A stretch of 64,000 nt of DNA from Stictocephala bisonia. Taxonomy: Eukaryota > Arthropoda > Insecta > Hemiptera > Membracidae. This document shows, piece after piece, positions 1 through 64,000 of the stretch. The notes under the pieces were generated by a model. The model did not search any database. It was not told the DNA's origin and was given only the letters and a program-made list of their open reading frames with translations. How positions within the stretch are numbered: position 1 is the stretch's first letter; the number at the start of each line of letters is the position of its first letter. The stretch covers positions 161,615 through 225,614 of the forward strand of contig JAQJVL010000251.1 of assembly GCA_035578905.1 (NCBI GenBank), read 5' to 3'. Both the position numbers and the translations under genes were made by a program.

Positions 1-117
1 ATAAACGAAAAATTAAGTTATACTCCCCATAACTTAACATACTGCAAAATAAATTATAAATAACTGAATAACCTTCAAATTGTAATTTAATCACAAACGT
101 AAGTCACTAATTTTATT

Positions 118-200
118 TCGTAGGCTTAAGTGGCCGGTGTCATTACTAATATTTAAAGCTTCCAGTTAACACCCTATTAAGATGTTATCTTCAATATCTC
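118..200. repeat. Fragment of dispersed foldback-family end
   Basis: This block shares its left part (core GGCTTAAGYGGCCGGTGTCA, then a CTTCCRGTDAC stretch) with 9468-9530 and 54810-54870. Only the outer part of the family is present; the hammerhead-like core seen at 9.6 kb is missing. It lies directly upstream of a retroelement C-terminal fragment. Confidence 0.65.
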
Positions 201-204
201 TATA

Positions 205-443
205 ACCTATCTGTCTACAAGGTTCTGAAAGAATTTTATAACAGAAATGGAAATTATATCGTTGAAAGAGCATATAATAAAACAAGAAGTGCAGCCCTTG
301 ACCCTCTTCACCCATCCCAAACGTAATAATACTATTTTTAAAAAAAACTTTGTGTTTTTGGGGCCAACATTTTACAATAAACTGCCAAATTTCATTAAAG
401 TTAATAATAAATCCTGTAAACAGTTTCTAGCTAAGATTAAGTG
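205..443 (+). pseudogene. C-terminal tail of a non-LTR retroelement ORF (remnant)
   Basis: The frame read from 247 ends at the TGA at 442-444 and carries FLGPTFYNKLPNFIK followed by a lysine-rich CKQFLAKIK end. That pattern (aromatic-G-P-x-x-YN-x-LP-x-x-IK, then a short basic tail) is what I associate with the extreme C-terminus of reverse-transcriptase ORF2 proteins of many animal LINEs. No RT or endonuclease domain precedes it; upstream is an unrelated foldback-family fragment, so this is a 5'-truncated copy. The first ATG at 247 is not a meaningful start. The assignment rests on family knowledge and a short match, so the clade is not given. Confidence 0.5.
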
Positions 444-444
444 A

Positions 445-914
445 TGGTTGCTAACCAAAGACGATGTTAACGATTTATTTCACATTATGTCATAAGTGCT
501 TAAATAAAAATGAGTTTTGATTTTTGCTCTTAGATAAGAAAGAGACATTATTTAGTTTTGCTGTAGATTTGTTTCCATCAGTTTTAAAACTACAAATTGC
601 ATGTAGTTGTTTTGTTTTGAACGTCACTTACTTTTAATAAATTTTAAGAGCCATTTTATTAATCTGGAAATATTTACTTTCACGAATTGAACAAATCAAC
701 ATTAAAATAACATTCATATCTATATTAACATACTCTTTCTTTTGTAAGTATGATAGTTAAATTAATCAAAATAAGGTATATTATAAATGTAAATATATAA
801 ATAAAAATACAACACTGTGGTATTACCACGAAGAATATAAGTTTATAAAGTACAGACAGTAAATTGATTTTTTGTTTTTCAATACAAGAAATATGTATTA
901 CAAAACCACATTAC
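445..914. other. AT-rich stretch, nothing recognised
   Basis: Low-complexity AT-rich DNA between the retroelement tail and the satellite. No supported ORF, RNA or inverted repeat was seen. Confidence 0.6.
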
Positions 915-3900
915 CCTTTCAAAAGAGGTAGAATGGGCCACGGACTAACTAATAACGTTCAAATATTCTCTAGACTTGAAAAGGTATATCAGAACTCTTC
1001 AGAGGCCTTTGATCATACTGTAATAATATTACCCTTTCAAAGGAGGTAGAATGGGCCACGGACTAACTAATCACGTTCAAATATTCTCCAGACTTGATAA
1101 GGTATATCAGAACTCTTCAGAGGCCTTTGATCATACTGTAATAATATTACACTTTCAAAGGAGGTAGAATGGGCCACGGACTAACTAATAACGTTCAAAT
1201 ATTCTCTAGACTTGATAAGGTATATCAGAACGCTTCAGAGGCCTTTGATCATACTGTAATAATATTACCCTTTCAAAGGAGGTAGAATGGGCCACGGACT
1301 AACTAATAACGTTCAAATATTCTCTAGACTTGATAAGGTATATCAGAACTCTTCAGAGGCCTTTGATCATACTGTAATAATATTACCCTTTCAAAGGAGG
1401 TAGAATGGGCCACTGACTAACTAATCACTTTCAAATATTCTCTAGACTTGATAAGGTATATCAGAACTCTTCAGAGGCCTTTGATCATACTGTAATAATA
1501 TTACCCTTTCAAAGGAGGTAGAATGGGCCACGGACTAACTAATAACGTTCAAATATTCTCTAGACTTGATAAGGTATATCAGAACTCTTCAGAGGCCTTT
1601 GATCATACAGTAATAATATTACCCTTTCAAAGGAGGTAGAATTGGCCACCGACTAACTAATAACGTTCAAATATTCTCCAGACTTGATAAGGTATATCAG
1701 AACTCTTCAGAGGCCTTTGATCATACTGTAATAATATTACCCTTTCAAAGGAGGTAGAATGGGCCACGGACTAACTAATCACGTTCAAATATTCTCTAGA
1801 CTTGATAAGGTATATCAGAACTCTTCAGAGGCCTTTGATCATACTGTAATAATATTACACTTTCAAAAGAAGTAGAATGGGCCACGGACTAACTAATTAA
1901 GTTCAAATATTCTCTAGACTTGATAAGGTATATCAGAACTCTTCAGAGGCCCTTGTTCATACTGTAATAATATTACCCTTTCAAAGGAGGTAGAATGGGC
2001 CACGGACTAATCAAGTTCAAATATTCTCTAGACTTGATAAGGTATATCAGAACTCTTCAGAGGCCTTTGATCATACTGTAATAATATTACCCGTTCTAAG
2101 GAGGTAGAATGGGCCACGGACTAACTAATCAAGTTTAAATATTCTCTAGACTTGATAAGGTATATCAGAACTCTTCAGAGGCCTTTAATCATACTGTAAT
2201 AATATTACCCTTTCTAAGGAGGTAGAATGGGCCATGGACTAACTGATAACGTTCAAATATTCTCTAACCTTGATAAGGTATATCAGAACACTTCAGAGGC
2301 CTTTGATCATACTGTAATAATATTACGCTTTCAAAGGAGGTAGAATGGGCCACGGACTAACTAATAACGTTCAAATATTCTCTAGACTTGATAAGGTATA
2401 TCAGAACTCTTCAGAGGCCTTTAATCATACTTTAATAATATTAACCTTTCAAAGGAGGTAGAATGGGCCACGGACTAACTAATAACGTTCAAATATTCTC
2501 TAGACTTGATAAGGTATATCAGAACTCTTCAGAGGTCTTTGATCATACTGTAATATATTACACTTTCAAAGGAGGTAGAATGGGCCACGGACTAACTAAT
2601 AACGTTCAAATATTCTCTAGACTTGATAAGGTATATCAGAACTCTTCAGAGGCCTTTGATCATACTGTAATAATATTACTCTTTCAAAGGAGGTAGAATG
2701 GGCCACGGACTAACTAATCAAGTTCAAATATTCTCTAGACTTGATAAGGTATATAAGAACTCTTCAGAGGCCTTTGTCATACTGTAATAATATTACCCTT
2801 TCAAAGGAGGTAGAATGGGCCACGGACTAACTAATAACGTTCAAATATTCTCTAGACTTTATAAGGTATATCAGAACTCTTCAGAGGCCTTTGTCATACT
2901 GTAATAATATTACGCTTTCAAAGGAGGTAGAATGGGCCACGGACTAACTAATCACGTTCAAATATTCTCTAGACTTGATAAGGTATATCAGAACTCTTCA
3001 GAGGCCTTTGTCATACTGTAATAATATTACCCTTTCAAAGGAGGTATAATGGGCCACGGACTAACTAATAACGTTCAAATATTCTCTAACCTTGATAAGG
3101 TATATCAGAACTCTTCAGAGGCCTTTGATCATACTGTAATAATATTACGCTCTCAAAGGAGGTAGAATGGGCCACGGACTAACTAATAACGTTCAAATAT
3201 TCTCTAGACTTGATAAGGTATATCAGAACTCTTCAGAGGCCTTTGATCATACTGTAATAATATTACCCTTTCAAAGGAGGTAGAATGGGCCACGGACTAA
3301 CTAATCACGTTCAAATATTCTCTAGACTTGATAAGGTATATCAGAACTCTTCAGAGGCCTTTGATCATACTGTAATAATATTACCCTTTCAAAGGAGGTA
3401 GAATGGGCCACGGACTAACTAATAACGTTCAAATATTCTCTAGACTTGATAAGGTATATCAGAACTCTTCAGAGGCCTTTGATCATACTGTAATAATATT
3501 ACCCTTTCAAAGAAGTTAGAATGGGCCACGGACTAACTAATAACGTTCAAATATTCTCTAGACTTGATAAGGTATATCAGAACTCTTCAGAGGCCTTTGA
3601 TCATACTGTAATAATATTACCCTTTCAAAGGAGGTAGAATGGGCCACGGACTAACTAATAACGTTCAAATATTCTCTAGACTTGATAAGGTATATCAGAA
3701 CTCTTCAGAGGCCTTTGATCATACTGTAATAATATTACCCTTTCAAAGGAGGTAGAATGGGCCACGGACTAACTAATCACGTTCAAATATTCTCTAGACT
3801 TGATAAGGTATATCAGAACTCTTCAGAGGCCTTTGATCATACTGTAATAATATTACCCTTTCAAAGGAGGTAGAATGGGCTACGGACTAACTAATCACGT

Positions 3901-5158
3901 TCAAATATTCTCTAGACTTGATAAGGTATATCAGAACTCTTCAGAGGCCTTTGATCATACTGTAATATATTACACTTTCAAAGGAGGTAGAATGGGCCAC
4001 AGACTAACTAATAACGTTCAAATATTCTCTAGACTTGATAAGGTATATCAGAACTCTTCAGAGGCCTTTGATCATTCTGTAATAATATTACCCTTTCAAA
4101 AGAGGTAGAATGGGCCACGGACTAACTAATCACGTTCAAATATTCTCTAGACTTGATAAGGTATATCAGAACTCTTCAGAGGCCTTTGATCATACTGTAA
4201 TATATTACACTTTCAAAGGAGGTAGAATGGGCCACAGACTAACTAATAACGTTCAAATATTCTCTAGACTTGATAAGGTATATCAGAACTCTTCAGAGGC
4301 CTTTGATCATACTGTAATATATTACACTTTCAAAGGAGGTAGAATGGGCCACGGACTAACTAATAACGTTCAAATATTCTCTAGACTTGATAAGGTATAT
4401 CAGAACTCTTCAGAGGCCTTTGATCATACTGTAATATATTACACTTTCAAAGGAGGTAGAATGGGTCACGGACTAACTAATAACGTTCAAATATTCTCTA
4501 GACTTGATAAGGTATATCAGAACTCTTCAGAGGCCTTTGATCATACTGTAATAATATTACCCTTTCAAAGGAGGTAGAATGGGCCACGGACTAACTAATC
4601 ACGTTCAAATATTCTCTAGACTTGATAAGGTATATCAGAACTCTTCAGAGGTCTTTGATCATACTGTAATATATTACACTTTAAAAGGAGGTAGAATGGG
4701 CCACAGACTAACTAATCACGTTCAAATATTCTCTAGACTTGATAAGGTATATCAGAACTCTTCAGAGGCCTTTGATCATACTGTAATAATATTACACTTT
4801 CAAAGGAGGTAGAATGGGCCACAGACTAACTAATAACGTTCAAATATTCTCTAGACTTGATAAGGTATATCAGAACTCTTCAGAGGCCTTTGATCATACT
4901 GTAATAATATTACCCTTTCAAAGGAGGTAGAATGGGCCACGGACTAACTAATCACGTTCAAATATTATCTAGACTTGATAAGGTATATCAGAACTCTTCA
5001 GAGGCCTTTGATCATACTGTAATATATTACACTTTCAAAGGAGGTAGAATGGGCCACGGACTAACTAATAACGTTCAAATATTCTCTAGACTTGATAAGG
5101 TATATCAGAACTTTTCAGAGGCCTTTGAGTATACTGTAATAATATTATATACATTTTA
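915..5158. repeat. Satellite array, 118-bp unit with 117-bp variants, about 36 copies
   Basis: Head-to-tail units begin near each ATGGGCCACGGACTAACTAA. Starts at 933, 1051, 1169, 1287, 1405 and 1523 give a period of 118 bp. Units are highly similar and differ by point changes and small indels, for example missing bases near 2016, 2777 and 2893. Some units replace GTAATAATATTAC with the perfect palindrome GTAATATATTAC, giving 117 bp. These are near 2550, 3963, 4198, 4316, 4433, 4668 and 5022. Because 117 is divisible by three, consecutive 117-bp units stay in one frame and create spurious ORFs of up to 155 residues (4110-4577). Nothing supports translation. Confidence 0.97.
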
Positions 5159-5440
5159 AAATGATCTCTTGAAACACCTCTCTAAATGTGTAATACTTTT
5201 CCACCAAACACTTTAAAGGCATGGTGTTTTTTCATCTCATTATTAAAAGCAATACAATTTATGTTTACTTGTTACAAATTCTTGTTTCGTATATCATTGA
5301 ATCTGTTATAATATGCCTGTGGTAATTAATATTTCAATTAGGAAACATTTATAACGCAATCTTAATAAATAAAATATTTTTTATATTGAATCGAGACGGA
5401 CTTGTTGTTAGTCCGAAGATTATAATAGTGGAGTAAGTTT

Positions 5441-5666
5441 AAGAACATTGATTTTATTCTCCGTCATCCACTGTAATGGAACTGTATGTCAATAATAACT
5501 TCAAGAAAATGAAGACAATTATATGACATCATTTCAGTTCACTGTAGTGTAATGGTGAGTAAGAAACTCTCACCTATTTACACCTGATGAGACGAAAACA
5601 ACGTCGAAACAGCACACATGGAGACCACCTGGTCTACGCACCAACATCGTTTCGGTGTGGCCTAAT
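5441..5666 (+). repeat. Left arm of ribozyme foldback element
   Basis: Inverted partner of 5789-6014; position x pairs with 11455 minus x along the full arm without gaps. About 94% identity by eye. The outer end begins AAGAACATTGATTTTATTCT and the inner end is GTGTGGCCTAAT. Confidence 0.95.
5541..5613 (+). ncRNA. Hammerhead ribozyme, complete core, stem III open (type III layout)
   Basis: All conserved elements appear in order. Stem III 5' strand is 5542-5545 (CUGU), and cleavage is predicted after A5546 in the triplet GUA. Stem I is 5547-5552 (GUGUAA) with 5578-5583 (UUACAC). After a small internal loop it is extended by 5554-5559 (GGUGAG) with 5569-5574 (CUCACC), closed by a 9-nt loop. The core CUGAUGA is 5584-5590. 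Stem II is GACG 5591-5594 with CGUC 5602-5605 around loop AAAACAA. GAAA is 5606-5609. The stem III 3' strand starts at A5609 and pairs A-U, C-G, A-U, G-C. A further possible pair, 5541 with 5613, is A-C here but G-C in the mirror copy. Hammerheads cleave their own strand to a 2',3'-cyclic phosphate. Chance occurrence of the full set is very unlikely; activity is untested. Confidence 0.88.
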
Positions 5667-5788
5667 TTTTACACATGATTGCAGTTTTCCGCATGACAGA
5701 AGTCTACGGGTTACTCTGCGTTAACAAAAGTAAACCGCCCCTTCTAGGTTCTGCTAAGGTGCCAACTGACAACAGTTGGTTGCTATGC
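5667..5788. other. Spacer of ribozyme foldback element
   Basis: This 122-bp segment between the arms is more GC-rich than the surroundings and includes an internal short palindrome near 5763-5780 (CAACTGACAACAGTTG). No gene is visible. Confidence 0.7.
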
Positions 5789-6014
5789 ATTAGGCCACAC
5801 CGAAAGGATGTTGGTACGTGGACCAGATGGTCTCCATGTGTGCTGTTTCGACGTTGTTTTCGTCTGATCAGGTGTAAATAGGTGAGAGTTTCTTACTCAC
5901 CATTACACTACAGCGAACTGAGTTGCTGTCATATAATTGTCTTCATTTTCTTGAAGTTATTATTGACATACAGTTTCATTAGATTGGATGACGGAGAATA
6001 AACTCAACGTTCTT
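5789..6014 (-). repeat. Right arm of ribozyme foldback element
   Basis: Inverted partner of 5441-5666, the same length with no indels. Transcripts crossing both arms would fold into a long near-perfect hairpin that competes with ribozyme folding. Confidence 0.95.
5842..5914 (-). ncRNA. Mirror hammerhead ribozyme with core mutation G8 to C
   Basis: On the minus strand the same 73-nt fold is present: stem III GCUGU/ACAGC (five pairs, one more than the plus-strand copy), cleavage triplet GUA, the identical two-part stem I, stem II GACG/CGUC and GAAA. The core reads CUGAUCA instead of CUGAUGA, so the invariant G8 is C. G8 pairs with C3 and supplies a catalytic 2'-hydroxyl in known hammerheads, so this copy is probably inactive. 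Only two differences separate it from the plus-strand copy over 73 nt. Confidence 0.8.
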
Positions 6015-6047
6015 ATTTTTTATATTCTTAATAAAACGCAATCTTAA

Positions 6048-7414
6048 CAATAAACACTTGACTACTAATTTTATTGATCAGTATTTTGAATGTTCCTTCA
6101 AAGATATAATGAATTATCAAACACATCCATTAACTGTTGTGTAATGTATTAAAGAAGTGCTAATTCAAGATCATAAAAAAAAATACAAACATATTTAAGG
6201 TGTTAACGTGAATAAAAATTGGATTAAATAGAACACTATCTAAACAATGAAATTAAAAATCAATAGTTTTATAAAAAACAGGTACAGTTTTTTAAATATT
6301 TTATAAGGAATACATATATTTTAAGTGATAACCAATAAGGTATATATTTTCATTAAAACCGACAATGGAAGCCTTTGAAAAGAATCGGTTTGAAATAAAT
6401 CTATTGTCTTCTGTAAGATTAAATATCACAGGTTTTAATTCTATATTTAATTTGTATTTTGCTAAATGAAATCTAGATTAAAGTAAGTGATATCTTTTGA
6501 GTGTAAAGTTAAGTTTTTATCCAAAAAGAGTTAATGTAAATTAGTTTTTATGATTCCATTGATCATTATTTTTTTCAATGAATGTTCGTAGAAGAGGATT
6601 CACAATGATATAATTGCCAGTGTTTGACTCCAATGAGATTTATGTCATCTGAAAATATAAATATTCCTACACTGATGTTTCTGAACAGAGAAATATTCGT
6701 CATAATTGCAATGTCATTAAAAAGATCTTTAATATATCTGTTATTTTAAACGTTATGCCCATTGCTATCACGTTTAATTTCAATTGATAAAGTTTGTCTT
6801 CCGTAAATGCACATTTAGCATCTTAAGCCTATTGGAACTGATCTTCAAAACTGTAGGACTAAACGGTGGATATTTTAGTCAGTGAACTGTTAAACTACAT
6901 TTTGTAACTATATGAGATATAATAAAATATAGATATAACTCGAGTTCCATCAAATTAACATGAAGTAATAATAAAATGCCATAACTGTGCTGTGAACCTA
7001 GCGTCTACAACGTACGTTTAGATATTAGATGTTAGTAGTCGGAGATAGGTCATTTTAAAAATTACTTTACTTGATTAGATAATCTCATGTTACGATGACA
7101 CAAACGTCGTGTAATAACAAAAATAGTTTTGGTACATATCACACAAACACAACATAAGTTTAAATTCGATCAATAGTATAGAAAAACCAACTATTGTAGC
7201 GATAGATCAGTAAACTAAGTTTACCATTCTCAGACCAAGAAAAAAAAAAAGAATCAGGGTTATCAACTAGTGCAAATATATAACTAATACTTGTCAAAAT
7301 TGACAATAGCTCACCCCTATTGACAATAGTCAAATCACAATGTAGCTACAGTAGTTGTTAGCGAGGCAAATAGTCCAGATTTAATTCCTAATGTGATAAT
7401 AGTAGTGTTGGTCC
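6048..7414. other. AT-rich stretch, nothing recognised
   Basis: No ORF, RNA or repeat structure could be supported over this interval. Confidence 0.6.
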
Positions 7415-7759
7415 TACAACTAGAGTGGTACTGACCAGCCCGCCCAACCCTACACGTACAGTACCTACTGACCCACCCGTCCGCTCCTACAACTACAGTG
7501 GTACTGACCAGCTCGCCCAACCCTACACGTACAGTACCAACTGACCCACCCGCCCACCCCTACAACTACAATGGTACTGGCCCACCCACCCACCCCTACA
7601 ACTACAATGGTACTGACCCACTCGCCCACCCCTACACGAACAGTACCAACTGACCCACCCGCCCGCCCCTACAACTACAGTGGTACTGACCAGCCCGCCC
7701 AACCCTACACGTACAGTACCAACTGACCCACCCGTCCGCCCCTACAACTACAGTGGTTC
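7415..7759. repeat. C-rich minisatellite, alternating units of about 35 bp
   Basis: Two unit types alternate. One contains ACAACTACAGTGGTACTGAC followed by a C-rich run, the other contains ACACGTACAGTACCAACTGA followed by a C-rich run. Together they make a dimer of about 70 bp. The units share the core GTACAGTG...TGACCCACCCGCCC with arrays at 46.5-47.8 kb and 48.3-48.5 kb. The minus-strand ORF here is a product of the repeat. Confidence 0.9.
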
Positions 7760-8558
7760 TTTGAATGTATCGTTACAGTAGACTTTATAAATACTCGTAT
7801 TATTGCTTGACAAAAACTTCATGATGAATATTATTAATCGTAATCAAAGTTATCCTGATCATTCATAAGAAACTGAATGAACCACCATGAACTGTTCAAT
7901 CATGATACATAAGTAGCGTTAGTTGATACCAGTTTCATTACTGTCCGTAAGACCATAGCCTATGGTCTGAGGATGTTTATCATGTTTTACTGAGATCGAC
8001 CGACATCATTTTTTTAAGTTCTTATAGTTTTATTGAATCAAACTTGCACGGATTTGGTTACATCGATTGATTGAATTTCTAATTATAAAATAATATACTA
8101 TATAGAACACCAATAAGTTGCAATGGCTATTTTGTTTATAAACGTTTACCTGAAAAGGTAATCTAATAAGTACATTGCCAAGTTAACAATAATGAATAAT
8201 GTTACAAAACAATTCAATAATGTGATATTTAGTAAAATTGATGATAAAAATAAACTCTTGTGACATTGAAGTGTCTTTTTACAATTGCATTGAAGTTAAA
8301 GGCGTAATTCTTTAAAGCCCTTTCGTGTCGAATAGATCGGGAACCCCCATTAGAAGAAATAGGTTGCATGTGAGTTCAATTTTCTTTTACCTACAATTCG
8401 ACAACTTTGAAGTTCGAGGTCAGATATTTTCTTTCAGTTGTATAGCATACACTTATATAATTGGGTTTATGTTATGGAACATTTATTTTTATTCAATTTT
8501 TGTACTTAGTTTCATATCGTAAAATCAGAAATGTTATTATGTTTTTTAATTCGCATCC
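7760..8558. other. AT-rich stretch, nothing recognised
   Basis: Only a short palindrome (GACCATAGCCTATGGTC, about 7951-7967) stands out. No gene was seen. Confidence 0.55.
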
Positions 8559-8985
8559 TAATATTTATTAAAAACTAAGCTAACTGTAAAAGCTTTTAAA
8601 AATAGCCTTATACAAATGAATGTCATACATACAGTTGGGATGTAATGGATTTTAATGTCAACTTTTTTAAACACTTTTTAAACTCATCCTTCTACTATTA
8701 AAAATAAGAAACCAACAATATGTAATGCAGTTAAACATCATCTCTTGACGGTATCTATTTTTTGTGATCTATGTTAATTAGCTACACATCACATAGTTTT
8801 TTATAAAATGTTGTGATGTTTTAAATAACATTTTATAAAAAAACGATGTGATGTGTAACTAATGAACAAAAATCAGCAATTAAATATCAACACAGTTGTA
8901 CCCGTAATTTAGATTTATTCAATGAAAATATGACTATTCTACTTAAGCGAGAAAGAATGTATGTCAAAATTTAGTGGTAAACGTA
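8559..8985. repeat. Dispersed repeat, copy 1, interrupted by a MITE
   Basis: This aligns with 12288-12557 along its length. Shared stretches include TTATTAAAAACTAAG, AAAATAGCCT, GTCATACATACA and AACACAGTTGTA / AACTCAGTTGTA. The only large difference is an extra segment at about 8741-8879 that is missing from the other copy. Confidence 0.85.
8741..8879. mobile_element. MITE-like insertion with internal inverted repeat
   Basis: Comparison with the uninterrupted copy at 12.3-12.6 kb defines this about 140-bp insertion. It holds inverted arms 8778-8812 and 8827-8862 (CTACACATCACAT against ATGTGATGTGTA at the outside). It is flanked by TTAAACATCA (8731-8740) and TTAAATATCA (8880-8889), which would be a target duplication of about 10 bp derived from the single TTAAAAATCA at the empty site. 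There is no coding capacity. Confidence 0.75.
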
Positions 8986-9465
8986 TAATTTATTCTCACA
9001 AAATAAGACAAGAACAGTTTTATGAAATGGGTCTTGAATGCACTGCGTTTTCACAAAAATTTTCCATGGAAATCGTGTTTTTTCAGAAAAATTCAGAAAA
9101 CTCAATTTAACAACCATAATTCATTATACAGATATTTCCATTATTTGAAATTATTGTTTAATTTTTGCTGGTTTCATGCTGTACGCGAATCTTAAACTCG
9201 TAAATTTCGACGATTTCTACGTTTAATCGCGAAAAGTATATTTTACAGAAAATCACGCACTGCTGTAGTATGGACGATGAATTTATATATAGCAAAGACC
9301 AAGTAAACATTTTTGTACAGAGATACCGATTCTTGCAGTCTAGGAACTGAACTTAACGTGCATACTAAACACGAATGTGTTTAGTTTTTCAAGAAAATTA
9401 ATTTGTCGGCCAAAAATAAACTTTTATTTACCTGATCAAACATAGCCTAACTTTATCTTAGAACT
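8986..9465. other. AT-rich stretch, nothing recognised
   Basis: No ORF or structured element was found. Confidence 0.55.
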
Positions 9466-9552
9466 TAGGCTTAAGCGGCCGGTGTCATAACTAGAATCTA
9501 CAGTTTCCGGTGACAACCGCGTCAAGGTACTATCTACAATATTTACAATATG

Positions 9553-9595
9553 ACCAGACGTTTCGCCCATACTGTGATGTGGCATCCTCAGTGGT
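9553..9595 (-). ncRNA. Hammerhead-like motif, left arm
   Basis: Minus-strand mirror of 9638-9680, identical over the core: ACCA, CUGAGGA, stem II, GAAACGUC, UGGU. See the right-arm entry for the fold. The sequence outside stem I differs from that of the right-arm copy. Confidence 0.5.
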
Positions 9596-9637
9596 TTCTC
9601 TGAGACTGAAATCGGCAAGTGACCTTCCAGCTTTATC

Positions 9638-9680
9638 ACCACTGAGGATGCCACATCACAGTATGGGCGAAACGTCTGGT
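9638..9680 (+). ncRNA. Minimal hammerhead-like motif, right arm
   Basis: Stem I is ACCA 9638-9641 with UGGU 9677-9680. It can extend past a C-C mismatch by UAU 9634-9636 with AUA 9682-9684. The core CUGAGGA is 9642-9648, with the permissive seventh position G. Stem II is GCC 9650-9652 with GGC 9666-9668 and CAU 9654-9656 with AUG 9663-9665, with an unpaired U9649 and a bulged A9653. GAAA is 9669-9672, directly followed by CGUC with the cleavage site after C9676. Stem III would be only A-C against G-U with no loop, so a monomer cannot close it. The palindrome ACGU could pair two molecules, as proposed for minimal hammerheads. Activity is uncertain. Confidence 0.5.
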
Positions 9681-9770
9681 CATATTGTAAATATTGTAGA
9701 TAGTACCTTGACGTGGTTGTCACTGGAAACTGTAGATTCTAGTTATAGCCTAACTTTTCCAAATTGTTAA

Positions 9771-11110
9771 GTTATAGAACAAAAAGTCGAAATTTGTGTT
9801 ACATTCGATTAATGTATGCAATTTTATGTTTGCGGTTAGTTCTTATTCACATTGTGCATATGGCCACCATATTTGATTTGCTAAAATCGTAGTTTTTCCA
9901 CGACGTCTCGAGAATTTATAAAATTTTCGTGGAAGAAAATCGTTTTTATGACATGAGAATTGTATTACAGGTTAGAGCCTCCCTATGATTCACTAAACAA
10001 ATACACCAATATTTTCCTGTTTGGTGTTCACCAAATACACCAATTAAAGGAAAGTATCTAGGTAAGTATACATGGTAAAGGAAGATGGTTGACTGGCCTT
10101 TATTTCATCGTACAGTCCACTAAGAATTATAAAATATATGGGAAAAGTATATTGTTAATATACAAATATTGATAAATTCTAGAATATAGAGACAAATTAC
10201 AATATTATAAACGCGAAAATACCCCCTAGAGACATTTTTAGGGGGCAGAAAATATATTCAGATCCCATGTCACTCAAAATAACCGAAACAAAATAACATT
10301 AAGTTTTATGATTGTGAAAGGTTTTTTTATAACGTTTACAATTCTAATTTTATTTTTTGGTGGTTAGAATTTACTAACAAAATATTCTAAGTAATTTAAA
10401 CTGAATTTAATATTTAAAATTATTAATAAAAAATAATTCAACAAATAAATAAATCATTGATTTATAGTCTTATATAGCATATATTAAAATGTAATATGGC
10501 ACTAGTTCTAGTACTAGCTACAATTTACAAAATGTATATTATAACGTTTTAATATGATAGTACATGACCTACAAACTAAGTTTACATTCCCTCTACTAGC
10601 GTGCCTAATTAACTATAGTGATTCAGTGTTGTACGGTTCGGTCTGGAGCCTTGTTTAGCTCAGCCAAGACAAAACAGAACAAACAACTCGATCTGAGAGA
10701 CCCATGTAAACAAAAGTAGAGAACGTTCCTCTAGACGTAGTAGTCTGCTTATAAAAATAAACAGAAATTCATTTATTTATTCCTGTCGCCAATCGTTAAT
10801 AATGTACTAACAAGCGAAATTAATTTGTATGTGTGAATCTAGATTTCAACTGTGACTAGTTATTAATTAAAAAGTGTCGTTAAATGATGCTATTACTAAA
10901 AATGGAACAACATATATCAAATGTAAATGAAGGCACTCTTACTCCATTGCCCACATCTTTAGGATTGAATTTGGTAAAATTTTCGATATAATAAATACAT
11001 ATGTTTGTTTATTGTTGTAAAGATTGCCAACCAGGTATGCCAACAGCATGAGTAGGTCTAAATGTCAATAAAAACTAATTGGAGGATTAAATAATGACGC
11101 CAAATATATA
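9771..11110. other. AT-rich stretch with a small GC-rich patch
   Basis: Mostly AT-rich without genes. About 10605-10760 is less AT-rich and unassigned. A short hairpin, CCCCCTAGAGACATTTTTAGGGGG, spans about 10222-10245. A (TA)-rich tract lies at 11106-11120. Confidence 0.5.
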
Positions 11111-12287
11111 TATATATATCATAGATATTTCAAATGGCCAAAGCCTTGGTACATTGTAAGAATTTTCTTTCATTAATAATATTTAAATTATATCTTGATT
11201 TACTATTTACAATGATTATTACTTTTAAAGTTTTTTATTTTATGATTAATTTGTTAAATTATTATAGTATGTATATGGATACTTTTTACAGTTATTATTC
11301 CATTATTCTTGATTTAAGCACATGTATAGTTTCTTTATTGGTTGTATTGTTAGTATATCACTTTAAGGTTTTAGTATTTGTTGAATTTTTATTTATTATT
11401 TATTGTACTACTTACAGAAAAATGTGTACAATATTTATTTATTGCTGCATAATTTACTTTCTAATTATTCTTAAAATTATCCTTAGTTTTTAGTTTATTT
11501 ATTTTTAGTATTTGTTGTAGTATTATAATATGTTATATATTGTTGATATGTTTATTTATTCATTATTGGGTTTTTAAAGTATTGTTATAAGCTTATAGAT
11601 GGTCATTCGTTGTATTGTTAGAATTACTTACTTGGTATTTTATTAGTTGCTGAATATTAAATTGTTTTAAGTTTTTAATTTTTTTGTCAAGCCGTCTTTC
11701 ATATTATGGATGTGTATTGGTTATGTCATTGGAACTAAATAAACATAAATATTCAAGGTAAGTCTCCCGATTGTTAAGGAAGAAAGAGAGCGTTATGTTA
11801 TAATGAGGGCCTTCTTATTGTTTATAATGTAATCTTCAATGTAGATTAACATGTAATATTTGTATTTATTTAATAATTAATGGAGGTTGAGGGGTAAGAT
11901 TATTATGATTTGGTTTATGTGTGCAGTTATGAGGCAGTGAGAGGTGATGAGTGTTATGATAATACGTTATGAAAGAAATGAAGAGTGAAGAAGGGTAGTT
12001 ATGTGGTTGAAGGGTGAATGATGTTACGAGTATATATAGAATGTGGTTTCAGAGAAGAAACAAAGGAGGTGAGTGATGAGAGGAGGGTCCGGAGTAGGGG
12101 GGATATACGTCATAGGGATGTTGCCATTACTCTCCTGATTATATTTTTGAGGGAAATTGTACATAGGATAGCTGTGTACGAATTTATTTGATCAACATAG
12201 ATTTGATTCATAGTATATTTGATGTGTACTATTTTGTTGAAATGACAACTCTATGATGAGGCTATATTCAGAAAATTGCTAAACTAA
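11111..12287. other. T-rich then G+A-rich stretch, no gene
   Basis: From 11130 to 11700 the plus strand is strongly T-rich. This creates an open frame at 11134-11493 that is hydrophobic only because of base composition (F, L, I, Y), so it is not called a gene. About 11880-12120 is rich in G and A on the plus strand. No recognisable family. Confidence 0.55.
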
Positions 12288-12557
12288 ACGTAATATTTAT
12301 TAAAAACTAAGAAAACTGTAAACGCTTTTAAAAATAGCCTCGTACAAATGAACGTCATACATACAATTTGGATGTAACGGATTTTTATGTCAACGCGTAA
12401 CTCATCTTTCTACTTTTAAAAAATAAGAAACTAACATTATATAATGCAGTTAAAAATCAACTCAGTTGTAACGTAATTTAAATTTATTCCATGAAAATTT
12501 AATTTAATTTATTCTACGTTTACGTGAGAAAAAAACGTATGTCAAAAGTTAGTGTTT
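12288..12557. repeat. Dispersed repeat, copy 2 (uninterrupted)
   Basis: Paralogue of 8559-8985 in the same orientation, about 3.7 kb downstream. It lacks the 140-bp MITE and therefore shows the empty site at about 12448-12462 (TTAAAAATCAACTCA). Confidence 0.85.
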
Positions 12558-13825
12558 GAGACCATACATTTTTTTATATTAGACCATAAAAAAAGACACA
12601 GACACAACTGAAGCCAACACCAGGACAGCCATAGGAACGTTTTAAATTATAAAAAATAGCACTATGAAAAAATATAAATTGTCTAATATACGAGTGAAAA
12701 AAAATAAACGGAGTGTCCAGCAAAGTCGTAAAATCACAAGAAACACCATTCAAAATACAAACGTTCTTTCCTCTTAAGCTGTAGGTCATTTAAATCTCTT
12801 TAAACCGTTTAAACGACTGATAACCATCGATATGATAACCTAGTGACCAGATTTCCGCATTCCAATGAAGGTCGCGGCCTTCCTCACCCCCCTCCCTGAC
12901 GCCTGTCATCAGCCAACACTGTATGACAGATAGAGTATCGGTCAGTTTGCAGGCGCTGAGGTTTTCTCTTTTTTGTTACGAAACACTTTATTTATAAAAT
13001 TCATTTAACTATGCAATTTGATGCACATGTCAATAGTAATCATTTCTCAACTCTCTCCGAACATTGTAAATTGTACGTGCAAGTATTGGCATACATTCAG
13101 CCATAATAAATTTACTTGAGTACACACTCGGCAGCGGTGAGTTTGCTAGGAAGCAGCCTCGCTTTTTCACGAGTGGACACTAGGTTTTATTCAACTAAAA
13201 ACGGAGTTGCCAATCACAAGTCATAAGTAGACTCAACGTGGTACTTATAGTGACTCATAAGTAGGCGCGTATAGTAGTATTGAATAAATAATACCACTAT
13301 ATTATTTATATGTGACGCGTATCAATTATAAATAATGACAGTAGACTACGTATTAAACCTAATAAAAATGTCTGTTAGAAAGAAGGATCAAAACCAAATA
13401 TTTAATGTAAATAAATAATTATATGTATGACATTTTATTTTTGAGACATACGTTTTTCAATAGGTTGAGAGATATACTGTATACAAATTCTTACGAAAAT
13501 TATTTACTAATCAATAAATTCTATTCACAATAATAATCCTTCATTTACTAATAACATACAACTTCCGGTAACGAGCCCAATATTTGGTGATAAAAATTTT
13601 GTAAATAACACCTGGACGAAGCTGTCACCAGAAGCTTTAGTTTTTAACGATGACAACGGCTTCTTAAGCCTTGGAAATAAAATCTTATATTTAATTTCTT
13701 TAGCAACTTGAGTGAGCCCTCTGGTTACAAAAGTACGGATCTACCGTAAATAAATAGAATTTAGATTTATTGACGGATATTAACAGCGTAGCTTAATTGA
13801 CAATCTAGGTTTCCTAGTGTACCCA
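12558..13825. other. AT-rich stretch, nothing recognised
   Basis: The minus-strand open frame at 12574-12789 has no recognisable features. About 12860-12960 is a GC-richer patch containing a C-run (CACCCCCCTCCCTG). No element could be named. Confidence 0.5.
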
Positions 13826-14215
13826 CCCATTCACTTGGGAAAAACTGTTATGGAGCTCACAAGCGATACGCTCTGTAATACTGTCTCTGCTCCCACTTTA
13901 CAGTGGCTTTAATCAGCATGTACATTTTGGATGGTGACAAGGCTTCGAAAGTTGATTAAGGAAGAAAACTGAGGCATGTAAGTTAGCTGAAAATCAGTAC
14001 GTTGTTTGGATTTTACGTTAAACTGAACGCCCTTTAAATTCCCTAGGTATTAGGTAATTACTAAACGCCCTCTCTGAGTATGGTTCGTCTGGCATCCTAC
14101 ACTTATGTACTCTTTCATATTGCTATATACACGTACCACTCACCCTTAATCAATACCACTGCAAGTCTAGGGTGGGTGGGTGGGTGAACACAACTGTCCC
14201 TGTAAGGTATGTTGG
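13826..14215 (+). repeat. Diverged SINE-family copy ending in a (GGGT)4 tract
   Basis: GTTAGCTGAAAATCAG at about 13983 is followed by a degraded version of the SINE body seen at 20.1 kb. The identifiable parts are the TTTGGATTTTACGT, GGTATTAGG and CTCTCTGAG segments. At 14170-14187 the plus strand reads GGGTGGGTGGGTGGGT, a perfect G-quadruplex motif. Limits are approximate because divergence is high. Confidence 0.4.
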
Positions 14216-14493
14216 CTTCTCAGAACTAATTGATCGTTCTGATAAACCGACTAAAAGGAGTGGTATAAAACTTAAATAAATTATAGGAGTAAGTCTTAGT
14301 AACCAATAAATAAATAATATACTTTGATTTATTTCAGTACTCTTGTGTCAACACTGAGTTGAGTACTTTAGCAAGAAGGGATGTCTGATTACTGCCTGAC
14401 ATATACCTAATAAAAAAGCAACATCATATGGTTAATCAATGTTAAAGTCCTTTTAAAGTTGATCAACGAAAAATCGTATGCTGTTTTTAATAA

Positions 14494-15764
14494 CATGTGG
14501 CCCATAAAAACCCGACACTTTTTAAACATCTGTTTATAAATGGTTCATTTATTTACAGATTTCATTGTTTAAGCATATGGTAATATAGGTTATGCCATTT
14601 TAGTAAAAATGGATCAGTGGATGGTTCAACATCGTGCATTTGTCACTGAAGTATTTTTAAAAAAATGAGTCTGTATCTACTAAACAACGAATTTTTCATA
14701 AAAATGTTCATGTTCCACGTCATTGCCGTGTTCCCTGTCGGAACACCATTAATAAGTGAGTTTGTAATTTTAGAAACACTGCATCCGTACTACAAAAGAA
14801 ACCAACTGGTAGGCCTAGATCTATTCGTACCCATGAGAATGTTGAAAGAATTCGTGAAACAGTGCTTCAAAGCCCAAAACGATCAGTCAAGAGGCAGTTA
14901 GTTACATTAGTAGTTTCAAGAGCAAGTATACATAGAATTTTACATCTGGATTTGAACTTCCGTCCCTACAAGATACAGGTTGTATAAAAACTTAATGACA
15001 CAGATCCTGGGTTTCGCATGATTTTCTGTCAAACGCATTCATGAAGAAAACATACTGCAATGTTTTATAATGTCACTTTGATTTTACAGGAAATTTTAGC
15101 CCTCAGAATTGTCGTTACTGGTCAAGAGATAATCCTAAAGAAATTCACGAACAACACTTGCATAACGAAAGAGTTACTGTGTTGTGTGGTGTTGCACGTT
15201 TTGGAGTAATCGGGCCATATTTTTTAAGATTACACCGGTGCAACAGTTTCTGTGAGTGCAGAACGATATGTTGAGATGATTCAGAACTTCTTAATTCTCC
15301 TCCGGCTGCAAGAGCTAGATATTGAAATGGACTCTATGGTTCTAGCAAGATGGTGCAACAGTGCACACAGCCAATTAGTCTATGAATGTTTTACGAGACC
15401 TATTTGCAGGACATCTCATCTCTCGCTTTGGTGATGTCACATGGTCTGCACGATCACCCGACCTAAGTGCTTGTGATTTTTTGCTGTGGGGTTACTTGAA
15501 GGTTAAAGTTTATGCTGCAAAACCCAACACCACTTTCGAGTTGAATAACTGCATTAGGAATGAGGTTGCTTCAATACCACGGCCTATGATCCGTAGGGTA
15601 ATGTAAAATTTTGTGAAAAGATTTGAGACTTGTGTGGAATTCGGAGGAATGTATAAAAAATAGCATATATAAGGGCACATTTTGGTTATTAAAAGAAAAA
15701 AAACAATCTAATTTGTAACATAGTCGTTTTATTTCAAAAACTCAGGTTTTTATGGGCCACCCTG
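14494..15764 (+). mobile_element. Decayed Tc1/mariner-superfamily transposon (DUF4817 type)
   Basis: The right end reads GGTTTTTATGGGCCACCCTG followed by TA, and the left end carries the complementary GTGGCCCATAAAAACC (14497-14512). The terminal inverted repeat is therefore about 20 bp with a TA target at the right. The left tip has lost or changed bases. The interior is filled by a broken transposase gene on the plus strand. Confidence 0.85.
14609..15663 (+). pseudogene. Transposase pseudogene, DUF4817 helix-turn-helix plus DDE domain
   Basis: The ATG at 14609 opens the typical N-terminus (MDQWMVQHRAFV). A frameshift near 14660 is followed by a helix-turn-helix region with VPRHCRVPCRNTI and SIRTHENVERIR. 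The middle shows QNCRYWSRDNPKEIHEQ, then GVIGPYF and VSAERYVEMIQNFL. The C-terminal part has LISRFGDVTW, ARSPDLSACDFLLWGYLK with the third catalytic Asp, and NFVKRFETCVEFGG. The segment that should hold the first catalytic Asp (SDEAHF) is damaged, leaving only HFDFTGN near 15078. The QQDGATAH segment is shifted out of frame near 15340. At least three frame breaks are visible, so it is inactive. The enzyme would have cut and joined the element's inverted ends. Confidence 0.88.
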
Positions 15765-16159
15765 TACAAGAGTCCCTTTAATAAAGTTATTAAAGAAGCT
15801 CTTGAATGCAAGTTAATTCCGTCAATGTGCCTGTAGCTAAGCTGCTTTACCTTCCCAACCCCAATATATTCTACCTCATCCACCCTCCACTTATAGTTAC
15901 TTAGATTGCAGATTACTTAGATACGGCAAGTAGACAGTTTCCTGCCTTCAATATGGTTAAATATGGCTTTATTTCAGTTTAGAAAAATATGGATTAAATA
16001 ATATTTAATCTTTATTAGTATAATACGTGAAGCCATTTTTTGTCAACGCAACTCCTACCTTATGGCTTGACCAACTGTTGAAGGGCCAAAACATTTTACC
16101 TCGCTTCGTAGTTGTGCAATAAGGTTTTAATTTTTTAATATTTTCAACCTGAGTACTTT
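15765..16159. other. AT-rich stretch, nothing recognised
   Basis: No supported feature between the transposon end and the next repeat. Confidence 0.55.
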
Positions 16160-16700
16160 TTCACTCGTAAGAATAACATGGAGAGAGATTTAAATGAATC
16201 GAAAAGCAACAGCTGTTCTAACTTAAATAATAATTTCCAAAAAGTAATAACAGCTGTTGGAATGTAAACAATTGTGTTTGTAATGTTGAGAAGATTAGAT
16301 ATTTCATAGTGTTAAACCAGAGAAGACTGTAAGGATTATTTTATTTACATACGATCTACTGAACTTGAAGATTTAAATGGTTATTTAATGCAATATTTAA
16401 TTTATTTAATTAATCTTCAGCTGTTAAACGAGAACAAATTAAATGTGACAACGTCACATTTTAACAAGAACACACTTTAATTAGCAAGGCAATGTTACTT
16501 GTGAGTAGGATACTGTAAATAAGTTGAATATTGTGTTTTTATGTTATACATTTAACAATAACACACTTTAATTAGGCTAACCAATATTTATATATTCCTT
16601 GGTAATATAATTGAATGTTTATACTAGAAGCAAGGCAATGTTACTTGTGAGTAGGATACTGTAAATAAGTTGAATATTGTGTTTTTATGTTATACATTTA
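16160..16700 (-). repeat. Dispersed family with internal 146-bp tandem repeat, copy 1 (partial)
   Basis: On the minus strand the order is tandem units (16700 to 16461, about 1.6 copies, one missing its middle), then a module with ACAGCTGAAGATTA, CTGGTTTAACAC and TTTGGAAATTATTATTTAA. The same modules follow one another at 57.7-58.16 kb on the plus strand, and the tandem part matches 22631-23214. Confidence 0.8.
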
Positions 16701-16864
16701 AATATTCCCCTTTTGGTGAAATTTTTTAAAATTAAGCAATTAAAAAAAATTAGCACGGTACCGTTTTATCCAACATTCACTACAAAATACTACAATCGAC
16801 CAAATAAATAAATAATACGACATAACCTATACAAAACTGAACATCTAGGCCTACACATAAAAAG

Positions 16865-16869
<5 letters not shown>

Positions 16870-16923
<54 letters not shown>
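16870..16923. repeat. (TA)n microsatellite
   Basis: About 27 uninterrupted TA dinucleotides. Confidence 0.98.
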
Positions 16924-16928
<5 letters not shown>

Positions 16929-17091
16929 CATACAAACTTAATTACTAGGCCTAACATAACAAATTATTTAACAGTAACAAAAATATGTATGTATATAAAA
17001 TTTTAAAACAGTAGAAAAGACAGAATAACAAATTAAAGAATATGACAATTAAATTTAAAAATGAATAATTAGTTTAAAAATAATATATATC

Positions 17092-17349
17092 CTATTTATA
17101 TTTGGGCGTGCAGGAAAATATTAGAGTTTCCAGTCTGATTCTATTTTTCTTATTCATTTGAACACTGTCCACCCACACCTCCAGCTCATCCGCCGGGAAC
17201 AAAATGGAAAGGACTGACTTGAGGACAGAAGGCTCCCATAAGGAGTAAGGAGAGTAGCGCAGACGCAAATTGGCTCTACAACATGGTTCCCAGGCCAGCA
17301 CAGTCGAGAAATGGCAGAAGATTGGCCGGACGGCAGGCTGAGGAAACAA
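17092..17349 (-). other. Unidentified ORF in a GC-richer island (doubtful)
   Basis: An 85-codon frame (ATG at 17349, stop at 17092) stands in a 250-bp patch clearly less AT-rich than its flanks. The C-terminal half (PADELEVWVDSVQMNKKNRI) looks protein-like in composition, with a run of basic residues at the end. I do not recognise a family. It could be a transposon fragment or a chance frame in a GC-rich patch; there is no clear splice or promoter context. Confidence 0.2.
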
Positions 17350-18558
17350 ATCCTACTCGAGGACCCAACACAAATTACAATATAAAATATACAAATAAAT
17401 AATAATGGAGTAAGAGAGTAATGTTAACCAAATTTGTTGACTTTATAAGTTGCAGGTTTTCATAAATGTTTTTTAAACATCTCAAAATTATCAGCAGTAA
17501 ATAAATTAGAACATTTTAGGAAGAAATTTACAATAACCTACAGAATTACAGAATATAACGAAATTAAACAGATAGATTAGGTTATTGACAAAGGACAGAA
17601 ATATAGTAAAAATGTACCTCAAATTGCAAAATGCTCAATAAAAGTTATATAGACACTAGACAAACTCTGAGACAAAATATTAGAACTAATGTTGAACATA
17701 AAACATAAATATAATAAAGAAATGAATTATAAAAAATAACATTGAGCAGATGGGCTCGGTCCTAGGTTGACCATTATCTAAACAAAGGACACAAACAATC
17801 TAACAACATACTGATAATAACAAGTAAATCTGATTATTATTTATACAAAAATATTTTTATCAAAAGTGTGATTAGGTTTTCAAAGTTAAACGAAATTTAG
17901 CAACTTACGTTAAATGTCTTTCTAGTCGACCGTAACCAAGTTAACAGATAGACGGAAACTCACTACAAAACCCAGGTGAACCGTCCAACCGAAAGGCGGA
18001 ACTACGGAACAGAACAAGGCTTGAGCCAACGGCCACGAAAGTAACAAGTCGACAGCGCAAGATCTAACTCATACAGCCTGGCAAACCAAAACGTAGAGTA
18101 ACCAAAAATGTACCGGTCAAAAGACCCGGTACAACGTACATATTACTTTTATTTAGGTTTTGGAGATGTTCAAATACTTTAATTATATAATCACTCTTTC
18201 ATTAAAGCATTCACTATTTTATTTATATTTAGTGGTTTATTGATAATTAGCATATTATTAATCAGTATAAGTTAAAAACAATGAATGTCTTACACACATA
18301 AATAAAAATTTGGTAAAGAAGTGAAAATATCACGATGAACCAATATCACACAAATTAAACCACGTTACCATCATGTGCTAAGAGGAACGGAATATTATAA
18401 TAGTTTTGTACTTCTAATACATTTCATTTGTAATAACTAAATAAACAGAATTGTTTTCATAGGTTTTAATGACGGCGAAATGTCCCTAGAAACAGATCTA
18501 AAATAGTAATAGTTGCAACCATTATGAGATACATTATATGTCAGTGCAGTTCCTAGCT
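17350..18558. other. AT-rich stretch with one GC-richer island
   Basis: About 17925-18135 is markedly richer in G and C than the rest and contains ACCGGTCAAAAGACCCGGTAC, a small inverted repeat (ACCGG/CCGGT). No coding frame or element was recognised in it. The rest is AT-rich without features. Confidence 0.5.
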
Positions 18559-18865
18559 AAGCTTCTTACAAACTAAATATTGCAAACAACCTGTTTCAAC
18601 GTAAACATCTGGCCATGTCAGGTTCATTTATTACCAAACTACAGCTCTGCCATTAGAAAGCCCCATCAGAATCATGTCACGTGTCAATAAATAAGCTTCT
18701 TACAAACACAATTTAATGCAAAGCATCTGTTTCAAATACTGGTACACATGCCACATCAAGTTTATTTATTACCCAATTAAATGTGTACAATGTGGAACCT
18801 ACATTAGAAGACATGTCGTGTGTCAATAAGCTTCTTACAAACACGATAATGATACTCTGTGTATT
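18559..18865. repeat. Degenerate tandem repeat, 134-145 bp, just over two copies
   Basis: Units start with AAGCTTCTTACAAAC at 18559, 18693 and 18838. Shared internal landmarks are CTGTTTCAA, CATGTC / CATGCC, TTTATTACC and the closing TGTCRYGTGTCAATAA. Confidence 0.8.
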
Positions 18866-19855
18866 ACAATTAATCTGTGATACATTTAAAATTACAAATA
18901 AAGTTTAGACAAACGTAACAATGATGAAACACTGAAACAGTTCAATATTTGAATTTGTCGTTCATTTTTCTAATGATACCTTTTTAACTCAAGCCTTTAT
19001 TATTGACTAATTTTTAAACACATGGTGATTATTTTAAGTGTGCACTATTGGGATCTTTGTAAATCTGCAGAGATACAACGATCTTTAAATGGGGAACCCC
19101 ACCTACGTTTTTTCATTATAAAAATATGTATTTAGTGATATTTAAAGAAAAGCCGCATTTTCCAAAATTGCGGACGACCTATTTTTTTCTAAGGGTGTTC
19201 CATGTGTTTAATAATTTTTTCTGATATAAAATGTGATTTTAAGCCTATATATTCTTTACATTCTTTCCGTGATATTAACCGTTTCTAATCTACGGTCAAT
19301 CAAATGATTTTAAACTGCAACTTTTGGCATCGTAAAATTGATGTAACAAAGGTGTTTTATTCAGTAGTGTTAGGCTGCTGGCTTAAATTCATACATATTG
19401 GTTGTTATAAAGGTTTAATTTATTAATAAAGTATAATGACTGCACAAAGCAGCAGTAGAAACTAGTCATATCGATGAATTGGATTACTTGAATGTACGTA
19501 ACTAAATCACTATAACATCGTAATCTGCAGCTTACATGACAAAAAACAAGCTATTAGTTTAACTTTGAGTATAGTTTATTAACTGAACTTAGAGCTCAAA
19601 ACAATTATAATGACGTATTCACAGTTAGGAGTTGTAAAACGGTAAGCATGCTCTTTCAAAATCAATATTTGTTTACCATTTTTATAATAACTTCCAGTTA
19701 TATTGTTAAATTATTTATAAAATGTATACATTTATTTGAAACAACCTAAAACCCAACTAATTAGTTTTTCACTAAATAATTAAAGTCTGCATAGACTGGG
19801 TGAGATATGTATCATTAAAAATAAATGAATGGAGATTACTGCCTACACTGGTGGC
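18866..19855. other. AT-rich stretch, nothing recognised
   Basis: No supported ORF, RNA gene or repeat. Confidence 0.55.
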
Positions 19856-20290
19856 ACAATGCTGTTACCCAGCTATTTGGGGAAAAGGTGTTGAGGATAT
19901 TGTAGGCGATAGGTTCTATGCAAGGTCCTCTTAATACCAACATGGCGTCCACTCAATGGTTGCCATCGACGTAGGCATTAATAGAGGAGTATAAAGTGTC
20001 CAAATATCCAATGATGGTACTCAATGTCAAGAGAACTGAGTATCAGTCTTGTCATTAGCTGAAAATCAGACCAACACTACGTGGTTCGGATTCTACTTAA
20101 ACATGTAGGTCCCTTAGTTGCCCTGGTTATTGGGCTATTTATAAATTGCTCTTTCTGATGAACAGTTAACCTTAGTCAGTAACAATGACTACACTCGTTC
20201 ATCTACACTCATCAAACTCATTCGCCCCTCATGTATTGACACCCGGTGTCTCAATAATGAATAAACAAATAATAATGAATCACTATCATA
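19856..20290 (+). mobile_element. SINE family copy (head A)
   Basis: It begins ACTGGTGGCACAATGCTG, a weak A-box-like start, with AGGTTCTATGC as a weak B-box-like block about 60 nt later. The body (ACCAACATGGCGTCCACTCA, GGTTGCCATCGACGTAGGCA, GTTAGCTGAAAATCAG, ACTACGTGGTTCGGATTC) and the tail (CAATGACTACACTCGTTCAT, CTACACTCATC, AATAAACAAATAATAATGAA) recur at 30.3, 44.1 and 48.1-48.8 kb. The tail also ends the copy at 29.6 kb. It is presumably transcribed by RNA polymerase III and mobilised by a LINE. Confidence 0.8.
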
Positions 20291-21903
20291 CGAAAGAATT
20301 AGTGGTAAAATAGGAGGCTACGAACTCTATAGTGGTCCGTCCTATTTATGTTTACTAACATAAACATACGTTTTAGATCTGTAAGTGTTTTTGATACACG
20401 ACTTGTTAAGTCTAATATACTATATAACCACTCTAACTCTATTACACTAGGACCTGTTACACTAGGACTAATGTTATGGACAGCATGAGTACTTATAAAA
20501 TCATTTTGTATATTTTAGCATATAGTACACAACGCCACAATGAGCCTTCAACTTGTGGCCAGCGGTGTCCAAGCTCGGCCACTCACTGGACACTCGGCAG
20601 TGACTGAAGGCGTGTTTTCACGAATCTATTTCAATTGACCGATTTTTTATTTGATCAACAAAAGTTAAAAGTACGTTGAATCAGTTTTAGATCACACGTT
20701 TCACCTGCAATCGATAAGTTTCTGAAAAACGTCTTCGATAGTAGTAGTGCGTGAAGGGGTGAATATTAAACTTAATTATTCTTAACATCCGCATTTCTCA
20801 AATCGGCAATGCCTCTTTCAATATAGGTACTTCCTAACAACTCAATACTCATTTTCACAAGGAAAAAAAAAAAAAAAAACCAACCAATCCCCGACAGACC
20901 ACTGTATGATGATGTATACGTTAGTGAATTAAAAAAATAGTTATTGAGATATACGGCCTTATAGATATTACCCTCGGCCACCCAAACAAGTGGTATTGAT
21001 ATAGCGATTTGAAAAGCAGCTCTGTGATCAACAGGTTCACACTTGTCAACTGACCTCGTGCAACTTAAAGATGACTAATACTTAAACGATAAAGTTTGAC
21101 TCGGTCAAAATTTTTTTTATGCTCTAAAAAGTTGATCGACTGAATTAAAACAAGGTTCTCACTAGGTTTTTTGTTCAACTTTAGTTGATCAACTAAAAAT
21201 CCGCGTGATACCTACCATCTTATACTAGGTACTAAGTACATAATGAAGGCTGCCACAATCAAAAAGTAAAAATATACATAATTTATTATATTAACCAACA
21301 AATAATGCGTGCTGCTCCAAAATTAAAGTTTGAATGAAATGCTGCCTACTGTGACTTATTGTGAATTTTTTTTAAATAATCGATAAATTGAAGGCTAGAA
21401 ACAGTTTAGGAGAGAAAGCTTCGATAAATGGGGTGGTAATGGATTTTCTCCGGTTGGATGAAGCTTAGTATTAGCTGGAGGGGCGATCAGAACCAACTGA
21501 CTATACCAAATACATTTTAACCTTTATAATGCAAAAGGAAGCATTATATTTTAACTATATAGCTAGTATTACTTTTTTTGGTAAAAAAATATGACGTTTC
21601 CTTAAAATTATCACACTTACCTGATGTTGTTGGTGTGGTTGATGAAAATGCGATGTTTTTTATTCAGCCTATGAACAAATCTTGTGACATGCTAAGTCAT
21701 GCTCCATGCTAAAATAAAGATAATATACATGATAAAATAATAGTTGCTGTGATCAAGCATAAGTCAAATAAACAGATTGTTCAGTTAGTAAAACTAACAA
21801 AGCAATAAATAGAACAAAATCATGCAAATAATATATATTTTTACAGAACACATGCAAACTAACACATGCTGAGCACATAATACTTTGAGAGAAAAGAAAT
21901 AAA
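20291..21903. other. AT-rich stretch, nothing recognised
   Basis: It includes a run of 18 A at 20862-20879. About 20530-20620 is slightly GC-richer and unassigned. The minus-strand frame at 20772-20981 is a chance frame through the A-run. Confidence 0.55.
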
Positions 21904-22200
21904 ATACAGGGTGTCTCTAAATTACGTTCCCAAACATAAGGATATGGTTCCTTGGGTCAAAATAAGAAAACAGTTCCCATAAAAATAGGTCCTAAAATGA
22001 TTTTTTTTCGGTCTTTTTGTCTGTTTTGTGTATTTTAAATATAATTTTGTAACTCAAGAACCACTAAAGTTATAGTACTAAAACTTGGCATAAAATATGA
22101 ATATTATGTACTTTTAATATAACAATTTTAAAATATATTTAAATTTAATAAAATTGCAGCCTTTTTAATATTTACTCGAACCTGACAATTACTCGAAAAC
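21904..22200 (+). mobile_element. One end of a DNA transposon (solo terminal fragment)
   Basis: TACAGGGTGTCTCTAAATTA at 21904 has the form of a Tc1/mariner-type tip, with TA before CAGGGTG. The following sequence (ACGTTCCC, GGGTCAAAATAAGAAAACAG, CCCATAAAAATAGGTCCTAA) resembles terminal regions common in insect genomes. No inverted partner was found nearby, so the other end is missing or beyond recognition. Confidence 0.4.
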
Positions 22201-22519
22201 TTGCAATCTAATCGAAAATTTATCAAATAGTAAAATGAGTAAATGTTTCATTAAAAATCAAACGAGACCTAATTTGTTAAAATCTTATCATAAATAACTG
22301 ATAAACATTCATTTTATAATGCTAGCTATGGACACTGCTTACTTAGCCATTGTTAGAACTTGTTGCGTAGGTTAGGTTATTTTACGTATGTCTAAGTTGT
22401 AACGAAACATAACCTAATATTATATATTCAGTATACATAATTTTATTGATATTCAAATTACTCTTTAGTGATATGTGATATAAATTAAGTACTTTGAGCA
22501 AGTCAATGGGGATAAAAGA

Positions 22520-23217
22520 ACTGTTTACTAGGGGACACCCCTGCATGCTTCACGTGTCAACCCCATCACTCTCTGCGCTAGTTACACTTCGACATTTTCC
22601 TGTGACTTTTTACTCCAAATAGTAGTAGGTTAAATGTATAATATAAAAACACAATATTCAACTTATTTACAGTATCGTACTCACAAGTAAAATTGCCTTG
22701 CTTCTAGTATAAACATCCAATTATATTACCAAGGAATATATAAATATTGCTTAGCCTAATTAAAGTGTGTTCTTGTTAAATGCATAACATAAAAACACAA
22801 TATTCAACATATTTACAGTGTCCTACTCACAAATAGCCTTGCCTTGCTACTAGTATCAACATCCAATTATATTACCAAGGAATATATAAATATTGCTTAG
22901 CCTAATTAAAGTGTGTTCTTGTTAAATGTATAAGATAAAAACACAATATTCAACTTATTTGCAGTATCGTACTCACAAGTAACATTGCCTTGCTTCTAGT
23001 ATAAACATCCAATTATATTACCAAGGAATATATAAATATTGGTTAGCCTAATTAAAGTGTGTTCTTGTTAAATGTATAACATAAAAACACAATATTCAAC
23101 TTATTTACAGTATCGTACTCACAAGTAACATTGCCTTGCTTCTAGTATAAACATCCAATTATATTACCAAGGAATATATAAATATTGCTTAGCCTAATTA
23201 AAGTGTGTTCTTGTTAA
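22520..23217 (+). repeat. Dispersed family with internal 146-bp tandem repeat, copy 2
   Basis: A leading module (CACGTGTCAACCCCATCACT, GCGCTAGTTACACTTCG) is followed by four units of exactly 146 bp starting at 22631, 22777, 22923 and 23069 with TAAATGYATAA. Each unit contains AAAAACACAATATTCAAC, TTTACAGT, TTGCCTTGCT and TTACCAAGGAATATATAAAT. The leading module recurs at 57660-57715, and the tandem unit at 16.5 kb is in inverse orientation. Confidence 0.9.
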
Positions 23218-25017
23218 TAATATTTTTACCTTTCTTAAATTCGGAGGGATTATGGGATGTGGGCTAAATTGTTTGGTTTTGTTAAAATTTCTCAATTTCT
23301 AATGTAAATTCTTAACCATTTTGTCTTTTGGTAATTTTGCAGATAGACACAAATGTTCTTATATTTTCGTTTACCAAATTTGTGTTCGGTATGTTATATT
23401 GTGTACAATGTGTAATTCATTGTTTATTATGTGTTTCATATTGTTTATCAATTTTGAGTGTAATTTATTTCTGAATTATTTATTTCTTGTGTAATAAATA
23501 GATTTTTCACTGTTTTTTTTTTTTTTTTTAGCTGCCGAGTTGTGATTTAACCCTCTGACTGCCGCCCGTAATCCCAGCCTTGTCTGGTTCTTAGCCAGTA
23601 CAAGGCCAGTACAGTAGCTGTGTAATCCCCCAGTACAGCACGACTTCTAGATCGGTGAAGGATGTGTTTCAACGCTAATGTCGTTTTAAAAACACTAATA
23701 AGCGTTATATTTGGAATAAGTAAGCATAGTAATACTATTTTTAGTTATCAAATTCTTATTTACTCTAACCAGTTTACATATGTGTAAATACACATGATTA
23801 TTTTATTGTGTTAAGATTACTCTATTTCTTAACAAAAGTGCTTAATAGGTACTATTACTCGTATAAATAGTATCGGTTTTACAAATAACCAGTATATTGC
23901 TAGTCCAGCTACTTTTCATAATGCTTATAAACGTTTTATAATAAGATTTGTATTTTAAATACTCTTTAGAAACTAGGAAGTTGGTATGTATCGGTAAAAA
24001 ATGGCATTATGAATGCTGAAAAACATGTCAATTAAAGGAGTAACTTTATATGACGCTGATTTTTACGAATTCCTTATGCTGATATTCAGTTTGATATAGG
24101 TGCGATTACCAAGGTTTGAACTTTTACATGCATGTTAGTAAATGGCCTATATTGATTTGCAGTGATATGGTAAATTATGAGTCTCAAAAGTCACGAACTT
24201 TTCTCTTAGGAACATTTTCGCTAAACAAGGTACTTGCATTCTTCTTGGTTTTTTTGTTGTTTGTTTGTGTCTTTTACAGTTTCATACTGAAAATCTGTCT
24301 CCTTAGTTTGATAAACAGATTTAAGAATCACATTACTTTAGAGAGAGAAACAAAATAAGGTTTGGTGATTTTTGTTTTCCAGTTGGGACGCTGGCTCACA
24401 AACAAATTTAAGTATTGTTGTTGATCATATCGGCATTTTGGAATTCAAGTAGATGCGGATGAAAACTAAGAGGAAAATTGATAATCTTATTGAAGCTATA
24501 TCGTAACCTACCATGAAAAATAGTGTAACTACTACGAAAACCTGAGTGGGATTAAAAATAAATTCTCGTGTCTATTAGCCTTTCCTGAGTAACAATTAAA
24601 CATATTCCTTTTAAACGTCAAATTAATAAATGAGCGGTCTCCTTTTAGTAACAAATGTTAAATGTGTTAAGCCTTATTCTAGAGAATCCGACCCTAGCAT
24701 AGTAATGTAATCCCTGTTACTAGATGATTAAGTATTGGGTGGATTCAGGTCATGTTATCAGATGAGTTGGAGTGTTAGAGTAGATTTATTAGTCACAAAT
24801 CTATCTTTATAATAAAACAGTTTCTCATTTCATTTTGATACAAATAGAACACCTGTCAAGTGTTAAATTGTTAATTAATTTTAATATTAATTGTTAATGT
24901 ATTTATTAACCAGTTAATGTATTACATTAATGTTAATGTATTAAAACCTCCTATTGTTAAAACATTACAGGAGAACTATAAATTATGAATTTAGAGTGAT
25001 CGCAAAGGTTCTATGTA
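23218..25017. other. AT-rich stretch with a possible TTAA-bordered element end
   Basis: After an 18-T run, 23547-23566 reads TTAACCCTCTGACTGCCGCC and starts a 120-bp GC-richer patch, which has the look of a piggyBac-type tip (TTAA then CCC). No partner end was found. The rest is AT-rich without genes; the frame at 24116-24358 has no recognisable domain. Confidence 0.35.
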
Positions 25018-25019
25018 TA

Positions 25020-25547
25020 CAGGGTGAGTCTCTACTGACACCATTAAATTTACCTGTTTGTTGTACTCACAAAAAGGAACAAAAAAGTCCCTATTAACCT
25101 GTGTCCGATTCTCAACCGTTTGGCTGTAAGTGCTCATATTGTGTGTTTTTAAAATTACTTGACATTAACTCACTGATTGAGCTACAAAAACCAAACCAAA
25201 ACACTTACCAGATTTTTATTAATACCATTGAAAAGATCGTTAAATTTTCTATAAATGTCAATCATTTTGCAAGCAAACGTTTACGTTTTTTTATTTATAA
25301 AAACTAGATTTCCTAGAGGAAGTTTATTAAAAAAATATGCAACATGTATTTTTTTCCAATTGTTTAAGACCCCATATCAGCATATAAATGTAGTCCAATT
25401 TGATGTAAAGTTAAGTGGAAAACTTCTCTCACTAATAAGCTTGGAATAGATGTATAATTTAATTGGGTTGAATATCATGAAACTAAAAATAACACCTAAA
25501 ATATTTCATAAAACATGGTTTATTTGGTTGTATTTAACAAACAAACT
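25020..25547 (+). repeat. Left terminal inverted repeat of the 25.0 kb transposon
   Basis: Inverse of 26825-27338. The two arms differ by scattered substitutions and one insertion near 25278-25300 (extra TTACGTTTTTTTATTT bases in the left arm). Confidence 0.92.
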
Positions 25548-25618
25548 TTCAGTTTTTACTTAATAATAAACATAATAACTGTAATATTTAGATAATCACG
25601 CTTTATTATAACAAAAAC

Positions 25619-26525
25619 TACTTTAATAAGTGTTCAATATGTCCACCATTTTCCCTTATGCAGGTACGGACTGGGTTCCTCAACTCCCTTACACTTGCCT
25701 TTACATTGATTTCATTTCTAAGGCGTCTAACAGCCCTCACGATTCGATGTCTCAATTCTTCGGCTGTTTGTACCCTGCACTTCTGTACACTTCTTACTTC
25801 AAAGAACCCCAGACGTAGTAATCAATAGGGTTGATGTCAGGGCACCGTGGTGGCCAAGAAACAGTACACGTTGAAGTGTGGTGGTGCTCCATCTGTCTGG
25901 AAAATAATGCGCCGACGCAATTCCAACGGCAAGTCTTCGAGAAGGTCTGGTAGGATATTATTTAGAAATCGAAGGTATTGAACTCCAGTTAATGATGTAG
26001 AGAGATCAAGGTAGGGACCTATCAGCTTATCCCCTATCAGTCCAACCCACACGTTTAACTTAAACCTAGTTTGGCTCCGTGATTCACGACAAAGGTGTGG
26101 GTTTTCAGTGTCATAGAAGTGTTCATTGTAGTAGTTAAAAACACCGTCTCGTGTAAATGTAGATTCATCTGTCCACAAGATTGTTTTAAGAAAATCTGCA
26201 ATATCGTGCTGTAAAACCCATTGACAAAATTGACGTCTCAGAGGAGGGTCTCTGGGTTTAATTGTCTGGACACGAGTAAAGTGGTTTGGGTGTATTTGAT
26301 TTTTACGCAAGAGTCTCGACACAAACGACTGACTTACTACACATTCAGTAGCAATTCTTCTTGTACTTGTTCTTGGATCTCTTTTGACTTGGGCAAGTAC
26401 AGCTTCCTCTAACCCAACATCTTGTATGATGTTACCAACGGAGCGTTCATTGACAGGAAATCTACCAGTTTCACACAGAAAATTATGAACCCTTACAAAT
26501 GTTCTTACATCAGGAATTCTTCTCT
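25619..26525 (-). pseudogene. Tc1/mariner-type transposase pseudogene
   Basis: The N-terminal helix-turn-helix region (ETGRFPVNERSVGNII, RIATECVVSQSFVSRLLR) is followed by the catalytic domain. WTDESTFTRDGVFNYYN carries the first Asp, ENPHLCRESRSQTRFKLNVW follows, and QTDGAPPHFN carries the second Asp. Downstream are PRCPDINPIDYYVWG with the third Asp and a typical end, RENGGHIEHLL. The 161-residue open part is 25837-26322. After HFNV a deletion of about 30 codons and a frameshift join directly to the third-Asp segment, so the spacing between the second and third catalytic residues is far too short. A stop follows GSLK. The protein would bind the element's ends and catalyse cut-and-paste; this copy cannot. 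Confidence 0.9.
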
Positions 26526-26824
26526 CTGGAAATCAAGGAATGTATTCTCTGTGACACAATAGAACAAATGCTAATACTCTCACTAATTTTAAGCTAATTA
26601 TGCTTAAGTATAAAAGTAAAAATAAATATTTCCAAATTGTCCAAAGAAGATGATTTGTGTTTTCACAGACTAATATGAGTAACTATTGTTCAAAATGGGG
26701 TAATTATGACAACAGCTGATTTCAGGTACATAATAATAATAAAAGTGTAGCAGCGGATTTCAAATAATAGACCAATCAGCTCATTATGGAAGTTACATGC
26801 AAAACAAAAAACAGGCACAGGTTG

Positions 26825-27338
26825 AGTTTGGTAGTTAAATGCAACCGAATAAACCATGTTTTATGAAATATTTTAGGTGTTATTTTTGGTTTCATGATAT
26901 TCAACCCAATTAAATTATACATCTATTCCAAGCTTATTAGTGAGAGAAGTTTTCCACTTAACTTTACATTAAATTAGACTACATTTATGTGCTGATATGG
27001 GGTCTTAAACAATTGGAAAAAAATACATGTTGCATATTTTTTTAATAAACTTCCTCTAAGAAATCTTGTTTTTATTTACGTTTGCTTGCAAAATGATTGA
27101 CATTTATAGAAAATTTAACGATATTTTCAATGGTATTAATAAAAATCTGGTAGGTGTTTTGCTTTGGTTTTTGTAGCTCAATCAGTGAGTTAATGTCAAG
27201 TAATTTTAAAAACACACAATATGAGCCCTTACAGCCAAACGGTTGAGAATCGGACACAGGTTAATAGGGACTTTTTTGTTCCTTTTTGTGGGTATAATAA
27301 ACAGGTAAATTTAATGGTGTCAGTAGAGACTCACCCTG
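26825..27338 (-). repeat. Right terminal inverted repeat of the 25.0 kb transposon
   Basis: Inverse of 25020-25547; ends GTCTCTACTGACACC-complement then CACCCTG and the TA target. Confidence 0.92.
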
Positions 27339-27340
27339 TA

Positions 27341-28140
27341 TTTACGTTCATACAGAATTACAGAAATATACATAGAAGGAAGTTATGAAATTAAATTTTC
27401 AGATCACTAAACTGAATATATATATACACTTCAACAGAAGCAGAAAACCCTCTGTTAAATAAACAAAAAACTAAAACATAGAATATGTAACGTATTTCAT
27501 ACAACATAGGAACAGAAATTATCCAATAATTTAAGTCACTTCAGTTCGCTTGTTTTAACACTTTGTAAATGTGGAAATTGCTATTGAAAAAAGGAACAAC
27601 ATTACAACGTGTTTACTCTACAAGTGGGAAATATAAACAGAACAAGATCTTAAGAAAATTGTGTTTACTGTACATGGTTTTAGGACATATACATTTTTCA
27701 ACTTCAAAATGTATTTAATATAAATAGGAAGACTTTCTTTGGAGAAATAAAACTTTCCAAAGGATCAAGCAGGAATATAACAAATTATTATATACTCAAA
27801 AAAATATTTATTTTTTCTTTTAATTATTTGTATTTATATTATTAATACAAAACCATATAAATGAGATATATTAGGACGATATATTTGACATGGTAGGTTA
27901 TTTTTGAACAATTTAAGCGTGCACAGAAATTCTTCTGTCGTAGAAATGGTTTGAGTTACTTTAGTGCATTTTCAAGTATATGGTTAAAACGTTCACAGTT
28001 CATCGATCTGGAGTACAGATACGCCATAAAATAGACATCTCATAAGAACAATACTAACAGATCAATACTAAAAAACTGTTAAGAAACAAAAGCAATGCTA
28101 AAAATTTGTTCTATTTCTTTTAATAGTCATATAGTACAGT
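27341..28140. other. AT-rich stretch, nothing recognised
   Basis: No supported feature. Confidence 0.55.
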
Positions 28141-28845
28141 TTATCTTCTAAGGTCTATCACACACCAAGGTTGAGCTCAAGGATTCACTACACAGTAGAG
28201 TTAAGGCCGGGTTACTGTCGCAGTCTTGTGTACGTACCACACTTCTTGGAAAAGTCGGACCGCTAGTACAAGCTCCAGCCAGGTCTCATTAAATACAATC
28301 AACCGCACCCATTTGTTCACACTACCGACGTGTTTTGTCACAGTTGTTTTTCGCCTTCCGTTATCGGTACCCAGTGGTAGTAGATCCGGGGTAGTGGTAA
28401 CATACCGGGTAACTGTCCCGTGCATACCACTAGGATTTAGCTGAATGATTGGTGTATGCGATTTCGGAGGGTAGAAACTAGCAAAACTGCCCACTTAAAA
28501 TCCTACCATTGTACAGTACTTAAAATGGAGTAAGCCCAGAACTATGTTCCAGTTACGAATAATATTTTTATAATATTTAAATGCCTATTCCACTTCCATT
28601 GTCAATAGGGATATATTTACTGCTATAAATGTACTGATGATTGGCGTAGATTATACGACTCTCACCGGCGTAGAAGTCGGTGGCAGTCGCCTGTGTGTAT
28701 CGTTAGAACCACTGAGTGCGTACGTTGCATCAGGCCATGCGACAGTCGGAAGTGTGAGACCTGCCTACCAGGTGACACTAGCGTAGCGACCGATAGGGTT
28801 GGTACGCTCGTCATGCTGGGGTGTCTCTTAGTAAATACCACTAAA
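28141..28845. other. Two GC-richer islands of unknown nature
   Basis: 28180-28500 and 28655-28835 are much less AT-rich than the surrounding 20 kb. In the first, overlapping open frames run on both strands (minus 28201-28494, 97 codons; plus 28226-28444, 72 codons). This is what unbiased GC-rich DNA with few stops gives, so neither is called a gene. The minus frame contains GTDNGRRKTTVTKHVGSVNK, which reads like protein, but I cannot assign it. A degraded transposon is the simplest guess. Confidence 0.35.
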
Positions 28846-29571
28846 TTCTAAAGAAATTCATGCTCTTTATATTATCATGTAATTTCTTGAAACTTATTTA
28901 AGCTGTTGATTAAAATCTGTGAAACTTGCTAATTAAAGAGAACTATGACAATAACAAAATCTCTTTTGGTAATTTGCTAATCAATTTGAAAATAACTCGG
29001 TTGTGTAACTTTGTCAGTCAAACAGCTTTGTTTGTGTTTAAATAGAATCATATTGAGAGTGTTCCTACGACAGGATATGTAGGAAAGCTTTGTTACATTA
29101 ACAACGTTTACCAATTTCAACAACAATCTAAAAATAAACAGTTTTTAATTTTAAATTAATCAATATAACTAGTTTATACTATCTACTCTTTTAATATAAT
29201 ATATGTTCATATCGTATAACCGTAATTTTTTACTTGTTTAATCCTTACAACAATAAATAACAAAATAACTTTAAAAATATAAAATAGTAAACAAATAACG
29301 GATTAAACTAAAGATATAGTAAAACTATGTGTTAATAACTGGATTACTTGTAAGGCATAATTTCTTTCGGAACTATTTTATTAACATTGAAATCGGTACA
29401 ACAAATCTTTCATATTTATAGGTTTATTTATTATTTGATTCTTTGTTTTTAATTTGAGGTGCATGTGATACAATTATTTTAGCGTTTTCTAATTGATCTC
29501 CACATTTGAATTCAATAAAAAATATTTTAATGGAATGAACTTAAATAATAGGTATATATAAATAATAATTG
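28846..29571. other. AT-rich stretch, nothing recognised
   Basis: No supported feature. Confidence 0.55.
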
Positions 29572-29868
29572 GTCGGTAGCGTAGTTGGTTCAATCCCAGC
29601 TTCATGTGCTAAAGGTTGTCAGATCAATCCCAATCAGAGTCATAATAAATTTTGAGAAGGATCAGCTGATAATCACTGGCTTTTCATTTGTCATTGGGCT
29701 ATTAATTAATGACACTTTCTAAGAAATAGTCGGCCTTAGTTTGTAGCAATGACTACATTCGCTCATCTACACTCATCACACTCATTCGAAATCCACATTC
29801 GCCCATATGTCAAGATATCGGCGTCTTATGAATAAATAAAAAAATAAATAAATAAATAAATACTTTAA
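29572..29868 (+). mobile_element. tRNA-derived SINE with intact A and B boxes (head B)
   Basis: The A box TAGCGTAGTTG (29577-29587) and B box GATCAATCC (29622-29630) match the RNA polymerase III consensus and are 45 nt apart, as in a tRNA. The tail (TTGGGCTATTAATTAATGAC, CAATGACTACATTCGCTCAT, CTACACTCATCACACTCATT) is shared with the head-A copies at 20.1, 30.3 and 48.1 kb. It ends in a repeated AAATA tract (29826-29862). The head and upper body differ from the head-A copies. Confidence 0.85.
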
Positions 29869-30289
29869 TTATCATTTTAAAAGGAGCAGTTAAGAAAAAC
29901 AAAATCATTTACATTCAAGCCATAAAAAAAGATAACGGTAGTGCTAGTTTTGCATTCTCAACATAATTAATGGTAGCTACATATGCAAAACAACGTTTTC
30001 CCACGTGGAAGGAGCACCATACAAACTGAGAATTTAAATATGCTGTTTTAATCTTCCATATACAAGTTTAACTAAATTGAATTTATATTTATAGTATTTC
30101 TTACGTACACTGAAATACCTATCACTAAATTAAACGTGTAATATTTTTTTTAATTTATTTTCTTAAGATGAAGGGGGAACATAGTTCTTACCAAATTTTA
30201 TTGTAATTGAAACAATGTTGTAGCATGTTGCTTTGCGTTTTTTAATCCAAAAATGTTTGTTACTTAGACGAAGATATTCATCATTTGTA
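29869..30289. other. AT-rich stretch, nothing recognised
   Basis: The minus-strand frame that begins at 30402 and ends at 30163 crosses into the SINE and is not credible. Confidence 0.55.
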
Positions 30290-30692
30290 AGACGTCTATG
30301 GTAGAGAGATGTGGGCAGATATGAGGGGCGAATGAGTGTGATGAATGTAGATGAACGAGTGTAGTCATTGTAACTAACAAAAGGAGATTGATTGTAACTC
30401 ACATATAGCTATTTATTACTAGTCCAATCACCGGAACAACTAAGGGACCTACAGCTTTACGTGCAATCTGAACCACGTAGTATTGGTCTGATTTTCTTTC
30501 CAGCTAACTGACAATCCTGGAACTCAATTCTATTGGACATTGAATACCATCATTGACCCTTTCTACTTCTCTATTAATGCCTACGTCGATGGCAACCATT
30601 GAGTGGACGCCGTGTTGGTATTAAGAGGACCTGGCTTGGAACCTATCACCTATCACCTAAAGTATTAGGGTGTCAGCACTGCATCAATATTA
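30290..30692 (-). mobile_element. SINE family copy (head A), inverted
   Basis: The minus-strand copy contains CTACACTCATC, ACTACGTGGTTCAGATTGC, GGTTGCCATCGACGTAGGCA and CAACACGGCGTCCACTCAAT. The head is shortened: only part of the first 60 nt remains near 30660-30692. Confidence 0.8.
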
Positions 30693-31924
30693 CCAACAAA
30701 TGTTTTATTAAACATTTATGAACTATTCGTGATCAGAGAATTGTGAGGCCAGAGCCAAATACGTATATATTCTTCTCGTATTTAAGGAACGTGTTTGTAT
30801 GGACGTCAAACAAACAGCAATAAGCAGACTAATTGGCATGATTGTGACAAGTATGGTTAGACTTTCAGGTGGTAGTTTTAAACGATATCTAAGTATTTGC
30901 GATGACGAACACTTGTTATGCTTTATGTCAGGCAGAATAGAAATAAAAGAACAGAAACTAACAACAATATTTATTGGACAATTTTCTATCAGAAATCACT
31001 ATTTTAGTGATTTCAGCCAATCTTCATGAGTATTATATTAACACTGTTTTATGTAAAGTTTAAATAAAAATGTAGCGTAGTGAATCACATATTTCATTCC
31101 ATTATGAATTCTTTGGTCTGAGGATGCTAAGAGACCATATAATATGTATACTATATACAGTACTTATATACTATACGACCTTCAGAATACAAACTCATAG
31201 GATGCAAACTAAGAAACTGTTTGTAAAAATAACCAATTACGTGTAAATTAAACAGTGCCATATACAAAATATTTTAAATGTTTTATATTCTTTTTAATAT
31301 TGATAACCGAAACTAGTATCTTGAAAGATAAGCAAACAACAATTTTCTAACAGAACGTTTTGTAAAAACTAGAAAAGCCGCACTTTTTAATCTTATTGCA
31401 ATAACAAGATGTATTAACATGTGTTACAAAGAGCTACTCCTATTGTATATATTGTTGCCGAATATTATCTCTTTTTTCACTCAAATATTGACAGACGAGT
31501 AGCCAGTTTAGTTTAGTGTCACGAGGGTTGTTTGACCTCCTCCAACAAACCCCTGGTCGATAATGAAATATGACAAGCTCGAACAATGTTGCTTGTGTCA
31601 GCTCACTGAAATACTTGAAACATTTATTTTGGTTCTATTATTCGTGAACAATTCGTATATGTTTATACCTACAATGAGAGGTAATAATATTCAAATTCTG
31701 TACTATAAATCAAAACATGGAAGGAATAGTTCATCTGTTTATCTAGTAATAATTGAAATGGGTTGAAATAATAATTGAAAACTTTCAGTTACCAGTTGTC
31801 ATATGTTAAATAGCATTCTATATATTCAAACTTCACCATATCCATTCCCATTTTGACAGTACCTGCGTATAGTAGAGCCTTAATGAATTACTTTGTAAGT
31901 GACTTTAAAAAAACCTTGTTTTAG
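30693..31924. other. AT-rich stretch, nothing recognised
   Basis: Small frames at 30799-31029 and 31563-31766 show no recognisable motifs and are left uncalled. About 31495-31560 is slightly GC-richer. Confidence 0.5.
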
Positions 31925-32045
31925 GATGGGGGACACAATGGTTTTGCCAGCCCTGAAGGTCATACTGGTTCGAAGATGTTTCAAACGTATGGTTTGGGAA
32001 TTTCTCCGTCGAACATATCAGAATGAAAGATATAAATGGATGTAA
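31925..32045 (+). other. Exon-like island, possible terminal exon or pseudogene (doubtful)
   Basis: A T-rich tract ending CCTTGTTTTAG, a good splice acceptor, is followed by about 110 bp that are clearly less AT-rich than their flanks. Two frames are open from the acceptor to a stop. One starts with the ATG at 31926 and runs to TAA at 32043; the other starts at 31925 and runs to TGA at 32024 (including GHTGSKMFQTYGLGISP). I recognise neither. With no neighbouring exon identified, a retro-copied fragment is equally possible. Confidence 0.25.
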
Positions 32046-32329
32046 AAGTTTATATTTTGTAGTTTTTGAAAGTATTTTGACAAGAGTATGTATAAAGTTT
32101 TTAAAAAACTGCTCTCATTGTTTTTATTTGTGATTTATAATATTTTTATCGAGGGGTTCTAAATGATAAGTGCTAGCCACTTATTTTTTTAAATATTTAA
32201 ATACTTATTGTGAATTAATAATATAAGTAATCTTTACGTAAAAAGTGAAAAATCTGCCCTTGTTAACGATCTAATAATGCTCTTAACTAAGCACGAAAGT
32301 GGAAACATTAATTATAATAATAATCTTTA

Positions 32330-32690
32330 TTAACAAATTGTAAAGTTGTAATCCCTGCAGAAAAATCAAGGTAAGGCCGTCGTTACGTAGTCCATGCAAA
32401 AGATGGTTTAGATAAAACTAGGAAGATAAAAGCAATATCCAACCATCCTCTCAAACACATCTTAGGAGAATGCGGTTGTTGTTGATAACAAGTAGATTAT
32501 CAGAAACCATCAACTTAAACATTAACTATACTTTTATAATCCCTGTAGAACAATAAAGGTAAAACTGTGCTGTAAAACTTACTAAGTCCATACAAAAGGA
32601 CGTTTAAGACAGAGCCGTAAAGTTAAAAGCAATATTTTACGACCCTCACAAACAATCCTCGAAATATGCTCATACTTTTATAACAAAACA
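32330..32690. repeat. Diverged tandem duplication, offset about 188 bp
   Basis: TAATCCCTGCAG at 32349 and TAATCCCTGTAG at 32537 begin two copies. Both continue with AAGGTAA, AGTCCATRCAAAAG, AAAGCAATAT, CCTCWCAAACA and a closing ATGC. Identity is moderate. Confidence 0.65.
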
Positions 32691-35320
32691 TAATACTTGA
32701 GTTTATTTTCTTCATTTACTGTGAAATCGTAAGGTATGTAAACCACTTTAATTACGTGGTTTGAAAGAATACCTAATTTTCTTCAGATATAGCTTAAGAA
32801 TCACTAGGTTTTTAGTGTTAAATTTAAGAAATTCGATTTTGCTCTAAAAATAAAAGATAATAAAATAACAGTTCTTGTCAAAGAGGGGCTGATTCAAACA
32901 ATAAATTACTAATAATAATATATATTATCAACAAATTCCATGTATGAAGAAGCTAACTATGTTTATTAATAAAGCTATAAATTTAGTAATCTATTTAATT
33001 TAGTAAATTATTGTATTTTTTGTGAAACAAATACAACCAAACATCAACTATATATCACAATACAATATAATTCATGTAGCCCCACTATTGAAGTGGAATT
33101 TCTCATTAGGTGCAAATACAAATTTAAATGAAAATAAACATTATAAATGCAATTAAATCAATAGATGAGCAATAATACTGTTGAAAAACTTTCAGAATAG
33201 ATCCAACCGCATTTTGTGATTATAATATTTAAATAATAAATAAAGAATGTTTACAATATTGCGCAAACCGTGTAACATGCCACTCTTAGCTTTATATTAA
33301 ACAATGGTTTGTGTTCAAAATGCCAATCTCATATTAATTTTGCTTACATAAGAGTGGCACAAGCCAGCCAGAACATTGCACATTCAACTATATGTGTCTT
33401 TGAGTAGAACAATAGGTACCGTGGTACTTCGGGACAGGGATTTAACTGTCGTAAATAAGATGGGTAATGTCCATAACTATAATAACTATTATAAAATGAC
33501 ATTTATCTGACTACAAAAGAAAATTATACTTATTTTCATTGATATTTAAACATGATTACCATAAAATACCTTATAGTATAATAAAGATTAGAAATGAAAC
33601 CTAAGCTTCCTCGTGACTCGTATAAAATCAGGGCATTCCAAAGGACATTTAACGTAGTTCTTCATCATCCCATTCGTACTATAGTTTATTAGATGTAAAC
33701 TATTTATTAGATGTAAAGTTAATCTACAATTTTAGCTCTTCTGTTTTGGTGTTATACACATTGATCTCCAGTCACACACCTAATTCCAAGTTTTGCAACC
33801 AATCAACACTCCACCAGTTAAATTAATACTAGTAGTTTATTAATTAGCGTAGATATGTGCTGGTCAGACACAATATAATTAAAAGTCACAAAACATAAAT
33901 ATATTCTTACAATATAAGTACAAAATGTACAAATATACCACAATACAAGTAAAAAATGCAAAAATACTATAGTAATCAATTTTAGCAAACCACTTTTACT
34001 TTCTTCAACCTAGAGGCATCTACAAGAGGATGGTAACAAGTGTACATTTAGTCTATTTATACATGGTGGAAAAAACATATAGAAATTTTTTCATATCAAC
34101 GTTATTTTTGTCCATATATAATTTGATTATTTAGTTTTTTTAATAATTACGTTCCATAAAGTATAATTTTTGATCAAAATAATTTAAATAGTTAAATAGC
34201 AGAAATGTAATATTGTTCAAATTAGTTGCTTTGTAATTCATATGACCACTACTCTAGAAAGGCAATTAATTTCTCTTGAATAAACCTTTCATTCGATACT
34301 AAACTCTATCTAGGCTTACGTTGAAGATTTGACGCCTAGGGGACACCTGTGTGCGCGTCTGTTAATAAAGAACAGAGGACAATATCAAGAGATACTATAA
34401 TACTACATATAATATTGTTACTATAATAGTCTGTAATGCTCTACGACTTCTTGAAGGAACGTTTTAAGTTTCATTTTCCAGATTGGACCATCATAATGAG
34501 ACTTTGACATTGTCTTATATAATAAAGGTAAGAATAAAGGTAAACGAGAATAGCTGTTATATGGACTGTAACAAAGAGCTGTAACAGTATCATTCTTATA
34601 ACGAACTGCCACATCTGTATTCTCACAATACGAACATTCCAGTAAGTTTCTATTTTATCAGTACTTTGCATAAAAAATAAAAACAAATTTGAAGCTTATT
34701 TTTGTTTCAGTAAACACAGAATGGCAAGCAACCAAGTAACAAAGCTGTAAATCCTAGGTATTGCTGACAGACCAAATGACCCCACATGTATCGGTTTTCG
34801 CTAATATACAACGTAGGAGGATATTTTACGTGTTCTTTATTTTAACTAATAATTTCAAATCCAATACTTTAAAGCTAAATATGTTAATTATTTAATAAAT
34901 ATAATATATTTACTACATATTAACCACCGCATGATATAAAACAATTAGATACATTGATTATTTTCTTGAATATTTGAAAATTTACACGACAATCATGCAA
35001 GTTAAATTATTTCAATGAGAACTGAGATTACATTCAAGTTAAACCTTTTGAACTGTTTGATACCAGTAATATCATATATCCTGTTAAATAAAATAAGATT
35101 GGTGTAAAAGATAAGAACAGCTATTTAGACGAGTACAAAAGAAACAGATATCAACGTTGCTAATTGAAATAACTTCACTATTATACAAATTTACAAAAAT
35201 AAAAATTGATGAACAATACTATACAACTATCAAACTAGTAATGATACATTTAACATACTATTGTAATTTAAATGTTTTCTCATTTTATAAATGCAAAAAA
35301 TCTATCTGCACAGTTACAAT
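32691..35320. other. AT-rich stretch, nothing recognised
   Basis: It is very AT-rich. The minus-strand frames at 34421-34686 have no recognisable motifs. A GC-richer patch near 33360-33450 is unassigned. Confidence 0.55.
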
Positions 35321-35580
35321 TAAATGACGTATAACTTACTGTATAAATGAAGTATAACTTACTGTATAAATGAAGTATAACTTACTGTATAAATGAAGTA
35401 TAACTTACTGTATAAATGAAGTATAACTTACTGTATAAATGAAGTATAACTTACTGTATAAATGAAGTATAACTTACTGTATAAATGAAGTATAACTTAC
35501 TTTATAAATGAAGTATAACTTACTGTATAAATGAAGTATAACTTACTGTATAAATTAAGTATAACTTACTGTATAAATTC
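35321..35580. repeat. 23-bp minisatellite, about 11 copies, at a LINE 3' end
   Basis: The unit GTATAACTTACTGTATAAATGAA repeats almost without change. The array ends where the minus-strand LINE coding region ends, so it is placed as a 3' tail repeat of that LINE. Confidence 0.95.
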
Positions 35581-38500
35581 ACAAAGTAACAAGCTAGTTT
35601 CAATTACCATTTTTACTTTCAAATTTAAATTCCTGAATAAGTTCCCAACATCTTTTCCAAGCACATTGCATAAAGGTTTTGACGGCCCACCAATCCTACA
35701 GTTTAGAAAGCTTTCGAAAGAATCCCAATCTAAAATATTTTCATTAATAACACATTTCCTTCTGTCCGCTAAAATTGGACACCTGGCTAAAAAAATGGTA
35801 AACTGTCTCGTCTTCGTTACAATTGCAAAGAGAACACCTGTAGTTTATGTTGTCTACCCAAGGTTTGAAATTAAGGTAATTAACTCGTCTCTAGCTTTGA
35901 TGGTCCAAGATATAGTGGTTATGTCCGAACTGTTTGCAAATACACTCCTATCCCTGAGGTCAAGGTCGAGAGTAAGATAATACCTGTGATAAACAGACGT
36001 CTTGCCCGCCCCTCGAACTCAGCCCGCCACATAGTTCGCATTACACACACCACGTCCATTATCTGATTACCTAGGTCAGTTTACTACAATTCCACATTTA
36101 CAGCCTAAATTCTGCCATTCTTTGACAGTAAAAGAGTGTTTACTAATACATTCTCTTAGCAAGACATTAAGAAGTCGTTCTAATGGCAATGCAATAACCT
36201 TTAACAAATAGCTAATATTTAACTGAAGTGTGTAAAAATAAATCTTTTCAAAAAAGGTTTCTAAGTAAATGACATAGTTTTGCGTGTTGTGAGGTAACCT
36301 GAACGATTTTTTAACAAAGTATTTTTGAGCCACTTCAAGATCGCAACTTTCCATAAACCCCCAGACTTGAGCCCCATAACACACAATTGACCTTACATTA
36401 CCTTGATATTCAACGGTACTTTACTGTTAATAACAAAACTAGACCACGCCCTAACGATTGCTGGCCTAGAGACTGCCTCTTCAGCTTGGAAATGTTGCTT
36501 AAACGATAATTACTTTGTAAAATAAATTTCAAGATATTTATACTCATTAACAATCTCAATTTGCTCCTCCCTATACCAAAACTCTCATTTCTACATGATT
36601 GCCCTCCCTTTCTAAAAATCATTACTTTAGACTTGCTCAGATTTAATTTTAAATTCCAAACTTCACAATAACTTCGCAATTTTCTTGTCATGTGCTGTAA
36701 GCTAGTAGACGAAGGTATATAATAAAAATATCGTCGGCGTACATTGACAAATTACAACCTTACTGCTCCAAAAATTACAACCTCCACCCAGTACTTCTGG
36801 TAAAGCATTAACAAACAAACAGAACATAAGGACTAAGAATACAGCCTTACATTACACCCTTACTGGTATCAAAGCAACTTGTGATCCCACTTTCACATCC
36901 AACTTGCCACTGTAGTTGCCTGGTAATAATTTCTTAAAATCTTTCTCAGTTTTGTACTGATCCCCAATCCAGGTAGTTTGTATATGAGAGCTTTTCTGTC
37001 AATAGTGTTAAACGCTGACGAAAAATCAACAAAAAAAGTGTAAAGTTTTCCTTTTCTCGGATCTACTGTAGTTTTAACTTAACCATTGCACTCAAGGTAA
37101 ATATATTGTCCAAAGTTGAATAACCCTACCTAAACCCCTTCTGGCTTTCTGTCAAGATATGCAATGTTCGTTTACCCAACATTGTAATCTATTGTGTAAC
37201 AGACTAATAAATAATTTTCCTATGCAATCTATAAAGGACAGACCACGATAATTTTCCACTGCAAAAACATCTCCTTTCTTATATAATGGATAAACTATGG
37301 ATTTTTTTTAACTGATTAGAATTTTTCCTTTTGAATAAATACTGTTAAAAATTTAAATAAGTATGATTAAACCGTTCTCAGACATATTCTTGTAAAACTC
37401 ATAGGGAATCCTATCATAGCCTGGGGCCTTGTTATTTTTAACTTTACTTAATGTATATTTAGTTCCTCAAGTGAGAATTCTTTATTTAATGTCTCATTTC
37501 AAATGAAATGTTCTGCATAGCTAATTGAATCTGAAAGTAAAGGAGGGCTTAATACATTTTTTAAATTGGGCAAACCAGGCTGCAGGTGAAATTTAAATTC
37601 CAATATTGTTGTCATCTTTCGATTTGAAACTGTAAATAGCTTTCCAGTAACCTTTAACAGATATTTCATTTATACTTACTGTTAAACTTTCATAAAACTA
37701 AATTTTTTCCTATTACACAATAACCTATAACATTTTCTCACACCATAAAATGTTGCTTTTGTTTCAGCTGAATTGAATTTACAAAATAAATTTAGCTGCT
37801 TAAAAACAAGCTTTCTTAATTTTAAACACTCGAAACCAAACCATGGTTGTTTACCCACTAAGTTAATCTTAGAGTTGATTGACAGCTTACTACTAGCGGT
37901 ACTTACCACTATATTAGCTATGTTAACAATATTGGTCTGATTGGCCACCAGTGTGACATGAGTAATTGTTTGACTTATCTTAGTAGCGTAATTGACTTTG
38001 TCATTATTTGACCACTTAAGCCTAGGTAACAAAGACAGTACTTCGGCCTTACCCTCACCCAATCGAAAGGACTGTTAACTATGAATTTTAATTGTACAGG
38101 CAAGTGGTCTGAACCAGGAGAAGACAATACTTCAAAATCAAGAACCAAATGTAAACAATTTATTAATACAGCTGCTTTGTCAATAACTGAATTTCCACTT
38201 ACACAAGTGTGAATTCACCCTTGGAATGACCTTTACTCCTCTCATTTAATAATACTAAACCTAAATGTCAAACAAATCGAGCAGTTCATTTCCGTTACTG
38301 TTACTTATTACATCTTTGGAATTTCTGTGGTCGAAAAAGTATTTACTCACATTTTATATTTCCCCATTTTGAGAGCTTTGCTTGTTATTTATACGTCCCT
38401 TACAATCACCTAAAATTACTAAATTATCTAATATATTTTTTTCCAAAATCATAACTAAGCTATTAAAATCCCTACAACAGTAATTTAAGTTCAAATAAAG

Positions 38501-38860
38501 AGGTAACAATGTTAATTTATTTTGACTAACGCTACTGACATTTTTAACCTTAAGAGAATTTTCAGCTATTCATTCAAGAATATTGGTAAAAAAGGAATTC
38601 TTATTAATCATGTACACCTCCTATACACATCCCAAAATTAGCCACTTTAGTAGCATACTGAATATGTATCTTAAAATTATTACTAAATGTATTTTTAATT
38701 AATGCCCTAACATTCTCTGAGCAAAACGTATCTATTAAAATAACTAAATAAATAAAACAATTTAAAATTTTACAAAATAAACATCACTAACCTTACTCTT
38801 GAGACCATGAACATTGTAACATAAAACACTACAATCATTTTTTGTGCCTACATTATTTCT
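35581..38860 (-). pseudogene. LINE ORF2 pseudogene (endonuclease, reverse transcriptase)
   Basis: Endonuclease remnants, in order, are SVLCYNVHGLKSK near 38830, VILGDCKGRINN near 38400 and SDHLPVQL near 38105. The linker has GKQPWFGFECLKLRK near 37830. RT blocks follow: NNKAPGYDRIPYEFY near 37420, FVDFSSAFNTIDRKAL near 37010, the catalytic box LSMYADDIF with YADD at 36730-36741, and LNLSKSKVMIFRK near 36630. Then come CYGAQVWGF (36350-36384) and RCSLCNCNEDETVYHF near 35830, a Cys/His pattern typical of ORF2 ends. The protein would nick target DNA and copy the element's RNA. The YADD box is intact but multiple frame breaks between blocks make the copy dead. Confidence 0.9.
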
Positions 38861-39190
38861 GAGGTGTCCTTCTGGTGGTGGATTGGTGCCCCTCCTTTTG
38901 ATGGTGCCTCTTTGCCAGGCATTGGTTGCATCCCCGGTGTGTTGGTCGGATATATCTGCTGGCCTTGTGGTTGCTTTTGCTCCACACCGTGTTTCAAGTT
39001 GGCCAGAAGCTCACTGAAGTCGTGGTTGAAGATTATCTGCAGCCTGTCACATCCGTCCTGCCGTCTTGCCATCAGTCTTCCTCCCAGGTGAAGCGGTCCC
39101 GTTCAATGGTCATATGATCGAAGAACAGTGGCATCCGTCGACCTCCAGCCACCCGCTCCACTTCGGACCTCACTGCTATAAGAAAAGAGC
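38848..39190 (-). pseudogene. LINE ORF1 C-terminal fragment
   Basis: The minus-strand frame contains SEVERVAGGRRMPLFFDH and MTIERDRFTWEED near 39080-39180. After a break it continues as 74 codons rich in Q, P and G (PMPGKEAPSKGGAPIHHQK), ending at 38848. It lies just upstream of the endonuclease start, where ORF1 should end. The bulk of ORF1 is missing because the satellite begins at 39195. No zinc knuckle or coiled coil is visible in what remains. Confidence 0.5.
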
Positions 39191-39194
39191 GTTT

Positions 39195-42100
39195 TTCTCT
39201 CAGCAGATAACAGGCTGATATGCCGACACTGTGGAACACTCCCCTCATTACGGGTAGTGACGATCACAACGTACGTTATACCTATCAACGTCTTTAACTA
39301 CTCTTGATATACTCGTTATAGAGATTACATCGTTGTAACATGATGTATTAGACATGCCACGCACTCACTACGATGTATTTCTCTCAGCAGATAACAGGCT
39401 GATATGCCGACACTGTGGAACACTCCCCTCATTACGGGTACTGACAATCACAACGTACGTTATACCTATCAACGTCTTTAACTACTCTTGATATACTCGT
39501 TATAGAGATTACATCGTTGTAACAAGATAACAGGCTGATATGCCGACACTGTGGAACACTTCCCTCATTACGGGTAGTGACGATCACAACGTACGTTATA
39601 CCTATCAAAGTCTTTAACTACTCTTTGTTATACTCGTTATAGAGATTACATCGTTGTAACATGATGTATTAGACATTCCACGCACTCACTACGATGTATT
39701 TCTCTCAGCAGATAACAGGCTGATATGCCGACACTGTGGAAAACTCCCCTCATTACGGGTAGTGACGATCACAACGTACGTTATACCTATCAACGTCTTT
39801 AACTACTCTTTGTTATACTCGTTATAGAGATTACATCGTTGTAACAAGATAACAGGCTGATATGCCGACACTGTGGAAAACTCCCCTCATTACGGGTAGT
39901 GACGATAACAACGTACGTTATACCTATCATCGTCTTTAACTACTCTTTGTTATACTCGTTATAGAGATTACATCGTTGTAACAAGATAACAGGCTGATAT
40001 GCCGACACTGTGGAACCTTCCCCTCATTAAGGGTAGTGACGATCACAACGTACGTTATACCTATCAACGTCTTTAACTACTCTTGGTATACTCGTTATAG
40101 AGATTACATCGTTGTAACAAGATAACAGGCTGATATGCCGACACTGTGGAACACTCCCCTCATTACGGGTAGTGACGATCACAACGTACGTTATACCTAT
40201 CAAAGTCTTTAACTACTCTTTGTTATATTTGTTACAGATATTACATCGTTGTAACAAGATAACAGGCTGATATGCCGACACTGTGGAACACTCCCCTCAT
40301 TACGGGTAATGACGATCACAACGTACGTTATACCTATCAACGTCTTTACCTACTCTTTGTTATACTCGTTATAGAGATTACATCGTTGTAACAAGATAAC
40401 AGGCTGATATGCCGACACTGTGGAACACTCCCCTCATTACGGGTAGTAACGATCACAACGTACATTATACCTATCAACGTATTTAACTACTCTTTGTTAT
40501 ACTCATTATAGAGATTACATCGTTGTAACAAGATAACAGGCTGATATGCCGACACTGTGGAACACTCCCCTCATTACGGGTAGTGACGATCACAACGTAC
40601 GTTATACCTATCAACGTCTTTAACTACTCTTTGTTATAATCGTTATAGAAATTAAATCGTTGTAACAAGATAACAGGCTGATATGCCGACACTGTGGAAC
40701 ACTCCCCTCATTACGGGTAGTGACGATCTCAACGTACGTTATACCTATCAAAGTCTTTAACTACTCTTTGTTATATTCGTTATAGAGATTACATCGTTGT
40801 AACAAGATAACAGGCTGATATGCCGACACTGTGGAACACTCCCCTCATTACAGGTAGTGACGATCACAACGTACGTTATACCTATCAAAGTCTTTAACTA
40901 CTCTTTGTTATGTTCGTTATAGAGATTACATCGTTGTAACAAGATAACAGGCTGATATGCCGACACTGTGGAACACTCCCCTCATTACGGGTAGTGACGA
41001 TCACAGCGTACGTTATACCTAACAACGTCTTTAACTACTCTTTGTTATACTTGTTATAGAGATTAAATCGTTGTAACATGATGTATTAGACATGCCACGC
41101 ACTCACTACGATGTATTTATCTCAGCAGATAACAGGCTGATATGACGACACTGTAGAACTCTCCCCTCATTAGGGGTAGTGACGATCACAATGTATGTTA
41201 TACCTATCAAAGTCTTTAACTACTCTTTGTTATATTCGTTATAGAGGTTACATCGTTGTAACAAGATAACAGGCTGATATGCCGACACTGTGGAACACTC
41301 CCCTCATTACGGGTAATGACGATCACAACGTACGTTATACCTATCAACGTCTTTAACTACTCTTTGTTATATTCGTTATAGAGATTACATCGTTGTAACA
41401 AGATAACAGGCTGATATGCCGACACTGTGGAACACTCCCCTCATTACGGGTAGTGACGATCTCAACGTACGTTATACCTATCAAAGTCTTTAACTACTCT
41501 TTGTTATATTCGTTATAGAGATTACATCGTTGTAACAAGATAACAGGCTGATATGCCGACACTGTGGAACACTCCCCTCATTACGGGTAGTGACGATCAC
41601 AGCGTACGTTATACCTAACAACGTCTTTAACTACTCTTTGTTATACTTGTTATAGAGATTACATCGTTGTAACATGATGTATTAGACATGCCACGCACTC
41701 ACTACGATGTATTTATCTCAGCAGATAACAGGCTGATATGACGACACTGTGGAACTCTCCCCTCATTAGGGGTAGTGACGATCACAATGTATGTTATACC
41801 TATCAAAGTCTTTAACTACTCTTTGTTATATTCGTTATAGAGGTTACATCGTTGTAACAAGATAACAGGCTGATATGCCGACACTGTGGAACACTCCCCT
41901 CATTACGGGTAATGACGATCACAACGTACGTTATACCTATCAACGTCTTTAACTACTCTTTGTTATATTCGTTATAGAGATTACATCGTTGTAACAAGAT
42001 AACAGGCTGATATGCCGACACTGTGGAACACTCCCCTCATTACGGGTAGTGACGATCACAACGTACGTTTTACCTATCAATGTCTTTAACTACTCTTTGT

Positions 42101-42306
42101 TTTATTCGTTATAGAGATTACATCGTTGTAACAAGGTAACAGGCTGATATGCCGACACTGTGGAACACTCCCCACATTACGGGTAGTGACGATCACAACG
42201 TACGTTATACCAATCAATGTCTTTAACTACTCTTTGTTATACTCGTTATAGAGATTACATCGTTGTAACATGATGTATTATGCCACGCACTCACTACGAT
42301 GTATTT
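39195..42306. repeat. Satellite array, 136/137-bp and 184/185-bp units, about 21 copies
   Basis: Units begin at GATAACAGGCTGATATGCC: 39206, 39390, 39526, 39711, 39848, 39985 and so on to about 42133. Short units are 136-137 bp. Long units carry an extra 48 bp (TGATGTATTAGACATGCCAC ... CTCTCAGCA). A higher-order segment of 596 bp, one long plus three short units, is duplicated: diagnostic GATATGACGACACTG units start at 41128 and 41724. The array joins the LINE's 5' side without a gap. Confidence 0.97.
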
Positions 42307-44114
42307 TTTTGATAAAATCTAAGTTAAATTAAGATGTTAAATGATTGTTTAGAAAAATAATATGATTTAATTTTAAAATCTCCTACTGCCTTATTTGTAA
42401 ACACATTTTACAATAGTTCAAAATACATTAAGAGGTCACCAATGAAACGTGAATGTACATATTTTATTTATTTTGTTCCCTACGTATTGTCATGTTTTAA
42501 ATAGTTTTTCAACTTTATCATTTCGATGTTAAATTCTCTCTAAAATTCTATTTAGTACTGAAATGGCTACTATTGAATTGTTATATTGTTAGTGTCGGTA
42601 ATTTTAAGTTTTAATTAGAACTATTGCATTGATAAGTTTGCTTATTCGTGTTGAGCTAACCTAGAGGTATCACGAGATTAATCTACTATCTTATATAGTA
42701 AAGTTATGACCAAGCTATTGTAAATGTTCCTTACAAAGAAACAAACTACCAATAAATTGCCTTGACTTTGGCTGTACTTCCGATAGTTTTATTTTTTTTA
42801 GCTTACCAACTTATATAAATATTTATGAATATATTCCGATACAAATAGAGAATTCTTATCACTAATCCAATCTGGTTCGAATCATACAAGTTATTATATA
42901 CTGTACAAGAGATATTAACATTTATATTACCTTCTAAGTTATTTGCTAGCATAACGAATAACCTTTACAGTAATTACTGCATGATATATTTTAAAAGTGA
43001 TTTACACGTAATTTCGCCAGGTGTAAAAAGGTGACTAGCAGGTGACACGTTTGCTAGTTTTATATTCTGTTGATTTATTACATTACGTTCACCACCCTTC
43101 TATCAACTACGTATATTCCGATAGGAGAGACCCCTTCATTCTCAACGTAAATTACGTTTAGTACACATATAAAAACTCCAATATATAACTTAACAATTCA
43201 TTCGATTTATTGTAGAGTAGAATGTACCATCACTAATATTAAATTACAGAACTCTTTTAACATACGTATTTCAAATGTGTCATCAATAAAGCGCAAAGAA
43301 AATCAAAGCATATTTAAATTAATTTTCAATTCAATTGACTAATTCAATCATTTAGAACTTAATTGTATGTAGTGTAAACAAATATTGTTAATTAATGAAA
43401 ATTGCCAATTTTAAGTGGTGTACACAAAATTAACATTGCTACTATTTCTATCATAGTTAATTAAAAAATAATTTTTTTATTCGTTTTTGTTAATTTAGTT
43501 AATTTGCTACACAACAAATTTATTCGTTGTTGTTTTTGTTATTGAATGTTATTGAACTTATACCCGAAAACTTATATAATTAATCCAAAATTTTGTATAA
43601 ATAAATACTAATTACAATTTCGTGCAGTATATGCGACAAGCCATTTTTATTTAATTCAAATTAATGCAAGTTAAAAACTTTAACATAAATGGCATTAACA
43701 TTAATTTAGTAGCCATTTTATTTAAGTTTTATGTTATATTATATGTTTTTCCTACATCTAAGAACAAACGCCGGTCATCCAACAAACGTAATTGGCTGTT
43801 AAAAGAAAACTACCCACAGGTCTGACGGGAGATGAGGGTAAGAAGGTAAAGTTTGTGACTGGAAAACTGTGGAGGGCCCTTAAAACTTTTTACATCTTTA
43901 AAAGTACTAATCGGAATTGAAGAACTGTGTTCCTTCCAATAAAATCGTCAGCAATTTTTTTTTTTAATTGGTTTATTTGTGTAGAACTGTTTTAGTTCCT
44001 ATTTAAATTCATGATGAAGCATGAGTAAATGTGAATACTCAATCATGCGTGTACATCTTTATTAAAACTTGAGTTAAACAGTACATAGTCGCAAAAGATG
44101 AGTTATTCATAATA
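42307..44114. other. AT-rich stretch, nothing recognised
   Basis: No ORF, RNA or strong repeat was supported. Confidence 0.55.
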
Positions 44115-44327
44115 TTCGTGACACTCAGTCCACTCCCTTAAATCAACATCCTACTACCCAACATGGACACCCCACACTTCTCTTAATAGTGTCCACGCCG
44201 ATAGCAACCACTGAGCGGACGCCTAATCGGTATTAAAAGGACCGAATGTAGGGCATATCGTCTACAATCTCCACAACACTTTGTCCTTAAGTAGCTGAGT
44301 TTTAGCAATGCGCCACCAGTAATGACA
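44115..44327 (-). mobile_element. SINE family copy (head A), head half only
   Basis: The minus strand matches the first half of the SINE at 48.6-48.8 kb (GGTGGCGCATTGCT, AGGACAAAGTGTTGTGGAGA, GTTGCTATCGGCGTGG). The tail half is missing. Confidence 0.75.
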
Positions 44328-45404
44328 AACCTTGTGGACATCCTCAGACCAGAGGCATCAACTAAAGAATGGAAACTATTGGTCAACTGCTACATTTATT
44401 TCAACTGTCTACTAACTCGTCACTCGTGATGTTGGCTGGAATCGCCAAATTGGCGACTACTAAAATATTATTGTCTAATTATTGCTGTCGGGCACTTCTG
44501 TTATTATATTTTCTAAAAATATATAATGAAACACTATTTTGGAATCAATATTAAATATTTAATTGCTTGTTCATAATACGACAGTTTAGAATGTCTAAAT
44601 GTTCATTGAATTTATAAAAACTGTGGGTACAATGGTGTAGGTGATTTTCTCCATTTGTTATTTCAGGTTTTTATTTTTAAAAGCAGATAAGGGGGTACAT
44701 ATTTTGTTAAAATGTATAGCCAGACTTATTTTAAACATATTAGAATTAACTATTAGAGTTAATCCATAATATTTCAGAATTATTTACTTTATATAATAGA
44801 TAATTCAATTTAGTTATTGGGTGTAAAATGTTGAACAACAAAGTCATTGAAAGTTAGTTTTTGTCAATATTGAACAATGTTTTCTAGGATGTACACACTT
44901 GGACTATGAATACATATTACTAAGCCACTCACAATTCAGTTGATTAATACATTAAAACTCTGTTTAACGATATTATAATGAAACTTTTTCTATTTAAAAT
45001 AAACAGAGTTTAGAAAGTAAAGGATCACATTTATTTAAACAACCCTCATAAACCACAGAGAGGGAAGTGCATTTCCTTTGTGGCCACGTGACTTTGAATT
45101 GGATTGAATAAAGCAAGTCTCCACTCTCAACATTTCCCTCTACACTGAGCCCGCTCTGGAGACCAATTTGAATGGAGGCTGGTTCAGGCTTTCATCTGTC
45201 ATCAAATGTAGGAATGTCATCAAATGGAATAAGTGAATTAGTTATATAACATTTTTCTTATTTTTATGATCCAACAATTAACTGTAAAAGTTGTGTTAGA
45301 TAAGTTGTATAATATATCACCTTTACTAACACTAGCACTAGTAAATAGTATATATACCTAAGTTTATCTGTACATTTTGTTTGAAGAACAGTAATTAACT
45401 ATCT
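44328..45404. other. AT-rich stretch, nothing recognised
   Basis: A GC-richer patch at about 45045-45200 is unassigned. Confidence 0.55.
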
Positions 45405-45534
45405 CTTTTTATAATATTACTACAAGATCACTACTTTTTATAATATTACCACAAGATCATTACTTTTTATAATATTACTACAAGATCATTATTTTTATAA
45501 TATTACTACAAGATCATTACTTTTTAGAATATTA
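45405..45534. repeat. 29-bp minisatellite, about 4.5 copies
   Basis: The unit CTTTTTATAATATTACTACA AGATCATTA repeats from 45405; one copy is 1-2 bp shorter. Confidence 0.92.
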
Positions 45535-46510
45535 TTGTGTACTCATTGGTAAATATGTTCCAATGTAAAAGTGTAAACTTTTATTCTATATAATAACTAC
45601 TTGACGATTATTTGTATTTTCATGACGCCTTATTGAACCACTATGGAAACTTGACTACTTTCCCTTAAGTTACAGAAGGCACAGGATTGTTGGCACAATA
45701 CCCAAGCATACTTTATAATAGACTATCTGACATCCCTTGTCTCGCTAAAGGGTGGTTCTCTACACATGCTTATCCTTACCTCCGTGGTTCTCTCTAAACA
45801 TCAATCACATCAATATAAAAGCTCAGCCTTCTGCCGATCTTATCTATGACAAAGTTTTATAGTCCCGAAAGTCTACCTTTAGGGGGATTCAAACTAGTAC
45901 AATCATACCAGAGTTAGTAGAAAATACCTTAAATATTTCACAAGAAAACCAAATCAGCCAAGCTTTTGTGTAATGTTTCTGTTTATTGTATCAGCTGTTA
46001 TTAATCATTAAATCGATGCTAATGTTACTCATATGAAAAAATCAATTCTTTGGTTCTGGAGTTTTCGTGGCGGGATGTAAGTATACCTGATAGTGACCAT
46101 TTGTAATTAAAAAAAAGGAAAAAACTGTATTGCTTACTATATTAAAAACATAAATTTTATTTTCTGTTTCTGTGTTATATTCATGAACAATTGAATGAAC
46201 GTGAGGTAGTTTGAGGCGTCATAGCAGACCTTTTTATTAATCCGTAATGCCTTTTATGAGTGGACTTCCTTGAAAATGCATATGCAATAAAAATTATTAG
46301 AGCTCTTCTTGTTTTTGATTATCAAAGTCGATCAGACATCACCAGAAAAATCTATTGACACACGGAATACAGAGAACAATAATAAATTATTCTCAATTGA
46401 AGCGTGTATATCTTTAAAACAAATCAATATTGACAAGAATTACTTTCAATGTTTGGGTGTTGGAAGTTTTACATCTAATTATTAAAAGTGAAGTTAAATT
46501 CAATAACTCT
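45535..46510. other. AT-rich stretch, nothing recognised
   Basis: About 45640-45850 is moderately GC-richer without a recognisable gene. Confidence 0.5.
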
Positions 46511-47823
46511 GTACGTGATCTTGACCCACCCGCCCACCTATACAAGTACAGTGATATTGACCCACCCACCTATACAAGTACAGTGATCTTGACCCACCCT
46601 CCCACCTTAACAAGTACAGTGATATTGACCCACCCACCTATACAAGTACAGTGATATTGACCCACCCACCTATACAAGTACAGTGATATTGACCCACCCA
46701 CCTATACAAGTACAGTGATATTGACCCTCGCGCCCACCCAAACAAGTACAGTGATATTGACCCACCCACCTATACAAGTACAGTGATATTGACCCACCCG
46801 CCCACCCAAACAAGTACAGCGATATTGACCCTCGCGCCCACCCAAACAAGTACAGTGATATTGACCCACCCACCTATACAAGTACAGTGATATTGACCCA
46901 CCCGCCCACTCAAACAAGTACAGTGATATTGACCCACCCGCCTATACAAGTACAGTGATATTGATCCACCCACCCATACAAGTACAGTGATATTGACCCA
47001 CCCACCCATACAAGTACAGTGATATTGACCCACCCACCTATACAAGTACAGTGATATTGACCCACCCACCTATACAAGTACAGTGATATTGACCCACCCA
47101 CCTATACAAGTACAGTGATATTGACCCACCCACCCACCCAAACAAGTACAGTGATATTAACCCACCCGCCTATACAAGTACAGTGATATTGACCCACCCA
47201 CCTATACAAGTACAGTGATATTGACCCACCCATCTATACAAGTACAGTGATATTGACCCACCCGCCCACCCAAACAAGTACAGTGATATTGACCCACCCA
47301 TACAAGTACAGTGATATTGACCCACCCACCCACCAATACAAGTACAGTGATATTGACCCACCCGCCCACCCAAACAAGTACAGTGATATTGACCCACCCA
47401 CCTATACAAGTACAATGATATTGACCCACCCGCCTACCCTTACACGTACAGTGATATTCACCTACCCACCTATACACGTACAGTGATATTGACCCACCCA
47501 CCTATACAAGTACAGTGATATTGACCCACCCGCCCAACCTTACACGTACAGTGATATTGACCTACCCACCCACCCACCCGTACACATACAGTAGTACTGA
47601 CCCACCTGCCCACCTATACACGTATAGTTAACCCACCCGCCCACGTACAGTGATATTGACCCACCCGCCCATCCATACACGTATAGTGATCTTGACCCAC
47701 CCACCCACCCAAACAAGTACAGTGATATTGACCCACCCACCTATACAAGTACAGTGATATTGACCCACCCGCCCACCTATACACGTATAGTTAACCCACC
47801 CACCCACGTACAGTGATATTGAT
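46511..47823. repeat. C-rich minisatellite, 31-36 bp unit, about 38-40 copies
   Basis: The core unit is TACAAGTACAGTGATATTGA followed by CCCACCC(R)CC runs of variable number, which explains the variable unit length. Many units carry four C-triplets in a row, such as CCCACCCGCCCACCC, which are G-quadruplex motifs on the minus strand. All long frames on both strands here (repeats of ISLYLYRWVGQYHC and similar) come from the repeat and are not genes. Confidence 0.96.
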
Positions 47824-48117
47824 ATAGTATAAAGTGTGATGTGTTTCACATTGGTCAAGACTGTAAATTTTAACAAAATATATACATTTATTTTGTATAT
47901 ATTAATATATTTGCCATTTTAGGACTGATTGTTGTATTGAGAATTATGAGCAATGACAACCTCATAATTATATTTGTTATTGTATATCCATAATATAATA
48001 CAATATTGGATATCCATAATTATAATTGTGGATATCCAATAAATATAAGCATATATATTGGTTAATTTCGAAATATTTTTTACATTTTGGTAAGAAAAGT
48101 TCATTATTCATTATTCA
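47824..48117. other. AT-rich spacer
   Basis: It contains a short cluster of TGGATATCCAATA / TATTGGATATCCA inverted motifs near 47983-48038. No gene. Confidence 0.5.
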
Positions 48118-48836
48118 TCTCAAAGACGCCGATCGTAGAGATATGGGCGAATATGAGGAGTGAATGAGTGTGATGAGTGTAGATGAACGAGTGTAGTCAT
48201 TGTTACTATCTGAGTTCGGCTTAGCTCAGAAAGGACTATTTATTAATAGCCCAATTGCCAGGGCAATGGCATCGTACGTGTATGGGTAGGTGGGTGGGTC
48301 AATGGCATCATACGTGTATGGGTGGGTGGGTGGGTCAATGGCATCGTACGTGTATGGGTGGGTGGGTGGGTCAATGGCATCGTACGGGTATGGGTGGGTG
48401 GGTGGGTCAATGGCATCGTACGTGTATGGGTAGGTGGGTAGGTCAATGGCATCGTATGTGTATGGGTGGGTGGGTGTGTCAATGGCAGCGTACGTGTATG
48501 GGTAGGTGGGTGGGTCAATGCCACCGCACGTTTATGGGACCTCCAGCTTTACGTGGAATCCGAACCACGTAGTGTTGATCTGATTTTCAGCTAACTGACA
48601 AGTCTGACACTCAGTTCTCTCCCCTACACAACATCCGAACCTTGACTACCATTCAACACGGACACTCCAGACTTCTCTAGTAGTGCCTACGTTGATGACA
48701 ACCATTGAGTGGACGCCGTGTTGGTATTAAGAGAACCGAGCATGGAACCTATCGCCTACAATCTCCCAAACACTTTGTCCTCAAGTAGCTGAGTTGCAGC
48801 ACTGCGCCACCAGTGCTGACTTAACCAAAGTAGAAC
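48118..48836 (-). mobile_element. SINE family copy (head A) split by an internal minisatellite
   Basis: The most complete family copy. On the minus strand it runs from GTCAGCACTGGTGGCGCAGT (48836) through CAACACGGCGTCCACTCAAT, GTTAGCTGAAAATCAG and ACTACGTGGTTCGGATTCCA to GGTCCC near 48537. It resumes at TGCCCTGGCAATTGGGCTAT (48266 downward) and ends past CATCTACACTCATCACACTC. Between the two parts lies the 36-bp minisatellite. Confidence 0.85.
48267..48536. repeat. 36-bp G-rich minisatellite inside the SINE
   Basis: About seven units of GTATGGGTGGGTGGGTGGGT + CAATGGCATCGTACGT. Three consecutive units (near 48319, 48355 and 48391) contain the unbroken tract GGGTGGGTGGGTGGGT; the others have one or two G losses. 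Frames on both strands are repeat artefacts. Confidence 0.95.
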
Positions 48837-51800
48837 ACTTTTGGTTATACGCTAATTAATAAACACCACTGTCATAAATTTAACTCAATTAGTAACAAGA
48901 CTACATAGGTCATTAACACTCATCGTACATTCGTACACTTTAAGTACAAAAGTTACGTCGGCGTCTCACATCTGAGAATATTGCATATGTTTGCAAGTCA
49001 TCCTCACTCTTAACTCCGCACATTAATGTAATTGAAATTTTTTTAGTCATACTGAGGTCAAGGACTCAGTGTGAAAAAGGAACTAATATTTAATAATAAT
49101 CGTACATCCTCAATTACAAGGGAAATTACGTTGGAAACGAAACGCTGTGAAACGATTCCATTGTCATTCAAACGATGAAATATTGCCGAGATTTTTATTA
49201 CTGGCTGAAAATTGTATTTTGCGAAATGGAATTGAGATCAAAGCAGCTGACGTGATCTAAATTGAAAAAGAGTTTTCGTAAAAGTAAGTGTGTAATAATG
49301 ATACACAGTAATCTTTTTGGATGGCAACTAATATACGTCTACAATTATTGTATTTTGGAATGAATATAATTCTTGGAAAAAAATTATAATAACTATTGCT
49401 TATATAAATAGGTGAAGAGTCATATTTAAATTTTTAAAACTTAGAAACTAGGTTTAATTCAAAAGAATATGTAGTTTAGTAAGACTTGTGCAAGTTGAAA
49501 GTTTCCTAAGCCAAATACGGTTAAATATGAATTGAAAGTATGCCTATGTTGAGATTTTCAGACTGATGCTTTTGGAAGGTCGGTAATATATGCTGTTGCT
49601 GACTTCATATACGTAAAATTATAAAATAAAAATGTTTTAAAGATACCGCGTTAAATTAAGATCTCATGACAGATTACACATTACAAAAACCCACTGTTTT
49701 ACTGACACACTTTTGCATTTTATACTGTAAACATTTTCATTAATTATGTTTTTAATAAATATAAAGGTACTGGAATACGAGGAACTATTTTTGTAGCATT
49801 TACTTTAATTAGTTTAACAAAAAGGTGTCCTACAGTACAAGTTGCATGAAAGACTTTGATTTTTTTTGTAAAAACTGTATCAAAGTAAAATTTAACAATA
49901 TATTTGTTTATTATTTTATAAGTAAGAAAGACATTCTAAATGCTTGTTATTCATTTGTTAATACATATTCTCAATACAAAAACTGTTTCTAAGATTTAAT
50001 ATTCTATTCTTAAAATTCCTCATAGTTAGTTTTGACATGCTTGGAGAAATTATGTACGACCACTAGAACATTCTACGCGATATGTTGAACTTATTTATTG
50101 AAGTAAATAGTCTTAGTGATTGTCTGTTTAAGATCAACGCACTTGATTAAAAATATAGTTTAAATAACTAAGACATCGAAAATCCCTTTGCATCCAGAAC
50201 TACGTGTAATTTCTTATCAATTTTCCAAAAATGTTATTTCCCTCTACTCTACTAGAACAAAACATTTGATTATATTGAATAAGTTAAAGTTATACAATGT
50301 AATGCCAAGTTTCTATTTTTATCGAACAAACAGAAAGCAATAAACTTTATGAAAATATAAAATGGACGATGGAATCTTGTGTTTTCCATTCTATGTGACA
50401 CAGAGAGTAAACAAGACTACACAGAGAGCGGAAGGCAGACATATTGCTTTCCTGCATAAACAAATGATACGAGGTTTTCTGTAAGATGAGTTGACGTAAT
50501 AAAGTTGTATTCGTTTAACCCTTTATAAAAATGACTACATGTAATTTGTATTAAAAGTAAGTTTTTTATTGCTAGTTTTTTTTTAAATGTATAATAATAC
50601 TCAAAGAATTACAGTAAGAAAAATAAACAAACAATATATGTAAGTATATATCAATACGAAGCATAGTCATAACTTTATTAATAAATTTTCTAGCATCACT
50701 GCTTGGGCAGTTATATGCAAGATACAACGCAGCCTCTGTAAGATTTCATAATTAGAAAATAGGAATGCTAGATTCGTACAAATTATATTTTCATTGTAAA
50801 AAAGCAATTATTTATTTGAAATGAATGTAACTACATTTTGTAGAACAGACTGCCGGTTTTACATAATCTTGACAAATCGTATTTCACAGAGAACTCACAC
50901 GGTCAGTGAGAAATAACTGATATTGTCATACATTCTAAACGGAAAAGTAATTGAATGTACCTGGAAATGTATAATTTCGAATTCTGACCGAACAAGATTG
51001 TTCATGTATACCTAACACAAAAAGGGCTTTGAAATAGTAATGTTTGTTTCTAAGTAGTGAAATGAAAAATGTAATATGGCTGAATATGTTACAGAATCAT
51101 TATTAAGTTCGTACCCAGCTAATTACATAAACTAAAGAACAACATCCTGCTTAAAACAAAATTTTACTACTCATAAACCATTTCATGCATACAGAAAACA
51201 CATCCTTTCTACAATATATGGAGGCCTATTCGTAGAAAGGAAATAAATGCCCGATAAAGTATAATATAAATTGCTATTTGATATAGTTTTCTTTTAGATT
51301 ATGTATATTCAATCTGTCACTTATTTACTGTGATTGATGTTTTAATGTCCAATATGCAGCTACAACATATTTCAAACATGTATTGATATTAAGTAATACA
51401 ACTAACTATTTCGACAATATTTGACAATATTTTCGACTAGTATATAATATATTTGAGAGTGTTCAAGAGTTGATAAATGTTCAGTAATTATGACATGTTT
51501 TGTGATTTTTATGCATTTTTAAGATTCTAGACATTCTTCTAAGATTCTGTCCACGTATTTTGGTATTTTCGACATTATGCGACATATTTCAGATATTTAA
51601 AATGTTTTTTAATTTTTGAGATCAAGCCAGATTTTTCAAAATAAAAAAAAAATTGCGATATATTCTAGAAATATCATATATTTTTGACATTTTCTATATT
51701 TGTGAAGTATTTCAAGACCAAAATATTATCAAGAATATGAAATTTTTTTGCGATTTTTGAATCTATGAATCATACACCCTAAATATTACAGCAAATTATT

Positions 51801-52183
51801 TGTTTTTGTTGCATACTCAACTAAATGATTCATTGTTCGAGCCAACATGGCAAAAGAAAATCTCCTTTTGGTTCATAAAAAAACCTTTGACTTAAAAATC
51901 TTTTAAAGAAGTTTGGACCGTTGCCCATTAACAAGGCCTTATGTATTCTTTTAAAATGCCGCTGGCTTCAAAAGAAAATAAATCTTTTAAACTGAAACAG
52001 TACAATATCCTGACCAAGAATAAACTTGTAAGTACAACAACTTATGAAAATAAAACATGCAAATTTCAGATATGAAGAATTAAATAATGTGGAAATTCTG
52101 GCATCCTCTTTCTCCTACTAGAACTGCTGATAGGTAGTACTTTCAGCGGTTGGTTGGCTTAGAAGGAATGTTTTTATCATGTG
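48837..52183. other. AT-rich stretch, nothing recognised
   Basis: Over 3 kb without an ORF of interest. 51400-51730 is T-rich with loosely recurring TTTCGACATATTT-like motifs. Confidence 0.55.
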
Positions 52184-52281
52184 AAGCTTTATTACATACA
52201 GCTTTATTATGCAGCTGTGTTTCCTAAGCTTTATTACATACAGCTTTATTATGCAGTGGTGTTTCCTAAGCTTTATTAGAT
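52184..52281. repeat. 42-bp tandem duplication
   Basis: AAGCTTTATTACATACAGCT starts at 52184 and 52226, and a partial third copy (AAGCTTTATTAGA) starts at 52268. Each ends with GTGTTTCCT. Confidence 0.92.
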
Positions 52282-53460
52282 CGTTTTGGACAATGATGGA
52301 ATTTGTTATTAAAAAATCTCATAGTTATGCATGTCTCCTTTTTCATAAACAAAGTGTATGAAAGATAAATTCATAGGGCATATTTATGAAAAATATGCTA
52401 ACCAAAACCAATACGGATAATATTGCTTCAATACGCAGTTGGAGTTCTTAAATTGATCTTATTTTAAAGCATACAAGTTTGTTACTATTTTGAACAATAT
52501 TCTGGCCCTTAATCAACTTGTAAAATAAATGTTAAATATTGAATTAGTTCATATATCACTAAACTATCAATACGGTGATGTGAACTCAATTCATATTCTA
52601 ATGTCAGTATACAACTCGAATACGATTTGAGAATGGATTGTTTAATCCCCAGAGGTGATACCGCCTTGATTGCCTTGCTTCAATTAAGCCCTAATGAACA
52701 GACAAGCTGGATGATTCAGTGTATCCCATTTTACTAATGTTAAATATACATATTACCGTATTTGATAAAATATGTTGTTTACAATTTACTTTCCCAACTT
52801 ACAAAGTATCTGTAAATTCAGTACAGCTTTGTATGTAACGTAAAGATGCAGATACTATTAGTGTCTTTGTCTTATACTTCGACAACTTATGATGAATAAT
52901 AATGAATTTTTGAATCTACTTTTGTTATTTCGTGTGGATTTTTTTTTCGACTAAGTGGTAACAATATATTTACGAACGAAGTGGGAGACTCTCGGTTTCC
53001 CCGAACTACCAACTAAAAACCCTCCTCTGCTAAGACTACTGTGGAAACGTTTATCACATTACTTCCAGCTGGGCTTATTTACAGTTTGGTTTTAAAGCAT
53101 TAAAAAAATATATTATTAACTGCAATATTAAAAATTTATTAATAAAAATCACATGTATTACTTATGTACCTCACATGCACGATAACTGGTACGTTTTAAG
53201 AAAACCGTTCATTTTTTATTCGTTGAAACCCTGTTTTAATTGCATTAGTTGAAAGGATAATACAACTGAGTGCAAATATGATAATTTTTACAAGGACAGA
53301 CATTACAGATCAAGTAAAAGCTACTTTTACGATAGAAATTACGTAATGACATTCTGACATTAGTCATGTAACACGTCAGAATGTCAGCTCATTTAAGAAT
53401 TGTCTTACTTTGTTTGGAACTAATATAACGCTGTTTTGGTTAGGTTTTACTCATTTTATA
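52282..53460. other. AT-rich stretch, nothing recognised
   Basis: No supported feature. Confidence 0.55.
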
Positions 53461-53465
53461 AGAAC

Positions 53466-53542
53466 CCCCCTTCAGTGGTATTTACCCGCCCACCCATTTA
53501 CTTACAGTGGTATTTACCCACCCACCCAAACTTGTACCGTAA
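53466..53542. repeat. Two-unit relic of the C-rich minisatellite family
   Basis: CAGTGGTATTTACCCGCCCA followed by CAGTGGTATTTACCCACCCA. The arrangement (CAGTGGTA...CCC runs) matches the arrays at 7.4 and 46.5 kb. Confidence 0.75.
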
Positions 53543-53711
53543 ACAGAAAACAAAACTAATATTACGTTAAAAAAGGTACATTTTTATTTTGGCAATGTGG
53601 AACTAAATATTAATTTATCACATTAAATTAACAAGCTTGCTTGTAATAATTGTGGATATCTATATATTTGAAAATGTATTTTGTATATTAAAAATAAAAT
53701 TACAATTACTG

Positions 53712-53904
53712 TAACCAACATAATCACAAATTTAGTTTTGTAAGTTCGAAATAACTATACAAAACTAAATACAAGTATTTGTTAAGTTACCTGGATTGTG
53801 GGTAAACTGATATACCCACAATTCAGATAACTTAAAAATACTTGTATTCAGTTTCATACACATATTTCGAACTTACAAAACTAAATTTGTGACTATGTAG
53901 GTTA
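53712..53904. mobile_element. Foldback (MITE-like) element, 92-bp arms
   Basis: Arms 53712-53804 and 53813-53904 are inverted copies with scattered mismatches around an 8-nt loop (AACTGATA region). The outer block TTAGTTTTGTAAGTTCGAAA pairs with TTTCGAACTTACAAAACTAA. No coding capacity. Confidence 0.85.
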
Positions 53905-54805
53905 GGATGGCTCTACCAAAAGTCGTGAATCTTTGCAATATCAGGCTGGAATACACAATCGAATTTTAATCTGTGAAGCTTAAGAAGTTTTAATTTGGAA
54001 AACAAGTGAGAAATTGTTTTCATTAATGTAAGTGGATAAATTATTGATTAAAGTTGCAGGATGATAAAGTCTGAACAATTAAACAAACTAAAGAAGAATT
54101 GTTTTCTTTTGTTCTTGTTGTCCATCCGAATGTAAAACTAATGTCGGTTTAACTGTAGCGTGCCGTTCACATTGGGAGAGAGGTTGCGTGTCAAGTGATG
54201 ACGAAGCCCATCTTTATAGTCTACTTTTATCCGTGAGTCAATACTATGCTTGAGCACGGTTTATGCTCATTTTCACTTCCCTAGCATGCTTATGTTTTTG
54301 ATTCTGTTTTTCTCCAAGTTTTGTTTTTGTCTTCCGTATGCTATATTGCATAACGAAGATTACCAATACGGATATGTGACTTATACGGAAATAATACATA
54401 AATCAACATAACAAGCCACCACATATTGAATTGTACGCAACTAGTGTGACGTCATAACTAAGACAGTTAACTAAATTGATAGTGTTTAGTTGCAACTTAG
54501 TGAACGACCTTGTGTCAAAAGCAATTTGGAAATATTGTCATACTCGTGGCATAAGCCTTGTAAATTATTCAGCAACAAAAAACTGTAAACAAAGAATGTA
54601 AATATACATATCTACTTAGAGGTTGTTTACAAATTCACCAATGACGTTGTATTTTTTCTTTAAATTTGACTAAAGGAGAATTTTATGAAAAAAAAAAAAA
54701 ACACAATGTTACGTATAGTAAATATGTTTAAGTTGAATTAATACTGTTTTATTATGCTGAATTTTTTCTGCACATAAACATTTTAATTATTTACCGTCTA
54801 TTCTA
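53905..54805. other. AT-rich stretch, nothing recognised
   Basis: No supported feature. Confidence 0.55.
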
Positions 54806-54807
54806 TT

Positions 54808-54960
54808 TCGTAGGCTTAAGCGGCCGGTGTCAGTAGGTACTAATAATTAAAGCTTCCGGTAACGACCGAGTCAATGTGGTATTCACAATATTGACATCAC
54901 TAACGTTCTGCCCATACTGTGATGTGCTATATTCAGTGGTCTGGGAGATAGATAAGTCAT
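54808..54960 (-). repeat. Decayed copy of the 9.6 kb foldback family
   Basis: GGCTTAAGCGGCCGGTGTCA at 54814 is followed by CTTCCGGTAACGACCGAGTC and then, on the minus strand, ACCACTGAATATAGCACATC ... GGGCAGAACGTTAG. This corresponds to the hammerhead-like core at 9.6 kb, but CUGAGGA has become CUGAAUA and CGAAAC has become CAGAAC. Only one arm is present, so no foldback can form. Confidence 0.75.
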
Positions 54961-55847
54961 ATGAAAAAAAAAACGTACACACCGTAGGGAGTGTAGGTCT
55001 ACCGCATGAAGTGTTCAAGTGCGTCGGCTGGGTTAGACGTAAGTCCTTGTAAATGTGACTGTAATTCCAGTTTGAAATATAAGTTGCACTAAATCACCCC
55101 TATACATTATACGAATTTGTTTAAATTTCCAGATACTTTATGTTTGTATTGTTTCAGATATTAAATTAACATTCATTATATATTGATTATTAACACTAAC
55201 CTTCGATGGTGTTTGATAAAGTTAAAATTGAGTCTAACAGAAATATCCCGCTACGCTGGATCAATTAAAAATACATGTAAGTAATAAAACATTAAGTTCC
55301 AACCGTCTAAAAGGCACTAAATTAATGCAGGTGGCATAAAATTCCAAGAAACAACTGAAGGAATTAAATTTAAAATGGGACGACAAAGTGACACAGTTTT
55401 TTTACTTGTAGCACTGGCAATGCAACATATTTTAAATAAAGGAATGTTTACAGTATATTTTCAATATAATGCATTATTTTAGATAACATTTAAATATAAT
55501 TTAGCATTGCATCAATTATTCTCAAAATACTGACAATCCTGCTATAGTAGTATATATACTGAAAACGTTATAAAATAAATAATGAATTATACTGTTTGTC
55601 TTTTAACAAAACATCCAGACAGTCATTAAAAATAATTGACAATGAATTTAATGCTTACAATTGGTATTTTTTAACACCTAAATCTATAAGGACATAATGC
55701 AGATATCATTAAAATTTCTTAAAAGAAACCTATAGAACTTATTATAAAGTATAAAGATAGCAAAAGGTTCTTGTAGAATTGGTTTTGTTAGGCCATACAG
55801 TATTTAATTTTATGTTTAATCTTTTCCCATTTTAGTACAGTTTAATT
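54961..55847. other. AT-rich stretch, nothing recognised
   Basis: No supported feature. Confidence 0.55.
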
Positions 55848-55970
55848 TAGTTTTGACTTTTCCAATTCAACTTTGTATTTCTGCATTCCACATAAGTCAT
55901 AAACTCTGAAATGTGGAATGCAGAGATTATGACTTATGACTTTAGAACTAGGAAAAACTAAGTTTAAAAT
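55848..55970. mobile_element. Small foldback with interlaced inner repeats
   Basis: CTGCATTCCACAT (55881-55893) pairs with ATGTGGAATGCAG (55911-55923). CATAAGTCATAAACTCTG (55891-55908) pairs with CAGAGATTATGACTTATG (55921-55938). The order is A-B-A'-B'. Outer sequence (TTTGACTTTTCCAATTC against GAACTAGGAAAAACTAA) is weakly complementary. Confidence 0.65.
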
Positions 55971-57635
55971 TAGTTTGCATTAAGTGTAAGGAACTGTATG
56001 GTACTTTATCACTTGAAAAAATGTTGTTGATGCCTATGGGTGTTATATCACAAAAAAGGTGAGATTTTTTATATATTACAGTAATAATGTTTAAAATGAT
56101 TTCATAATTAAATGTAACACGCACAACTGGTGTTTATAACTTCAGTTAATAGTGCAGAAATTTGTTAGAGGATCATTATAGGTTCAAGAATAACATATAG
56201 ATGATCCCACGTAGTGTGCAAGGTTCATTATGATCGTAAATTTATTTACAAAATATCCTTAATGAGTTAATTTTTAAGTTTATTTTTCATACCAACTAAC
56301 TGTGGATTACATCGATTCAGTCTTGTACATTACAAAACTAATTTACTCTATATAATTGTTCAAATGAACTCGTAAATAAATATAGAGGTTAGAGCTTACA
56401 TTTATAAAATTACAAATCAAATATATTTTTAATTACAGTTCTTCTAAAAGTTGTTAGGTCAAGTACAATGTTCATGGAATGGTGTGTTAATTACTGGTAT
56501 ATTTAGTATAATTGCTGGTCATTTAATTTTATCCTTTCCTTGATCCAAACAGTACAAATAATCAATAATTATAAATTAATAGTTTAATAATTAATAAAAA
56601 TTAACGATTCAATCAATATATGAAAAATCTGTCGCCATATGATTGTAAGAACTTAAAATTTGTTAATTAGTAGATGATATGGAACTTACACCTAGATAAT
56701 GTAAGCAATAAGCCGCTATAAAATATAATCGGCTTTCACTGAGCTGTTTGTGTCGGAACTGAACTCTATTGGTATTAAGTTCATATAATACATATGGTAT
56801 ACTATCATGTTTTTAATAGACTTAACCTATGATGTCCTTTGACAACATTGTTCTAATACTGTATTCCTGTTAACAGTGCGGTTTTTTCACTATTAATGAC
56901 AAATGTATGATCTAAAAGCGTTTTATGTGATAAGAATGCTTTCTTGTCAAAACTGAGTCCTATAAAAGAGAATTTAAGAAGGATTAGCCTTTAAAGTTTT
57001 AATTTTAAACTTTTATTTAGTATTTAGATACTGTTAGATTTATTTAAAAATTGATATTTTTGCAACTTATACATTATTATCATACACATTGTGCAGGTAT
57101 CATACACATTGGTACCTAGGAGAAAATTTAACAACATAATGTTTCTGTAAATATGTAAAAAGAGTACAGTTTTTATGTACAACTATAATTGTGCATGCAA
57201 CACATATCAACTTTCCCTTTACAGAAAACAAAACTAGTATCACATCAGCTTCTGTCTGTCCGTCGGCAAAGCTCAATTGGTTACATTTTAATTGGAAAAC
57301 AAAGAAAAGCATTTTCAATTGGACATTTTGTCTGTTCATTGCAGACTAAACATAATGTAGGCACGCCTCCTTATGCGACGCTTAAATCTTGTTGTTAAAC
57401 ATTAAGATTGGAAGGTATGGGAAGTAAGTCAAACCAGTCAAACACTATTAAGTAAACGAGGATCGTTATTTTACGTACAACGTAGTTTTAAATATTTTAT
57501 ACGTGTTAATTACTGATTGCAGCCACGAGGCTCAGTAATATTTCCATTATGTTAAGTGAAAAAGAACATAAAATGTATAGGTTGTTTGCATAAGTAATTT
57601 AAAGACTTTTGCTAAGATAATAACAATAAAAGTTA
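55971..57635. other. AT-rich stretch, nothing recognised
   Basis: Opposed small frames at 57100-57398 are not convincing. No element identified. Confidence 0.5.
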
Positions 57636-58160
57636 GTACAATCACGTACTAGACCTCTGTACACTTCGCGTGCCAACCCCGTCACTCACTGCGCTTGCTA
57701 CACTTAAGCCTTTGGCCTAGGCGTATTACTTTTGCTGAAAAAAATAGTTGGTTACTTAATACCGTAAAAACACAATAATACATTTATTTACAGTATCTCA
57801 CTCAAATTACTTGCGTTGCTAACGGTTTATTAATATAAACACCCAATGGTATCGTCTAGCCTATTTCAAACTATTTAATTTCATTTGTTTTTTTTTTTTT
57901 GTTTTTTTTAGTACAGCTGAAGAGTATTGAAATAAAGAAAATATCTGCATTAGGTTACCATTAAAACCTTAAAATCTAATAGAGAGGAGCTCTATAATCT
58001 AACGTGAATTGTATCTCACGTTTGCAACTTTCCCTGGTTTAACACCATTGTTACATTATACAACAGCTGATAAAATTTTTGGAAATCATTATTTAAATTT
58101 AGAAAAGGAACCACTGTTAGTTTTAGATTTATTTAGATCTATTTCAATTTTATTATTATA
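57636..58160 (+). repeat. Dispersed family with internal tandem repeat, copy 3 (single unit)
   Basis: The leading module CGTGCCAACCCCGTCACTCA and GCGCTTGCTACACTTA is followed by one diverged unit (AAAAACACAATA, TTTACAGTATCTCACTC, AAACACCCAATGGTAT). Then come a poly-T run and the trailing module (ACAGCTGAAGAGTA, CTGGTTTAACACCATTG, TTTTGGAAATCATTATTTAA) seen inverted at 16.2-16.4 kb. Confidence 0.75.
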
Positions 58161-60954
58161 ACCAAAAACATACTTTGAGGGCTTTCCATAACCTTCAGAG
58201 TAAAAATGTTGAAGAATTAACCCTTATTCGACAAATAATAACAAAGGAAAATGTTTTGTCACACCGTTTAAATTGGTCAATAAATAAGGGAGCATTTGTG
58301 TTGACAAAAAAACGGCTTCACGTATCATATATAAGAATGTCTCTCAGAACTCAGTGCCATGGGCTTTTTCGATCTTCAGAACTCATAATAAGATTCACTC
58401 CCATAGACACTAGAAATAAAAGAAATTCTTATAAACGATTATTATGACGTAGATGAAATAATTGTTATTCTAATATCACGAGTTTACGAGAATTTTACAA
58501 ATGAACACATTTGATGATATAAATTCAATTTGTTCAAGGTACTTTAAGAATTTCCAGCTTAAAACTATTCAAAAAACACAAAGAGTGGTATTAAAATGTA
58601 ACGTTTTATTATAATCAAAACGTTCTTAATGAGTTAATGCTTCCTGACATTTATTGCCGTATTTGGTTACTGTTTATATTATTTTATTAAATACTCGATT
58701 ACTTAGATTTTCATAGTTCAAATAAAAATTGAACATATTTGAAATGAAAGCTGATATAACACAGGATAAAATAAAATTGAAAAACTATAACTTGTCTCTT
58801 AAATAAGCAGAAAATAAATTCGAAGCCGGCAATAAACTTATTTATTTTAGAAACAATTTGTAAGAATTGTTACATAAACCAAAATAAGACACCTAAATTA
58901 GTTTCTGTAGAACTTGGAGATCAAATTTAGAAAATAATGCACAAATTAACAAACCACAGGCTATAAAAATATATTTAAAGAAACAGGCTTTAACACTTCT
59001 CATTTCAATAATTAGGAATGACTATAGGAATAGGAATATAGGAATGACTGACCCGAAAAACTGTAGGGAGGATGATATAACTTTAAATTACCTAACGTAT
59101 AGGGTGGAAGGGAGGGGGAGAATGCAACACATCGGTCCCACAATCATCAACTAACTCAGGCTCCCCATCACCCTCGAAGAAATAGATTACACATACATAA
59201 GCCAAATAAACCCTCTCAGGGATCAAACCAGTATATTAAAATGTCATAAATATCGTAGTGTATATAAATCTAAAGAATCCGTAGGTAAAGGTGTATATAA
59301 CAGAAACAGTATTCAAAAACTTTTTAGATGACCAACATGCCTCTTTAAAAGTAATCGAGACAAAGGCTATTTACGTGTTTGCCACAAACAATGGCGGAAG
59401 TACTTGAAAAACAAATATTAGTGAAGGATGCATTCAGCTGTAAAAATTTCAAAAAAAAAACACGTTACTAGTATAATTTCAAATGTAAAATGTGATTAAA
59501 ACTAAAATATAGAAGGTAATCTCTCATTTAATAAATTTATTAGACGCTGAAATACAGATTTGAGCATAGAATATTAAAAGAAATGCAACAAATATTAAAT
59601 TCAAACACTAAACGAAACTGAACATATTTCTCGGTTTTTATATTAGGCCTATAACTTTATCATATTTTACAGGTTCCAACAGTTACAAACTGCTGAATTA
59701 TATGATAAAATTATAAAATATTGTGTAATCGGCTTAATAAATAGAAAGTGTAATTATAAAACATTACAATGGTGAAGTAAACATTACAATGGTGGTGAAA
59801 AACTTCATGACACTTTTTTGTATTCTACATAAATCACGATGGCCACATATGCAAATTAACATGTCTGTCTGGGGAAATAACTCCGACCAACAGTGAATTT
59901 AAAATATAATCTCCATTGTATTTCATATGCGCCGTTAGCAATTAGAAAACCTATTCTGTTGGCGTAAATAAACCTGCGAAATACATATTACATTGTAGTG
60001 ACTCATGGGACTTTAAAATGTATAGAGTAGTATGTATATAGGTTTAAGGACTGACAATTAAAAAAAAAAAATGCTGTGTGTTTTCTTTAATGCACCTATT
60101 GTTCTTATTACACCTGTTTATACCTCCATTATGATAAAACGTACAAAAATTTAAAAAATATATGTATATTACGTTAGAGTATACTGCCAAAATTTAATAC
60201 AGTAAACATTTTTTATACTTATACAAAATGAAGATAAAATACTAAATATTTAGTAAGTTTATTGGAGGCATAGTGTCATTCATTCTCTGTTCATAAAATC
60301 ATTGCAAAAACTTTTTATTTCTGCGGAAGAGGTTTGATAATCCTGTAAAATATTTAAAGTTTGCTGGGACTTTTTAAACTCACAACACGTATTTTTATTA
60401 GTTGGTCATACAAGGTTTCTTCATATGTAGACATGAAGTAGTCCATACAGTATTTAGAAGTTTTCACACTATTCAAGTTACATGTAGTGTTTAGTCTTCC
60501 CATTGTGTATTTGAAGAACATGACCAGTGACTCCAAGAAATCTACTATCAATCAGTTTGTTTTAATTTTAGTCATATTTAAATTTAGGCATCTGCCTATT
60601 TCACTTTTGACCATAACCGAGTCTATTTATCTTGTAGACATACCCATACGGTTTGGCATCCATTGCAACAGCAAAGCCTCTTGAATCACACTATCTTAAA
60701 TACTATTTATATCTTAGTCCTAATTAGGCTTACGTTTCAGAGATACAAAAATAAAATACAATTTAAAAAATATATTATATGAGTAAAAGTATTAAAGAAC
60801 AACATCAAGAGACCCAATGTAAGGTTTAACGAAGATATCTTTTTTTTATTTAAGAAATGTTTAGAAAACTCAAAACGTATAACTAGAAATATTATACTAA
60901 GCAGGTATAAATGAGGTGTTAAGAGGAAGAAAAAGAAATAAAAAAATCCCTTGC
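58161..60954. other. AT-rich stretch, nothing recognised
   Basis: Frames at 58175-58447, 60354-60551 and 60487-60684 show no recognisable domain. About 59100-59220 is slightly GC-richer. Confidence 0.5.
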
Positions 60955-60971
60955 TGAATGCAAATTAAGGG

Positions 60972-61109
60972 ATGGATCAAAGGGGTGGTATAGTGTTTGG
61001 AGTGACGTATGTGGATTACAACCCTCCCAAGTTCACCGCTAAGTCCTGGATTATCAGGGTAGACATGACCTCGGAACATATAACTGAATATACAACTAAC
61101 TTTGACTGA
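60972..61109 (+). other. Exon-like ORF, unidentified (doubtful)
   Basis: A 45-codon frame from the ATG at 60972 to TGA at 61107 covers a short, less AT-rich patch and reads GIVFGVTYVDYNPPKF... in protein-like composition. A minus-strand frame overlaps it, so coding is not established. It may be a transposon or retrocopy fragment. Confidence 0.22.
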
Positions 61110-62409
61110 GTTGAGTAATTTAATCTAGTAGAATACTTTGTTTCATTCTTCCAGATATCTTTACTTTAATTCAGTAAATAGTTATATAGTACACGTTCTT
61201 CAGTATTAACAATTATTCTTTAATCTAAAAAAGAAAAAAAAACAATAAAAAGTATGGTAAATATTTTGATACAAGTTTTTGGAAAATGTTCACTCAATAT
61301 AATTATATGAAAGCAATTTAACAACATTGGAAAAAGAAAACAAAAAATACCCCTTTTATGAGACCACATTTGCGCTACATTTACGTTCAAAAGTAAACAA
61401 TTTAAATTACTTATTACAATGGTCAGTTGTTGCTAACTACTCGTAATTAAATTTCAGCTGTTGTTAAAAAAGTTTATGACTAACCTTCAGAAAATCACTG
61501 ACGCTGTAAAGCACTTAGTCCGTCAAGTGAGAATCTAAGAGCAATCTATCTACTAATTCTTTAAATTGCTGACATTTTTTCTCAATGTTCAGTTAGAATG
61601 GCATACAATTGCAGAGTGACTTGTCCAACTTAGTTATGGAATCCTACTTTATATTCCAATAACAGTTCCAATATAAAACAAATAAATTCTACATTTAAAA
61701 ATAAATTTAATTAAGTTAAATTAGAAGGATTTTAGGAAAAATGAAGTTGACTGTTTAAGAAAGAAAATATTGTTTTAAGTATGTGCCCAAGTGTGAAACT
61801 TTATAAATGAACAAAAATATAAATATAGAGTTTTTCTGTATCTTCATAAAAAAGGAATAAATCATATTATGTAATAAAAACTGTATATTACTGATAATAA
61901 TGGTATCAATTGTATATTACTAATTAAAATAATTTATAATCATAATTTTATGAATGCATTCCTTTACAAGCATTTTCGTCATGCTAGCATAACAAATTCA
62001 ACGTCAATGTTAATGTCAAATGTAAAATTTAAATATGTAAAACTATTATATATGAGACTTCGCCAACACCAAATATATCTAATTAATTGGAACTGTTATT
62101 TTAAATTAACAAGCAAAAACTTACTCAATTGACCTTACCGCAATTGAAGTTTGGTAGTATATGTTCAAGTACAAGTAACGCAAGCCCTCAATCGTTATAA
62201 AAATGAATAACGATTTTTTTTTATAAATAGCTTCGGCTATTTGAAAATTGAAGATAACTGCATAGTTCAAGTTTTTACTGGCCAGTATATCAACTCTATA
62301 TGTATCTCCAACTAAATTATTACCATTTTGAGGGCCAGGCTTCCCAAAACTGATAACGGTTCCTAAGCCAAAAAGGATTATTGTGCACCCTCCTTTACAG
62401 GACTTCAAA
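61110..62409. other. AT-rich stretch, nothing recognised
   Basis: The minus-strand frame 62121-62408 begins at the LINE edge and continues into AT-rich DNA. Its first part may be the outermost LINE C-terminus, and the rest is not credible as protein. Confidence 0.45.
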
Positions 62410-64000
62410 CCTCATCCAATCCAAGGTATTTAGAGAACCTTGAGATTGCCTTGATGAGGTTTTCGTGTGCTACACCTTGGCCACGTTCTAAAACACCGCC
62501 CAAGGTGAGAGGAAGGTGTGCTGGAGCCTATATGCCACTCCAATGATATCAATGTCCAATGGAGTCTAGCAAGCCTCTCCCATGATACAAATGTCAAGGA
62601 GGCCCAGACTTAGCAGAACCTCCATTGCAGTGGTGGGTATACCCTTAAATGTCCCAAAGATTCCCAAACAAGCTAACAGCTGCACCTTAGTTAGGTTTTT
62701 ACAGCAGCGACTTGTTGGACCCTGAACCACCAAATAATGGCTCCATGTATAAACATCGGTCCGACGACCCTCGTATAAAGCCAGTATACTAACCGAGGGT
62801 TCAATTCCCACATGAATCCAAAGTTGCACCTCAGCCTCATCAATGTGGTCCGAGAGTGGTCTATGACGTGGGAGAGGTGTCTATTCCAGGTAAGTATGTC
62901 ATCAAGCTATACACCCAGATACTTAACTTCCTTAGACACCTGGACGTAGTTGTCAAAGATTCTTGATACTCTGACAACCTCTGCGTTCCTTTTATTTGTG
63001 AATGGTACCATAACGGTCTTACCGGATACCATAGCCAAGGGTGTCTGTCCGGGGTGAACAGATAGCCCCTCCATTATGCACCATGTCTCCACCATGGACA
63101 ATGCCCTCCCCATAAGGTTGAAGTATGTCTCCATTATTAGGATCACTATAATCTCAGCATAGCCCTAAGAGTACACTCGTGCTTATTGAGTGCCGTGAGG
63201 AAATTATCCACGACCAGGTTCCACAAGAAGGGTGACAAAACACCCTCTTTGCGCTCGTACCTCACTCACCGCCCCATACAGGGAAACTTGGGCTCTACGG
63301 ATCCTGAGCATGTTACTGACCTAGCGTACAACTGTTCCTTCAGTGCCCCTGGACACCAGCTTTATCACAATCGAGGAAATCCTCGTATTGTTAAGGGCTC
63401 CTTTTATGTCCAGCAACACTGTCAATTCAATCTCCATAAGAGAGATCACCTTTTCGATCCTGTGAACTAATGCGTGTAAAGCAGTCTCACAGAATCTGCC
63501 AGCTTAGTAGGCATGCTGGTTGGGGTGCATAGGTTGATTGCTTGCTACCCCAGATCTAACATGCCTATTCAGCAACTTCTCCATGGTCTTTGGGAGAAAA
63601 GACGAAAGACGTATTGGGCGGTATGCCTTTGCTGTGTCGTAGGAAGGTTTCCCAGGCTTCTGGATGAAAATCACCCTGGAGACCTCCCATGATAGTGGTA
63701 TGACACCTGTGGCTAAGCTCGTCCTAAAGAGTTGCAGCAGCCAAGGTATCACACTTTTTTCACCCTTCTGCAGCAAGGCAGGAAAGATACCGTCACAACC
63801 TGGTTACTTGAAAGCTTAAAAAGACTTCATTGCCCATTGTACTCCCTGGTATGTAAAAACTTCTAGCACAGCGCCAGTCCCTCTGTGAGGCCCGGGGGAC
63901 AAAGGTCTCCCCTCTTTCCACAGGGTCGTTTTGGATAGCTGGTATAATCTGAGTAGAGTCAGGAAAGTGAGTAAAACCTCAAATGTCTCTTCCGGGCTGT
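62410..64000 (-). pseudogene. LINE reverse transcriptase pseudogene, Jockey-like, continues beyond window
   Basis: Minus-strand blocks, in order from 64000 down, start with a pre-RT segment with WAMKSF and CDGIFPALLQKGEKS. RT follows with IFIQKPGKPSYDTAKAYRPI and LSSFLPKTMEKLLNRHVRSG (63504-63776). Then come ETALHALVHRIEKV, the catalytic box degraded to GYAEIIVIL near 63160, LSVHPGQTPLAMVSGKTVMV and VSKEVKYLGV. The C-terminal marker TTAMEVLLSLGLLDICIMGE is near 62600. YADD has become YAEI, removing both catalytic aspartates, and stops and frameshifts are frequent after 63500. The region is noticeably more GC-rich than its surroundings. The 5' part lies outside the window. Confidence 0.88.

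What the first reader, a model, noticed from the sequence alone, without database searches (positions are those of the whole stretch)
5541..5613. Complete hammerhead ribozyme in an insect-like foldback element
Every invariant core nucleotide (CUGAUGA, GAAA, U before the cleaved base) and all three helices are present in the right order. Stem I has an internal loop and a distal hairpin (GGUGAG/CUCACC), the arrangement that supports fast cleavage through loop contacts with stem II. The open helix is stem III, unlike the stem-I-open layout I associate with Penelope-like elements, so the family may be undescribed.
Basis: partly seen in the sequence, partly recalled or inferred. Interest (0 to 1): 0.88.

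Follow-up and report, generated by a model that had tools for sequence, protein, structure and literature searches.

The report
Two-strand hammerhead retroelement in arthropod genome
The reported self-cleaving RNA motif is real and belongs to a repeat family that looks like DNA copies of a small circular or tandem RNA, about 706 letters long and carrying a hammerhead ribozyme on each strand, pasted around an arthropod-like genome with the marks of Penelope-type reverse transcription.

Summary
Confirmed: window 5542-5612(+) is a complete type III hammerhead, the only descriptor hit in the window (~1e-6 expected per window). Its foldback (5388-6015, 13-bp target-site duplication) is one copy of a dispersed family (534 first-look candidates). 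Relatives show more: the unit is about 704-709 bp, repeats head to tail, and its other strand carries a second, canonical type III hammerhead, missing from the window copy. The invariant core is intact in 54 of 69 (+) and 22 of 32 (-) copies; the window's right-arm ribozyme has lost G8. Of 22 inverted copies, 20 join an end at u1-4 to one at u47-60; the 52 nt between hold an AC-rich stem-loop. This is the Penelope-like "tail" signature (PMC11167929). Best reading: a non-autonomous, Penelope-mobilised retrozyme with hammerheads in both polarities, like the plant retroviroid CarSV. Not shown: cleavage, transcription, circular RNA, the partner enzyme. Neither hammerhead shows compensatory changes; Rfam recognises neither.

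The parts
5375..5387 (.). left target-site duplication, 13 bp
   Evidence: exact match to 6014-6026; family control
5388..5666 (+). left arm: unit positions u1-u279, (+) orientation
5388..5439 (+). 52-nt tail (u1-u52), present on this arm only
   Evidence: compared with the PLE tail of PMC11167929 and PMC3846280
5398..5414 (-). AC-rich stem-loop on the (-) RNA (GGACU-loop-AGUCC)
   Evidence: 47 of 54 ungapped family copies keep all 5 pairs
5542..5612 (+). type III hammerhead ribozyme, intact core, stem III 4 bp, cleavage after A5546
   Evidence: family conservation
5664..6015 (-). right arm: unit positions u53-u404 in inverted orientation, no tail
5842..5914 (-). hammerhead of the right arm: 5-bp stem III but CUGAUCA (G8 is C), expected inactive
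   Evidence: CTGATGA is the common family state
6014..6026 (.). right target-site duplication (overlaps the arm end by 2 nt)

Best explanation
The motif is the (+) hammerhead of a non-autonomous, hammerhead-bearing retroelement (retrozyme-like) with a unit of about 706 nt. Its transcripts are multimeric or circular. The (+) strand carries an extended type III hammerhead, the (-) strand a canonical one. New copies are made by a Penelope-like reverse transcriptase/endonuclease acting in trans on (-) RNA: it cuts both strands of AT-rich target DNA and starts cDNA at either of two fixed sites about 52 nt apart beside an AC-rich stem-loop. When both target strands prime, two cDNAs meet in the middle and give the inverted (foldback) copies with short TSDs, like the window copy; when one strand primes, single, tandem or exactly unit-length copies result. 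Shown by sequence: both ribozymes, unit length, two fixed ends and their pairing, TSDs, stem-loop. Inferred: the Penelope enzyme, (-) RNA as template, circular RNA, self-cleavage in the cell.
For: Head-to-tail units of about 704-709 bp in several loci; 3 of 24 bounded direct copies are exactly one turn of the unit, opened at u54/55 or u55/56 (L036, L044, L052). Invariant core intact in 54 of 69 (+) and 22 of 32 (-) distinct genome places on 46 and 25 contigs (5 and 1 shorter hits dropped). 20 of 22 inverted copies join one end at u1-4 with one at u47-60; with the two exceptions left out, 20 of 20 mixed against p=0.40 from the end types of direct copies gives 9e-9. TSD score >=8: inverted 16 of 22 vs 2 of 462 mismatched flank pairs; direct 8 of 24 vs 7 of 552. 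AC-rich stem-loop next to the u1 start. Published PLE behaviour: two adjacent internal RT start sites that bound the genomic tail, both strands cut and extended, AT-rich targets, start in an AC-rich stem-loop (PMC11167929, parts 1-2 of 4 of the text); optional 31-bp tail on one of the inverted repeats, 8-10-bp TSDs, and head-to-head inversion as the most frequent form (PMC3846280, passages), which is how these arms lie relative to the (-) RNA. Two loci carry 232/233-bp arrays whose junction lies exactly at the (-) hammerhead cleavage site u672|673.
Against: No autonomous Penelope partner was found: the genome search for its endonuclease family was tried 15 times and never answered. In vitro the Anolis PLE showed no difference in start site between the two target strands, so the one-of-each pairing of ends is not explained by it. 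cDNA upper ends do not gather at either cleavage site (0 of 106 in the 660-674 bin, 2 in 150-164). No both-side compensatory change in either hammerhead; hammerhead helix and core sites are not clearly better conserved than u1-153. PLE hammerheads in the papers seen are type I. Only 8 of 24 direct copies show a TSD. The two 232/233-bp arrays may be one event. The copies studied are the best-scoring ones, which biases towards intact cores.
Confidence: 0.7

Rival explanations
1. An animal retroviroid: an RNA replicon that copies itself RNA-to-RNA by symmetric rolling circle with a hammerhead on each strand, and is now and then copied into the genome by a Penelope-like enzyme.
For: Hammerheads in both polarities, the layout stated for Avsunviroidae and for CarSV, which also has head-to-tail DNA multimers (PMC11722881, passages); unit-length and multimeric copies; one natural unit folds more stably than 40 shuffles (z -5.1).
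Against: The fold is branched (16 hairpin loops), not a rod; no RNA data; hundreds of genomic copies could supply all transcripts.
Confidence: 0.27
2. The unit is a piece (pseudo-LTR) of an autonomous Penelope-like element, not an independent non-autonomous family.
For: Tail, stem-loop, inverted and tandem layout are Penelope features.
Against: Units follow each other head to tail with no long ORF between them; the longest frame seen in two copies is 132 aa, without a homologue; the hammerheads are type III and on both strands.
Confidence: 0.15
3. A foldback/MITE DNA transposon with long terminal inverted repeats; the hammerhead is incidental.
For: Inverted arms in 22 of 46 bounded copies, with TSDs.
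Against: 24 of 46 bounded copies are not inverted; the arms end asymmetrically by about 52 nt; tandem units; both ribozyme cores mostly kept.
Confidence: 0.04
4. The motif is a chance match.
For: Rfam finds nothing.
Against: About 1e-6 expected per window, a second hammerhead in the same unit, dozens of copies with the core.
Confidence: 0.01

Closest known systems
Metazoan non-LTR retrozymes (PMC7229834, passages)
   Same: Small non-coding head-to-tail repeats with a hammerhead, animal genomes, GC under 50%, PLE suspected as mobiliser
   Different: Here type III not type I, about 706 nt not ~170-400 nt, a hammerhead on both strands, inverted copies with a Penelope-type tail
Penelope-like elements (PMC11167929, PMC3846280)
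   Same: Two fixed start sites with optional tail, AC-rich stem-loop, inverted and partial-tandem copies, short TSD, hammerhead
   Different: No RT or endonuclease ORF in the unit; hammerheads are type III and on both strands; tail 52 nt rather than 30-40
CarSV retroviroid and Avsunviroidae (PMC11722881, passages)
   Same: Hammerheads in both polarities; CarSV also has head-to-tail DNA multimers
   Different: Plant agents; CarSV is 275 nt with extrachromosomal DNA beside pararetrovirus sequence; here about 706 nt, chromosomal, animal
Atypical type III hammerheads of HDV-like agents, termites and dipterans (PMC7936874, passages)
   Same: Short first stem I, internal loop, ~20-nt distal hairpin, insect genomes
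   Different: No GCCR/YGGC loop pairing; the termite ones are reported as isolated motifs, here a defined mobile family
Plant LTR retrozymes (PMC4918200, search listing only; features from passages of PMC7229834)
   Same: Type III hammerhead, unit of several hundred nt
   Different: LTRs and 4-bp TSD in plants; longer TSDs and a tail here

Membership tests
Type III hammerhead ribozyme | all invariant core nucleotides, three helices, helix III open | tested here: met
Type III hammerhead ribozyme | self-cleavage at the predicted site | not testable with these tools
   needs in vitro transcription
Type III hammerhead ribozyme | Rfam hammerhead model match | tested here: not met
   the canonical (-) motif is missed too, so a weak test
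Atypical type III (PMC7936874) | GCCR in the helix I internal loop pairing with YGGC in loop II | tested here: not met
   internal loop U/UAU, loop II AAAACAA
Metazoan retrozyme | type I hammerhead, unit ~170-400 nt | tested here: not met
   type III, about 704-709 bp; two loci have 232/233-bp arrays, without a complete hammerhead
Metazoan retrozyme | head-to-tail non-coding repeat | tested here: met
   frames
Metazoan retrozyme | circular RNA | not testable with these tools
   no RNA data
Penelope-like element | RT and GIY-YIG endonuclease ORF in the element | tested here: not met
   longest frame seen in two copies 132 aa, no homologue
Penelope-like element | optional tail between two fixed start sites; inverted copies; TSD | tested here: met
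Penelope-like element | autonomous partner in the genome | not tested
   family search tried 15 times, never answered
Retroviroid / Avsunviroidae-like | hammerheads in both polarities | tested here: met
Retroviroid / Avsunviroidae-like | autonomous RNA-to-RNA replication | not testable with these tools
   no RNA data
Plant LTR retrozyme | LTRs, primer-binding site, 4-bp TSD | tested here: inconclusive
   TSDs found are longer than 4 bp (search minimum 6); PBS and PPT not searched

The most novel reading that the evidence does not exclude
An animal retroviroid: a ~706-nt circular RNA replicon of an arthropod with self-cleaving hammerheads on both strands, replicating RNA-to-RNA, whose DNA copies are laid into chromosomes by a Penelope-like enzyme. 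This would join retrozymes, Penelope elements and viroid-like agents in one animal system.
Probability: 0.27. Interest if true: 0.93.

Novelty: new variant of a known kind. Interest (0 to 1): 0.76.

Why it matters
Which enzyme mobilises animal hammerhead circular RNAs is open; PMC7229834 (passages) names PLEs as a strong candidate from shared features and co-occurrence. Here the insertion scars themselves carry the Penelope tail signature, so the question becomes directly testable. A chromosomal animal family with hammerheads on both strands has the layout of viroids and of the CarSV retroviroid. In the listings and passages of my ten searches (held library only, most subscription papers missing, two relevant papers not held) I saw no description of such a family in an animal genome.

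Tried and rejected
Rfam on the window and on loci: no hammerhead. Intended positive control, Pseudomonas phage PaP3: no hammerhead found there either; uninformative, since PMC3088659 names PaP3 in a legend on core variants (passage). IMG/VR scan with one exact pattern: 0. Protein searches with two frames of the unit: nothing. Covariation in pieces of the unit: RNAalifold found no both-side change in 26 predicted pairs; a hand-named hairpin has two both-side changes, each in one sequence, and 16 of 500 shuffles reach that; a second piece gave no common fold. Direct repeat AACGCAATCTTAA at 5353/6035 was first considered as the TSD (3 of 400 shuffles, 2 of 400 random pairs reach it) and replaced by the 13-bp repeat once the element ends were known. 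Difference between window arms inside and outside the hammerhead: 2 of 73 vs 12 of 154, not significant (p 0.24). DNA-transposon reading rejected on asymmetric ends and tandem units; chance rejected.

Full report
Observation. The motif at 5542-5612 (+) is a complete hammerhead with open helix III. A type III descriptor with the core CUGAUGA finds it and nothing else in the window; 300 Markov-resampled windows give no hit. Conditional sampling gives 3.1e-4 expected per window for a loose match of at least the same total stem length and 9e-7 for all-Watson-Crick stems of at least 6/4/4 bp. Rfam finds no hammerhead, nor does it find the canonical one described below; I had no working positive control, so that test is weak. 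A covariance model made only from the other strand's hammerhead puts the window motif in register at E 0.18, second of eight matches in the window, behind a match without the core.

In the window copy the ribozyme sits in the left arm of a foldback. In the right arm the same motif, on the (-) strand, reads CUGAUCA: G8 is C. G8C abolishes a Penelope hammerhead in PMC11167929. Thermodynamic folding of growing transcripts keeps stem I likely until the transcript reaches about 5860; stem II varies with the start chosen and is gone by 5860; stem III is predicted weak (0.29 at best); past 5900 the arms pair and all three helices vanish. So in this copy any cleavage would have to be co-transcriptional.

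Relatives. The window lies in a 1.68-Gb genome of 11,105 contigs. It holds 11,765 overlapping exact (TTAGG)6 matches against 0 for the reversed control, which fits an arthropod (the link of TTAGG to arthropod telomeres is recalled). The element query has 534 first-look candidates, of which 40 were scored, giving 122 matches; a central query has 388 and a tail query 362, again with 40 scored each. I worked mainly with 60 loci (L002-L061), 50 after leaving out ten that overlap others. They are the best-scoring copies, so old and broken ones are under-represented.

Unit. Copies repeat head to tail every 704-709 bp (for example L013, L028, L031, L041, L048, L054, L055). On the (-) strand of the unit, absent from the window copy, is a second hammerhead: stem I 6 bp with 6-nt loop, CUGACGA, stem II 4 bp with 6-nt loop, GAAA, stem III 4 bp, GUC cleavage triplet. 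Its helices match the usual type III form described in PMC7936874 (passages). All invariant core nucleotides are intact in 54 of 69 (+) and 22 of 32 (-) instances, all distinct genome places; 5 and 1 shorter hits were dropped. At least two subfamilies exist: 53 sites have a second allele at 12% or more; in the (+) hammerhead these are four loop sites. For helix and core sites of both hammerheads the count is 2 of 90 against 51 of 616 elsewhere (p 0.05; for the (+) one alone 0 of 52, p 0.03), but u1-153 plus u685-706 is also low, 6 of 175. So constraint is suggested, not shown, and is not specific to the ribozymes. No both-side compensatory change occurs in either hammerhead among 20 and 18 aligned copies.

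Insertion. Of 46 copies with both ends well inside their locus, 22 are inverted and 24 direct (clusters under 150 bp or within 60 bp of a locus end were dropped). In 20 of 22 inverted copies one outer end is u1-4 and the other u47-60; the exceptions are L015 (u381/u53) and L040 (u98/u1). Among direct copies I count 6 with a u1-type end, 16 with a u47-60 end and 2 with neither, so independent choice would give about 40% mixed pairs; 20 of 20 has p 9e-9 (exceptions left out; the base rate comes from copies fetched with particular queries and is rough). TSDs scoring 8 or more: 16 of 22 inverted vs 2 of 462 mismatched flank pairs, 8 of 24 direct vs 7 of 552. The window copy has an exact 13-bp TSD. 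Three of 24 direct copies are exactly one unit, opened at u54/55 or u55/56, as expected from one turn round a circle (L036, L044, L052). On the (-) RNA the start region holds an AC-rich stem-loop, all five pairs kept in 47 of 54 ungapped copies.

These resemble the published marks of Penelope-like elements: RT starts at two adjacent internal sites that bound the genomic tail, both target strands are cut and extended, AT-rich DNA is cut, and the start lies in an AC-rich stem-loop (PMC11167929, parts 1 and 2 of 4 read). Inverted repeats with an optional 31-bp tail on one side and 8-10-bp TSDs occur in Adineta, most often head to head, and pseudo-LTRs there mobilised an unrelated gene in trans (PMC3846280, passages). 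Relative to the (-) RNA the arms here are head to head too. PMC7229834 (passages) proposes PLEs as mobilisers of animal retrozymes. I infer that this family is mobilised that way, from (-) RNA. Two gaps: the Anolis enzyme showed no start-site difference between target strands, so why inverted copies take one end of each kind is unexplained; and the partner enzyme was not found because that search did not complete (15 tries).

Signs of cleavage. Two loci carry 232- and 233-bp tandem arrays made of u673-706 plus u1-196 or u1-197. One side of the junction is exactly the (-) hammerhead cleavage site u672|673; the other is the base of the (+) stem I. This fits a cleaved (-) RNA end that was joined on, though it may be one event seen twice. 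Against it, cDNA ends in general do not gather at either cleavage site (0 of 106 upper ends in 660-674, 2 in 150-164), in keeping with the in vitro finding that unprocessed RNA is the main Penelope substrate.

Place among known things. It is a type III hammerhead by anatomy. It is not a metazoan retrozyme as defined (type I, 170-400 nt), not an autonomous PLE (no such ORF in the unit), and lacks the loop pairing of the atypical insect type III class. It works most like a Penelope-mobilised retrozyme, and its two-strand hammerhead layout is that of Avsunviroidae and the CarSV retroviroid (PMC11722881, passages). Whether it replicates RNA-to-RNA cannot be told from DNA. One natural unit folds more stably than 40 shuffles (z -5.1) but branched, not rod-like.

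Noticed in passing
window 910-5147: Satellite array of 36 copies of a 118-bp unit ending about 240 bp before the element.
   Followed up: no
window 39205-42274: Array of 137-bp units with longer periods of 321-322 and 459 bp.
   Followed up: no
window 25837-26532 (-): Open frame of 231 aa resembling a Tc-type transposase (Pfam HTH_Tnp_Tc3_2 below its cut-off; homologues up to 73% identity).
   Followed up: partly
window 46511-48538: Strand-skewed minisatellites rich in ACCCACCC or its complement.
   Followed up: no
L086 and L090: 232/233-bp tandem arrays: deletion derivatives of the unit with a junction at the (-) hammerhead cleavage site.
   Followed up: partly
L066:2250-2571: 64-bp tandem array made of the tail region plus a few bases.
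   Followed up: no
L031:723-1121 (-) and L013:1320-1718 (+): 132-aa frame open on the (-) strand of the unit in both copies; no homologue found.
   Followed up: partly
unit u450-479: cDNA upper ends cluster here (15 of 106 in the 450 and 465 bins); unexplained stop or RNA end.
   Followed up: no
window 5353-5365 and 6035-6047: Exact 13-bp direct repeat AACGCAATCTTAA just outside the TSDs, reached by 3 of 400 shuffles; unexplained.
   Followed up: no
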